In this document: positions 1 through 41,083 of the stretch, one piece after another
How the letters are laid out: the number at the start of each line of letters is the position of its first letter
How positions within the stretch are numbered: the first letter of the stretch is position 1
Virus record (IMG/VR): IMGVR_UViG_3300005563_000058
Coordinates: 1-41,083 of that record
Origin: a virus
DNA length: 41,083 nt
Reading direction: 5' to 3' (one strand)
Translations under genes and position numbers: made by a program
The notes under the pieces: model-generated
What the model was told of the DNA's origin: nothing
Databases searched by the model: none
The model's input: only the letters and a program-made list of their open reading frames with translations

Positions 1-121
1 GCATAAACTTCACGAAGAATTTGTAGAAAGATCTGTCATTCATGTCCAGCGCATTGGCGACAGACGACAAGAATATGTAACCTCCTGCAAGAGCAATGAG
101 TAGGTGTACTGAAATGAACAC
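1..121 (-). CDS. small membrane protein, 3' end cut by window edge
   Basis: The frame starts at GTG 121, seven bases after a strong AAGGAG (129-134), and is still open at base 1, so about 40 residues are visible and the C-terminus is missing. The N-terminus reads MFISVHLLIALAGGYIFL, a hydrophobic run long enough for one membrane segment or an uncleaved signal anchor, followed by a polar stretch with basic and aromatic residues. It is the last visible gene of the leftward late block. Small membrane proteins at the end of such blocks are often lysis or accessory genes, but nothing here proves that. Confidence 0.55.
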   Translation of the reverse strand, partial: MFISVHLLIALAGGYIFLSSVANALDMNDRSFYKFFVKFM

Positions 122-160
122 GGGTAATCTCCTTCTTACACGCTGTCCCCTGTCCCTGCC

Positions 161-343
161 TTACTTCTTCCTAGAAGGTGAATGAGCAGGAGGCGGGGCG
201 TCCCTTGTGACCAACGCATCAGGAAAGGGAGTGGCGCGGTCTGCTACGTAATTCCTGATGAGATCGGCCAAGGTGCCGTACCTGTAGACGTGCTTGGTTT
301 TGCCATTAGGGTTGGTGTTAGCTTTCTTCTGGGGCTTGCTCAA
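161..343 (-). CDS. small basic protein of unknown function
   Basis: This 60-residue frame is rich in Lys, Arg and Pro, with a basic C-terminus (APPPAHSPSRKK). I do not recognise a family. I prefer the TTG start at 343: it overlaps the TGA of the upstream gene (340-342) in a TTGA junction and follows GGAG (349-352) at five bases. An ATG at 370 in the same frame would give 69 residues, but it has no clear ribosome binding site and a 31-base overlap. Tight coupling to the upstream nucleotide-enzyme-like gene suggests co-translation. The reading frame is modestly supported. Confidence 0.45.
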   Translation of the reverse strand: MSKPQKKANTNPNGKTKHVYRYGTLADLIRNYVADRATPFPDALVTRDAPPPAHSPSRKK

Positions 344-732
344 TTGGTCTCCACGCGGGCTTTCACCCATTCGGTCAAACGGTTCATTTCTTTGCTATAC
401 GCTTCTGCGCTCGCACCAACTACCGGGCGGTCGTCAATTAGGTTGCCTGTAACTTTGGCGTCAAGCAGGATGCCTAGACATGCCCTGGCGTGACCCAAGT
501 GGTGTACGCCAGAGTCTTCCGCGACTTCCTGGCCTTCCAGCCACAAGTCAATATGCCGCTTGGCCGCGTCTGCATAAATACGGGCGACTACTGCATTCGT
601 GCGCCAGTTATAGGCACCATATTTGATTGCGCCATCCATCATGGCGCAGGCTTCGTGTGCAATTGCGATTGCTGGTACAGAACTAAGACCAACCTTCTTT
701 GCGCCCAGCAAATCCTTTGGATTAGTAGTCAT
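340..732 (-). CDS. dATP/dGTP diphosphohydrolase-like N-terminal domain protein (DUF5664 type)
   Basis: The 130-residue protein starts MTTNPKDLLGAKKVGLSSVP, continues with AHEACAMMDGAIKYGAYNWR and contains EDSGVHHLGHARACLGILLDA and NLIDDRP. I recognise this pattern from a phage family formerly called DUF5664, annotated as the N-terminal domain of dATP/dGTP diphosphohydrolase. Full-length relatives are linked to purine nucleotide pool control and, in some phages, to 2-aminoadenine DNA. Enzyme activity of the stand-alone domain is not established. The ATG at 732 is chosen because AGGAG lies just upstream (736-740) and the family motif begins there; the frame stays open to ATG 795, but those extra residues look unrelated. 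The gene lies directly downstream of the metallophosphoesterase and overlaps the next small gene by four bases. Confidence 0.75.
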   Translation of the reverse strand: MTTNPKDLLGAKKVGLSSVPAIAIAHEACAMMDGAIKYGAYNWRTNAVVARIYADAAKRHIDLWLEGQEVAEDSGVHHLGHARACLGILLDAKVTGNLIDDRPVVGASAEAYSKEMNRLTEWVKARVETN

Positions 733-745
733 TGTCTCCTGTAGC

Positions 746-758
746 GTATCGAGTAGGT
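746..758 (-). repeat. 13-bp direct repeat, copy A
   Basis: GTATCGAGTAGGT on the plus strand is identical to 1816-1828. Read on the coding strand it lies 14-26 bases upstream of the ATG at 732 and touches the stop codon of the metallophosphoesterase gene. It could be a promoter or regulatory element of the leftward genes, or a trace of how the enclosed gene was inserted. Confidence 0.6.
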
Positions 759-1798
759 TAAGCCTGTTTACCAACCGAGTGCAGATAGTCTTCAATGTTG
801 AAGAATGGGATTGCCAAATGCTTATCCGGGTACATCACGACCACGGGGAAGGCAGAGGACGTGAACAATGAAAAGTAACGCTCTGCATAACCTGAGTGGA
901 TGTTGAGGGTGCCGGAAGAAATAGCAATGCGCCGATTGTGCCCTTCGTTGTAGATAGACACGCCCGCACGATGGCAGTCACCCTGAATGGCAATTTCTGC
1001 CTCGGGGTATTCATTCCTCATATACCGCTTGCAACCTGCGGTAGAGTCCAACATCGTCACCCCTGCGAATTTATGGCTAACCGCAAGTTTGTAGTTCTCT
1101 TTGCCTACGAGAATATCGGGGTGTCCGATGCCTGAAAAGAATGGAACCTTTCGGGCGAGAATGCTCTTGATGATGGATGTGCCGGTTGCCTTTTCTTCTC
1201 TTTCAGTCGAATGATTTGACCAAAGGGAGAAGACAACCTTGTGCATGATCTCTTCAAGCCACGACTCGATAAACTCAGCCTGCATGAAGGGGTCAATTAC
1301 TTGAGCACAGACTTCTGCCACGGATCTCAGCTTGATTGCAAACTCGACTTCATCCCCCATTAGGGCGACGAAGAGATTAGGAGTATTTACAATCAAGTCG
1401 GTCATCTCGACAAAGCGTGCGTAATCGGTAGAGATAGCGCCAATGTGCTGGTCACCAAAGGCCATGACTGCGATGGGTTCCGTGCCGTCACCTACGCGAA
1501 TCGCCGCAGTCCGCTGACTCCAAGAGGCGTCCCTGCGGAGTTTCTGCATAGACACGATTAGCGGAATACTGTCGCGCCAGTTGAGACCGCCGACCTTCTT
1601 ATCCAGATACTCTACTTGTGAAGCGCCTGATACCTGTGGTTCGCTTGACACTGACCCTGCTCCCCTGTTCTTAATGCGTCGTACAGTGGTTTCGCCCACG
1701 CCCAAATCTCGCGCAGTCTGTCTCGCAGACGTGCCCGCACTGAGGCAAGCCATGACTTCCTGCTCCACATGGGCAGGCGTTCGATTACTTGGAATCAT
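758..1798 (-). CDS. helix-turn-helix domain fused to calcineurin-like metallophosphoesterase
   Basis: The N-terminal 45 residues form a homeodomain-like helix-turn-helix (VMACLSAGTSARQTARDLGV, then GETTVRRIKNR). From about residue 110 a calcineurin-like phosphoesterase fold follows: AFGDQHIG (first metal motif), ALMGDEVE (second), SNHSTERE in place of the usual GNHE, VSHKF, and QGDCHRAGV in place of GHxH near residue 275. Related phage enzymes are metal-dependent phosphodiesterases or nucleases acting on DNA or nucleotides, and the helix-turn-helix suggests DNA contact. Position at the end of the structural operon is unusual for a replication nuclease. ATG 1798 sits close behind AGGAAGCGGAG. 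The whole gene lies between two identical 13-bp repeats. Confidence 0.75.
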   Translation of the reverse strand: MIPSNRTPAHVEQEVMACLSAGTSARQTARDLGVGETTVRRIKNRGAGSVSSEPQVSGASQVEYLDKKVGGLNWRDSIPLIVSMQKLRRDASWSQRTAAIRVGDGTEPIAVMAFGDQHIGAISTDYARFVEMTDLIVNTPNLFVALMGDEVEFAIKLRSVAEVCAQVIDPFMQAEFIESWLEEIMHKVVFSLWSNHSTEREEKATGTSIIKSILARKVPFFSGIGHPDILVGKENYKLAVSHKFAGVTMLDSTAGCKRYMRNEYPEAEIAIQGDCHRAGVSIYNEGHNRRIAISSGTLNIHSGYAERYFSLFTSSAFPVVVMYPDKHLAIPFFNIEDYLHSVGKQA

Positions 1799-1815
1799 TA
1801 TCTCCGCTTCCTAAT

Positions 1816-1828
1816 GTATCGAGTAGGT
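1816..1828 (-). repeat. 13-bp direct repeat, copy B
   Basis: Identical to 746-758. On the coding strand it lies 18-30 bases upstream of the metallophosphoesterase ATG (1798), a similar distance to that of copy A from its downstream gene. That shared placement favours a regulatory role. Confidence 0.6.
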
Positions 1829-1841
1829 AACGCGCTGTTAG

Positions 1842-2228
1842 TTACGACTTGTCCTTGTTCCGCTTGACTTGGAAGAACACCGCAAGCCCGCCAAGTAGTC
1901 CCAAGAGCGCAAAGGCTCCACGTTCCTCACCAATCAACGCACTTTGATCCGCTCTTATACCGGCGATCTCCGCATGAATGTTGGTGAGTTCTCTACCTGT
2001 GACATCACGGTTGTAATTTTCCTGGTTGGTTTTGAACTCCTGCAAACTCCGTAGTTGTTCGCCTTGGGTGCCGATTCGCTGTTGGTTGTATTCGCTCATT
2101 GTCATCGCTACAGTCGGCTGGGAACGAGGTACCTCCTGCGAGTTGGCAGGAGGCTTCCCTTGGAGAGAGAGGAAAAGGGACACCGTAATAAACAGTGTCC
2201 AGACGGCTACAGACAAACCTTTGTGCAT
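1842..2228 (-). CDS. membrane protein with two hydrophobic ends and a coiled-coil middle, holin-like or spanin-like candidate
   Basis: ATG 2228 follows AAAGGG at five bases and gives 128 residues. Residues about 4-24 are hydrophobic (KGLSVAVWTLFITVSLFLSL), residues 45-100 are polar and heptad-like (EYNQQRIGTQGEQLRSLQEF, then IHAEIAGIRADQSALIGEE), and a second membrane segment (FALLGLLGGLAVFFQV) is followed by a basic tail, KRNKDKS. The coiled coil plus C-terminal anchor resembles XhlA-type lysis accessory proteins, and the gene directly follows the tail tip gene, a common place for lysis genes. No endolysin is visible nearby, so the lysis assignment is a guess. The frame is open upstream to 2360, but that extension overlaps the tip gene and reads as non-protein. 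Confidence 0.6.
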   Translation of the reverse strand: MHKGLSVAVWTLFITVSLFLSLQGKPPANSQEVPRSQPTVAMTMSEYNQQRIGTQGEQLRSLQEFKTNQENYNRDVTGRELTNIHAEIAGIRADQSALIGEERGAFALLGLLGGLAVFFQVKRNKDKS

Positions 2229-2271
2229 TGTGGCCCTTTTCAGACTAAATTTTGTATGTGGCGCTTGGTAA

Positions 2272-5028
2272 TTACTGGATGTAAATTTCAAAGCCTTGCA
2301 AAACCCCGGCACCACCCGCGCCCCCGGTAGGTGTTCCCCCGGTAACGCTAACAGACGCATGAACCGTGATAGTATTCAGCGCCGTCCCGGTTGGGATCGT
2401 CATTGAGTAATCCGCTTCTGCTACGTCAACGCCCGTAGACAACAGCGTGGTATCCACTCCTGCGACGGTAGCCACGATGGTTCCGCCCCAGGATGCTAGG
2501 CTGCTTGACGCCGATGCGCTGGCGACTACATGTAACGTCATGGGCGCAGTTGTCGTAATGCTTAGGAAACCAGACCAAATACAACTTCCACTGCTCGTGT
2601 TAGAAACCCACGATGGGTAAGACCCAGTGACCCACCAAGTTGCTTTAACAATCGCGTTGGTAGTTATGTCGTTGTCATACGCTGCTGCCGGGGTAGTAGT
2701 TGTTGAACTCCCCAAGTCAGTGCTCGTACTAGGCTGATACCGAGGGGTGTAAGATGGCGTGACAATCTTGCCAATTAGCAACCGCCCATAGACATTCGTG
2801 TAATCCGCAGGGTTCTGGGTAGCGACCGGAGTGATTACACCGGACGTGAAAGACGGGTCATCGAAGTAGACGCCATAAAGCTGTGACTGTGCCAAGCCTG
2901 TCAGGATTGCTGGGCTTGGAGTACAAGCCAGCGCGAGCGACCCAATCGTTGCGGTAAACGGAATGACTGTGATCTGCGCCGTACCGTCCGACAATCCCTG
3001 TGCGCTCAACGTACCCGGAGGAGCTACTGCACCGCCCCCGTAGGCGTAGATTGAAAGCGATGTGCCCACAACGTAACTGTCCATTTCGACCCATACGCTG
3101 GTTGCCCCGTTTGCCCTCAATGACCTAATCCGCACGTTGTATGTCCCATTTGCAACAACAGGAGAAATGTAACCAATGAAGTTGCCCACATCGCACAACC
3201 CTGAATCAGTCCATACCGATGCGCCTGTGAGTTGGTACTGTATCTGTATCTGCTTAACCAAGATGTCCAACGGGGCAGACCACGATACTGCAATTCGCGG
3301 GGTCACCGTACCATCAAGCCCAACCAAGGCATAACCCGGACCAGAGTTCAACGCCATGCCCGTGGGTGGTGCAGGCCGGAAAGGTATCTGGTTTGCAACT
3401 GGCACATCGTAGGGGGACAATTCTTCTGTGGATGCCCACGCGTACACGCTGGGGTCGGTTTCTGCTACTTCGACCTGAAGCATGATGTACGGAGCCGTGT
3501 TCTCATTGCCCTTCTCTACGACTAGCTTTACGCTCTGGACCTCCATCATTTTGTTTACCCACCCGTGAGCAGGGAACGTCATCTGCAAAACATCTGTGGG
3601 CTGGAGTTGCCAAGCGGCCAGGGATGTCAAGAATGTTCCCTTACCTTGCTGCCTGTTCCTCAATAGAGCAATCTTTGCAAGCCTCTGTGCCTGCCCAATA
3701 CTGAGTACGGTATTCAGGCTTAGGTCCATGGGCAGAATGACACCACCATCCGCCGCCAGGAACTCATCCCCGCCTGCATAACCGTGCAACGTGTCGCAAG
3801 CGTAGGTAGGGAAGTTGGTTGGTTGGAACGCAAAGGGGAATGTGTTATCCCTTGTGTGGTCATACCAGCCATTCGAGTCATAGAGATTACCAGCGACGTT
3901 GTAGGGGTAGTTGGGCGCAATGTATGTGCCGCTCACCCTGTTTACCAACGAGCCGAAGTCTCTATAGGCGTCCCACTTGATATCACCAAGAATCGAATCA
4001 TCGGTAAGCGTGAACGACGGGCCTTGCCAATAGGCGGGCCAGATGTACCACTCGCCCCCAATGCGACTCAACCTGCCCCCGGCTGCGGGCATCATGTTAT
4101 TGATTACATCACCCGGAGATACTGACGTGTCATAGTGCCAGTTCAGCGTGTAGCGGGATTCGCTAGGCGTGACTGCCATTGGAATGGACTCATCGCAAAC
4201 GTTGGCAGCCGCAATGAGTTGGGCGGTGTTGACGCTGCCCACATCTCCCAAACCATACTGCGTGTCTGTAATCGCATTGGCGACACAGAGCGCCCAATTG
4301 TTGCTGTAGCCTGTACTGCCATCACGCGGGTCGTAGATATCATTCTTGCCGCGCACTGTAAACCTAATCTCGGGTTCACCTGGGAACGTGTTGGTGTCAT
4401 AGCCCAGGTTGAGGTAGACATACGTGCAGCCACCAACCCATGGGGTACCACCTGTCGATGCCGCCCATGCGGGGTCGGGTGCCACATCAGCAACAATTAC
4501 GTCTCCCGGTGCCTGATCCCCGTAGCGAGCCTCACACCATACTTCACTTCCGAATGTGTAGTTCTGTCCGCCCGGTCCTACAAATGTTCCTGGGTCGGCG
4601 TACCCGCCGAAGTTGACTCCGTTGCGAGTCGAGTTACCCGGAGAACCTACATTCCAGTGAACCAATCTGCCATCGAGGTAAAGGTTCACAATGCTGTCGC
4701 ATTCGTGCCCTGCGAGGACAATGACGTAGTTGTAGTGGTTGTGGCTGTCTCCTGTGCTGCTCCTGTAGATTTCGACCCCGCCCACCCGCTGCTCTCCGTA
4801 GATGATCTGACGGTAGGCTGCGGCTTGGCGTGTCGTAATGTTGGTTCCACGATTGCTTGTAAGCGCGTCTGCAAGCGCCCCCAGTTCCATACTTACGCCG
4901 CCAGCAGCGAATGCAAAGAAAAGGGTATTAAGTGTTTCGGGAGCAATAAATGGTGCAAGTTCGGGGGCAAAGATGAAGATACCGGCAGCTACCCCCAAAA
5001 GGGCAGCGCCTTCAATGGCCTTAGACAC
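2272..5028 (-). CDS. tail tip / host attachment protein (lambda J-like)
   Basis: A 918-residue protein starting at GTG 5028, directly after the TAA of the peptidase gene and five bases behind GGAGGG. Residues 1-55 are hydrophobic and alanine/glycine rich. Residues 60-230 hold a J-like tip region (RQAAAYRQIIYGEQRVGGVE, VIVLAGHECDSIVNLYLDGR). The centre contains long beta-rich baseplate-hub sequence (IGGEWYIWPAYWQGP, LRNRQQGKGTFL). Around 555-655 there is a fibronectin type III-like segment (APPTGMALNSGPG, VSWSAPLDILVKQIQIQYQL). The last 200 residues are Thr/Ser/Ala-rich and probably form the host-contacting tip. Such proteins cap the tail and bind the receptor. Gene order after the peptidase supports the call. 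Confidence 0.85.
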   Translation of the reverse strand: MSKAIEGAALLGVAAGIFIFAPELAPFIAPETLNTLFFAFAAGGVSMELGALADALTSNRGTNITTRQAAAYRQIIYGEQRVGGVEIYRSSTGDSHNHYNYVIVLAGHECDSIVNLYLDGRLVHWNVGSPGNSTRNGVNFGGYADPGTFVGPGGQNYTFGSEVWCEARYGDQAPGDVIVADVAPDPAWAASTGGTPWVGGCTYVYLNLGYDTNTFPGEPEIRFTVRGKNDIYDPRDGSTGYSNNWALCVANAITDTQYGLGDVGSVNTAQLIAAANVCDESIPMAVTPSESRYTLNWHYDTSVSPGDVINNMMPAAGGRLSRIGGEWYIWPAYWQGPSFTLTDDSILGDIKWDAYRDFGSLVNRVSGTYIAPNYPYNVAGNLYDSNGWYDHTRDNTFPFAFQPTNFPTYACDTLHGYAGGDEFLAADGGVILPMDLSLNTVLSIGQAQRLAKIALLRNRQQGKGTFLTSLAAWQLQPTDVLQMTFPAHGWVNKMMEVQSVKLVVEKGNENTAPYIMLQVEVAETDPSVYAWASTEELSPYDVPVANQIPFRPAPPTGMALNSGPGYALVGLDGTVTPRIAVSWSAPLDILVKQIQIQYQLTGASVWTDSGLCDVGNFIGYISPVVANGTYNVRIRSLRANGATSVWVEMDSYVVGTSLSIYAYGGGAVAPPGTLSAQGLSDGTAQITVIPFTATIGSLALACTPSPAILTGLAQSQLYGVYFDDPSFTSGVITPVATQNPADYTNVYGRLLIGKIVTPSYTPRYQPSTSTDLGSSTTTTPAAAYDNDITTNAIVKATWWVTGSYPSWVSNTSSGSCIWSGFLSITTTAPMTLHVVASASASSSLASWGGTIVATVAGVDTTLLSTGVDVAEADYSMTIPTGTALNTITVHASVSVTGGTPTGGAGGAGVLQGFEIYIQ

Positions 5029-5469
5029 TTAAACCCTCCACGCCTTCTGCACATTGGTTATAGGCAGCCGAATCAATCCAGTTTCCCCGACCGAGATAAC
5101 ATCCCTGCCATTAAGGTGAACCAACCCAGCGATAAGCGTTCCTTCGTTGTCTACGATGACGAGATCCCCACGCTGTGCCTTCAAAGGGTGGGCGAGTTGT
5201 TCCATTCCTGCCTTTTCTGCACAGTATGCAGCGGCATCGGTAACAGTGGTTCCACCTGTAATCTTCTTGATAGCCTTGAGAGCGCCTGGAAGGTCTGTAT
5301 ATGTCCCTCTAAATTCGGCAGCCACGTCCACGCCAGTCATCGCTAAAATGCCCTCCGCAGCAAAAAGGCAGCAGTCAAAGACGCCGAATTTGAAAGGGCT
5401 GTCGGCTGTATTGAGTAGGAAATCGTGGTATGCAACCGTGTCCCAGTGAGCAGAACGAGTTAATGCCAT
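5029..5469 (-). CDS. tail assembly cysteine peptidase-like protein (NlpC/P60-related, DUF6950 type)
   Basis: The 146-residue protein has the motif PFKFGVFDCCLFAAEGILAMTG (its Cys pair around residue 33) and later AQRGDLVIVDNEG and LVHLNGRDVISVGETGL. This matches a phage family found between the distal tail gene and the tip gene, the place of the lambda K peptidase domain. The Cys of the FDCC motif would be the nucleophile. Family members are thought to act in tail-tip assembly or as peptidoglycan peptidases during entry. It ends with a TAA that abuts the GTG of the tip gene, so the two are translationally coupled. The start ATG at 5469 fits the usual length. Confidence 0.8.
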   Translation of the reverse strand: MALTRSAHWDTVAYHDFLLNTADSPFKFGVFDCCLFAAEGILAMTGVDVAAEFRGTYTDLPGALKAIKKITGGTTVTDAAAYCAEKAGMEQLAHPLKAQRGDLVIVDNEGTLIAGLVHLNGRDVISVGETGLIRLPITNVQKAWRV

Positions 5470-5474
5470 ATAGT

Positions 5475-6161
5475 TTAAGCGACCCTTTCTAGCGGGAAGT
5501 TCAAGCGGGCTAGTGTACCGTGGTAATAAAGTGCGCCACGGTCATAGGCGCGTGCTGCATCTTCTGCCGTCTTGTGCCTGCTACCTAAATAGTGCTGAAC
5601 GTTCTCGAAACGAACATTAGCTTGCCAGTAACCGCCCGTGGCTTTGCTGACTCCCCTGTACCCAGACGTATTTCGTAATGTCAAAGTCCGCTGATTAAGG
5701 GTTTGTTCTTCTGCTAATGACCACTTGACGTTCCCAACACAGTAATCACTCGTGGAGTCAATCCGGTCCAACGAGTGCAACGGGGTTGGCTTCTCCCCGA
5801 TATCGTCTTTGAACTCTTGGAAGGACGTGAACAACCACTTGATGCCGCTGCCGCCATAGTTGGCATAATCAGGGTCGTTCTTTTGATTGCAGCGATTCCA
5901 TGCATTCCTATAGGCCGTGTAGAGGACATGCCCTGGAGAACCTTTAGTGGCGCAGCCGTGTATGAGATTGACCGTTCTTTGCCGACAACCGCAGCTTGTT
6001 GTGTTGCCGCTGAGAAGCGAACTACCTACGCAGACTGTCGAACCACCACACTCGCACACACAATACCATCTGGCTTTACCGGCGTTTGAATTCTCTCGGC
6101 GCTCGACTACAGTCAGTCGCCCTATCTTCTTGCCCTTCAAGTCGTTCACCGGCTTGCCCAC
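5475..6161 (-). CDS. homing-type endonuclease with Cys-rich N-terminus and C-terminal AP2 DNA-binding domain
   Basis: The 228-residue protein begins with KIGRLTVVERRENSNAGKAR and a four-cysteine cluster (WYCVCECGG then TTSCGC), seen at the front of many phage homing endonucleases. The middle (SLDRIDSTSDYCVGNVKWSL followed by AEEQTLNQR) is the HNH-like nuclease segment, and residues 165-225 form an AP2 domain (SGYRGVSKATGGYWQANVRF, AARAYDRGALYYHGTLARLNF). The GTG start at 6161 lies seven bases behind GAGGGG. It sits between two tail genes that would otherwise adjoin and is preceded by a terminator-like hairpin, as expected for a selfish insertion. It is probably free-standing: no interrupted neighbour is visible. 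Confidence 0.85.
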   Translation of the reverse strand: MGKPVNDLKGKKIGRLTVVERRENSNAGKARWYCVCECGGSTVCVGSSLLSGNTTSCGCRQRTVNLIHGCATKGSPGHVLYTAYRNAWNRCNQKNDPDYANYGGSGIKWLFTSFQEFKDDIGEKPTPLHSLDRIDSTSDYCVGNVKWSLAEEQTLNQRTLTLRNTSGYRGVSKATGGYWQANVRFENVQHYLGSRHKTAEDAARAYDRGALYYHGTLARLNFPLERVA

Positions 6162-6179
6162 CTATAAACCCCTCATTCT

Positions 6180-6199
6180 AAAAAGGACGGTCATCGTCC
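6180..6199 (-). terminator. short terminator-like hairpin overlapping a tail gene stop codon
   Basis: On the minus strand GGACG (6195-6199) pairs with CGTCC (6185-6189) around a five-base loop, followed by five T (6184-6180). The TGA of the tail gene (6191-6193) lies in the loop. The stem is only five pairs, so termination is probably partial; genes to the left still need transcription. Confidence 0.5.
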
Positions 6200-6745
6200 C
6201 CACCTAAGTGCCACATCAGACAGGGATTCAACAGAATTGAATCCTGTATCATCTGGGTAGAGAACTCGTTGGTCCGCTGATGTATACCGTCTCTGTGTCG
6301 CACGCTGAAGGTTGAACATCCTTGTCTCCAGCGCCAGCGAAATACTGATAGTCTCAACACCCGTAGTAATGCTGGGCTTGTCTACCTGCCCTGAAAAGAG
6401 CAGGTAAGGAGTGCCGATGATGTGATTGGCGACGTTAAGAGCCGTGAACCATATCTTTGCGGGTGCGCCGACTTTGATATCTGTGAGGCAGTCGTTGAGC
6501 AACGCGGGGTCGATACCAGACAACGTGAGGCTCGTGCCCTCTGCCTTGACTTCAACACCCTCGGATATCGGCCCCATCTGCCCCAAGGAGCCAATGCCTA
6601 GATATGTGTTGCCGCTATAAACAAGCGGGCCGACTCCGCTCCACATGTACTGCGTGCTGGATCTCAGCGTGAGCATGACAAGGAAAGCGGGTCGGAAGAA
6701 GCTGGAAGCGAGAGTGGGGAGTAACGTAGATGCGCTGCGTGGCAT
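6191..6745 (-). CDS. distal tail / minor tail protein (DUF2163-like)
   Basis: ATG 6745 forms a TAATG junction with the stop of the upstream tail gene and has GGAGG eight bases ahead, giving 184 residues. The sequence FFRPAFLVMLTLRSSTQYMW, VYSGNTYLGIGSLGQMGPIS, EGTSLTLSGIDPALLNDCL and YLLFSGQVDKPSITTG is typical of phage proteins with the pattern 'Sg..y.g.G.lg.i....e...a....l.lsGi', found near the distal tail complex before the K-like peptidase. It likely forms part of the baseplate hub. The ORF is open back to 6805, but those residues overlap the neighbour and lack the motif. Confidence 0.75.
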   Translation of the reverse strand: MPRSASTLLPTLASSFFRPAFLVMLTLRSSTQYMWSGVGPLVYSGNTYLGIGSLGQMGPISEGVEVKAEGTSLTLSGIDPALLNDCLTDIKVGAPAKIWFTALNVANHIIGTPYLLFSGQVDKPSITTGVETISISLALETRMFNLQRATQRRYTSADQRVLYPDDTGFNSVESLSDVALRWGR

Positions 6746-7389
6746 TAGCGTGCCTCCGTGCAATCGAACGAAATCCCAAATGTCCGCGCTTCGCTTACGC
6801 TCCACTTACGAACGTTGGAAGACAGCCGGAAGAGTCCCTTGGGGTAGTTAAAGCTAATAGCTTCCCCGTCCGTAGTAGTGTCCCGCAGACTGGGCCAAAT
6901 GGTGATTGTTGCCAGCCCTAATGCATCGCTATCTACTTGGCTCAGTGCCATGTGCAAGCGGGGACCAATCGAGAGGTAATCTCCAGGGAGCAGCAACCTG
7001 TGGACAGCCGGTGCCCAGCCCTTCGTGCGTATCGTGGTAGCCCCGATGAGGTTCCCCCCACCCGTGACGCCATCCACGACCACCAAGCCCTTGGGGGCAC
7101 CTTGTGGTGTCTTGGCGTAGGGGTCTCCGAGATAGAAGCAATTAGCCTTGCCCCGGAGTTCCATCAAGAATGCAATCCACGTTGCCGCCGAAGCCCTGTT
7201 CATCGGCGGGAGACTTACATGAACCTGCCAAAAGTCTGCTCCCGGCCACTGCTGGAATTGGCTCTGCCCCGTAAAGGGGGACCGCGCCTCACCCACAGAG
7301 TCAGAGATTGTGAAATCTACAGACCTGAAACCCGGCTTAGTCGGAATGCCGATTATGTTCCATGAATTGAACGTGCCGATGACGGCCAT
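6745..7389 (-). CDS. distal tail protein
   Basis: ATG 7389 sits behind an ideal AGGAGG, giving 214 residues beginning MAVIGTFNSWNIIGIPTKPG. The chain is beta-rich (TGQSQFQQWPGADFWQVHVS, then ATWIAFLMELRGKANCFYLGDP) and ends VRKWSVSEARTFGISFDCTE. Proteins with a central 'W...aF...LrG..g.F.lgDP' pattern occur between tape measure and tip genes in siphoviruses and podovirus-like prophages and are tail components. It is coupled to the next gene by TAATG. The exact role in the baseplate is inferred from order. Confidence 0.7.
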   Translation of the reverse strand: MAVIGTFNSWNIIGIPTKPGFRSVDFTISDSVGEARSPFTGQSQFQQWPGADFWQVHVSLPPMNRASAATWIAFLMELRGKANCFYLGDPYAKTPQGAPKGLVVVDGVTGGGNLIGATTIRTKGWAPAVHRLLLPGDYLSIGPRLHMALSQVDSDALGLATITIWPSLRDTTTDGEAISFNYPKGLFRLSSNVRKWSVSEARTFGISFDCTEAR

Positions 7390-7428
7390 ACTCCTCCTAA
7401 GACCTGTGAGACTTTGTGAGAACAAATG

Positions 7429-7454
7429 GAAAGGGCACCCCGAAGGATGCCCCT
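7429..7454 (-). terminator. UUCG-capped terminator hairpin, copy 1 of an exact 26-base repeat
   Basis: On the minus strand GGGCATCC, a TTCG loop, then GGGTGCCC form an eight-pair stem with one wobble, followed by TTTCC. The 26 bases are identical to 13378-13403. It lies 30 bases after the stop of the pectate-lyase-like gene and before the AGGAGG of the distal tail gene. The T-run is short, so read-through is likely. Confidence 0.75.
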
Positions 7455-7482
7455 GTTTACTCATTGCTAGTTACCCTACAGC

Positions 7483-10400
7483 CTAGAGCACCGTACACAG
7501 TACATCGAACGTCATTCCCGCCGTAGCCGTGTGGGTTACGGTGATACTTCCTGCCGCTTTTGCGCTGATATACGTTGTGGTATAGTTCGTTGCGGCACTC
7601 GCGTTCGTCGGAGTAAGAGAACAATGGCTGCTTGAGGTAGCATTCGTCACCGAGACGCTATCCGAAGTAGCCGCCGTTGTCGTGAGACTGGCGACAGCAC
7701 CAACAAGCAGCGTACCGCCAGATGCAGGAAGGTTCCATGTGTAGGACGCCACTGCTCCGGGTGGCGGCTGCAAACAAGCCGTGTGAGTAAAGTCATCCCA
7801 ACATAGTAATGAGGAGTTTGCTGCCACCCCTGCCCAAAAATTGCGGATATCTGTCTTGCGTTCGTCGCCTACTCGAATGAATCCTCCGGCAGCCGTTGCG
7901 TTCAGTCGCGCATTGCCCGTCGAAGTGAAAGCTATAGCGAATGCCGACGTGTCGGTAGTTGTCGCGGTTCCGATTTTCGCTCGTACCACCCCGCCCGTAT
8001 CCAAGACACTAATAGCCGCTTTATCCCCTGAAGCGTTAGTTTGGAAAGCTTGTGAGTTGGCGGCATTAAACGTGTTGGTACCTGTGAATGTACTAGCCAA
8101 GCCGGTCGCCGCTTCAAAACCGTTGTTGGCGGCATCGTAGACAGTGGAGGATGGCGCTCCTGGGTCCGTTGCCGCTGTTCCTACCGGTACCCACGAAGCC
8201 ATTGGGGAATATTCCACCTTGTAGAAGCCAGCGGAAAAGGCTATCTGGCTGATGTACACATCCCATGAAGTATTGGTCACAGAGGTAGAGCCTCCATGCG
8301 CCACGAACTTGACATCTAAGATGGGGGCACTGCTGTTAACATTGCCCTTGCGAACCGTGAAGTCCACCCCAGCTAGGTTGGGAGCCGCCGTGCCGTTGGA
8401 CAGCCTTGCTGAAATTGTCACTATGCCTTCTGCGTTTAGCCCCGGAGATTGGGCATTGCCCACGTTCAGCGACAGGAATAAATTGTCTGCGAAAGCGCCG
8501 GAATAAAGAGAACCATTCCACGTCCCCAGAAACTGCCACGCGGCCACGGTGTCAGAGTAGAGAGGGAATATCTCTGTCCTTGTGTTTCCTAATGCGGTGG
8601 GCACCGTGCCGATGTTAGAAGTCAAGTTTATGCCTAGTTTTATTCCGCCGATGATATTATTCGCTGAACGAATACTCAGTCCTGATCCCCCGGTTTCGTT
8701 GTCCAGTCGAAGTGCGTAATACTGGGTAGAGTCCCAAGATTTAAATGTGTTACCAGAGAACGTATCGTTGACAATTGGGCCTGCGGTAGTCCCTCCCTGG
8801 ATGTCATTCATAAACGTGCCAGTCGCCTTCGCGGCCAAGCCCCAATAGGCTGGATAATCGGACTCGGCAGCGCAATAGTTCCCAGTAAAAGCGAGGCTGG
8901 AAGTACCCACAACGTGGCAGTTTCCGAAAAGGGAGTCCACGATTCTATTTCCCGTGATAGTTCCCTGCGAAATGTAGGAAGTAGGCTGCGATTGCCCTAT
9001 ATCAAGACCGTAGTTACCTACGTAGGAAATCTGATTCCCTTCAATGACAAACCCAGTGGACAGGTCGTTGTTGCCACCAATGTAGATTCCGCCTTGCCCC
9101 ATATCCGAGATAAGATTATGGCTGATTATGGCGTTTGTCACTCCCTCCCCGAGAACAGCCCCCCAGTAGATAGAACCTGAAGTGCTGGTAACCTTCAATT
9201 GTCCACCTGTTCCGCCTGGAAGGGAGAGCACTGTACCTATAGTGCAGCCTGTGGGCTGTGTGGTCCAAATCGCCTGAGTAATCACCCCCGCCGACACCGT
9301 GGTGCTAAAAACTCCAGTGGTCGTGCAAGAACCACCTGAAACCGTTGGAACAATTCCTGTCCCGCTGGTGTATCCAGTACCAGCCGCTGTCAGCATCTCC
9401 ATGTCGCCCGTTTGCGCCCAAGGAAGCAGTTCCCCCGCTCGGTACCCCCCTGTCATGGTGTTTTTATCAACTATTGAGCCTGTCGAAGCGCCGTTGTTAA
9501 TACAGTAAAAACAACCTGAAAAGGTGTTGTCGTGAATGCGATTGGAATTTCCAAAGTCCCTATTCACGCCGTGAAAGTTTGCGAAATTATTCCAAGACAC
9601 GTCGGCATGATCCCCGGAAATGGTAACGGGATTGATGGTGCAGATGGTTGATACGGAGCCCGAGTACCCTATACCCGATATGCCTTCTTGACTGCCAGCA
9701 ATCACAAATACCGGCGACCCATTAGGGTTCCCGCTAGACGGAACCCCGCAGGCTCCTGCCCATGTGAACTTAGTGAGATTTGTACCCGCGCCGACAATCT
9801 TCTGGCCGGTAGCCGTCAGTGTGACCGTCCCCGAGAGTTTGTACGTTCCTGGAGGCAGATTGATCGTTTTTCCCGTAGCAACCGCTGCAAGAAAGGCGGT
9901 AGTTGAGTCCGTGACTCCCGTCGGGTCTGCACCATAGGCAGCGCATGTCGGGTTTACCACACCATTTGTCGTGCATGCCGCGACACTACCCGCGACGTTA
10001 ATGCCGTTGGTTCCGTCTGATGTCAACCCGGTTATGAACCCAGCGCCAGCCGGTCCCGTTGCTCCAGCCGGTCCAGTTGCACCAACCTGCACAGCAAGTT
10101 GAGGGGAAAAGTTGGGGATGAATGAATCAAAGTTGCAAGTCGTGCCGCTGCACCAACTCACTTGTGTGCCGTCCGAAGCAGGCTGCACACAACTATATCC
10201 AGAGTCGTCTACAGAGTCACCCGTAGTGTTATCAATGATCGAGACCGCATAGCAAATGTACTTCGGCTTGGTCAACGAAACATCGGCAAGCTGAATGGTA
10301 AACACACCGTTGATTACCTGTGCCTGGACCGCAGACTTCGTGCTCTGCCCGGCATTATTGACTTGGTAGCCGACCGCAGCCCCGGTTGCCAGAGTAGGTG

Positions 10401-10539
10401 TAAAATAGATGGTTGCGTTGGAGATCAGAGCGCCAGTGGAGTCAATGACCCGCGTACCGGATACGGTCATGTACCCCGTAGTCGCAAATGCAGGAACACT
10501 CGCTACTAAAGCAAGCAGTAGGTACCATATCTTTTTCAA
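7483..10539 (-). CDS. secreted, collagen-like and pectate-lyase-fold protein (tail-spike-like)
   Basis: I choose TTG 10539: GGAG lies six bases upstream and the product begins MKKIWYLLLALVASVPAFA, a clear Sec signal peptide, matching the N-terminus of the sister gene at 11717-13360. The 1018-residue protein continues ATTGYMTVSGTRV and a 130-residue beta domain shared with the sister gene. A short collagen-like run follows (GATGPAGATGPAGAG, residues 153-167), then from about residue 200 a right-handed beta-helix of the pectate-lyase superfamily (YGADPTGVTDSTTAF, LPPGTYKLSG). The C-terminal third is Ser/Thr/Ala-rich. Beta-helices with collagen linkers are typical of phage spikes, but spikes do not normally carry signal peptides. 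Function could be surface binding, polysaccharide cleavage or host-surface modification. Confidence 0.75.
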   Translation of the reverse strand: MKKIWYLLLALVASVPAFATTGYMTVSGTRVIDSTGALISNATIYFTPTLATGAAVGYQVNNAGQSTKSAVQAQVINGVFTIQLADVSLTKPKYICYAVSIIDNTTGDSVDDSGYSCVQPASDGTQVSWCSGTTCNFDSFIPNFSPQLAVQVGATGPAGATGPAGAGFITGLTSDGTNGINVAGSVAACTTNGVVNPTCAAYGADPTGVTDSTTAFLAAVATGKTINLPPGTYKLSGTVTLTATGQKIVGAGTNLTKFTWAGACGVPSSGNPNGSPVFVIAGSQEGISGIGYSGSVSTICTINPVTISGDHADVSWNNFANFHGVNRDFGNSNRIHDNTFSGCFYCINNGASTGSIVDKNTMTGGYRAGELLPWAQTGDMEMLTAAGTGYTSGTGIVPTVSGGSCTTTGVFSTTVSAGVITQAIWTTQPTGCTIGTVLSLPGGTGGQLKVTSTSGSIYWGAVLGEGVTNAIISHNLISDMGQGGIYIGGNNDLSTGFVIEGNQISYVGNYGLDIGQSQPTSYISQGTITGNRIVDSLFGNCHVVGTSSLAFTGNYCAAESDYPAYWGLAAKATGTFMNDIQGGTTAGPIVNDTFSGNTFKSWDSTQYYALRLDNETGGSGLSIRSANNIIGGIKLGINLTSNIGTVPTALGNTRTEIFPLYSDTVAAWQFLGTWNGSLYSGAFADNLFLSLNVGNAQSPGLNAEGIVTISARLSNGTAAPNLAGVDFTVRKGNVNSSAPILDVKFVAHGGSTSVTNTSWDVYISQIAFSAGFYKVEYSPMASWVPVGTAATDPGAPSSTVYDAANNGFEAATGLASTFTGTNTFNAANSQAFQTNASGDKAAISVLDTGGVVRAKIGTATTTDTSAFAIAFTSTGNARLNATAAGGFIRVGDERKTDIRNFWAGVAANSSLLCWDDFTHTACLQPPPGAVASYTWNLPASGGTLLVGAVASLTTTAATSDSVSVTNATSSSHCSLTPTNASAATNYTTTYISAKAAGSITVTHTATAGMTFDVLCTVL

Positions 10540-10618
10540 TTGGATCTCCAAAATAGGACCGGCCATCCTTATCAGGGTGACCGGGTTCGACTGCGGTGTT
10601 ATGAAATGAAATCTAAGT

Positions 10619-11716
10619 CTATGGAATCGTGTAGCCCGCACTGTCTGTTGCCTGCGTACCGTACCCACACGTCATGTTCTTATTCTTGATGTAAACGCCG
10701 ACTGAACCTGAATGCGTCGTGTCAAGTTGATTCTGGTTGTAGCATCCACCCGACCATCCGGTAGGCAAAGGATGCGCCGGAAATACTTTATTGAGCGTCG
10801 TCCTTACGCCGTTGATTGATAACCAGTCGTAATAGATACATTCGGTCGGTGTCCCTGCATAGCTACAGGAGAGCAACCCGATAACCCTATGGGCGTGCGC
10901 CTCAACGTGAGTAAAGCCGGTTGTCGGAAGGGAACAAGCAACACCTGAAGATACCCAACCCGACTGCCCAGAGACTTCCCAGACATCCGAACCGCTACCC
11001 ATGAGACACTGCAAACCGGCAGTAAGTTCAAGGCCGTTGGTATCGTCCCACAACTGCATGTCGTTCTCAAAGGCCCAAACGTTCGCTGGATTTTCGGCGG
11101 GCATGATGTCAAAACTCTGCGTAAATTCAGTACAATCGTTACACTTGCCGCCGCTCATCGTCCAAAGAACCTGCCGCTGCCCAGTACCGGATTCGCTTGA
11201 TGAAAATGCCAAGTGCAGAGCGGTGTTACCGAGTGCAGTGGTATCGAACGTACACGTGTCGATTGCTGCCACTACGCCACCGCCTACAGATTCATTAGGG
11301 CAAGAGCCAGTAGGAAAAGGAGTGGTCGCAAACACTGTTTTCCAGCCGGTTGATGATCTGTCTACGTGCTGCCGAACCGTGCCAACCAACTCCGATAGAG
11401 CGGAAATGGTGAGATTTGACGAAACGGAAATTGGACTTGAGAACTGCGTTGAAGCCATCGAAGGGGTAGATCCATCCACTGTGTAGAAAACAGCAATTCC
11501 CGCGCTGGGACTGCTCGTGACTGTGACGCTCTGTGTCGTTGTGTAATGACCAGCCACAGGGGAAAATGTCAGCCCAGAGGACGGCGGTGGGGCGATGGCA
11601 GGGGTAGCAGTAGATACCTGAACCCCAGCCATCTTGACCCCGTGAAATACTTGGCTTCGCGCTGTAACCGGCGCAAGCGCGAACGCGACGATGATAAGAC
11701 CGGACGCTATCCGCAC
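10619..11716 (-). CDS. secreted protein with chitobiase-like C-terminal (CHB_HEX_C) domain
   Basis: GTG 11716 directly follows the TAA of the preceding gene, six bases behind GGAGG. Residues 1-21 (MRIASGLIIVAFALAPVTAR) are a signal peptide. Residues 45-115 read LTFSPVAGHYTTTQSVTVTS and VFYTVDGSTPSMASTQFSSP, the Ig-like repeat found at the C-termini of chitobiase/hexosaminidase and in many secreted proteins of soil bacteria. The remaining 240 residues are beta-rich with several Cys pairs (KCNDCTEF, GLLSCSYAGTPTECIYYDW) and resemble a jelly-roll binding module, but I cannot name it. It sits between two paralogous secreted genes. A role in carbohydrate or surface binding is plausible. Confidence 0.65.
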   Translation of the reverse strand: MRIASGLIIVAFALAPVTARSQVFHGVKMAGVQVSTATPAIAPPPSSGLTFSPVAGHYTTTQSVTVTSSPSAGIAVFYTVDGSTPSMASTQFSSPISVSSNLTISALSELVGTVRQHVDRSSTGWKTVFATTPFPTGSCPNESVGGGVVAAIDTCTFDTTALGNTALHLAFSSSESGTGQRQVLWTMSGGKCNDCTEFTQSFDIMPAENPANVWAFENDMQLWDDTNGLELTAGLQCLMGSGSDVWEVSGQSGWVSSGVACSLPTTGFTHVEAHAHRVIGLLSCSYAGTPTECIYYDWLSINGVRTTLNKVFPAHPLPTGWSGGCYNQNQLDTTHSGSVGVYIKNKNMTCGYGTQATDSAGYTIP

Positions 11717-13360
11717 TTAATTCCTCCCTATGCAACCGAATGACACAGTGCCGGTTACAGCAGAAGCGAAGTTGATGGTCATGGACGTAGTCGATGTGTA
11801 GGTAACCCAGCGGGCAACCGTCGTGCTGAATTGGTTCTGCACCCAGCACTCGGGGTGAACGAGATAAACATTTTGGAATGTGTAGCTGGCCGTGGTTGCG
11901 CCTGAGAAGGTCAGTTCGCCCGAGATGTCACTGTTGGTTGATACCCCTGATTCGATGAGCGGCGTTCCGGTGACCGAAAGAGCGGGTACCTGGACTCCTG
12001 CAATGCCCGTGCTTCCTACATGTGCGATGACCAAGGTAGACGCGGGATTAGCGCCTGTACCTTGTGTGCCCTTGAACGTCCAATCATCTAACTGAGAAGC
12101 CGATCCATTCCATGTAGCGCCCCGGAGAATCATCTTCGCTGTGTTGTAGTTAATGCTGCTGGTCGCCAACAGCGCGGGACTGATTCCAAAGAGTACGGAC
12201 ACTGTTGGAAGAGTAGATGGTCCGTAGAAGTCGTAGGTTGAACCTGGGGCCGTGCCCGTGCCAATAAATATGTAATGTGTCCACGCATCTGAAATCGGAG
12301 CGGTACCATTCCAATAACTAACCCCGTCAGTTGTCGAGAAAGATCCATAGTTCTGCGACGACGTAGCCGTGCCGCTGCTGGTTAACTGGAGATTGTTGGA
12401 AAGGTTAAACTGCTCCGTGTCTCCCGTAACAACCCCATTGTCTGTGAAGGCCGAATCAACGACTGTGGGAGTCGATGTGCTACTTACGGCTGGGAGTGCG
12501 TACAAAGTAGGCGACGTGTAGGTTACCCCAACCCCAATGGCCGGGATATTTAAAACGCTGCCAGAAAATGACGCTGCCCCGCTACCCGTGGTAGTCAGTG
12601 TGATGGGTACTTGGTAGTCCGTTCCGCCCACAGCAATTGACAGAGCGCCCGTGCCGGTTGTGTTCTTAACCAACCCGGTTGCTAGTCCTGTGAATGCGGA
12701 TTTAGCAACCCCGCCCAAACTCGTAAGAGCCGTTGTCGGTGAGTAAGTATCAAGTGTCCAATTGGACACAGGAGCCGCGTGAGGGAAAATACTCACAAGG
12801 GTGCTTGGGCCAATGTTCAACGTGCCCACTATGTTGAGTCCATTTACACCGTCCGACGATACGCCTGGGTATGAAAGACTTCCTCCCGGTGCTCCCTGTG
12901 GTCCGGTCTGGACTGAAACTTGCGCTGCTAAATTCGGGGTGTACTTGTCAAAATTGCAAGTAGTCGTAGTACACCACGTAGACTGCGTTCCGTCCGATGC
13001 GGGCTGCATACAGCTATATCCAAAGTCCTGGAGAACCTGCCCACTGATGTTGTCAACTACGGTAACCGCGTAACAGATGTACTTCGGCTTGGTCAGGGAT
13101 ACGTCCGCGAGTTGGATGGAGAACGCACCGCTCACAATCTGCGTCTGAACAGTGGCCTTTACACTCTGTCCCGCCCCATTGATTTGGTAGCCGGTTGGAA
13201 TACCTGACACCGTGGGGGAGAAACTAATTGTCGCGTTCGTGATCAAGGTGCCGGTCGAGTCGGTGATAGCCGTACTCGAAACCGTCATGTAACCTGTAGT
13301 AGCAAACGCCGGAACTACAGAAAAGCAAAGACCCGCGAACAACAGCAATAGCTTCTTCAT
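11717..13360 (-). CDS. secreted fibre-like protein, N-terminal paralogue of the 7483-10539 product
   Basis: ATG 13360 follows GGAG at eight bases; the product has 547 residues. The signal peptide MKKLLLLFAGLCFSVVPAFA is followed by TTGYMTVSSTAITDSTGTL and a domain nearly colinear with the larger paralogue (IQLADVSLTKPKYICYAV, GYSCMQPASDGTQ, TTTCNFD), then a brief collagen-like TGPQGAPGG. The rest is a Gly/Ser/Thr-rich fibre-type sequence. The paralogues share the front domain and differ behind it, the pattern seen when a common anchor is fitted with different tips. Its TAA abuts the GTG of the next gene. Unknown function; secretion and surface exposure are the firmest inferences. Confidence 0.75.
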   Translation of the reverse strand: MKKLLLLFAGLCFSVVPAFATTGYMTVSSTAITDSTGTLITNATISFSPTVSGIPTGYQINGAGQSVKATVQTQIVSGAFSIQLADVSLTKPKYICYAVTVVDNISGQVLQDFGYSCMQPASDGTQSTWCTTTTCNFDKYTPNLAAQVSVQTGPQGAPGGSLSYPGVSSDGVNGLNIVGTLNIGPSTLVSIFPHAAPVSNWTLDTYSPTTALTSLGGVAKSAFTGLATGLVKNTTGTGALSIAVGGTDYQVPITLTTTGSGAASFSGSVLNIPAIGVGVTYTSPTLYALPAVSSTSTPTVVDSAFTDNGVVTGDTEQFNLSNNLQLTSSGTATSSQNYGSFSTTDGVSYWNGTAPISDAWTHYIFIGTGTAPGSTYDFYGPSTLPTVSVLFGISPALLATSSINYNTAKMILRGATWNGSASQLDDWTFKGTQGTGANPASTLVIAHVGSTGIAGVQVPALSVTGTPLIESGVSTNSDISGELTFSGATTASYTFQNVYLVHPECWVQNQFSTTVARWVTYTSTTSMTINFASAVTGTVSFGCIGRN

Positions 13361-13370
13361 ATGTGACTCT

Positions 13371-13403
13371 CCAAAAAGAAAGGGCACCCCGAAGGATGCC
13401 CCT
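13371..13403 (-). terminator. UUCG-capped terminator hairpin, copy 2, with full T-run
   Basis: The same eight-pair TTCG hairpin as at 7429-7454, here followed on the minus strand by TTTCTTTTT, a good intrinsic terminator. It lies 48 bases after the tape measure stop and just ahead of the secreted-protein cassette. The two copies bracket that three-gene cassette. Confidence 0.85.
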
Positions 13404-13450
13404 TAGTTACTTACGCAGGTTGCCGTTGCCGTTGTCGCTATCATTGTCCG

Positions 13451-16400
13451 CTACTGCCGCCTACTGGACGGACTCCTTCTGTTTTGGTCGTGCCTGACAG
13501 CTACAGAGTCCTTAACCGACTGGCTATGGGTTTGTATCATTGCTGCTTGGATCTTGGCTTGGGTTTCAGCCGCGTTCGTGCCCGTGAAGTCTGCGCCTCT
13601 GAAGTCGTAGACAGTGCCAGAGTTCATTTTGTTGTGAGGAACTATGGAACCGTTTTGATTAGGAACGAATGTCTCCGAACCCATCTCGCCTACTTTGATT
13701 GGGACGCCAGCCTGAATATCACCGCCCATGGCAAACCCAGGAAGATGCAGATCGGAAGCAATGCCCCCAACGCCGGGAATAAGCCCTAAGAGGCTGCCCA
13801 AGATACCCTTACCAGCCCCGGACTCGTTGGACGCGCTAGGCAGCCCAGGAATGGCAGGAAGGCCCATTCCTTGATTGACCACGCTAACGTACAACGGAGT
13901 TGCCGCGCTGTCACCCTTTGCTGCTTTGGCACCCTTGCCACCGAAGATACCGGCAACCGCATCAAACGCCTTACCAAGCGGCCCGCCGCTGTCTTTCTTT
14001 ACGCCACCGGGGTTGTTCGGGTCTTTATCCTTGGTGCCGAAGCGATTACCAAGACTCTGAATAACGCCAACTTCAAACTTCTGAAGACCCATGTGAGCGA
14101 GTTGGTCTGCAATACCCCTGAAGAAACTAGCAAAATTGTTCTTTTGATTAATCATCAACTCTGACAAAGTATCATTCAGGCTAGTGAACACTCCGGTTAG
14201 CACAGTATGCATCTGCTGTGCGCCCGACTCAACATCCCTACCCATCTGCCGGAAGTAGACCTGAAGGCCCTGCATGGCTGTGCCAGTCGCCAGTGTCGCT
14301 TTATCCATGCTTTCATTGAACGTGGCTAGGTTGGCTTTGTTCATCTCCAGGATCACGCTGTAATCCAGCGCGTGCCCGGACTTGGCGGCTGCCGCTGCAA
14401 TGTCCTCGATATTCTTCTTTTGGTCCGCAAACACCATCTGCGCAGAAGCGGCGGCGGCTTTCCTAAAGTCTTCCGCATCCTTGTTCTGCTGGAACAACAA
14501 TTTGGCACCGTCCACCTTCATTTGAATGGCGGTGTCATCTGTGTTGTTCGCATCGCGCTCTGTGTCCCTGATGCTGGCTTCGAGGTTCACCAATTGCGCT
14601 TTTTCGGTCGCTTCGGAGCCCTGCATGATGGCTTTGTTGAGGTTTTCCTGTGCGACTTGCTGACGGCCCAAGCCAATAATACTTACTTGGTTACGGGCGT
14701 CAGTCTTTGCATCCGCTTCCTGCTTGAGTTGTTCTGTCCTAGCAGCAACGTCATCCTTGTGGTTGGTTCTCCAATTAGGATCGTTCCCGCCCTTGTTAAA
14801 CTCAGACTCGACCTGTGCGGCTATGGCTGCATCACGCGACGCGGCTGCCGTGGCACTCAATGCGTCTGTCATAGCTACCTGGGCACGAGTCGCCATATCC
14901 GTGATGCTCGTTTGCTTGAGCAGCGCGTCCCCGTAGTCGGTCAGCCCCTTGTCGTTAATCTCTGTAGTTATGTACGACAGGACTAACTTCTTTTGGGAGT
15001 CAGTAAGGTGTTTAACCTTCGTGTCATTATCGGCTAGGAATTTACCGTACTGTTCGGCAATCTCGGCGTTGCGCAACTGCTGCGGGTCTTTACCAACAAG
15101 CGCCAAAGCATCCGCTGCTTCTTTCGCCTTGAGCCTTAATTCCTCAAGCCGCTTGGCTATCTTGTCTTCTTTTGGCGCAATGGGAAGCGGCGGAAGGTTT
15201 GTGCCGCTGCCTTCTCCATCTATCTTCCCGGTTGCAAAATTGTAACCATCGGGAACGCCTGGGGCTTTTGGGGCGGTGTGGTTCTGCATGAACATCTCGG
15301 ACTTCTTATCATCCATCGCATCCCTGAAGGACAACAAAGTGCCCAAACCAGGAATCAAATTAAGAAGTACCGTTTTGAGGCTGAGTGCCCGATCCTCTAA
15401 CCTCTTGGCGCTGTCTGCCCAGATATCGGCCCAGTTCTTTCCATCGGACTCGATTTCTTTATTCAACTGGTAGACAGACGTAATCGCGCTACCTACTGCA
15501 TAAATTCCAAGTGCTATTGCAGCAAGAGGGGCGACTGAGGCTGCCAGTCTTGCAAACGCCAGAGCCACGCCATTGAGCGCACCCTTCAACGCTACGGATG
15601 CGGTTGTGAGGACACCGTCTTCCTTCGCACACGTAGCGGTGATTGCCGCGTACTCGGTTGCATTCTTGGTCAAACCTACGAAAGCAAGTCCTAGTTTTGG
15701 AAGCCCCAAAAACCGACCACCTAGATTGCCGATTCCAACGGCCAGCTTTTCCACGATTCCAGCCGTCCCCGTCATACTCGATCCCAGTGCGGAGAAAAAC
15801 ACAACCGCTCTGACTGCTACCAAGGCTTCGAGTACGGTCTTTATAGCCGACGCGTGATCAACTAGGAACACGAATACATTTGCAAGCAAAGTCAACCCGG
15901 TTGCAAGCGAAGCCGCAACCTCTTGTACCCTTTTAAGGGTGTCGCCATTTGACGCCAATTCCAGCAACTTGGATGCTGCCTTATCTAGTGCAGGAACAAC
16001 CGCAGTTGACAACTTTACCGAGAGTCCCAAACCGGCTTGCTCAAGATTGGTGATGGCGTTGTGCAGCGTAATCGCACCCTTGGCTTGATCCGGTGTAAAT
16101 ACAACCCCCAGCTTCTCAGCCATCTTGCCCAACTCGGTGCCGGATGAAGAAATCAACTTCATCATGGACGCAACTTGCGAACCGCTGCGGCCCATTAGCA
16201 TCTGCTCATAACCCAACTTGGCTGTACTATCCTTAGCATTAGACAAAGCAACAGAGAGGTCTTGAAAAACTGCGCCGGAATCCCTGAAATGGCCGTTACT
16301 GTCTACTACCGCAACCCCAAGGGCTTTGTACATGTCCGAGAGTTGCTTATTGCCGCTTCCGGCCATGAACGCAGACCGACCCACACGAGTAAGAATTACC

Positions 16401-16714
16401 CCAAGAGTCTCAACTGGTACGCCTGCGATCTTGGCCGCATACGCCAACTTACTGAAGGAATCCAGACTGATCCCAGCCTGCTGTGACATCTTATTGTATG
16501 CGAATACAACACTCTCACTCTTTACAACCATTGCCGCAAACGCGCCTTCAACAGCAGCCCCCATGGAAACCGCTGCCGTCCCAATCAGTGCTAAGGACTT
16601 GCTTACGCTGGCGGCGGTTTTGAGGCTCATGGCCTCTACTTTGGTCATCGCACTAGAGAAACTGGCCGTTTCGGCAATTAAGCTGATGGAAATTTGCCCA
16701 ATTTTTATTGCGAT
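13451..16714 (-). CDS. tail tape measure protein, probable ATC start
   Basis: The chain is about 1087 residues if started at ATC 16714, or 1065 from the first ATG at 16648. The ATC version begins (M)AIKIGQISISLIAETASFSS, exactly the 'short beta strand, then T-A-S/A-F' opening typical of siphovirus tape measures; the ATG version starts after that motif. Alternating helical and hydrophobic segments follow (VFVFLVDHASAIKTVLEALV, ASVAPLAAIALGIYAVGSAI), then long coiled-coil sequence (700-850) and a Gly-rich C-terminus. Tape measures set tail length and are ejected into the host. No ATG, GTG or TTG occurs in frame between the TAG of the upstream gene (16742-16744) and ATG 16648. Order after the chaperone pair confirms the identity. 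Confidence 0.9.
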   Translation of the reverse strand: MAIKIGQISISLIAETASFSSAMTKVEAMSLKTAASVSKSLALIGTAAVSMGAAVEGAFAAMVVKSESVVFAYNKMSQQAGISLDSFSKLAYAAKIAGVPVETLGVILTRVGRSAFMAGSGNKQLSDMYKALGVAVVDSNGHFRDSGAVFQDLSVALSNAKDSTAKLGYEQMLMGRSGSQVASMMKLISSSGTELGKMAEKLGVVFTPDQAKGAITLHNAITNLEQAGLGLSVKLSTAVVPALDKAASKLLELASNGDTLKRVQEVAASLATGLTLLANVFVFLVDHASAIKTVLEALVAVRAVVFFSALGSSMTGTAGIVEKLAVGIGNLGGRFLGLPKLGLAFVGLTKNATEYAAITATCAKEDGVLTTASVALKGALNGVALAFARLAASVAPLAAIALGIYAVGSAITSVYQLNKEIESDGKNWADIWADSAKRLEDRALSLKTVLLNLIPGLGTLLSFRDAMDDKKSEMFMQNHTAPKAPGVPDGYNFATGKIDGEGSGTNLPPLPIAPKEDKIAKRLEELRLKAKEAADALALVGKDPQQLRNAEIAEQYGKFLADNDTKVKHLTDSQKKLVLSYITTEINDKGLTDYGDALLKQTSITDMATRAQVAMTDALSATAAASRDAAIAAQVESEFNKGGNDPNWRTNHKDDVAARTEQLKQEADAKTDARNQVSIIGLGRQQVAQENLNKAIMQGSEATEKAQLVNLEASIRDTERDANNTDDTAIQMKVDGAKLLFQQNKDAEDFRKAAAASAQMVFADQKKNIEDIAAAAAKSGHALDYSVILEMNKANLATFNESMDKATLATGTAMQGLQVYFRQMGRDVESGAQQMHTVLTGVFTSLNDTLSELMINQKNNFASFFRGIADQLAHMGLQKFEVGVIQSLGNRFGTKDKDPNNPGGVKKDSGGPLGKAFDAVAGIFGGKGAKAAKGDSAATPLYVSVVNQGMGLPAIPGLPSASNESGAGKGILGSLLGLIPGVGGIASDLHLPGFAMGGDIQAGVPIKVGEMGSETFVPNQNGSIVPHNKMNSGTVYDFRGADFTGTNAAETQAKIQAAMIQTHSQSVKDSVAVRHDQNRRSPSSRRQ

Positions 16715-16741
16715 GGTACACCAACCTGTCCCTCGTGATCG

Positions 16742-17131
16742 CTAGTTGGCATCAGGAGTTTGTTCTGTATCTGTTGTTTCTGTAACTACCGGAGCAGGAA
16801 GATGCCTTACCATAGTGGGCGGCAACGACTTGGCGAACGCACTGAGTTGTGCGCCGAATGCTTTCCTGTTAAACCTCTTGGGTGTGTTCTCTCTTGCTGC
16901 TTCGCGGTCTGCCCATCGTGAGGGCATGTAATCCAGAGGGCACGTTGCTTTCTTCGGTGTGTTGAAGCTATGGTTCGCTGTAGTAGCGCACACAATACCC
17001 ATGAGTAGTTCTGTGTGTTCCCGTGCATCCTTGTGGCGCAGAGTCAGTGCATAAAATTGTCTCGGGGTTAGTCTGTAAAACTCGCCTGTGGTCAATCGCA
17101 AATCAATCATGGCAATTGACCACAGTTGCAT
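16742..17131 (-). CDS. tail assembly chaperone, second part (lambda T-like), probably made as a -1 frameshift fusion
   Basis: From ATG 17131 this gives 129 residues: IDLRLTTGEFYRLTPRQFYA, then LTLRHKDAREHTELLMG, later TPKRFNRKAFGAQLSAFA. The 'R.a.L....fy.Ltp.ef.al' motif fits the T half of G/GT chaperones. The ATG lacks a convincing ribosome binding site. The same frame is open upstream to overlap the end of the G-like gene, reading SKRAGRERELTSAQRWMQLW, which continues the motif naturally, so production as a G-T fusion is likely. In lambda the T part binds the tape measure and recruits tail tube protein. It stops at TAG, and the next frame-matched gene is the tape measure. Confidence 0.75.
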   Translation of the reverse strand: MQLWSIAMIDLRLTTGEFYRLTPRQFYALTLRHKDAREHTELLMGIVCATTANHSFNTPKKATCPLDYMPSRWADREAARENTPKRFNRKAFGAQLSAFAKSLPPTMVRHLPAPVVTETTDTEQTPDAN

Positions 17132-17148
17132 CCAGCGTTGGGCTGAAG

Positions 17149-17541
17149 TTAGTTCTCGTTCTCGTCCAGCCCGCTTGGAGGGTTTACCTTTGTCTTATCC
17201 TCAACTACTTCAGGCTTACTGCCCGTCCACGCTTCCACGAGCGCGAGAGTAACCTCGCCCATATTGTGGACAGTTATCAAATTCCCAACTTCCTCCAACG
17301 TGATCTTAGGACTGCCTGTGAGCAACGCGCTGTACAAGAGCGCACGATACTTCACGATGTTCAGATTGGAAAAATCAAGCGCGGCGAGGAGATTAAGACC
17401 CGTCAACTCTTCGGCCTTTGCAATCGCGTTGAAGTCAAAAACGAGGAAGTACGTTTTCCCCTTGATTGTTAACGGAACCTTGGGAAGAGTGGGGTCAGAG
17501 CCGGGAACACCAGCCACGAGAGACATTTTCTTCGGAGGCAT
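17149..17541 (-). CDS. tail assembly chaperone, first part (lambda G-like)
   Basis: A 130-residue acidic protein starting at ATG 17541 (AAGGA ten bases upstream; a second Met at residue 6 is possible). It reads LPKVPLTIKGKTYFLVFDFN, IAKAEELTGLNLLAALDFSN, YRALLYSALLTGSPKITLEE, the usual 'l.ing..y.l.fd..al...e..tg.n' pattern of siphovirus chaperones located between tail tube and tape measure genes. The C-terminal part is polar (KPEVVEDKTKVNPPSGLDEN) and contains the proposed frameshift site. It would coat the tape measure during tail assembly and be absent from the virion. Confidence 0.8.
   Translation of the reverse strand: MPPKKMSLVAGVPGSDPTLPKVPLTIKGKTYFLVFDFNAIAKAEELTGLNLLAALDFSNLNIVKYRALLYSALLTGSPKITLEEVGNLITVHNMGEVTLALVEAWTGSKPEVVEDKTKVNPPSGLDENEN
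17179..17185 (-). other. candidate -1 ribosomal frameshift heptamer
   Basis: On the minus strand the bases A AAC CCT (in the G-gene frame) fit the X XXY YYZ slippery pattern. After a one-base backward slip the tRNAs re-pair as AAA CCC and reading continues in the T-like frame, which is free of stops from just upstream of this point to 16742. Placement near the end of the G-like gene is where siphovirus G-GT shifts occur. Y = C is less common than Y = A or T. Confidence 0.6.
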
Positions 17542-17591
17542 TGAGATAGAGTCCTTTGTAGTGCGAGGTTAATAGGGTTGTTTACCACATA

Positions 17592-17629
17592 CAAAACAAA
17601 AGGCTACACAACAAAATGTCGTGTAGCCT
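17592..17629 (-). terminator. intrinsic terminator after the tail tube gene
   Basis: On the minus strand AGGCTACAC (17621-17629) and GTGTAGCCT (17601-17609) form a perfect nine-pair stem with an 11-base loop, then TTTGTTTTG (17600-17592). It lies 19 bases after the tail tube stop, so it may allow high tail tube output with reduced read-through into the chaperone genes. Confidence 0.85.
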
Positions 17630-17647
17630 AAGTGGTGTACAAGTGGT

Positions 17648-18100
17648 TTACGTACCGGCAACAACCGTGATGATGCCCGTGATCTTGATCTTGGCCGAGA
17701 ACGAAAGCGCGGTCGAGTAAGAAATGTTGATGTCATTCTCTTCCACGATGCCCAGGAACGTCCAGGTTTCGCCAGTTGTAGTCTGCCCATTCTGTAATGG
17801 TAGGATCATCTTGAACGGAGTGGTTACGCCCGAAGCGAACGCGCCACGGAACATGCCCTGACCCACGTCAGATGCAATGTAGTTACCGGCAATCGCCATC
17901 GTGCCAGCTTCCAGAAGGGTAATGAGATATTCCTTCGCACGCCCCGTGGAGTCTGCATTGGTAATGTCTTCGGTGTCATTCTTGGAACCGCTGACGCTGA
18001 ACGTCTTCAATTCCGCAACGGGCGAATAAACTGGCGTAGTAACGGGAGTGCCGATGAAAAACTGTGTACCTGCACCACTAACTGCCTTGGATACTGACAT
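17648..18100 (-). CDS. major tail tube protein
   Basis: A 150-residue protein with ATG 18100 behind AAGGA at seven bases. It begins SVSKAVSGAGTQFFIGTPVT and contains VAELKTFSVSGSKNDTEDIT, NADSTGRAKEYLITLLEAGT and TTTGETWTFLGIVEENDINI, ending with SFSAKIKITGIITVVAGT. This is the typical tail tube pattern: an early 'G..t.f....v.el..is.sg...d.id.tn', then a beta sandwich and a final 'k..G.i'. It polymerises into the hollow tube around the tape measure. Position between tail completion genes and the chaperone pair agrees, and a strong terminator follows. Confidence 0.9.
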   Translation of the reverse strand: MSVSKAVSGAGTQFFIGTPVTTPVYSPVAELKTFSVSGSKNDTEDITNADSTGRAKEYLITLLEAGTMAIAGNYIASDVGQGMFRGAFASGVTTPFKMILPLQNGQTTTGETWTFLGIVEENDINISYSTALSFSAKIKITGIITVVAGT

Positions 18101-18124
18101 GTGTTTGTCCTTCTTTGTACGAGG

Positions 18125-18208
18125 TTAGCCGCACCTATGAGGCACAGGCGTTGTTGAAACGGATAGCTTGTAAGGTTCGGTAGTAGTGGTGACTTACAGC
18201 GCGGCTAA
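18125..18208 (-). other. long-range inverted repeat in the tail tube leader
   Basis: TTAGCCGC (18125-18132) and GCGGCTAA (18201-18208) could pair across 68 bases, bringing the end of the upstream gene and the tail tube ribosome binding region together. This 104-base gap (18101-18204) holds no gene I can support. Folding potential only; biological role unproven. Confidence 0.3.
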
Positions 18209-18612
18209 AGACTGAAATGAAAGAAATAATCGGTTATTGCCCGATGGGTGCCACCTTGATCATCATACGAATCAATTTCAATATCTCGCAGGACGTTGAA
18301 CACTGTGACACCAGTCTGCCCAGCGGCAGCGGGGAGAACCCCACGGTAACCATCCAGCAGAATCCGCAACGCTTCTTGCGAACGTTTCGTACTGGGGTAA
18401 TCTGCCCCAAAGCAAGTGAACTGATACCTGCGGATGTTGAAAGCAGATGGCCCATCTGAGGTTGCATCGGGCGTACTGGAGACGAGACTGAAGCACAGAC
18501 ACGGCTTTATGGCGGTCTCGGGAACGAAGTTCAAGTAGACCCCATTTGCGCCCAATGTAGCCATTAGGGACGTGCTCTGTGTGAGTTTGAGCAAAATTCC
18601 TTCCTCAATCAC
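18205..18612 (-). CDS. tail completion / terminator protein (DUF3168-like)
   Basis: The 135-residue protein begins MIEEGILLKLTQSTSLMATL from GTG 18612. It then has VPETAIKPCLCFSLVSSTPD, RRYQFTCFGADYPSTKRSQE and ALRILLDGYRG, ending AITDYFFHFSL. The pattern 'P....lPci.....s......dg...l...r.qf.c.a..y..a......l...l' is that of the DUF3168 family, related by position and fold to lambda gpU-type terminators that cap the tail tube and join it to the head. It lies between the gp10-like gene and the tail tube gene, as expected. GAAGGG is ten bases upstream of the GTG. Confidence 0.8.
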   Translation of the reverse strand: MIEEGILLKLTQSTSLMATLGANGVYLNFVPETAIKPCLCFSLVSSTPDATSDGPSAFNIRRYQFTCFGADYPSTKRSQEALRILLDGYRGVLPAAAGQTGVTVFNVLRDIEIDSYDDQGGTHRAITDYFFHFSL

Positions 18613-18616
18613 TGAC

Positions 18617-19021
18617 TCACATCCCTTCCAGATTGTTTTTCATTGTTTCGGCAAAGACTTCGATGGCTTTCTCTGCTGTGGCATCAAACGCTGGGCGTAG
18701 GAACGGCTGTCTAGGATACATTTGCTTGTTCTTTAAACCAAACTCAACAAACATCCCATAGACGCCAGGATCTTGTGACCCCTTGCCGGTATACGCGGGA
18801 CCAACTGTGACCGAACCGCTTTCATCATTGGGTCTGGTTCGCATCTTCATGCTGATACTGTTTGCAAGGTCACCCGAATCCTTTGGCGCTCTTGCCTTGA
18901 CAGCATCGACCCACATTGTTCCCACAGCCTTGAGGCTCTTGCGCAGGGTGCGCTTCGCAATCTTGGGGCCGAGATCGTGCAACTTCTGCTCAAGCCCCTG
19001 AAGATCGACTTTCACGGTCAC
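18617..19021 (-). CDS. HK97 gp10-like tail completion protein
   Basis: From GTG 19021 the product is 134 residues: VKVDLQGLEQKLHDLGPKIA, LRKSLKAVGTMWVDAVKARA PKDSG-DLANSISMKMRTR, and YGMFVEFGLKNKQMYPRQPF LRPAFDA. The 'aPkdtG.L..si' and 'y..fvEfGt......P.pFlrPA' motifs define the gp10/minor tail Z-like family, which acts at the head-tail interface. A perfect AAGGAGG lies 12 bases before the GTG, but only six before an in-frame ATC (19027-19025), so initiation at ATC (two residues longer) is possible; see findings. Confidence 0.85.
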   Translation of the reverse strand: MTVKVDLQGLEQKLHDLGPKIAKRTLRKSLKAVGTMWVDAVKARAPKDSGDLANSISMKMRTRPNDESGSVTVGPAYTGKGSQDPGVYGMFVEFGLKNKQMYPRQPFLRPAFDATAEKAIEVFAETMKNNLEGM

Positions 19022-19059
19022 GTCGATGGTGTGCCTCCTTACTGTATAAATCGTGGTAG

Positions 19060-19827
19060 TTACAGCTTCGGAAACACTTCATTCATGTCAGTGAGCACGA
19101 GGCAATAATCTGTCGCAGTGGCAAGCTGGCACTGAGTGAGGACCGTCACCGCCACTCCAGTGTCATTGGAGGCAATGGCGGCTGCGGTAGTAGCAGGCCC
19201 AAATGGTACATTGAGACCGGGAGGGTATAACTGCTTTGTAGCCACTCCCGCGTTGTGTGCTTCCCACTGCGCTCGGAACGTGGCCGCGCTTGTAATCTGG
19301 CTTCCTGTAACCTGGGTTGCGCCGAACTGAAACGCCACTACTTTGGCGTTCGCGTTGTTAGTGGCGGCAAACAAGGTGGTCTTGCGGAATGACCCATTAT
19401 TTCCCAACGCTCCAGCCGGGATAATCATATTCAACAAAGTGATCTGTGAGCCGGTTGTCTGCGCATAGGTCGAATTGCTCCCCGTCGCCGCAGACGTACT
19501 CGCAGGGATGTAGGGAGTAAATGCTGCCGTGGAGGGATCGACAAAGGTTGTCGTCACCGCACAAACCGTCGTGCTGGAACAAGTCGCGTAGTAAAGGCCC
19601 GCCGCTCCACTGACAACCGCACTGGCGGGGAACCGCAGCCAGATGTTCGGATAGATTACCGGGAGTGCCGTTCCTAGGGTCACAGTCCCGTTGGTCGCAA
19701 TGGTTCCGTTGGGCGCAATCCCAACAGGAATACCACTCTGGGGAAAGGGAACCGCTCTAATAACCGTCGTCTGTGCGTGGCACAGAGTTGCTATCGACAA
19801 CAAAAAAGCAATCGCTAGTTTCCGCAT
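19060..19827 (-). CDS. secreted protein of unknown function
   Basis: ATG 19827 follows GGGAGG at six bases, giving 255 residues. MRKLAIAFLLSIATLCHAQ is a clear signal peptide. The mature chain is beta-rich with repeated Thr/Ser/Ala (IAPNGTIATNGTVTLGTALP, LLNMIIPAGALGNNGSFRKT, ATNNANAKVVAFQFGATQVT), with a few Cys. The style resembles appendage or virion surface proteins in phages of soil bacteria, and the middle section recalls generic jelly-roll modules. I do not recognise a family. It lies in the head-tail joining cluster next to another signal-peptide gene (TAA of one, ATG of the next four bases apart), so the pair probably acts together. Confidence 0.6.
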   Translation of the reverse strand: MRKLAIAFLLSIATLCHAQTTVIRAVPFPQSGIPVGIAPNGTIATNGTVTLGTALPVIYPNIWLRFPASAVVSGAAGLYYATCSSTTVCAVTTTFVDPSTAAFTPYIPASTSAATGSNSTYAQTTGSQITLLNMIIPAGALGNNGSFRKTTLFAATNNANAKVVAFQFGATQVTGSQITSAATFRAQWEAHNAGVATKQLYPPGLNVPFGPATTAAAIASNDTGVAVTVLTQCQLATATDYCLVLTDMNEVFPKL

Positions 19828-19830
19828 GAG

Positions 19831-20232
19831 TTACCTCCCCGTCCAATGAAACGTGAGGCTGGCGGAACCCGTGTAGGTCAGCACATTGATCCTCACCATG
19901 CGTGCGGGTCGGTCGGTCACGGAGAACATAGCAGACGCGGTGCAAGACTGCGCCCCACTAAGTGAAAACCAATTAACGGTGTCATCAGATGCTTCAATTT
20001 GATACGTGCAAACCGTGTTGGTGCCCGCTCCCAGTGATACGGAAACAGTGTGGATGGCACTCATAAATTCCTGCCCACTGTTTGCACTTGCGCGGAGGTC
20101 AATGTAAGGGGTCGCGCCGGTTGCGGAAACTGCTGCCCAATCATAAGAGTGATGCCCGACTGGTACCTGGGCACCCGCAAAGGTAGCAACTCCTGCCAAC
20201 AACAGCAAAAGACAAGCAAAATTTCTAAACAT
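19831..20232 (-). CDS. small secreted beta-rich protein of unknown function
   Basis: ATG 20232 with AAAGG six bases upstream gives 133 residues. The N-terminus MFRNFACLLLLLAGVATFAG is a signal peptide, then a single beta domain: PYIDLRASANSGQEFMSAIH, SLGAGTNTVCTYQIEASDDT, VNWFSLSGAQSC and VRINVLTYTGSASLTFHWTG. The 'y.iegS.Dg..W..l' style pattern is common in small phage and bacterial surface beta-sandwich proteins. Frame extension to 20409 overlaps the next gene and has no support. It is directly upstream of, and nearly joined to, the 19060-19827 gene. Function unknown. Confidence 0.6.
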   Translation of the reverse strand: MFRNFACLLLLLAGVATFAGAQVPVGHHSYDWAAVSATGATPYIDLRASANSGQEFMSAIHTVSVSLGAGTNTVCTYQIEASDDTVNWFSLSGAQSCTASAMFSVTDRPARMVRINVLTYTGSASLTFHWTGR

Positions 20233-20272
20233 GGTGAACCTTTCTAAGATCGTGTAATTGCTGCTTGTGGTG

Positions 20273-20626
20273 TTACGAGGTCGGTCCACCCTCCACAGGG
20301 TTGATTTCCCATGCGTATAACACGAGTTCGATATTGCGCTCATCAGTATTGACAATTCCGCGCTGGAGGTCGAACGTGCGATTTCCAAACAACAGCCTGT
20401 ACCCGGCACCCACCGTGAAGTGCTTGCCCGGGTACTTAATGGTCACTGTATGGGACAACTGCATATTTTGTTGACTTGCTTGGTAGACTTCCTTGGACGG
20501 GGATGGAGCCACCTTGGCCCAAGTTGTAAGAACATCTGTCCAACCGTCCGCTGTCTGAAAGGGGTTTGCAGACTGTGCAGGGGCTTGGATGGTCACGCGA
20601 TGACGCATCGCTCCAGAAGGAACCAT
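20273..20626 (-). CDS. head-tail joining / head closure protein (SPP1 gp16-like)
   Basis: 117 residues: SGAMRHRVTIQAPAQSANPF, TADGWTDVLTTWAKVAPSPS, QASQQNMQLSHTVTIKYPGK, LLFGNRTFDLQRGIVNTDER. The 'G.l.hrv.iq.p......G....w.......wA.i' and 'ar.......y..i.R' signature identifies the phage head-tail joining (closure) family. It closes the capsid channel after DNA packaging and accepts the tail. The ATG at 20626 abuts the upstream TAA (20627-20629), and purine-rich GGGTGGGGGG precedes it, so it is translated together with the connector gene. Confidence 0.85.
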   Translation of the reverse strand: MVPSGAMRHRVTIQAPAQSANPFQTADGWTDVLTTWAKVAPSPSKEVYQASQQNMQLSHTVTIKYPGKHFTVGAGYRLLFGNRTFDLQRGIVNTDERNIELVLYAWEINPVEGGPTS

Positions 20627-21511
20627 TTAGTACCCCCCACCCGTGTAACCAAAGATTTGGCTCCCGTACCCAGCCAGCAGCGACGCTACCCCAAGGGGCA
20701 GGGAAGTCATAGGTTGTCCTTGAACAAACTCTGCACGATTCTCGTAGTAAGCCGTCAGCAACAGGTACATTGCCAAGAGGACTGGATGCGGAACATTGGT
20801 CACAACATAGGTGGCCGTGACCGACCGCCCCGACATACTGACATCGAATACCAGCGTGCCTGCGGTGTTCACATAGGTAACGGGCAGGGTGGTCAACGTG
20901 TCGATTACAGACGTGATAGAAACAAGCGTGCTCGCGCTCGCCAAAACGATGGCCGGTGCTGCGCCGGTTGTTGCAACCTGCGTCTCCGTAACGGATTGCT
21001 GATACCCTGCTCTGAACTTGATAATCACGGCGTTCAACTGGGGGTAAGCAATCGGCCACACTGTACCAACCTGCGGAGTAATCCTCGCGGGGTCGGACAG
21101 CGTATCGACAATGTACGTCGCGGGATCAAGTGTCACCAACGTCTTTGTGCCGTCGAGGTACTGAATGCTCGTGACACTGAGCAGTGGCGAACGCGGGAGG
21201 ATAATGGTCTGCCCCATGTTCATATAGGCCATGCCGCCCCAACCACGGTTCCCAAGGAACTCACTACTAGGGTGGCTAGGAGCATTGTTGCCTCCATAGT
21301 TCCACACAGGGAATCTATCGAGGCCGAATGTCCATTCTTGGTCAACGAAGCATCTGCCGGTTACATCCTCAACGTGCTCACGCACCGCAGAGATCATGGA
21401 CTGAATCAGGAAGTCGTCATCTGTGATGTCTACGCGAAGATGAGACTTGGCGGCTACCAAAGAGATTGGCTCTGTGAGCGGGTCTTTTGTACGCCTGATT
21501 GGAAAACTCAT
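20627..21511 (-). CDS. head-tail connector protein (HK97 gp6-like / phiE125 gp8-like)
   Basis: The 294-residue protein opens with LTEPISLVAAKSHLRVDITD DDFLI-QSMISAVREHVEDVTGR, the standard opening of gp6-type connectors ('p.sL.eak.hLrvd...Dd.li...i.aA...vE..tgr'). Residues 100-170 give the beta region (PLLSVTSIQYLDGTKTLVTL), and the C-terminus has PHPVLLAMYLLLTAYYENRA, also typical. Between them (175-240) lies a Thr/Val/Ala-rich insertion (ATTGAAPAIVLASASTLVSI) longer than in most relatives, possibly an exposed domain. It sits on the portal as a ring. The start ATG 21511 follows AAGGTGG in a GGCACACC context. Confidence 0.85.
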   Translation of the reverse strand: MSFPIRRTKDPLTEPISLVAAKSHLRVDITDDDFLIQSMISAVREHVEDVTGRCFVDQEWTFGLDRFPVWNYGGNNAPSHPSSEFLGNRGWGGMAYMNMGQTIILPRSPLLSVTSIQYLDGTKTLVTLDPATYIVDTLSDPARITPQVGTVWPIAYPQLNAVIIKFRAGYQQSVTETQVATTGAAPAIVLASASTLVSITSVIDTLTTLPVTYVNTAGTLVFDVSMSGRSVTATYVVTNVPHPVLLAMYLLLTAYYENRAEFVQGQPMTSLPLGVASLLAGYGSQIFGYTGGGY

Positions 21512-21662
21512 GGTGTGCCACCTTCTTGTTGGTTGATTTCCGGCTAGACTGCCGAATGATACGAAACAATAGAAAGATAACCACCAAAACGAGAAGGAGC
21601 ATTAGCGCGTGATACTGTGGCGCGAATAAGATCCAAAAGCGCCAGTCTGTGACTATTTCCAT
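21417..21662 (-). CDS. possible small single-span membrane protein overlapping the connector gene
   Basis: From ATG 21662 the frame gives 81 residues: a short head (MEIVTDWRFWILFAPQYHAL), a very hydrophobic span (MLLLVLVVIFLLFRII), then a basic tail (RQSSRKSTNKKVAHHEFSNQ). It fills most of the 178-base space between the 88-residue gene and the connector gene but overlaps the latter by 95 bases in another frame. No good ribosome binding site is visible. The membrane segment and positive-inside tail make it more protein-like than a random frame, yet it could be chance. Confidence 0.35.
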   Translation of the reverse strand: MEIVTDWRFWILFAPQYHALMLLLVLVVIFLLFRIIRQSSRKSTNKKVAHHEFSNQAYKRPAHRANLFGSRQVSSSRRHHR

Positions 21663-21689
21663 GGCGTACACCGTCTAATGATTTAATTA

Positions 21690-21956
21690 CTACTTGCGTT
21701 TGTTCAAACTGCCCTTGGGACGGCCTCTACGAGCCATCGTGTTCTCGGGTGGGGCTAGGACTTGAATCTCGGGGACGGATGGCGTGGCGGGCCTCTCGGG
21801 GGCCGGGACGAAGGGTGTGGCGATGCCTTGGGCAATCCATATACCGCCGAGGTAATCGGTCACTTCCGTTGTCTGTCCTTGCAGGAACTCGAAAGGTTCC
21901 CATGATCCGGGGGCAAGTCCATAGCCACCGTGCGGCTTTACAAATGTGATTTTCAT
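21690..21956 (-). CDS. small head-region protein with AT-hook-like basic tail
   Basis: ATG 21956 overlaps the stop of the GIY-YIG gene in an ATGA junction and gives 88 residues. The body (MKITFVKPHGGYGLAPGSWE, FLQGQTTEVTDYLGGIWIAQ) is a short beta-rich domain of the type found after phage capsid genes. The linker is Pro-rich, and the last 14 residues, ARRGRPKGSLNKRK, contain the GRP core of an AT-hook, which in other proteins binds the minor groove of AT-rich DNA. Without the intervening homing gene it would follow the capsid gene directly. Function unknown. Confidence 0.65.
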   Translation of the reverse strand: MKITFVKPHGGYGLAPGSWEPFEFLQGQTTEVTDYLGGIWIAQGIATPFVPAPERPATPSVPEIQVLAPPENTMARRGRPKGSLNKRK

Positions 21957-23044
21957 GCTGCCTTTCGGAGTTCGCGTGCGGCTTTCCTTGCGTCGAGCAT
22001 CATAGTTCTGTAAGCCGGGTCTGCCCAAAGTGCCTTTTGCTTCGCTGCATTATTAGCCTTGCGTTCGTCGCTATGGACCCGGCCCAACTGAACGGCTGCA
22101 AGTTTGGCTTTCGTTTCATCTGTGCGCTTCAGGCCGGTGATTGCCGCTGTACGTTTGGCGACGGTCTCTGGAGATTGCGTCTTGCCCGTGTGCGCTAGGC
22201 TCTGATTACGCTTTGCTTCCTCTGTGGCTTCTTTGCCTTTGTTCCAGGGCACGTTACCCATCAGGGTAGCGGCTATTTTGTCTCTGACATCTTGTGGAAC
22301 GGGAACGCCTTTGTTCGGCGCGACTCTACCAACATTGGCTGCGGAGATAAGCGCCCTAGTTTCGGGGGAGTGTGTCTTGCCATAGAAACCGTTCAATTCG
22401 CCTTTAAGCGGCACATGCGCATCTCTACGCTCGTCAGTCCATTTGGGCATCTTGCGCCCGGTGCCGGATGTGCTTCTTTTCTGGCGCTCCTCTTCAGTAA
22501 CGACGTGAGCGGCTATGCCTAACTTAATTGCTTCCCTGTGTTCGGGGGAGATAGTGCGCAGTCTCAAAGCAGCAATGGCGTTAGGATGGCAAGGAGTACC
22601 CTTGCGTGACTCGCTCATCTCTCTAATTGTTTCTTCAGAGAAGCAGTCTGTAATATCCTTATTCCACGGAATCTGCCCTGTTATACCCTTGTTCCACGGG
22701 GTTCTCCCAATCATTGCTGTTCTGATCTGCTCCGCTTTCCACTCTGTATAACCGCTACCTCCGACATTAAGGTTGTACCCAAACGCGCAGTCTTGCGCTT
22801 TGCACGCAAAAATGAATGCCACTTCAAGCGCATCCAACCACTCGCTTGCAACCTCAGCTAATGTCTCGATAACAAATGTGCCCTCGCCGTACTTCTGAAT
22901 TGCTCGTGTTATATAGAAGTTATTGAGCGACTTCCGCGCATTTCTCTTATGCGCCGACCACCTAGTGGATACCTTACTTACTGTTTGTCCGATGTAGACT
23001 TTACCGTTTACGCTATTAGTAATCTTGTAGATAAAGCCATTCAA
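21953..23044 (-). CDS. GIY-YIG homing endonuclease with NUMOD3-type repeats
   Basis: The nuclease begins NGFIYKITNSVNGKVYIGQT, the GIY-YIG signature, with downstream RWSAHKRNARKSLNNFYITR and the catalytic-region Glu in EWLDALEVAFIFA. After residue 100 come repeated DNA-binding motifs of the NUMOD3 type (TPWNKGITGQIPWNKDITDC, RKGTPCHPNAIAALR, LNGFYGKTHSPETRALISAA, HTGKTQSPETVAKRTAAITG), ending with a basic helix. I place the start at TTG 23044 just before the motif; AAAGG (23056-23060) lies 11 bases upstream. The open frame extends to 23134 through a large hairpin. The gene is wedged between the capsid gene and a small head gene. Free-standing homing enzyme; no intron is visible. Confidence 0.85.
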   Translation of the reverse strand: MNGFIYKITNSVNGKVYIGQTVSKVSTRWSAHKRNARKSLNNFYITRAIQKYGEGTFVIETLAEVASEWLDALEVAFIFACKAQDCAFGYNLNVGGSGYTEWKAEQIRTAMIGRTPWNKGITGQIPWNKDITDCFSEETIREMSESRKGTPCHPNAIAALRLRTISPEHREAIKLGIAAHVVTEEERQKRSTSGTGRKMPKWTDERRDAHVPLKGELNGFYGKTHSPETRALISAANVGRVAPNKGVPVPQDVRDKIAATLMGNVPWNKGKEATEEAKRNQSLAHTGKTQSPETVAKRTAAITGLKRTDETKAKLAAVQLGRVHSDERKANNAAKQKALWADPAYRTMMLDARKAARELRKAA

Positions 23045-23077
23045 GTAATGACATACCTTTCCGATGCCCTGTTTCCG

Positions 23078-23125
23078 GGCACCTACGGTGAGTTCGGGAG
23101 CGGCCCGAGGCAAACCGTAGGTGCC
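23078..23125 (-). other. large stable hairpin between the capsid gene and the GIY-YIG gene
   Basis: GGCACCTACGGT (23078-23089) and ACCGTAGGTGCC (23114-23125) form a perfect 12-pair stem enclosing 24 bases that contain a further CGGG/CCCG pairing. It starts 14 bases after the capsid TAA. There is no T-run, so it is more likely an RNA end-stabilising or translation-control element than a terminator. Confidence 0.7.
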
Positions 23126-23139
23126 TGAAAACAAAGGAG

Positions 23140-24363
23140 TTACGAAGCGCTATTTGTATAGCTGACCACGGGGTGCTGCCCAGCATCCACCAGTTGCCCG
23201 TCTGCACGGCTGAAACCGACAAACACGGTTTCGTTCTGCAAGGCTCCGATTTCTTCGAGGCGACGAATCTGAAGATCGCCCGAATCGCGGATGATGTACT
23301 TGCTGAACTGGCCGAACAGCGCCGACTTGTGGCTGACACCCGGCGCAACGATGTCGTTGTTCACGACATACTTGTAGCCCAGAACCGAATCAGGGTCGCC
23401 GCCGTTGATGCCAAGGCCCAACAGGGGTTGACCATAGGTGTTGGTCAGCTTGCGGAGCGATGCCAGGAACGTGTCGTGGAACATGAACTGCGCACCCGGA
23501 CGATAAGCAATGTCCAACTTATGAACCAAGTCCACCAGCGAGTTGTAGCTGACCTGAAGGGTCTCACCAGTCGCGCCGATAATGCCGGTGGTCGTGGCAA
23601 CCGCTACGCCATTAGGCATCGTGGTGCCAGTACCAACCGTAAACTCGGTGTTCTGAATGCGGCCAATACGAGTCACGAAAGCGTCCTTAATAAACGCGTC
23701 CAGGTCAAACACGGAATCCTGAAGCAGTTCATTCGGGACCGAAATCTTCTGGGTCGTGTAAGTCCACGCACCAAGAGCAGACTGCGTAAACGCTACATCC
23801 AATTCGTCCACGGTGCCCGGAGTGGAAGTCGCGTTGAGGCGTTTTCCAGGGTTACCCGTGTCATCGTTCTTGGGCCAGTTGATCGGGTTACCAGATGCAG
23901 TCTTGATAACGCGAGCAGCCTGACGCATTCCGCCGAAGAACTTCATCGCTACTTCAATCTCGCGCTGAAGGTCGGTCGGAATCAAGAACGCACCGGCAGA
24001 GCCAGTCGTGTCCGAAAGGTCACGATACTGCGCCAGCACCTGACGATTGGCCGCAGACATCTCGGCGCGACCGTTCACGAGGTAATCGCGGAACGCAGCC
24101 TTGTGAGCAGCCTTCTTCGCTTCGGTGCTATCCACTGCACCACCCAGAGCAACCGGGGGAGGAGTAACGGTGGAGCGCATTTCCGCATCCATCGCAGCCG
24201 CACGCTCGGCACGCTCGATGTTGCCCTTGAGAGCATCCGCATCGGCATACATGGCGTCGAACTGTGCAGTCTGCTCGGCATTCATGTTACCCTTTGCGGC
24301 TTCCAGGATCGCGTTCGCGTCCGAAATCAGTTTGTTACGCTTTTCTTTAAGCTGACCAATCAT
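23140..24363 (-). CDS. major capsid protein, HK97 family
   Basis: ATG 24363 lies seven bases behind GGAG and gives 407 residues. Residues 1-100 are a helical, charged delta domain (LKEKRNKLISDANAILEAAK, AERAAAMDAEMR), normally removed by the prohead protease. The core follows: DLSDTTGSAGAFLIPTDLQR, VPNELLQDSVFDLDAFIKDA, FVTRIGRIQNTEFTVGTG, FMFHDTFLASLRKLTNTYGQ, LLGLGINGGDPDSVLGYKYV and ALFGQFSKYIIRDSGDLQIR. These are standard HK97-fold elements (N-arm, P-domain, E-loop, A-domain). It forms the icosahedral shell. The frame is open to 24579, but that extension lacks the family pattern. The upstream leader is 279 bases long. Confidence 0.95.
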   Translation of the reverse strand: MIGQLKEKRNKLISDANAILEAAKGNMNAEQTAQFDAMYADADALKGNIERAERAAAMDAEMRSTVTPPPVALGGAVDSTEAKKAAHKAAFRDYLVNGRAEMSAANRQVLAQYRDLSDTTGSAGAFLIPTDLQREIEVAMKFFGGMRQAARVIKTASGNPINWPKNDDTGNPGKRLNATSTPGTVDELDVAFTQSALGAWTYTTQKISVPNELLQDSVFDLDAFIKDAFVTRIGRIQNTEFTVGTGTTMPNGVAVATTTGIIGATGETLQVSYNSLVDLVHKLDIAYRPGAQFMFHDTFLASLRKLTNTYGQPLLGLGINGGDPDSVLGYKYVVNNDIVAPGVSHKSALFGQFSKYIIRDSGDLQIRRLEEIGALQNETVFVGFSRADGQLVDAGQHPVVSYTNSAS

Positions 24364-24642
24364 TGTGTTTCTCCAAATATCTTGTTTAAGAACTGCGCTT
24401 AGTCGGACTAAACCCCATGGGCCTAGCTTGTATCTATTCGGGCGCAACTCATCGCTTACCCACTCAAGGGTCCGACTATGCGGCGGGAGTCGTTTGTAAA
24501 CTTGTAGATAAAGGGTGTTGTGCGGGTCACAGATCGCCGCAGTCGCAAAAGACACGCTTCTGAAAAGTGCACCGCACAATCTTTAGTGGTTCATACATGA
24601 ATCCAAAAGGGGCTTACAGACTCACGTATGAACCAATACGAC
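24364..24642 (-). other. long non-coding leader of the capsid gene with inverted repeats
   Basis: No gene is supported here. Two inverted repeats stand out: TGGTTCATAC (24587-24596) with GTATGAACCA (24626-24635), ten perfect pairs starting just after the protease stop codon, and AGTCGGAC (24401-24408) with GTCCGACT (24470-24477). Neither is followed by a T-run. The leader may stabilise or regulate capsid mRNA, or hide a late promoter that I cannot recognise. Confidence 0.5.
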
Positions 24643-26364
24643 TTACAGCAGGGAAGCCAACTTCAGCTTCAACCGTCTGTACTCCGTTGCGGCAATGGAC
24701 GCCGCTTGGTCTTCTGCGAGTTCCGCTACAGAAACCTCGGTGAAAGTTGCCGCTTCCTCAAACTCTTGGTTGGGGCAGTCTTCACAATCGGGGTCCGTGC
24801 AGTCACCGTTGGAGCAGTCTTCGCAATTATCAGACTGGCACTCAGGGCAGTTGCAATCACAGCCGTTCATATTCATCGCAACCACATTGGCGTCTGCGCT
24901 GGCTTCCACGGGGCTGTCCACGACGCCCACAACATTAGGCAATTCGTTCACAACCGTGAGGCCCGCGATGACTTGATCCAACGTCGCTACTTCGTCTGCC
25001 ATTCCAATTGCTACGGCATCCGCTGCGAGCAACATCCGACCTTGGCCGAAATCTGCAACAACCTTGGCCTGCGACACACCACGACCGGCAGCAACAGCCG
25101 AAGTGAACATGTCATAGAACTTGTCCACGCCATCCTGCATATCCGCCTTCGCAGATGCACTCAGGGCTTCGTAGGGGTTGCCATCAGTCTTGTACTTGCC
25201 CGCCTGGATGAACGTCATCTTGACGCCTGCTTTATCCATTGCCGCAGACACGTCTTGATGGGTCATGTAGACGCCGATGCTGCCAACTTCTCCACTCGGA
25301 GTGACAACGATCTTGTCACAGGCCGAAGCGAGCCAGTACGATGCAGACGCCGACATACCACTTACAGCAGCGATGATTGGCTTCTTACCGCGAGCCGCAA
25401 GGATCTCAGCCGCGAGTTCAGGGACGCCGGTAACCGTTCCGCCAGGAGAATCGTGATCAAACACAATGGCGCTAATCGAATCGTCAGCAAGCGCAGTACG
25501 GAGAGCGCCTGAAAGGGCTTCACAACTCGTGCCGCCTGAGATGTCGTCGAACATTCCCATTTTGGCTGCGATTACACCGTACACAGGAATGACCGCAACC
25601 ACACCGTTAGAAACCGGCGCGTCTTGATGCCTCAACTCCAGAGCCGCTTGAATCTCGTCCTTGGTTGCAGACTTGCCCTCTGCCCTAGCAGCGAGCAAAG
25701 CGCAAATGACTTCCAACTTCTCGGGAAGGATGGCCCACTTGGTGCCAGCAACAGCAGACAGAACCTTGTTGTAACGCTTCTCTGCCTTACGTGCTGCGCG
25801 GGTTTCTGCAATCTTGGTAGTGATCTCAGCAGGAACCTCGCCCTTACCGTCGGGGAACAATGAGCGGACTTGCGAAGTCGCATCTGGATAGGCGGGATAG
25901 ACCACGGGTGAGCAGTCGAAAACCACAGCCTTATGAATGGTGCGGATTACGTCTCCCGTCTTGCGATCTTCCCTGTAGGAATCTTCTAAACAGAAAAATC
26001 CAAACGATGAACTCTTTACATCGCCGCGCTTCATCGAAACCATGAGGTCACGTGCAACCTGCGTATCGGGTGGGTCAATCTCATACTTCAGACCGACCGC
26101 ATCCACAGACACGCGCATAGTCCCGGCAGAACGTCTACCGAGGGGCATGTCCGCGTTGTGATTGAATACGCCGACGATATCATTTGATTCGTCTGCAAGA
26201 CATTCATCAAAAGCGTGTGGGTCAATCTCTTCAAAGAACAGCCCAAGGTCTGCACTGCGGACGGGTGCGAACTTTGCCGCATACCCTGTGATCTTTGGTG
26301 CAGAACCATCAGTGGTGATAACCCGGATTTCTTGGGTTAGAAACCGTCTCTCTTGTTTACTCAT
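24643..26364 (-). CDS. fusion of HK97-type prohead protease (S78) and S49/SppA-like protease
   Basis: ATG 26364 lies six bases behind GGAGG and gives 573 residues. Residues 1-175 form an HK97-type prohead protease: KITGYAAKFAPVRSADLGLF, EEIDPHAF, VFNHNADMPLG (His 69) and KSSSFGFFCLEDSY (Ser 119/120). Residues 250-470 form an S49 signal-peptide-peptidase-like domain: VAVIPVYGVIA, VFDHDSPGGTVTGVPELAAE, AAVSGMSASASYWLASACDK (likely nucleophile Ser 340), GEVGSIGVYMTHQDVS and GKYKTDGNPYEALS (likely Lys base). Each family alone is a capsid maturation protease in some phages; here both sit in one chain. Residues 502-530 carry nine Cys among Asp, Glu and Asn. It overlaps the portal gene by eight bases. 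Confidence 0.9.
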   Translation of the reverse strand: MSKQERRFLTQEIRVITTDGSAPKITGYAAKFAPVRSADLGLFFEEIDPHAFDECLADESNDIVGVFNHNADMPLGRRSAGTMRVSVDAVGLKYEIDPPDTQVARDLMVSMKRGDVKSSSFGFFCLEDSYREDRKTGDVIRTIHKAVVFDCSPVVYPAYPDATSQVRSLFPDGKGEVPAEITTKIAETRAARKAEKRYNKVLSAVAGTKWAILPEKLEVICALLAARAEGKSATKDEIQAALELRHQDAPVSNGVVAVIPVYGVIAAKMGMFDDISGGTSCEALSGALRTALADDSISAIVFDHDSPGGTVTGVPELAAEILAARGKKPIIAAVSGMSASASYWLASACDKIVVTPSGEVGSIGVYMTHQDVSAAMDKAGVKMTFIQAGKYKTDGNPYEALSASAKADMQDGVDKFYDMFTSAVAAGRGVSQAKVVADFGQGRMLLAADAVAIGMADEVATLDQVIAGLTVVNELPNVVGVVDSPVEASADANVVAMNMNGCDCNCPECQSDNCEDCSNGDCTDPDCEDCPNQEFEEAATFTEVSVAELAEDQAASIAATEYRRLKLKLASLL

Positions 26365-28015
26365 CGCTGTCCTCCGACTCATCGAGTTGTTTAAGTGCTT
26401 TGGCCGCTAGTGCATTAGCCTTGTCACGATTTGCAGCGAATGTGAGAGCCTTCAAACTGCGTTTTAATTCGGTGTTAACTACGTCCTCAATGTTTTCCAG
26501 TGCCCATGTTCCGGCGCGATGTTCTACACCGTCGCACAACTTGGCAACTGCCTTGTAACTCTCCGACGCACTCTCTAAAGGCTTGAGTACGCTTTCGCCA
26601 ATGAGAGGGAAAGTAATGGCTTCAAGTACAGGCCACAAGCAACGACGTACTGACGCCCCGTCCCTAGAAGCGCCATCGACAAGCAAGCGGCTAATTCCAT
26701 CACGATAAAGTCCTCTGTACTGTGCTGCGATTTTGTTAAGTGGAAGTGAGTTCTCTTCCTGCTCATCCAGGAGTTCTGTATCTACAGGCTGCGGAGTGGG
26801 CGGGTTGTTAGCCAACTCTAGGGTCTGCATATTCAACTGAATGTAGTGATAGTCACCCTCTGGCCCGATTGGGTTGAGGTCTTCCATTTCACGCGCATCG
26901 TTGATGCTAAGAACGCCGTTCTGAATACCGCTCTGCATATAGGTGGTGCGACTGGTCGCATCGGGGCGAAGCAATCTGCGCGTATTGAACTGCACAATGT
27001 ACTTGCCCGCGCTTCTGCCCATTTGCGAAAAGAGTTTGGTAGTCAACCCCTTTTCCCAACGGTCCATCCAAGGCTGTAGACAATAGGTTAAGAAGTCCTG
27101 CGCCTGTTGCTCTACGTTCGCCTTGATACCCTTTTCCTGGTCGCCAACCATGTGGCCGGGGACGCCATAAATCGCAGCAAGCTCGCGCTTGGTAAGCTGC
27201 TTGCTCTCGATGAACTGTGCATCCAACTGCGAAATACTGATTGGGGTGATGGTCTTCCCGTTATCGAGGATCGCTACACGGCTGTGATTCGAGCCGGTTT
27301 GCAGACTTTCCCAGTCACTTCGCGCTTTCGTCTTGTCTTCGGCCTTCATCGTGCCGGGAACAGTAATCGCAAGTGAAGGTGTGGCATTATTCGCCAGGAA
27401 CCTTGCACTGAATTTGTCCATAGCGAGGTTCACACCAAGCGTCTGACGCGCAGCCTCAATCGGACTCATGCCGGTGTAGCCATCAAGCGTTGTGCCCATG
27501 AGATGAACCATGTCCGCAGCCGCGATGGTCCTGACCTGCGATGACTCGCCGTCTGTGGTCTGATATACAAGCGTTCCCGAAGGCATACGAGCGGGGCGCG
27601 TGTTGTGCGAATGGCGATGCCACAAGGCAACAACCCGGTTCGCATTATCACGCTGGAGTTCGATATACCCGTTGCCCCAGAGCAGCAAGGAAGTCTGCAC
27701 TGCGGTACGGAACTGGATTGCATCTTGTTCGGGGTTGGGCTGATTGTGAACCAAGTTGTAATAATCGTGGTCAAACCCAATCTTCTTGCCGCCCGCCGCC
27801 TGTAACTCATAAACCAGAAGGGAATTGGTAGCAATCTGCTCTGCAATAATGCTTACACACCGAAAAATGGTAGGCAGCAGCATCGCAGTGTGGGGTGTTA
27901 CGACTTCGTTTGAATCAGTCCTGTTACCACCAAAGAGCAAAAATGCTTCAGGATTTGCAAAGTTAATCGGATTGTTCAGCGGGTCGCTTCTGAAGATGCG
28001 GTTTAGTAACCCCAT
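26357..28015 (-). CDS. portal protein, HK97 family
   Basis: 552 residues with standard HK97 portal landmarks: HTAMLLPTIFRCVSIIAEQI, LLLWGNGYIELQRDNANRVV, IAAADMVHLMGTTLDGYTGM, SPIEAARQTLGVNLAMDKFS, ARFLANNATPSLAITVPG, LTKRELAAIYGVPGHMVGDQ and VLSINDAREMEDLNPI. It forms the dodecameric ring at one capsid vertex, through which the terminase pumps DNA. The C-terminal 120 residues (from PQPVDTELLDEQEENS) are an acidic and helical extension beyond the usual portal core, ending ESEDSDE. GAAGGG lies about ten bases ahead of the ATG. It is followed, with overlap, by the protease gene. Confidence 0.95.
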   Translation of the reverse strand: MGLLNRIFRSDPLNNPINFANPEAFLLFGGNRTDSNEVVTPHTAMLLPTIFRCVSIIAEQIATNSLLVYELQAAGGKKIGFDHDYYNLVHNQPNPEQDAIQFRTAVQTSLLLWGNGYIELQRDNANRVVALWHRHSHNTRPARMPSGTLVYQTTDGESSQVRTIAAADMVHLMGTTLDGYTGMSPIEAARQTLGVNLAMDKFSARFLANNATPSLAITVPGTMKAEDKTKARSDWESLQTGSNHSRVAILDNGKTITPISISQLDAQFIESKQLTKRELAAIYGVPGHMVGDQEKGIKANVEQQAQDFLTYCLQPWMDRWEKGLTTKLFSQMGRSAGKYIVQFNTRRLLRPDATSRTTYMQSGIQNGVLSINDAREMEDLNPIGPEGDYHYIQLNMQTLELANNPPTPQPVDTELLDEQEENSLPLNKIAAQYRGLYRDGISRLLVDGASRDGASVRRCLWPVLEAITFPLIGESVLKPLESASESYKAVAKLCDGVEHRAGTWALENIEDVVNTELKRSLKALTFAANRDKANALAAKALKQLDESEDSDE

Positions 28016-28093
28016 ATGTCTTTAGCCCTTCTTTCCCATCATGTACGACTTGGGTAAGTCCTGTAGGCAGATGGGGCCAATTACAGAGGTTAA

Positions 28094-28282
28094 TTAGTTA
28101 GCTGTGATGTCGGGATGGAATGGAACACGCTTGGCGGGGAGTTTCGCCGCAGGCTTGTTGGCTGCACAGTATGCAAGAAACATCAACGAAGCCCCGGCGA
28201 AGACAAGCGAAGCGGGCCAGTAGATAAACCCAACCCCTGCCGCAACCAAGACGAGTCCTAAAACAAACACTACATCTGCCAT
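28094..28282 (-). CDS. small two-span membrane protein between terminase and portal
   Basis: ATG 28282 forms a TAATG junction with the terminase stop, giving 62 residues; ATG 28297 (67 residues) is also possible. It reads MADVVFVLGLVLVAAGVGFI then YWPASLVFAGASLMFLAYCA, two membrane spans with a tight turn, followed by a basic tail (KPAAKLPAKRVPFHPD). Small proteins of this shape occur between terminase and portal genes in other HK97-like phages; a holin-like role has been suggested for some, but their function is not known to me. Confidence 0.65.
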   Translation of the reverse strand: MADVVFVLGLVLVAAGVGFIYWPASLVFAGASLMFLAYCAANKPAAKLPAKRVPFHPDITAN

Positions 28283-30024
28283 TAAAATCCAGTCCATTCT
28301 TCGTACTCTTGATCAACACAACCCAGCGTCTCTCTAATGCGTACCAAACAGTTCAAAAGGGCGGAAACTCCGTCAATCTTGAACTCAGGCTTCTCTTTAC
28401 GCGGAAAGACATTCTCGTTTGCGTCTTCGGATGAAACTACGTTACCAACCATCCACGTCATTACTTCGTTACCGTCGTGGTGGACGCGACCCGAACGAAT
28501 CATGGCATCAAGCCACTTCATAGGGTCCGATAGAGTCATAGGGTTCTGCGGGGTTTCCGTAGCCTCGATGCCGGTTGCTGCTTGTATCTGCTGCTTGAAA
28601 AAGAATGCCTGCGCCTTATCGAAGCAGAATTCCTTGACAGTAAACAACCCGGCGTCCTTCAGCACATCCCGCTTGATGAACTCGTAATCAATCTCGTCGC
28701 CTTCTGTAGCAACTATCAGCTTCTTGTGAACCCATGCTTGATAGTTCTGGAAGGCGGGGTCGAATGCGCGATTCTCGGGAAGGTAGAATTTGGGAAAGAT
28801 GAAATAGTGCGACTTCTCATCTATGACTTCCGTGAACACCGTCAACTCTGCCGCGAGATCAATCTGCGAACCCAAGTCGAGACCCTTTACGCAGTCCTTA
28901 CCCTTGAACCTATCGGAGTACATATTCAACGTACTGTCCGCTAGACTCAGCCACTTCTCAACATTGAAGAACCCAGACTTAGCAGTACACCAAACACACA
29001 TGTGCTTGGTCTTGAAAATGTTCTGCTTCTCGGGTGACTGGATGGCTTCAAGTTGCTCTGCCCTGACATTCTCTGAATTAACGGACACGCCCCAGTTGGG
29101 GTTGCACTTGATGAGTGATGATTCCAATGTCCAGTCGTCGGTTGGGTCGATAGTGTAGATTATCCCGAAAGTATTGGAGCCTTCAATGACGCCTTCAAGG
29201 ATGCGCTCAACGTCGCGCTGCATCGCATAGCATGGACCGCCCGTATTAGATCCTGCGGTTGTAATGACCAACCCCAAGGGCTGCTCACGCGCTACCGTGC
29301 CTGTGTTCATCGTGTCGTAGAGCCGCGAATCATCATGCTCGTGGTACTCATCGCAGACGTAGCACGAAGGACTTCCCCCGTCGCCAGGATTACCAATCAA
29401 TCTCTCAAACTTGGAGTTTGTTTCGAGAACTGTGATCGTCTGCGCATTTACCTCAACCCCAAACTTCTCTAGGAGTGCCGGTACCGCTGCTGCCATCTTC
29501 TTGGCCGGATCAAATACGAACGCTGCCTGCTTCTCTGTGGTTGCACCCGCGTATACCTGTGCGCCGAACTCACCATCAAGGATTAGGCAATAAAGCGCAA
29601 TCCCCGCCGCGAGAGTTGACTTCGCGTTCTTTCTGCCCAAGCAGATGTACGCTTTTCTGAAGCGCCTATTACCATCCGTCTTCTTAACCCACCCGAACAA
29701 AGAGCACACAATGAACTTCTGCCACGGCTCTAGTTTGATGAGTTGGCGCATTGCCGCCCACTTGCCAGCGACGTGGGGCAGGAGTTCGATGAATTTGCAG
29801 GGCTTGTTAGCCTTGTCTTCGTCGAACCGGAATGGGAAGTCTGGGGACGTGGACGCTTCAAGGTCGTCAATGTGCCGCTGTGTCGCAAGAACAACCCAAC
29901 GACAAGCAGGGATTACCCCCGCGACAACATCCTGTGCATACTTGAGAGCGTCTTGAGAATGGGATTTAGGGGACGGGGCAGGATTCTTAACTTGCTTCGA
30001 CTTGCTCGCCATCTGCCCCCACAC
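28282..30024 (-). CDS. terL: terminase large subunit (Terminase_1 / HK97 type)
   Basis: 580 residues. The ATPase half has KAYICLGRKNAKSTLAAGIA (Walker A-like, residues 129-137) and SCYVCDEYHEHDDSRLYDTM (Walker B and catalytic Glu, 222-226), followed by GLVITTAGSN (coupling motif). The nuclease half has VKGLDLGSQIDLAAELTVFT (first metal Asp 383), later FCFDKAQAFFFKQQI, and DGVSALLNCLVRI near the C-terminus. This enzyme cuts concatemers and drives DNA into the prohead. GTG 30024 follows AAGGA at five bases; ATG 30012 is an alternative. It immediately follows the small subunit gene. Confidence 0.95.
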   Translation of the reverse strand: MWGQMASKSKQVKNPAPSPKSHSQDALKYAQDVVAGVIPACRWVVLATQRHIDDLEASTSPDFPFRFDEDKANKPCKFIELLPHVAGKWAAMRQLIKLEPWQKFIVCSLFGWVKKTDGNRRFRKAYICLGRKNAKSTLAAGIALYCLILDGEFGAQVYAGATTEKQAAFVFDPAKKMAAAVPALLEKFGVEVNAQTITVLETNSKFERLIGNPGDGGSPSCYVCDEYHEHDDSRLYDTMNTGTVAREQPLGLVITTAGSNTGGPCYAMQRDVERILEGVIEGSNTFGIIYTIDPTDDWTLESSLIKCNPNWGVSVNSENVRAEQLEAIQSPEKQNIFKTKHMCVWCTAKSGFFNVEKWLSLADSTLNMYSDRFKGKDCVKGLDLGSQIDLAAELTVFTEVIDEKSHYFIFPKFYLPENRAFDPAFQNYQAWVHKKLIVATEGDEIDYEFIKRDVLKDAGLFTVKEFCFDKAQAFFFKQQIQAATGIEATETPQNPMTLSDPMKWLDAMIRSGRVHHDGNEVMTWMVGNVVSSEDANENVFPRKEKPEFKIDGVSALLNCLVRIRETLGCVDQEYEEWTGF

Positions 30025-30032
30025 TCTATTCC

Positions 30033-30476
30033 TTAGAGTTCATCCCACGGACTCTTAACGTCCGGTTTCTTTGCGTCTACCTTGACCTTGCTGCGGTCAA
30101 TTGGATTCAGGCCGAGTTTACCCAACGAGTTAGTCAGCAGGGTAATCTCGCTTGTCTGCATTTCATCGACTGCCCACTCCACAGTTGTCACGTCACCCTT
30201 GGTGATCGTCCGTTTGTAACGGCGGGGGCTGCGGTACTTGTCCATGAGTTTGCAGGTAATTTCAAGGAGCATCCGGTCTGGGCTGCGCAACATGCCTTCG
30301 GGTATCTGGCTTATGATCTCGTCCCAGATGGCCCGTACCCGCGCAGAAAGGTGCCGTGGTGCGTTCCCGATAGATTCGGGGCACTCGGGGCCGTCTGTAC
30401 GACCGGCGTAACGACCAGGATCATGAGCGACAGAGCCGTTCATCTGAAGGACTTTGATACTTTTACGCAACCCCAT
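30033..30476 (-). CDS. terS: terminase small subunit, P27 family
   Basis: 147 residues: ECPESIGNAPRHLSARVRAI WDEI-ISQIPEGMLRSPDRMLLEITCK, then TLLTNSLGKLGLNPIDRSKV. The opening 'cP..l...a...W..i...l...g.l...d...l...c' and the late 'klG..P.dRsk' are hallmarks of the P27 small terminase family. It recognises phage DNA ends and recruits the large subunit. It lies nine bases upstream of the large subunit gene. An HNH endonuclease gene precedes it. Confidence 0.9.
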   Translation of the reverse strand: MGLRKSIKVLQMNGSVAHDPGRYAGRTDGPECPESIGNAPRHLSARVRAIWDEIISQIPEGMLRSPDRMLLEITCKLMDKYRSPRRYKRTITKGDVTTVEWAVDEMQTSEITLLTNSLGKLGLNPIDRSKVKVDAKKPDVKSPWDEL

Positions 30477-30492
30477 CCGAGTGCTCCTTTCC

Positions 30493-31140
30493 CTACGCTA
30501 TGTTGAACCATGAGACTCTATTCACGGCATCACTAATGACACTCCCTGTTACACCAAACTTGTGCCCTAACGCCCGTTGGGTAATCCCACCTGCGGCATA
30601 CAACTTCCGAATCTCTACGACACTTTCGGGGCACAACTTAGCATTCAACCCACGCTGAGTGTTAACAGCGTGTGTAACAGGCTCTAAATGATCTGGATTT
30701 ACACACTTACGGACGCGGCAAAGGTGATCCAATATCATACCATCGGGAACCGGGCCGTACTTTGCGACATACGCAGCTACATGTGCCCGTGTCTGTACTC
30801 CGTTGACGTTTGTCTCCCCGTAGCCCCACTCGTTTAAGCAATGGTTCCACACATGACAACCATTGGAGTCAATCGTGTATGGATTCGGTTTACTCCTGCC
30901 CCGAAGTTGGTGACCGAAAATATACCGCTTGGGTATGTTTCTCGTGACCGGCGCAAACGCGCCACAGCCGCACCCACATAATTGTGCTTTACGGCGCGGA
31001 ATCAAAGCCCTCGGTTGTAAATCGGGTAATCCGGTTCTCCGCATCCTGTAGTAGTGCGCACTGCAATAACCAATATGGACGCTCTGTGCTGCGCAGCCAT
31101 CTACAGAACAAGTAGGTCTAAACACCTTTGGTACTGGCAT
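30493..31140 (-). CDS. HNH homing-type endonuclease with Cys-rich front and C-terminal helix-turn-helix
   Basis: 215 residues. Residues 10-35 hold a zinc-type cluster (TCSVDGCAAQSVHIGYCSAH); a second set follows (LCGCGCGAFAP). The HNH nuclease core is at about 135-165: GMILDHLCRVRKCVNPDHLE PVTHAVNTQRG. The C-terminus is a helix-turn-helix (ESVVEIRKLYAAGGITQRAL GHKFGVTGSVI), as in homing enzymes that read DNA with a modular tail. ATG 31140 is eight bases behind AGGAG, which lies in one arm of a nine-pair hairpin. Located directly before the small terminase gene. Confidence 0.85.
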   Translation of the reverse strand: MPVPKVFRPTCSVDGCAAQSVHIGYCSAHYYRMRRTGLPDLQPRALIPRRKAQLCGCGCGAFAPVTRNIPKRYIFGHQLRGRSKPNPYTIDSNGCHVWNHCLNEWGYGETNVNGVQTRAHVAAYVAKYGPVPDGMILDHLCRVRKCVNPDHLEPVTHAVNTQRGLNAKLCPESVVEIRKLYAAGGITQRALGHKFGVTGSVISDAVNRVSWFNIA

Positions 31141-31146
31141 CTATCA

Positions 31147-31190
31147 TTCTCCTAAAATGAAATACCGGCTTTAGAAACCTCTTAGGAGAA
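31147..31190 (-). promoter_or_regulatory. hairpin sequestering the ribosome binding site of the HNH gene
   Basis: TTCTCCTAA (31147-31155) and TTAGGAGAA (31182-31190) are perfect nine-base complements with a 26-base loop. In the minus-strand RNA the second arm contains the AGGAG used by the ATG at 31140. Pairing would hide it from the ribosome. Similar shielding is known for the T4 homing enzyme I-TevI. Confidence 0.65.
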
Positions 31191-31328
31191 GGTTCAAGGT
31201 GCCGGTTACCTATTGGCGGTAATTAGTCGCCAAGTATGTTTGTGCGCTTCCCGTTTAGTCCGATTTATGCGCAAGCGTCTACGTCTGTACGGGATGCATT
31301 TCTATGCCGGTTTGCACAAAGTCAATGT

Positions 31329-31730
31329 CTATATGGGTTGAATTGGAACCTTAACGTCGTACTCACGCCCGAATGCGTGATTTTCCCTGTAGGTCTTCTG
31401 ACTATGATGTGGTTTGCAGAGCGTTTCAGTGTTGGTCGGATCTAACCTGCGTTCGGGCGCTTCTATGATAGGGATAATGTGGTCAACTTCGTTTCCTGCC
31501 TTGATGATGCCTTGGCGGGCACATTCCTGACAGAGATGGGAGTCACGTTCTAAAATCGTGGGCCTGAACGCAAGCCACTGCGCATCATATCCGCGAGACT
31601 GTCTGCTCCCGCGCCTGAAGTCATAACTCTGCGTTACCTTGCGGTCTTTGGAATGCTCGGAGCACCAACGGGAATCGGACAGGTTGGGACAACCGCGAAC
31701 ACTGCACGGCCTCTTGGATCTCGTGGGCAA
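31329..31730 (-). CDS. HNH endonuclease of the packaging-associated type
   Basis: I use TTG 31730, giving 133 residues that begin (M)PTRSKRPCSVRGCPNLSDSR WCSEH, the standard start of terminase-linked HNH proteins ('rpC...gCp.l.....yC..H'). After a linker (RRGSRQSRGYDAQWLAFRPT) comes the HNH core: LERDSHLCQECARQGIIKAG, NEVDHIIPIIEAPERR, NTETLCKPHHSQKT. Proteins of this kind (HK97 gp74-like) work with the terminase in cos-site cutting and usually lie next to it. The frame is open upstream to 31862 but without family match. Unlike the flanking endonuclease genes it is probably a true packaging gene, though separated from the terminase by an inserted HNH gene. Confidence 0.8.
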   Translation of the reverse strand: MPTRSKRPCSVRGCPNLSDSRWCSEHSKDRKVTQSYDFRRGSRQSRGYDAQWLAFRPTILERDSHLCQECARQGIIKAGNEVDHIIPIIEAPERRLDPTNTETLCKPHHSQKTYRENHAFGREYDVKVPIQPI

Positions 31731-32175
31731 GTTGTGCTCGATTCTTGGGGTGCTTCCCTTATGTTTGGGAACTACGGAACGTTGGTGTAAGATATGGCGC
31801 GAATGTTTGCCCCCAGAGCACCCGTAGTGGTGGAGGACTTTAGCTTCGTGTGAGACGCACACAAACCCATGAGGTCTATGCAGCCACGACCCTGACGTGG
31901 AAGCCTTAACGCCGTAGTCGCTGGTACCGGCTCTACGGAACTGTCAATAGCTGCAAAGATTGTCACTTCGCCGTCGTGGTCAGCCTACTGGCCCACATTC
32001 CCACGTCTGCCCGACCCATGCTCGGGACCGACTGTACTTAATAAACTCGAATCTAAATGAGGGCGGGCAACGGTCGGAGAAAGTCACCCCGGAACGATCA
32101 CATCACGTCGCCCACCCTCTTGCGGAGGCTGAGGAGACGCCGTCACGCAAACTTGTACTTGTACTTGTAACTAAA
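31731..32175. other. intergenic stretch with an imperfect hairpin and TTGTAC repeats
   Basis: No gene is supported. GAGGGCGGGC (32059-32068) and GCCCACCCTC (32110-32119) form a ten-pair stem with one mismatch. At about 32150-32169 CTTGTA occurs three times in tandem. As the gap lies ahead of the packaging HNH and terminase genes, a cos site could be in or near it, but I cannot identify one. Confidence 0.4.
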
Positions 32176-32790
32176 CTATGCTGCATCTTCTTCTATGCTC
32201 TCGAAACCTTCCCAATCGCGTAGGCTCGGGAATGGTAGGTCTTCTTCAGCAAAGTTCAGCCTTGCAAACTCCCCGAAATAATACATCGCATTAACATCGT
32301 AGAGTGCCGCAGCCAGTCTTTCGCTTTTGGAAGTGCCCAACTTAATGAGTTTGCCATCTACACGGATTTGTGCAACCCACAAGCCCGTCGCACTGTTCAG
32401 ACTCACTCCCTTAAATCGAGACGTTTTGGGAACCCTGTGGATCTGCTGGTTCTGGCTATTCTGCCTACTTGTGGCAAACCGTAGATTTGCGCGTCTATGA
32501 TCGAGGGGCTTAGTAGGATCTATGTGGTCAACAATTTGCCCTGGCTTTGCACCGGTGATGAACCTGTGCAAACTCATGGTTCGTGATTCGCCGCCCGATG
32601 GTTTACGGTAGGCCGTGAAATATATTTGCTGATTCGTGATGCTCGCGCTCCAACTGTGTTGAATTGTGCGCTCCCAATCCTCGGGATCTAGGAGGACTCT
32701 ATAAGTCTCGCCAGTACGACCGTTCGAGACCATTAAGATGTACGCGCCGGTTTCGGAGTCAATGCGAATCGGTTGCTGCCGGTCAATCAC
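32176..32790 (-). CDS. HNH-AP2 homing-type endonuclease
   Basis: 204 residues from GTG 32790 (GAGAGGGG nine bases upstream). Residues 1-60 form the common front domain (RIDSETGAYILMVSNGRTGE, VLLDPEDWERTIQHSWSAS). HNH core: MSLHRFITGAKPGQIVDHID, PLDHRRANLRFATSRQNSQN. AP2 domain: SRFKGVSLNSATGLWVAQIR, ALYDVNAMYYFGEFARLNFA. The same architecture is used by the gene at 34797-35336, and the two are clearly homologous, though divergent. It is the first gene of the leftward block, preceded by one copy of a 52-base repeat. Free-standing mobile endonuclease. Confidence 0.85.
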   Translation of the reverse strand: MIDRQQPIRIDSETGAYILMVSNGRTGETYRVLLDPEDWERTIQHSWSASITNQQIYFTAYRKPSGGESRTMSLHRFITGAKPGQIVDHIDPTKPLDHRRANLRFATSRQNSQNQQIHRVPKTSRFKGVSLNSATGLWVAQIRVDGKLIKLGTSKSERLAAALYDVNAMYYFGEFARLNFAEEDLPFPSLRDWEGFESIEEDAA

Positions 32791-32796
32791 TTTGTA

Positions 32797-32848
32797 GTAC
32801 CCCTCTCTGTAACTAATAGTATGGAAAAAGTGACCAAAAGGATTCTTT
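32797..32848. repeat. 52-base direct repeat, copy A
   Basis: Matches 33481-33532 in the same orientation: the first 24 bases and last 15 bases are identical and the middle 13 agree at 7, so 46 of 52. On the minus strand it contains the GAGAGGGG used by the HNH-AP2 gene at 32790, so it acts as its leader and perhaps its promoter. Confidence 0.75.
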
Positions 32849-33480
32849 TCATCAAAAGAAAAGTAAAATAATCTAAGATTCTTGCACAGTATGCAAAGCC
32901 GCCGGAACCGCCCGGAACATACAAACCATGAAGAACTTCTGCCCTATCTAACTGATTCTAAAGGAGTTAGAACTTCTGCACTTATTTTAAAACGCACTTT
33001 GTGCAGCTTTTGAGTTACCTAAGTTACTTACTTATTGTTTATACTTACGAAAAGCAAAAGCGTTTAACTACAAACGCAATTTTCCTTAGGGTAGGAGATC
33101 GCCGGTAGGAAAATTAAAAACCCGGTAACCTAGTTGCTCCTCTACCGACCCTCCAATGCGTCCCCGTCTGTGGCGGGTAGTCATTCCCTTGGGTATGTCA
33201 GTCCGTGCTCTGCTGACTAACGCCGTAGTAGAAGGTCAACCAACCTTTGAGAGACGGCGGGAACGTAAAGTGTTTCCAAACTCGTCGGCCTACACCGACT
33301 CATCAATCTTGATTTAGATTGGACTGGCTGTGATACAAGCCCAGGATCTCAATGCGTCTTTAGGTTGTCCGTGTGTCGCCTCTTGCGCGGGCGTTACCGG
33401 CAGTTCCGAATAACGACTGGTTCCTAAAGGGCAAAGCAGCCGGGTCCGGTGAGTTGGTCGGCTGACAGATGGAGGGGGTT

Positions 33481-33532
33481 GTACCCCTCTCTGTAACTAA
33501 TAGTGGGCAAAAACCGCCCAAAAGGATTCTTT
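33481..33532. repeat. 52-base direct repeat, copy B
   Basis: Second copy of the element at 32797-32848. Here the minus strand has no start codon behind the GAGAGGGG. The variable middle forms GGGC/GCCC and the left end sits in a GGGG/CCCC hairpin. It could be a duplicated promoter/leader or an iteron-like element. Confidence 0.7.
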
Positions 33533-33596
33533 CACCCCGAAATAACTTAAAAATAGTTGAAATAAGTCCCGTGCCTGTCACGTTTTGACTAACTTA

Positions 33597-33611
33597 GTGT
33601 AAAACTTACAC
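33597..33611. promoter_or_regulatory. candidate operator palindrome
   Basis: GTGTAA AAC TTACAC is a perfect six-base inverted repeat with a three-base centre, about 130 bases ahead of the first rightward gene. Suitable size for a dimeric helix-turn-helix regulator such as the XRE protein at 34306-34659; no direct link is visible. Confidence 0.35.
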
Positions 33612-33738
33612 GCTTTTATGCAGGTAACCATTACTTAAGTTGTATTGCGCGGATGGTTGCTTACGCCTAGTGTTCGGACAGCGACCTGACAGCATTTTAT
33701 AAGATCGAGCCAGGGCGGCCCTTGGAGATTCCTTTAAA

Positions 33739-34290
33739 ATGGCATCACAGTGTTTTCCTGTACTGCGTTTTGTCTTCCCACCCCTCATCAACAATTGCAC
33801 AGTCTGCAAGATAGCCGAACCTGCCGAGTTTACGGATTGGGTAGAATGTGTTTACTGCCGTGCAACCCTGTGTGTCAACTGCACTTGTCCTTGTGTGCCT
33901 GAACCCACGTTAACCGATATTGTGATGCTTTGTTTGTCTGCGTTGCCCAGGGTATTCCGCGAAGGTATGGTGGCAGCAATTACGGACGACTTGGGGGAAC
34001 TCCTCTTTTGTACGGAGGACTCCTGTGGGTTGTTCACAAATGTCCCCGTGATCGGGCGGCTACTGCGCCTGCAAATGGTGCCCTTGATGCGCGTGGGGCA
34101 GGGGGAAAGGGAAGTCAGCGCGTTGGTTACAATGGCCGCGCTGTCTGCTTACATCAAGCATCCCCTCAAGCCCCACACCATTTGTGACCGCTACGGGCCG
34201 TTCGTTGCCTGGATGGTAGATGTGATCCCATGCGAAGCCGTTGGGGGCAGACAGTACATCGTCAACGTCTTTACGCCGATGATGAACTAA
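33739..34290 (+). CDS. cysteine-rich zinc-binding-like protein of unknown function
   Basis: 183 residues from ATG 33739 (GGAG 11 bases upstream). The front has several Cys pairs: NNCTVCKIAEPAEF (Cys 20/23), VECVYCRATLCVNCTCPC (about 36-52), a treble- or cross-brace-like zinc pattern. The remainder is helical and hydrophobic (IVMLCLSALPRVFREGMVAA, IGRLLRLQMVPLMRVGQGER, LVTMAALSAYIKHPL) and ends with a beta segment (GGRQYIVNVFTPMMN). I do not recognise a family. It is the first rightward gene after the divide and is convergent with the XRE regulator, 15 bases apart, so it may be an early host-takeover or regulatory protein; this is speculation. Confidence 0.6.
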   Translation: MASQCFPVLRFVFPPLINNCTVCKIAEPAEFTDWVECVYCRATLCVNCTCPCVPEPTLTDIVMLCLSALPRVFREGMVAAITDDLGELLFCTEDSCGLFTNVPVIGRLLRLQMVPLMRVGQGEREVSALVTMAALSAYIKHPLKPHTICDRYGPFVAWMVDVIPCEAVGGRQYIVNVFTPMMN

Positions 34291-34305
34291 GTTGCTTTAA
34301 CCCCA

Positions 34306-34659
34306 TTACCCGCCATTGGCATAGTGTGCGACCCAAGCTCTCAACTTGGGCGTATACTGATCCAGCCCTTCCGACCACGGGACTTCCTCAAAATACTCGC
34401 TGCCATCTTCAGCTATGCAGGGCATCACGCTCAACGCATCGCAGACCAGCTTCATGGTCTCGGGGTAGGGCCGGTACTTGTCGGCGCACCACCGCCAAAT
34501 GGTGGCTGCTGTGATGGCGTAGTTCAGTCGTTTGCAAAAGCTGTTGATATTCAGCCCACGGGCCTGTAGCTTGTCGTTCAGCCAGGGGCCGATGTTGTTG
34601 AAGCCGGGGTCGAAGTCCATTTCCGGGGTTGCTGTGCTTGCTTTGGTTGCCTTGCTCAT
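34306..34659 (-). CDS. XRE-like helix-turn-helix regulator
   Basis: 117 residues. Residues 28-85 look like a lambda-repressor-type helix-turn-helix: WLNDKLQARGLNINSFCKRL, NYAITAATIWRWCADKYRPY, ETMKLVCDALSV. The tail (EYFEEVPWSEGLDQYTPKLR) has no recognisable peptidase, so it is more Cro-like or a short repressor than a LexA-like one. It is transcribed opposite to the replication genes, from a promoter region with an inverted repeat (34734-34764), as expected for a switch regulator. GGAG precedes the ATG by nine bases. It supports a temperate or formerly temperate lifestyle, though no integrase is in the window. Confidence 0.7.
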   Translation of the reverse strand: MSKATKASTATPEMDFDPGFNNIGPWLNDKLQARGLNINSFCKRLNYAITAATIWRWCADKYRPYPETMKLVCDALSVMPCIAEDGSEYFEEVPWSEGLDQYTPKLRAWVAHYANGG

Positions 34660-34681
34660 TTAGAAAGTCTCCAAAAAGATG

Positions 34682-34710
34682 TTGACATAATTCAAAAGAT
34701 GTGTGAAGAT
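34682..34710 (+). promoter_or_regulatory. candidate rightward promoter
   Basis: TTGACA (34682-34687), a 17-base spacer, then GAAGAT (34705-34710). The -35 element is perfect and the -10 weak (A at position 2 and T at 6 retained). It would drive the HNH-AP2 and polymerase genes. Activation by a phage or host factor is possible. Confidence 0.4.
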
Positions 34711-34733
34711 AGAAACATCGCAACACAGCCCAC

Positions 34734-34764
34734 TGCTGTACTGCTATTCTTGAACGATACAGCA
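34734..34764. promoter_or_regulatory. candidate operator: 7-base inverted repeat
   Basis: TGCTGTA (34734-34740) and TACAGCA (34758-34764) face each other across 17 bases and overlap the -10 of the leftward promoter. This is a plausible autoregulatory binding site for the XRE protein. Confidence 0.4.
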
Positions 34765-34782
34765 CTTAGGCGGGCGTGTCAA
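34754..34782 (-). promoter_or_regulatory. candidate leftward promoter of the XRE gene
   Basis: On the minus strand TTGACA (34782-34777), a 17-base spacer and TATCGT (34759-34754) form a good sigma-70-type promoter reading into the XRE gene about 95 bases away. Confidence 0.55.
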
Positions 34783-34796
34783 CTAAAAAGGGTGTT

Positions 34797-35336
34797 ATGG
34801 AAATAGACATTGATACGGGAGCGGCCATTTTAACGGTAGTGAGCAAGAAGTACGGGGCTTTTCGAGTTCTGCTCGATGCATCTGATTACCCACGAGTAGC
34901 CACTCATAAATGGTGTGTGCTCAAGAGCAAGAAGAATACTCTGACATATTTTGGTGCTAACTTGCTTATGTCAGACGGAAAACGAAAAACGCTATTGTTG
35001 CATCGTTTCTTGATGGACCCGCCGAAGGGGCTGCTCGTAGATCATAAAGACGCATACGACACCCTTGACAACAGACGTTCAAACCTCCGCATCGCCACTA
35101 GGGAGCAAAATAATCAAAACAAACGCCCAAGGACGGGAACAAGTAGTCAGTACAAGGGCGTGTCATGGACAAAACTACGAGGCAAATGGAGTGCGTACAT
35201 CACCAAAAGTGGAAGGACACTTCCACTCGGCTGCTGTGATTGTGAGATGGAAGCGGCGAAGTTGTACGATGCAGCGGCCATTGATTTGTTCGGTGAGTTT
35301 GCTTTGCTGAACTTTCCCATCAGTGCAGTGGCGTAG
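34797..35336 (+). CDS. HNH-AP2 homing-type endonuclease
   Basis: ATG 34797 lies five bases behind AAGG and gives 179 residues; an in-frame GTG at 34776 lacks a site. Front domain: EIDIDTGAAILTVVSKKYGA, FRVLLDASDYPRVATHKWCV. HNH core: LLLHRFLMDPPKGLLVDHKD, LDNRRSNLRIATREQNNQNK. AP2 domain: SSQYKGVSWTKLRGKWSAYI, AAKLYDAAAIDLFGEFALLNF. It is homologous to the 32176-32790 product. It stands between the regulator region and DNA polymerase, where homing genes are frequent. Confidence 0.85.
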   Translation: MEIDIDTGAAILTVVSKKYGAFRVLLDASDYPRVATHKWCVLKSKKNTLTYFGANLLMSDGKRKTLLLHRFLMDPPKGLLVDHKDAYDTLDNRRSNLRIATREQNNQNKRPRTGTSSQYKGVSWTKLRGKWSAYITKSGRTLPLGCCDCEMEAAKLYDAAAIDLFGEFALLNFPISAVA

Positions 35337-35381
35337 CCGTCAAGTAGAACACTCTACAACCCGCTGTAACGGCTCCAGGAC

Positions 35382-35417
35382 GTTAGGGACGTATGTTTCC
35401 CTACCTGACACCCTAAC
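35382..35417 (+). other. hairpin in the polymerase leader
   Basis: GTTAGGG (35382-35388) and CCCTAAC (35411-35417) form seven pairs; an alternative GGGA/TCCC lies inside. The 199-base gap before the polymerase (35337-35535) holds no gene and no clear promoter. No T-run follows, so attenuation or stability is more likely than termination. Confidence 0.35.
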
Positions 35418-35535
35418 TATTGCAGGAAGGTGCTATTCTGTGTCACGGCGGTGGCTTTGAGCAGGATACAGTAGGGGCAGAATCGGCTACGAGAAGTTAA
35501 AGTTGTCTTAAACGATATACACAAGGAAAGATAAA

Positions 35536-38500
35536 TTGCACACATCTCAAGAAGTGCCTGTATTGAATCCCGATAGTCTTGTGCCTGCTCTAAATCCAAT
35601 TTTGATCGTGGACGGTAAGGGGCTGGATCGACTCAAGAAGTATCTCGCAACCCCGCGCACGTACACGATGGACTATGAGACAACGTGTGTGGACACCTTC
35701 TACCAGCGGAAGGCTAGAACCCTCCAGATTGGCGACAGAAACGAACAATACATCATTGACCTACTGGCCTTCGCGGAGACCCCTGAGAGGCTGTGGAGGG
35801 CACAGGGAGGGTATCGTAGGCACGGGGTTCTGCTCAATAAGCGGCTAGTTCCTGAAAGGCGAACAATGGTTATCAACGGGAACCTAGAACGTGTCCCGGC
35901 AGAAGCATTAACTCCCATTGTTGAGCGGGTGCCGGTTGATTCCACGATTCTCCAGCCGGTTATCGATGTGATCCAACCCAGCATGGACTCTGACGAATGG
36001 CTAAAAGTCGGCCACATGTTGGAGTTCGAGTACATTGTCAGCAAGTGGTGCTTGGGGATTCGCGCATGGCATTTCTACTGCACACTGACCGCAGAGCGCA
36101 TCATCCACAATGGGGCAGTCCCGGCCATGCTTGCAGGGTTCTACGGCCTTGGGGACTTGGTACGTCGGTATTGTGGGTTTGAGATTGACAAATCCAGCCA
36201 AACGACCTTCGACCTCGAATCTCCGCTAACTGAAAAGCAGATTATTTACTGCGCATTGGATGTTCGGCTCCCATTAGCAATCAAGGCTGCCCAGGAAGTC
36301 AAGCTCAAGAAGGCGGGATTACAGTGGGTCACCCAGATTGAGAACGACGCAATCCCCGCATTCGGGGATCTCCACTTGAACGGAATGTATGTCAATCCCG
36401 TCAAGTGGCAGAAGATTATCGACGGGAACCAAGCCAGGCTGGTTGCGGCTGTAGAGGGGATCGACAAATTCTTCCTGCCCATCGTAGGAGCCAAGCGGCT
36501 GCCCAATCCCGAAGAAGCCGCAAGGCTCAAGGAAATTTGGAAGGGGCTGCAAGCCAAGAGTCAGAGGGAGACGGAACTTTCTGCTGAGATTCGCGGGGCC
36601 AAGAGCGATCCTGTGAAGAAAGCCGCGTTGATTGCAGAGCGGGACAAGGTTGAGGCCATGCGCGTAGCGTTGATCGCACCGGCCAAAGCACAGTATGCAA
36701 TCGAAGCCGGGTTCTGTACCAAGAAATACACAGATGAGTTCGACAAGTACGAAGGGCAGTCTGCAATCAATTTCAATTCGCCCGACCAACTCCTAGCTGC
36801 TCTCCACGCCGGTCCCTTTGGGTTGAACGCCAAGAATTTCCCGGCTTCCAACGACAAGGTAATGGAGCGCCATGCCAAGCTGCCGGTCATTGCAGCCATC
36901 CGTGAGCATCGCGGGGTAAAGCAATCCCTGAAGATGTATGGCGACCGCTGGATTAAGACACGCGATGAAATGAGCACGATTGGGAATCCCAAGCCGGGGT
37001 TCGTAGATCCCGACACCGGGCGCATCCACGCAAGGTTCAATCAACTGGGAGCGGACACCGGGCGACTGTCTTGCTCCAATCCGAACCTGTTGAACCTGCC
37101 CCATGAGGACATCATCCGCGAAGCGTTTGAGTCCCGCCCGAAGTTTGACATGGTTTCCAAGGATTGCTCTGGGCAGGAACTCCGGGTATTGACGCAGTAT
37201 TCAAGAGAACCGGCCTGGGTCCACGCATTTACTCATGGGCAGGACATTCACTCTGTGTCTACTCAAATGATTGCGCCCGAACTCTGGAAGGCGGCAACGG
37301 TAGAGGCATCGTGTGCGTTCCTGCACAAGAACAAGGCCAAGTGCTCATGCCCCGGCCACAAGAAACTCAGGAATGACTACAAGGCCGTGACTCTCGGCAT
37401 CATCATGGGCTTGGCTGCGTTCTCATTGGGCGTACAACTCGGTATCTCGACGGAGGAAGCGCAAGAAAAGATCGATAGTTGGATGCAGACGTTCACCCAC
37501 AACAAACGGGCTATTGAAGAGAATCAGAAGGTGTCTTACGACCGTGGGGAAGCCCGCACGTTGGCCGGTAGACGCCGCTTGATGAAGCAGGTTAGTTATG
37601 AACAAGCCAAGGCGTTTGCAAAGGACAAGTACAAAGACCAGTGTGATCAAGGCAAGATCACAAAGACAATGAAATCCTTGGTCGCTGCGGTCAAGCGCGA
37701 GGGAGGGAATGTTTCCTATCAAGGGTGCGTTGTTGGTGCGACTCAAGTCCTGGAGGAGACAAGGGGACTATGCAGGATTGAAGACCTTTGTGGGCGCTCC
37801 GTCAGGATTTGGGATGGCGAAAGATTCGTTTCTGCTCATGTTGTCCATAGCGGGCCAAAGCGCCTTGTGAGGATTACAGCGGCGGGTCGCAAGGTGTTTG
37901 AATGCAGTCCTGACCATAAATTCAATGTCTCTGGGACGCGAGGTAACTGGTTCTGGAAAACGTCTGAGGAGTTCAGCAAGCAGACGTGGATTAAGTTCAA
38001 TGAAGAAATGCCACAGTGGTGCGCAACTGATATTAAGTATCCTGAAATATACAATGCCCGCGCATCAAACGGTAAGGGTGTAGTAATCCAGCAGATAAGT
38101 GACCACATGCTGTTGGGAGAGTTTGTCGGCAGGATCGCATCAGATGGGTCGATTGGCCCAAACAAAGCCGTTACGCTGATCATTGCCGAACATGAGAAGG
38201 CGATCTTGCCAAGGCTTAGGGAAGGCATGTTGTGCTTAGGCGGGGATCGCTGGGCAGAACGGTCAAAGCAAAAGAAGGGTGACTTTCTTAATGGGCAGCG
38301 ATATCAGCCTGTACATTCCTACACATTGGCCGACTCTACGCTTGCTAATCAGCTATGGTTGGCAGGAGTCAAGCAAAAGGTTCCTGAGTTCATCATGCAG
38401 TCGTCTGATATGTTGCGGGGTTATCTGAGGGGGATGTTCGACGGGGACGGCACTGTTTACCGAGATGGGATTATGTTGACGTTCGGTCAGATACAAAGAA

Positions 38501-39090
38501 AGGAAGGGTGGGCGAGACAAGTTCAGTCGTGTTTGGCGGCGTTGGGCATTCAGGCAAACGTACATATTAACGCGGGTGCCACTGTCGTGCGGGTGGTTAA
38601 GCGAGAGGCTTTGAAGTTCCAGGAGCGCGTGGGTTTTATGAACCCGGTGAAGCAACAGAAGTTGCGCGACTTGATTCAGGTGGGGTCAAAGCGTGGATTG
38701 TCCGTAATCTACGGTCATGCCGTGTCTGTGCGGAGCGTTGAAGTAACGGACCAATGGGTAGAAATGTACGACGTAGTAGACAGCGAGAGCCACAAGTTTA
38801 TGGCGAACGGGTTGATTACTCATAACTCCAGCGCCGACTTTATGAAACGTGCAATTGGCTGCGGATTCGATAAAGAAGGCAACCCGTACCTGTGGCATAT
38901 CCTTGAGCCTGAGTTTGGAGCGATGCTGGAGAATTTTCCATATGATGAACTGGTCACAGAGAGTCCAGAGCCAAACAGTGAAGCAGTCTCAGCAGCGGTA
39001 TCCGATGCGATTATCAGGGCGGGCGCGGAGTTGGTTACAGTCGTCCCGATGGAGAGCGAAGGCAAGATTGCTAAATCCTGGAGTAAATAA
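35536..39090 (+). CDS. polA: family A DNA polymerase with 3'-5' exonuclease domain, interrupted by an intein
   Basis: TTG 35536 lies five bases behind AAGGAAAG. The precursor has 1184 residues; removing intein 731-1097 leaves 817. Exonuclease: MDYETT (Asp 46, Glu 48), HMLEFEY (Glu 165 where Asp is usual) and YCALD (Tyr 238, Asp 242). Polymerase: motif A KDCSGQELRVL (Asp 543), motif B RNDYKAVTLGIIMG (Arg 612, Lys 616, Leu 620, Met 624), motif C as YDE (Asp 1137). A fingers insertion has Cys/His residues (CAFLHKNKAKCSCPGH). The enzyme replicates the phage genome. There is no 5'-3' exonuclease domain. Leu at the Pol I 762 position has been described for many environmental viruses and linked to temperate lifestyle. 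It starts the replication operon. Confidence 0.95.
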   Translation: MHTSQEVPVLNPDSLVPALNPILIVDGKGLDRLKKYLATPRTYTMDYETTCVDTFYQRKARTLQIGDRNEQYIIDLLAFAETPERLWRAQGGYRRHGVLLNKRLVPERRTMVINGNLERVPAEALTPIVERVPVDSTILQPVIDVIQPSMDSDEWLKVGHMLEFEYIVSKWCLGIRAWHFYCTLTAERIIHNGAVPAMLAGFYGLGDLVRRYCGFEIDKSSQTTFDLESPLTEKQIIYCALDVRLPLAIKAAQEVKLKKAGLQWVTQIENDAIPAFGDLHLNGMYVNPVKWQKIIDGNQARLVAAVEGIDKFFLPIVGAKRLPNPEEAARLKEIWKGLQAKSQRETELSAEIRGAKSDPVKKAALIAERDKVEAMRVALIAPAKAQYAIEAGFCTKKYTDEFDKYEGQSAINFNSPDQLLAALHAGPFGLNAKNFPASNDKVMERHAKLPVIAAIREHRGVKQSLKMYGDRWIKTRDEMSTIGNPKPGFVDPDTGRIHARFNQLGADTGRLSCSNPNLLNLPHEDIIREAFESRPKFDMVSKDCSGQELRVLTQYSREPAWVHAFTHGQDIHSVSTQMIAPELWKAATVEASCAFLHKNKAKCSCPGHKKLRNDYKAVTLGIIMGLAAFSLGVQLGISTEEAQEKIDSWMQTFTHNKRAIEENQKVSYDRGEARTLAGRRRLMKQVSYEQAKAFAKDKYKDQCDQGKITKTMKSLVAAVKREGGNVSYQGCVVGATQVLEETRGLCRIEDLCGRSVRIWDGERFVSAHVVHSGPKRLVRITAAGRKVFECSPDHKFNVSGTRGNWFWKTSEEFSKQTWIKFNEEMPQWCATDIKYPEIYNARASNGKGVVIQQISDHMLLGEFVGRIASDGSIGPNKAVTLIIAEHEKAILPRLREGMLCLGGDRWAERSKQKKGDFLNGQRYQPVHSYTLADSTLANQLWLAGVKQKVPEFIMQSSDMLRGYLRGMFDGDGTVYRDGIMLTFGQIQRKEGWARQVQSCLAALGIQANVHINAGATVVRVVKREALKFQERVGFMNPVKQQKLRDLIQVGSKRGLSVIYGHAVSVRSVEVTDQWVEMYDVVDSESHKFMANGLITHNSSADFMKRAIGCGFDKEGNPYLWHILEPEFGAMLENFPYDELVTESPEPNSEAVSAAVSDAIIRAGAELVTVVPMESEGKIAKSWSK
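37726..38826 (+). other. intein with LAGLIDADG homing endonuclease in DNA polymerase
   Basis: The 367-residue element begins with Cys (CVVGATQVLEETRGLCRIED) and ends LITHN, followed by Ser as the first residue of the second extein. Splicing block B is seen in VFECSPDHKFNV, block F in WVEMYDVVDSESHKFMANG. Two LAGLIDADG helices are present: LLGEFVGRIASDGSIG and LRGMFDGDGTVYRDG, so the endonuclease is probably complete. The flanking exteins join as NVSYQG/SSADFMKRA, the conserved 'N..iQG.aAD..K' motif between motifs B and C. Confidence 0.95.
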
Positions 39091-39112
39091 CGACCTTAAC
39101 AACGACCTTAAC
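39089..39112 (+). repeat. 12-base tandem repeat, two copies
   Basis: AACGACCTTAAC occurs twice in a row across the end of the polymerase gene and the start of the short gap. Too short to assign a function. Confidence 0.5.
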
Positions 39113-39136
39113 CGATACAACATAAAGGAGACTACC

Positions 39137-39352
39137 ATCAAATCGAAACTCTGTACGACTTGTGACACGCCTATTTCAGATGCACGGCTCAAAGCCCTGC
39201 CATCTGCAACCCTCTGCCGCGACTGCCAAGAAAAGCAGGAGCAATCTGCCCCCGCTCCTTACGTACCGGTCGCTTACTTCAGCAAGTCTGCGGATACCTG
39301 TGATATGGACACGCTTGTGAACGAATCGGAGAAGGCACTGGAGGGAGAGTGA
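39137..39352 (+). CDS. small DksA/TraR-type zinc-finger protein, apparent ATC start
   Basis: 71 residues beginning (M)KSKLCTTCDTPISDARLKAL then PSATLCRDCQEKQEQ. The CxxC...CxxC with 'I...Rl.a.P.at.C..C' is the DksA/TraR zinc-finger signature. These bind in the RNA polymerase secondary channel, though many phage copies are too short for the coiled coil and have unknown function. A strong AAAGGAG stands six bases before ATC 39137, and no ATG, GTG or TTG lies between polymerase stop and the finger. The alternative is a TTG inside the polymerase end (39069), with GAAGG upstream and an odd 22-residue front encoded by the tandem repeat. It ends in an acidic tail. Confidence 0.7.
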   Translation: MKSKLCTTCDTPISDARLKALPSATLCRDCQEKQEQSAPAPYVPVAYFSKSADTCDMDTLVNESEKALEGE

Positions 39353-39405
39353 GCGGTAATTATTCCAATATCTTAACTGATACGCATACAGAAAGTGTGA
39401 TATAG

Positions 39406-40131
39406 TTGGAAGATAGATTCGAGTTGTACCAGGGCGACTGCCTTGAGGTAATGCAGGATTTGGAGGATGGGTCGATAGACATGGTGATGTGCGACCTTCC
39501 CTATGGCACGACCGATTGTAAATGGGACACGGTGATTCCCTTTGAACCCCTTTGGGCTGAGTATAAACGGATTTGCACTGGCGCTATCGTTCTGACCGCC
39601 GCACAGCCTTTTACTTCTGCCCTAGTAATGAGTAACGTCAAGGGGTACAAGACAAGCTGGGTGTGGAACAAAAAGCAGTCCGGGGGATTTGCCACGGCTA
39701 AGTACCATCCTTTGAAGATCACTGAGGATGTCTTGGTCTTTGGGCAGACGACTGGGAACTATCATCCGATGATGCGGACAGGGGTAATGCGAAAGAAGGG
39801 CGGCTGTACCAAGAGCAATGAAATTCAATCAGGTCTAAAGCCGGGACATGTTACCGAGAACGATCAATATTACCCAACTAACATCATCGAGATTTTGAGC
39901 GACCGTGCAGGCAAAGTTCATCCAACTCAGAAACCTGTGGCCCTTATGGAGTATCTGATCAAGACATACACCAACGAGGGTATGACTGTGCTGGATAACT
40001 GTATGGGATCTGGAACGACCGGCGTAGCCTGCATGAACACCAATCGCAGATTCATAGGCATCGAGCAAGATTCTGCCTATTGTGCAATCGCGCACAAACG
40101 GATTACAGAAGCAGCACAGGGGTGCAAGTGA
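39406..40131 (+). CDS. DNA N6-adenine methyltransferase (N4/N6 type, beta order)
   Basis: 241 residues from TTG 39406; TAG is in frame just upstream, so no longer start exists. The catalytic motif DLPYGTTDCKWD (residues 30-41) comes first, followed by AIVLTAAQPFTSALV, WVWNKKQSGG, KVHPTQKPVALMEYLIKTY and the cofactor motif VLDNCMGSGTTGVACMNTNR RFIGIE. This is the motif order of beta-class amino-methyltransferases common in phages. It would methylate adenine at a short site, protecting phage DNA or marking it. No partner restriction gene is seen. Its TGA overlaps the GTG of the sigma-like gene. Confidence 0.9.
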   Translation: MEDRFELYQGDCLEVMQDLEDGSIDMVMCDLPYGTTDCKWDTVIPFEPLWAEYKRICTGAIVLTAAQPFTSALVMSNVKGYKTSWVWNKKQSGGFATAKYHPLKITEDVLVFGQTTGNYHPMMRTGVMRKKGGCTKSNEIQSGLKPGHVTENDQYYPTNIIEILSDRAGKVHPTQKPVALMEYLIKTYTNEGMTVLDNCMGSGTTGVACMNTNRRFIGIEQDSAYCAIAHKRITEAAQGCK

Positions 40132-40790
40132 GCATCCCGAAGGTTGCAAAGCCCGCCCCGAAGGTCATCCCAGATCCCGCGAGTGTGTCCAGGGATAAAA
40201 CGAAAGCAGCTTTGATTGCAGTCTACAAGTTGTACACCAAGGACAACAAGAAATACGAAGGCGAGTTCTACAAGGCAATCCTGGCGTTCGCCAAACTCAA
40301 GATTGCTTACATCGAGTACGAGTTTTTCAATCTAGGTACGGCGGGGACGGTAGACGATTATGCGCAGGAATCGGCCATCGCGGTCTTCAAGGGGTTGAAG
40401 AAGTTCAGGGGAAACTCGGAGTCGTTTTATGCGTGGGTCCACAAGATTTGCTACACGACGGCCTCTGGTCTCTTCAATGAACTCCATAGGCAGAAGGTGG
40501 AAAAGGTAGCCATCTTCCTGGAGGAAAAAGGAGACGACGGGGAAGGGTCTAGTTTCGTGGAAGAAAACCCCTTGTTGTCTGCTAGGTTCGGTTCAGGAGG
40601 GAACGGGCACAGGCGGGTTGATGACATCCTAGCCAATGTAGACGGCACGGATAAATGGATCTGTCAACTCATTATGGACGGTAATACACAGAAGCAGGTT
40701 GCTGGGTTGCTGCACATGGGTGAGGCTGCTGTTAAGGCTAGGCTGCACAGGATGAAAGTTAGATTTACAAAGGAGAAAGACGTTGCTTAA
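40128..40790 (+). CDS. ECF-like RNA polymerase sigma factor
   Basis: GTG 40128 overlaps the methyltransferase stop (GTGA) and follows AGGGG at five bases; 220 residues. Region 2: TVDDYAQESAIAVFKGLKKF, RGNSESFYAWVHKICYTTAS, GLFNELHRQKVEK, with the 'f.aWl..i..n...d..R' shape. Region 4: GTDKWICQLIMDGNTQKQVA, GLLHMGEAAVKARLHRMKVR, a helix-turn-helix. A phage-coded sigma of this type could direct host RNA polymerase to middle or late promoters, for example of the leftward structural block. The front 50 residues are basic and helical. It overlaps the dUTPase start. Confidence 0.85.
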   Translation: MSIPKVAKPAPKVIPDPASVSRDKTKAALIAVYKLYTKDNKKYEGEFYKAILAFAKLKIAYIEYEFFNLGTAGTVDDYAQESAIAVFKGLKKFRGNSESFYAWVHKICYTTASGLFNELHRQKVEKVAIFLEEKGDDGEGSSFVEENPLLSARFGSGGNGHRRVDDILANVDGTDKWICQLIMDGNTQKQVAGLLHMGEAAVKARLHRMKVRFTKEKDVA

Positions 40791-41083
40791 GATTCAGAAA
40801 TTACACGTTGATGCAATCCTACCTACGGTAGCCCACCCCGGAGAGGACTTGGCCTATGACCTCTACGCGCTGGAAGACACTGTGCTGCCAATTGGGGTAG
40901 TCACGAAGGTTCGCACTGGGATTGCGGCTGCTGCGTACAAAGTTAAACGAGTGCAGGCCGGGATGAAGATTGATGACGGGGGCCATTACATGAGCCATCG
41001 GGATGACGTTACCCCACTTGGTCTGCTCATCCGCGACCGTTCCAGTATGGCGGCTAAGGGGATTGTGACGAGCGGGGGAGTGA
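40783..41083 (+). CDS. dut: dUTP diphosphatase, 3' end cut by window edge
   Basis: TTG 40783 lies seven bases behind AAGGAG, inside the end of the sigma gene. About 100 residues are visible: LKIQKLHVDAILPTVAHPGE, DLAYDLYALEDTVLPIGVVT (motif 1), LIRDRSSMAAKGIVTSGGV (motif 2 and the start of motif 3). The trimeric family hydrolyses dUTP to dUMP, keeping uracil out of DNA and feeding thymidylate synthesis. Between motifs there is an insertion (KVKRVQAGMKIDDGGHYMSH) compared with short bacterial forms, seen in some phage enzymes. It suggests that thymine is used in the phage DNA. Confidence 0.9.
   Translation, partial: MLKIQKLHVDAILPTVAHPGEDLAYDLYALEDTVLPIGVVTKVRTGIAAAAYKVKRVQAGMKIDDGGHYMSHRDDVTPLGLLIRDRSSMAAKGIVTSGGV

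Follow-up and report, generated by a model that had tools for sequence, protein, structure and literature searches.

Inteins in the DNA polymerase I (PolA) genes of phages are already known. Phage DNA polymerase I was among the listed intein hosts by 2005 (PMC549080), and PolA is included in the intein host list of 2018 (PMC5874633). The DNA polymerase P45 of phage APSE-1 is, like the protein described here, a phage family A polymerase with an intein in the same conserved segment, but that intein is located about eight residues upstream, before CENICQ, and contains an HNH open reading frame instead of a LAGLIDADG endonuclease; hence, the two inteins do not share an insertion site, and the present one adds to a known kind. 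The PolA intein of Bacillus phage fHSPT3 (L060, PP626411.1) is also LAGLIDADG-type and 26% identical to the present intein over part of its length, but it lies far upstream, at TGTA|TTRLSS, which constitutes a third PolA intein site in a gene annotated as encoding a hypothetical protein. The inteins of mycobacteriophage large terminase subunits (TerL) likewise reside in the active site of a phage enzyme, and both splicing and cleavage of intein-free partners were demonstrated for them (PMC5050341), but their host is a terminase and not a polymerase. Cyanophage Mic1 was ruled out as a precedent, because its inteins are in TerL rather than in the polymerase. In the open-access library that was searched, no description was found of the PolA intein site QG|S/T, which is the subject of this analysis.

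The stretch of DNA analyzed here (the window) comprises 41,083 bases and corresponds to an entire IMG/VR virus record. It contains a polymerase reading frame, with AAGGAAAG directly 5′ of its start codon, into which 1101 nt are inserted in frame, so that residues 731–1097 split the polymerase between NVSYQG and SSADFMKRA. The features of this gene are as follows.

35536–39090, plus strand: polymerase open reading frame, TTG start, open over 1184 codons.
35536–37725, plus strand: N-extein, 730 residues, ending in NVSYQG; comprises polymerase motifs A and B and the 3′–5′ exonuclease domain (Pfam DNA_pol_A_exo1 and DNA_pol_A).
37726–38826, plus strand: intein of 367 residues, class 1 with a LAGLIDADG endonuclease (from Pfam, same-site homologues, alignment and model).
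37726–37764, plus strand: block A with Cys1 (37726–37728).
37906–37917, plus strand: block B S-x-x-H, S61 to H64.
38104–38148, plus strand: first LAGLIDADG helix (127–140 in the model), catalytic D140 at 38143–38145; D140-G141 unchanged in all four of the closest inteins.
38404–38451, plus strand: second LAGLIDADG helix (227–241 in the model), catalytic D241 at 38446–38448; D239-G242 unchanged in all four of the closest inteins.
38770–38826, plus strand: blocks F and G with D349 and H366-N367 (38821–38826).
38827–39087, plus strand: C-extein with the +1 Ser (38827–38829), SSADFMK and motif C PYDE, aligned to Taq polymerase and relatives.

The original prediction had placed the insertion at 37726–38826, within a conserved family A site, and the reading frame together with the intein-free alignments showed that these borders are exact to the base. 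The insertion site is QG|S/T, corresponding to G850|T851 of E. coli PolA, and the segment that holds it is nearly invariant in family A, as N845 and Q849 are identical in all 50 aligned polymerases. In the reading frame, Pfam recognized LAGLIDADG_3, the family A polymerase domain and the 3′–5′ exonuclease, as well as Intein_splicing with a score under its curated cut-off; the DNA polymerase match ends ahead of the insertion. Removal of residues 731–1097 leaves a continuous host protein with a computed length of 817 residues, which aligns to Taq polymerase (E 7e-29) and to 27 intein-free relatives without a break at the junction; at the N-terminus, the match to the polymerase of Tunturiibacter phage Tunturi_4 starts at residue 5. 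No target duplication was found at the insertion, and none is expected from homing. The continuity of the exteins and the presence of homologues at the same site ruled out an assembly or out-of-frame artefact. A group I intron was also ruled out, as no Rfam family was found in the window.

Class 1 inteins are defined by Cys or Ser at position 1, the block B motif S/T-x-x-H, an Asp in block F, a terminal His-Asn and a Cys, Ser or Thr at position +1. All of these residues are present in the window intein, which is followed by Ser as the +1 residue. In an alignment of ten same-site inteins C1, S61, H64, D349, F358, H366 and N367 are invariant, and C1, S61/H64, H366-N367, D140 and D241 are invariant among the four closest of the same-site inteins. 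The Pfam family Intein_splicing (PF14890) matched residues 38–367 with an E-value of 3.3e-7 and a score of 30.7 bits, which is below the curated cut-off of 35.8; this cut-off only sets a score and does not define what an intein is, and the family was matched with E below 0.001 by each of the ten same-site inteins. The expectation that a complete LAGLIDADG intein with Cys1, the block B His, the terminal His-Asn and the +1 Ser would be found here was borne out by Pfam, the same-site homologues, the block residues, none of which is lost on alignment, and the empty relatives described below. Hence, self-splicing of the window intein is predicted as very likely.

To find other carriers, IMG/VR was scanned with a pattern for the C-terminal junction. 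The scan returned 16 loci, of which 15 were PolA genes whose intein ends precisely at the QG|S/T point and one was a chance match; because the carriers were recruited by this junction, frequencies cannot be read from the set. Both intein ends were readable in 12 of the 15 PolA loci, while the intein start was not read in the other three. After copies were merged, nine distinct, fully read same-site inteins remained, and L083 was added by a profile scan. The lengths of the same-site inteins range from 204 to 460 amino acids. A scan with an N-junction pattern (K/E-R...N...QGC....T) gave only two chance matches with no long frame. The C-junction pattern of the window's own clade (HN-TNAS..K) gave only three chance matches, which indicate the scan background beside the 15 true matches out of 16 in the junction scan above. 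No near-identical copy of the window intein was found. The closest intein to it was that of L068, located at the same PolA site, with an E-value of 6e-76 over all 367 residues, while the best E-value match in the phage collection was LR745208.1 (L059), a 485-kb uncultured phage with a PolA intein at NSVNSPVQG|TSADITK.

The same-site inteins form two supported clades. The first one (100/98) consists of the inteins of the window, L068 (=L080), L073 (=L082), L074 (=L081) and L083. The other four members resemble the window in that the PolA intein is placed at the QG|S/T/C codons (one residue upstream in L083), is 354–364 amino acids long, has the same splicing and LAGLIDADG residues and is 34%–41% identical to the window intein over its whole length, but their host polymerases are only 21%–30% identical to that of the window in the polymerase domain. 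In L083 (reading frame 4828–7338) the intein is inserted at Q|S rather than QG|S, and the polymerase motif is QSGAQ. The second clade (100/99) includes inteins of 400- to 500-kb phages; the inteins of LR745208.1, L065, L067, L070, L075, L077 and L078 share with the window the insertion site, the splicing domain and mostly the LAGLIDADG part, but they form a separate clade, have an extra C-terminal stretch before block F and span the 204–460 amino acid range. Mini-inteins without an endonuclease are present at the same site in L070 (7060–7671, minus strand, 204 amino acids) and L077 (2451–3104, plus strand, 218 amino acids). Two PolA inteins occur together in L059 (LR745208.1), L065, L070 and L076, one at the site of the window and the other in the O-helix, directly before (S/C)NFALCYGG. 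Intein insertion at QG|S/T (G850|T851) is recurrent, and two intein groups use the site.

The endonuclease part of the window intein matched Pfam LAGLIDADG_3 with an E-value of 1.7e-9, which is over its cut-off. Sequence, Pfam, the structure model and the fold matches agree on two LAGLIDADG helices, each ending in a catalytic Asp (D140 and D241), so that the helices are intact, as they had looked in the original prediction. An AlphaFold model of the intein, built on the ten-member alignment of same-site inteins, had a mean pLDDT of 85.8 and a pTM of 0.88. This predicted fold matches solved splicing-and-homing inteins, the best PDB matches being the TliVMA intein (7qsu, 2.6e-17), PI-PfuI (1dq3) and PI-SceI (1vde), and PI-PfuI was also found by a sequence profile (1.1e-14). 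All three combine a Hint splicing domain with a two-motif LAGLIDADG endonuclease, as does the window intein, but they come from archaeal or yeast hosts and other genes, and are 12%–18% identical to it. The model of the whole precursor was weaker (pTM 0.62) and too weak to place the intein relative to the polymerase; in this model the break separates two helices, one of which ends at residue 726 and the other starts at residue 1098. Judged from the sequence, present homing by the window intein is plausible. The splicing part could alternatively be intact while the endonuclease is dead and the intein is now merely inherited, and the mini-inteins of L070 and L077 indicate that such decay occurs at this site; however, the two LAGLIDADG motifs have kept D140 and D241 and are intact, and the model of the domain is confident, which makes a dead endonuclease doubtful, although it should be kept in mind.

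Scans of viral contigs and genome contigs with a single protein, either the intein or the N-extein, gave no match, and neither did a scan of genome contigs with the polymerase alignment. The nearest polymerases in viral contigs were reached using short motif segments followed by a three-sequence alignment. They were those of L021 and L022, with 53% and 48% identity overall and 56% in the polymerase domain, after which the identity of relatives is at most 37%; the relatives also include that of Tunturi_4, from soil. The insertion at the QG|S point was absent from the nearest polymerase relatives, including all three of these. The joint alignment of the exteins with intein-free phage PolA was continuous through the junction, and its 367 intein columns contained zero residues in all ten empty relatives versus 353–361 in L080, L081, L082 and L083. 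Because a same-site PolA intein matches the insertion along its entire length and the ten empty relatives have no residues in these columns, a chance resemblance to an intein is excluded at the sequence level. In the maximum-likelihood tree the window polymerase and 27 intein-free rows, two of them identical, form a clade of 28 with support of 100/99. The site DNA of the window and of the nearest empty alleles matches at 20–25 of 40 bases, so that it should not be taken for granted that these particular alleles would be cut.

The identities of the inteins and of their host polymerases were compared within each clade. In the group of the window, which spans five PolA lineages, the inteins are 32%–43% identical and the polymerases 21%–34%, and the inteins are more alike in all ten pairs; this order also held in optimal pairwise alignments of the three window pairs that were checked. 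The comparison is conservative, since the polymerase domain is slow-evolving, and it gives no rate estimate, as the ten pairs depend on one another and the junction was used to recruit the carriers. These data provide strong circumstantial support for horizontal transfer of inteins between distant phage polymerases within this group. The order was the opposite for five representatives of the second group, in which the polymerases (52%–67%) were more alike than the inteins (42%–53%) in 10 of 10 pairs, and thus this group, including the 400- to 500-kb phages, looks vertically inherited. The behavior of the second group could suggest that the intein at this site is old and was inherited vertically with many losses rather than spread between lineages. 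As an explanation for the window this appears unlikely, because the order is reversed in every pair of its own group, the sister polymerases of the window are empty, and the presence or absence of the intein on the polymerase tree requires six changes, at least three of which are forced by well-supported branches. Hence, we favor, with a probability of roughly 90%, the explanation that the insertion is a canonical class 1 splicing intein with a sequence-intact LAGLIDADG homing endonuclease, belonging to a group which has moved between distant phage polymerase lineages. The anatomy and borders of the intein, the same-site homology, the empty alleles in close relatives, the predicted fold and the closer likeness of inteins than of host polymerases were computed, and from these we infer the splicing reaction, the DNA cleavage and the present mobility.

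The window phage itself appears rich in homing endonucleases, because the window contains five further genes resembling those of mobile endonucleases, four of which are HNH (including two AP2-HNH) and one GIY-YIG.

21953–23134, minus strand: mobile-endonuclease-like gene.
30493–31140, minus strand: mobile-endonuclease-like gene.
31329–31862, minus strand: mobile-endonuclease-like gene.
32176–32790, minus strand: mobile-endonuclease-like gene.
34776–35336, plus strand: mobile-endonuclease-like gene directly upstream of the polymerase.

Among relatives of the window phage, L034 and L035 have inteins in TerL, and in L034 there is a further one in a ribonucleotide reductase.

The state of the host polymerase was assessed in an alignment of 50 polymerases. 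The window protein keeps the catalytic acids D705, D882 and E883 together with R668, E710, R754, K758, R841, N845 and Q849. The usual family A residues F762, Y766 and H881 are replaced by Leu, Met and Tyr; L762 and M766 are encoded at 37393–37407, and Y881, which is Tyr for His in motif C, at 38941–38943. Leu762 and Tyr881 are each present in four of the 50 polymerases, while Met766 is found in the window alone. These minority residues and the unique Met766 could be explained if the host gene were a decaying polymerase, with the intein residing in a non-functional gene. We consider this very improbable, because all catalytic acids and R668, R754, K758, R841, N845 and Q849 are kept, the reading frame is open throughout, the motif C Tyr is common to both nearest relatives, L021 and L022, and Leu762 is a frequent natural viral type, described as slower and more accurate and mainly linked to temperate phages (PMC6302109). 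The three substitutions are more likely to be variation than the loss of a required residue, and the polymerase looks divergent rather than dead. About 40 extra residues of the exonuclease domain (35824–35950, polymerase residues about 97–137), modelled with very low confidence, are without counterpart in L019 and L010.

According to the favored explanation, the whole 1184-residue precursor would be translated first, after which Cys1, aided by S61/H64 of block B, would attack the Gly-Cys bond, the chain would be passed to the +1 Ser, and Asn367 would cyclise with the assistance of H366; these roles are assigned from the established chemistry of class 1 inteins. The exteins would then be ligated into an 817-residue 3′–5′ exonuclease/polymerase. 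PolA genes that lack the intein would be cut by the endonuclease at the conserved QG|S/T codons, and the intein would be copied in during repair of the cut. As the insertion separates R841, N845 and Q849 from motif C, the unspliced precursor is expected to be inactive. The original prediction had concluded that splicing would gate replication; the part that stands is the insertion into an essential motif and the expected inactivity of the precursor, while the gating in a regulatory sense found no support, and no feature specific to regulation was found. A regulatory intein, in which conditional splicing responsive to redox, temperature or DNA damage was co-opted to set when phage replication begins, would be consistent with this separation and with the conditional splicing of some other inteins (PMC5874633). 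Such a role is nevertheless improbable, since 27 of the 28 polymerases of the clade manage without an intein, mobility accounts for its presence, and the tested phage TerL inteins spliced fast (PMC5050341). It is quite improbable that G850|T851 is a hot spot for at least two intein lineages, that transfer occurred between phage polymerases of 21%–34% identity and that splicing truly controls the start of phage DNA synthesis, all at once.

Overall, these data add, for the family A polymerases of phages, a well-supported site of intein insertion within the catalytic core. Virus surveys commonly use PolA as a marker gene, and an intein at this site lengthens the gene and can hide the C-terminal part of PolA from annotation. 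The compact intein group is a source of new candidates for splicing whose QG|S junctions occur naturally. Because empty, occupied and endonuclease-free mini-intein alleles are found at the same codons, homing, cross-phage transfer and endonuclease loss become testable at one position, and the usefulness of the window intein is increased by the recurrence of its site and by the contrast between its own, seemingly mobile group and the other, which appears to be inherited vertically.
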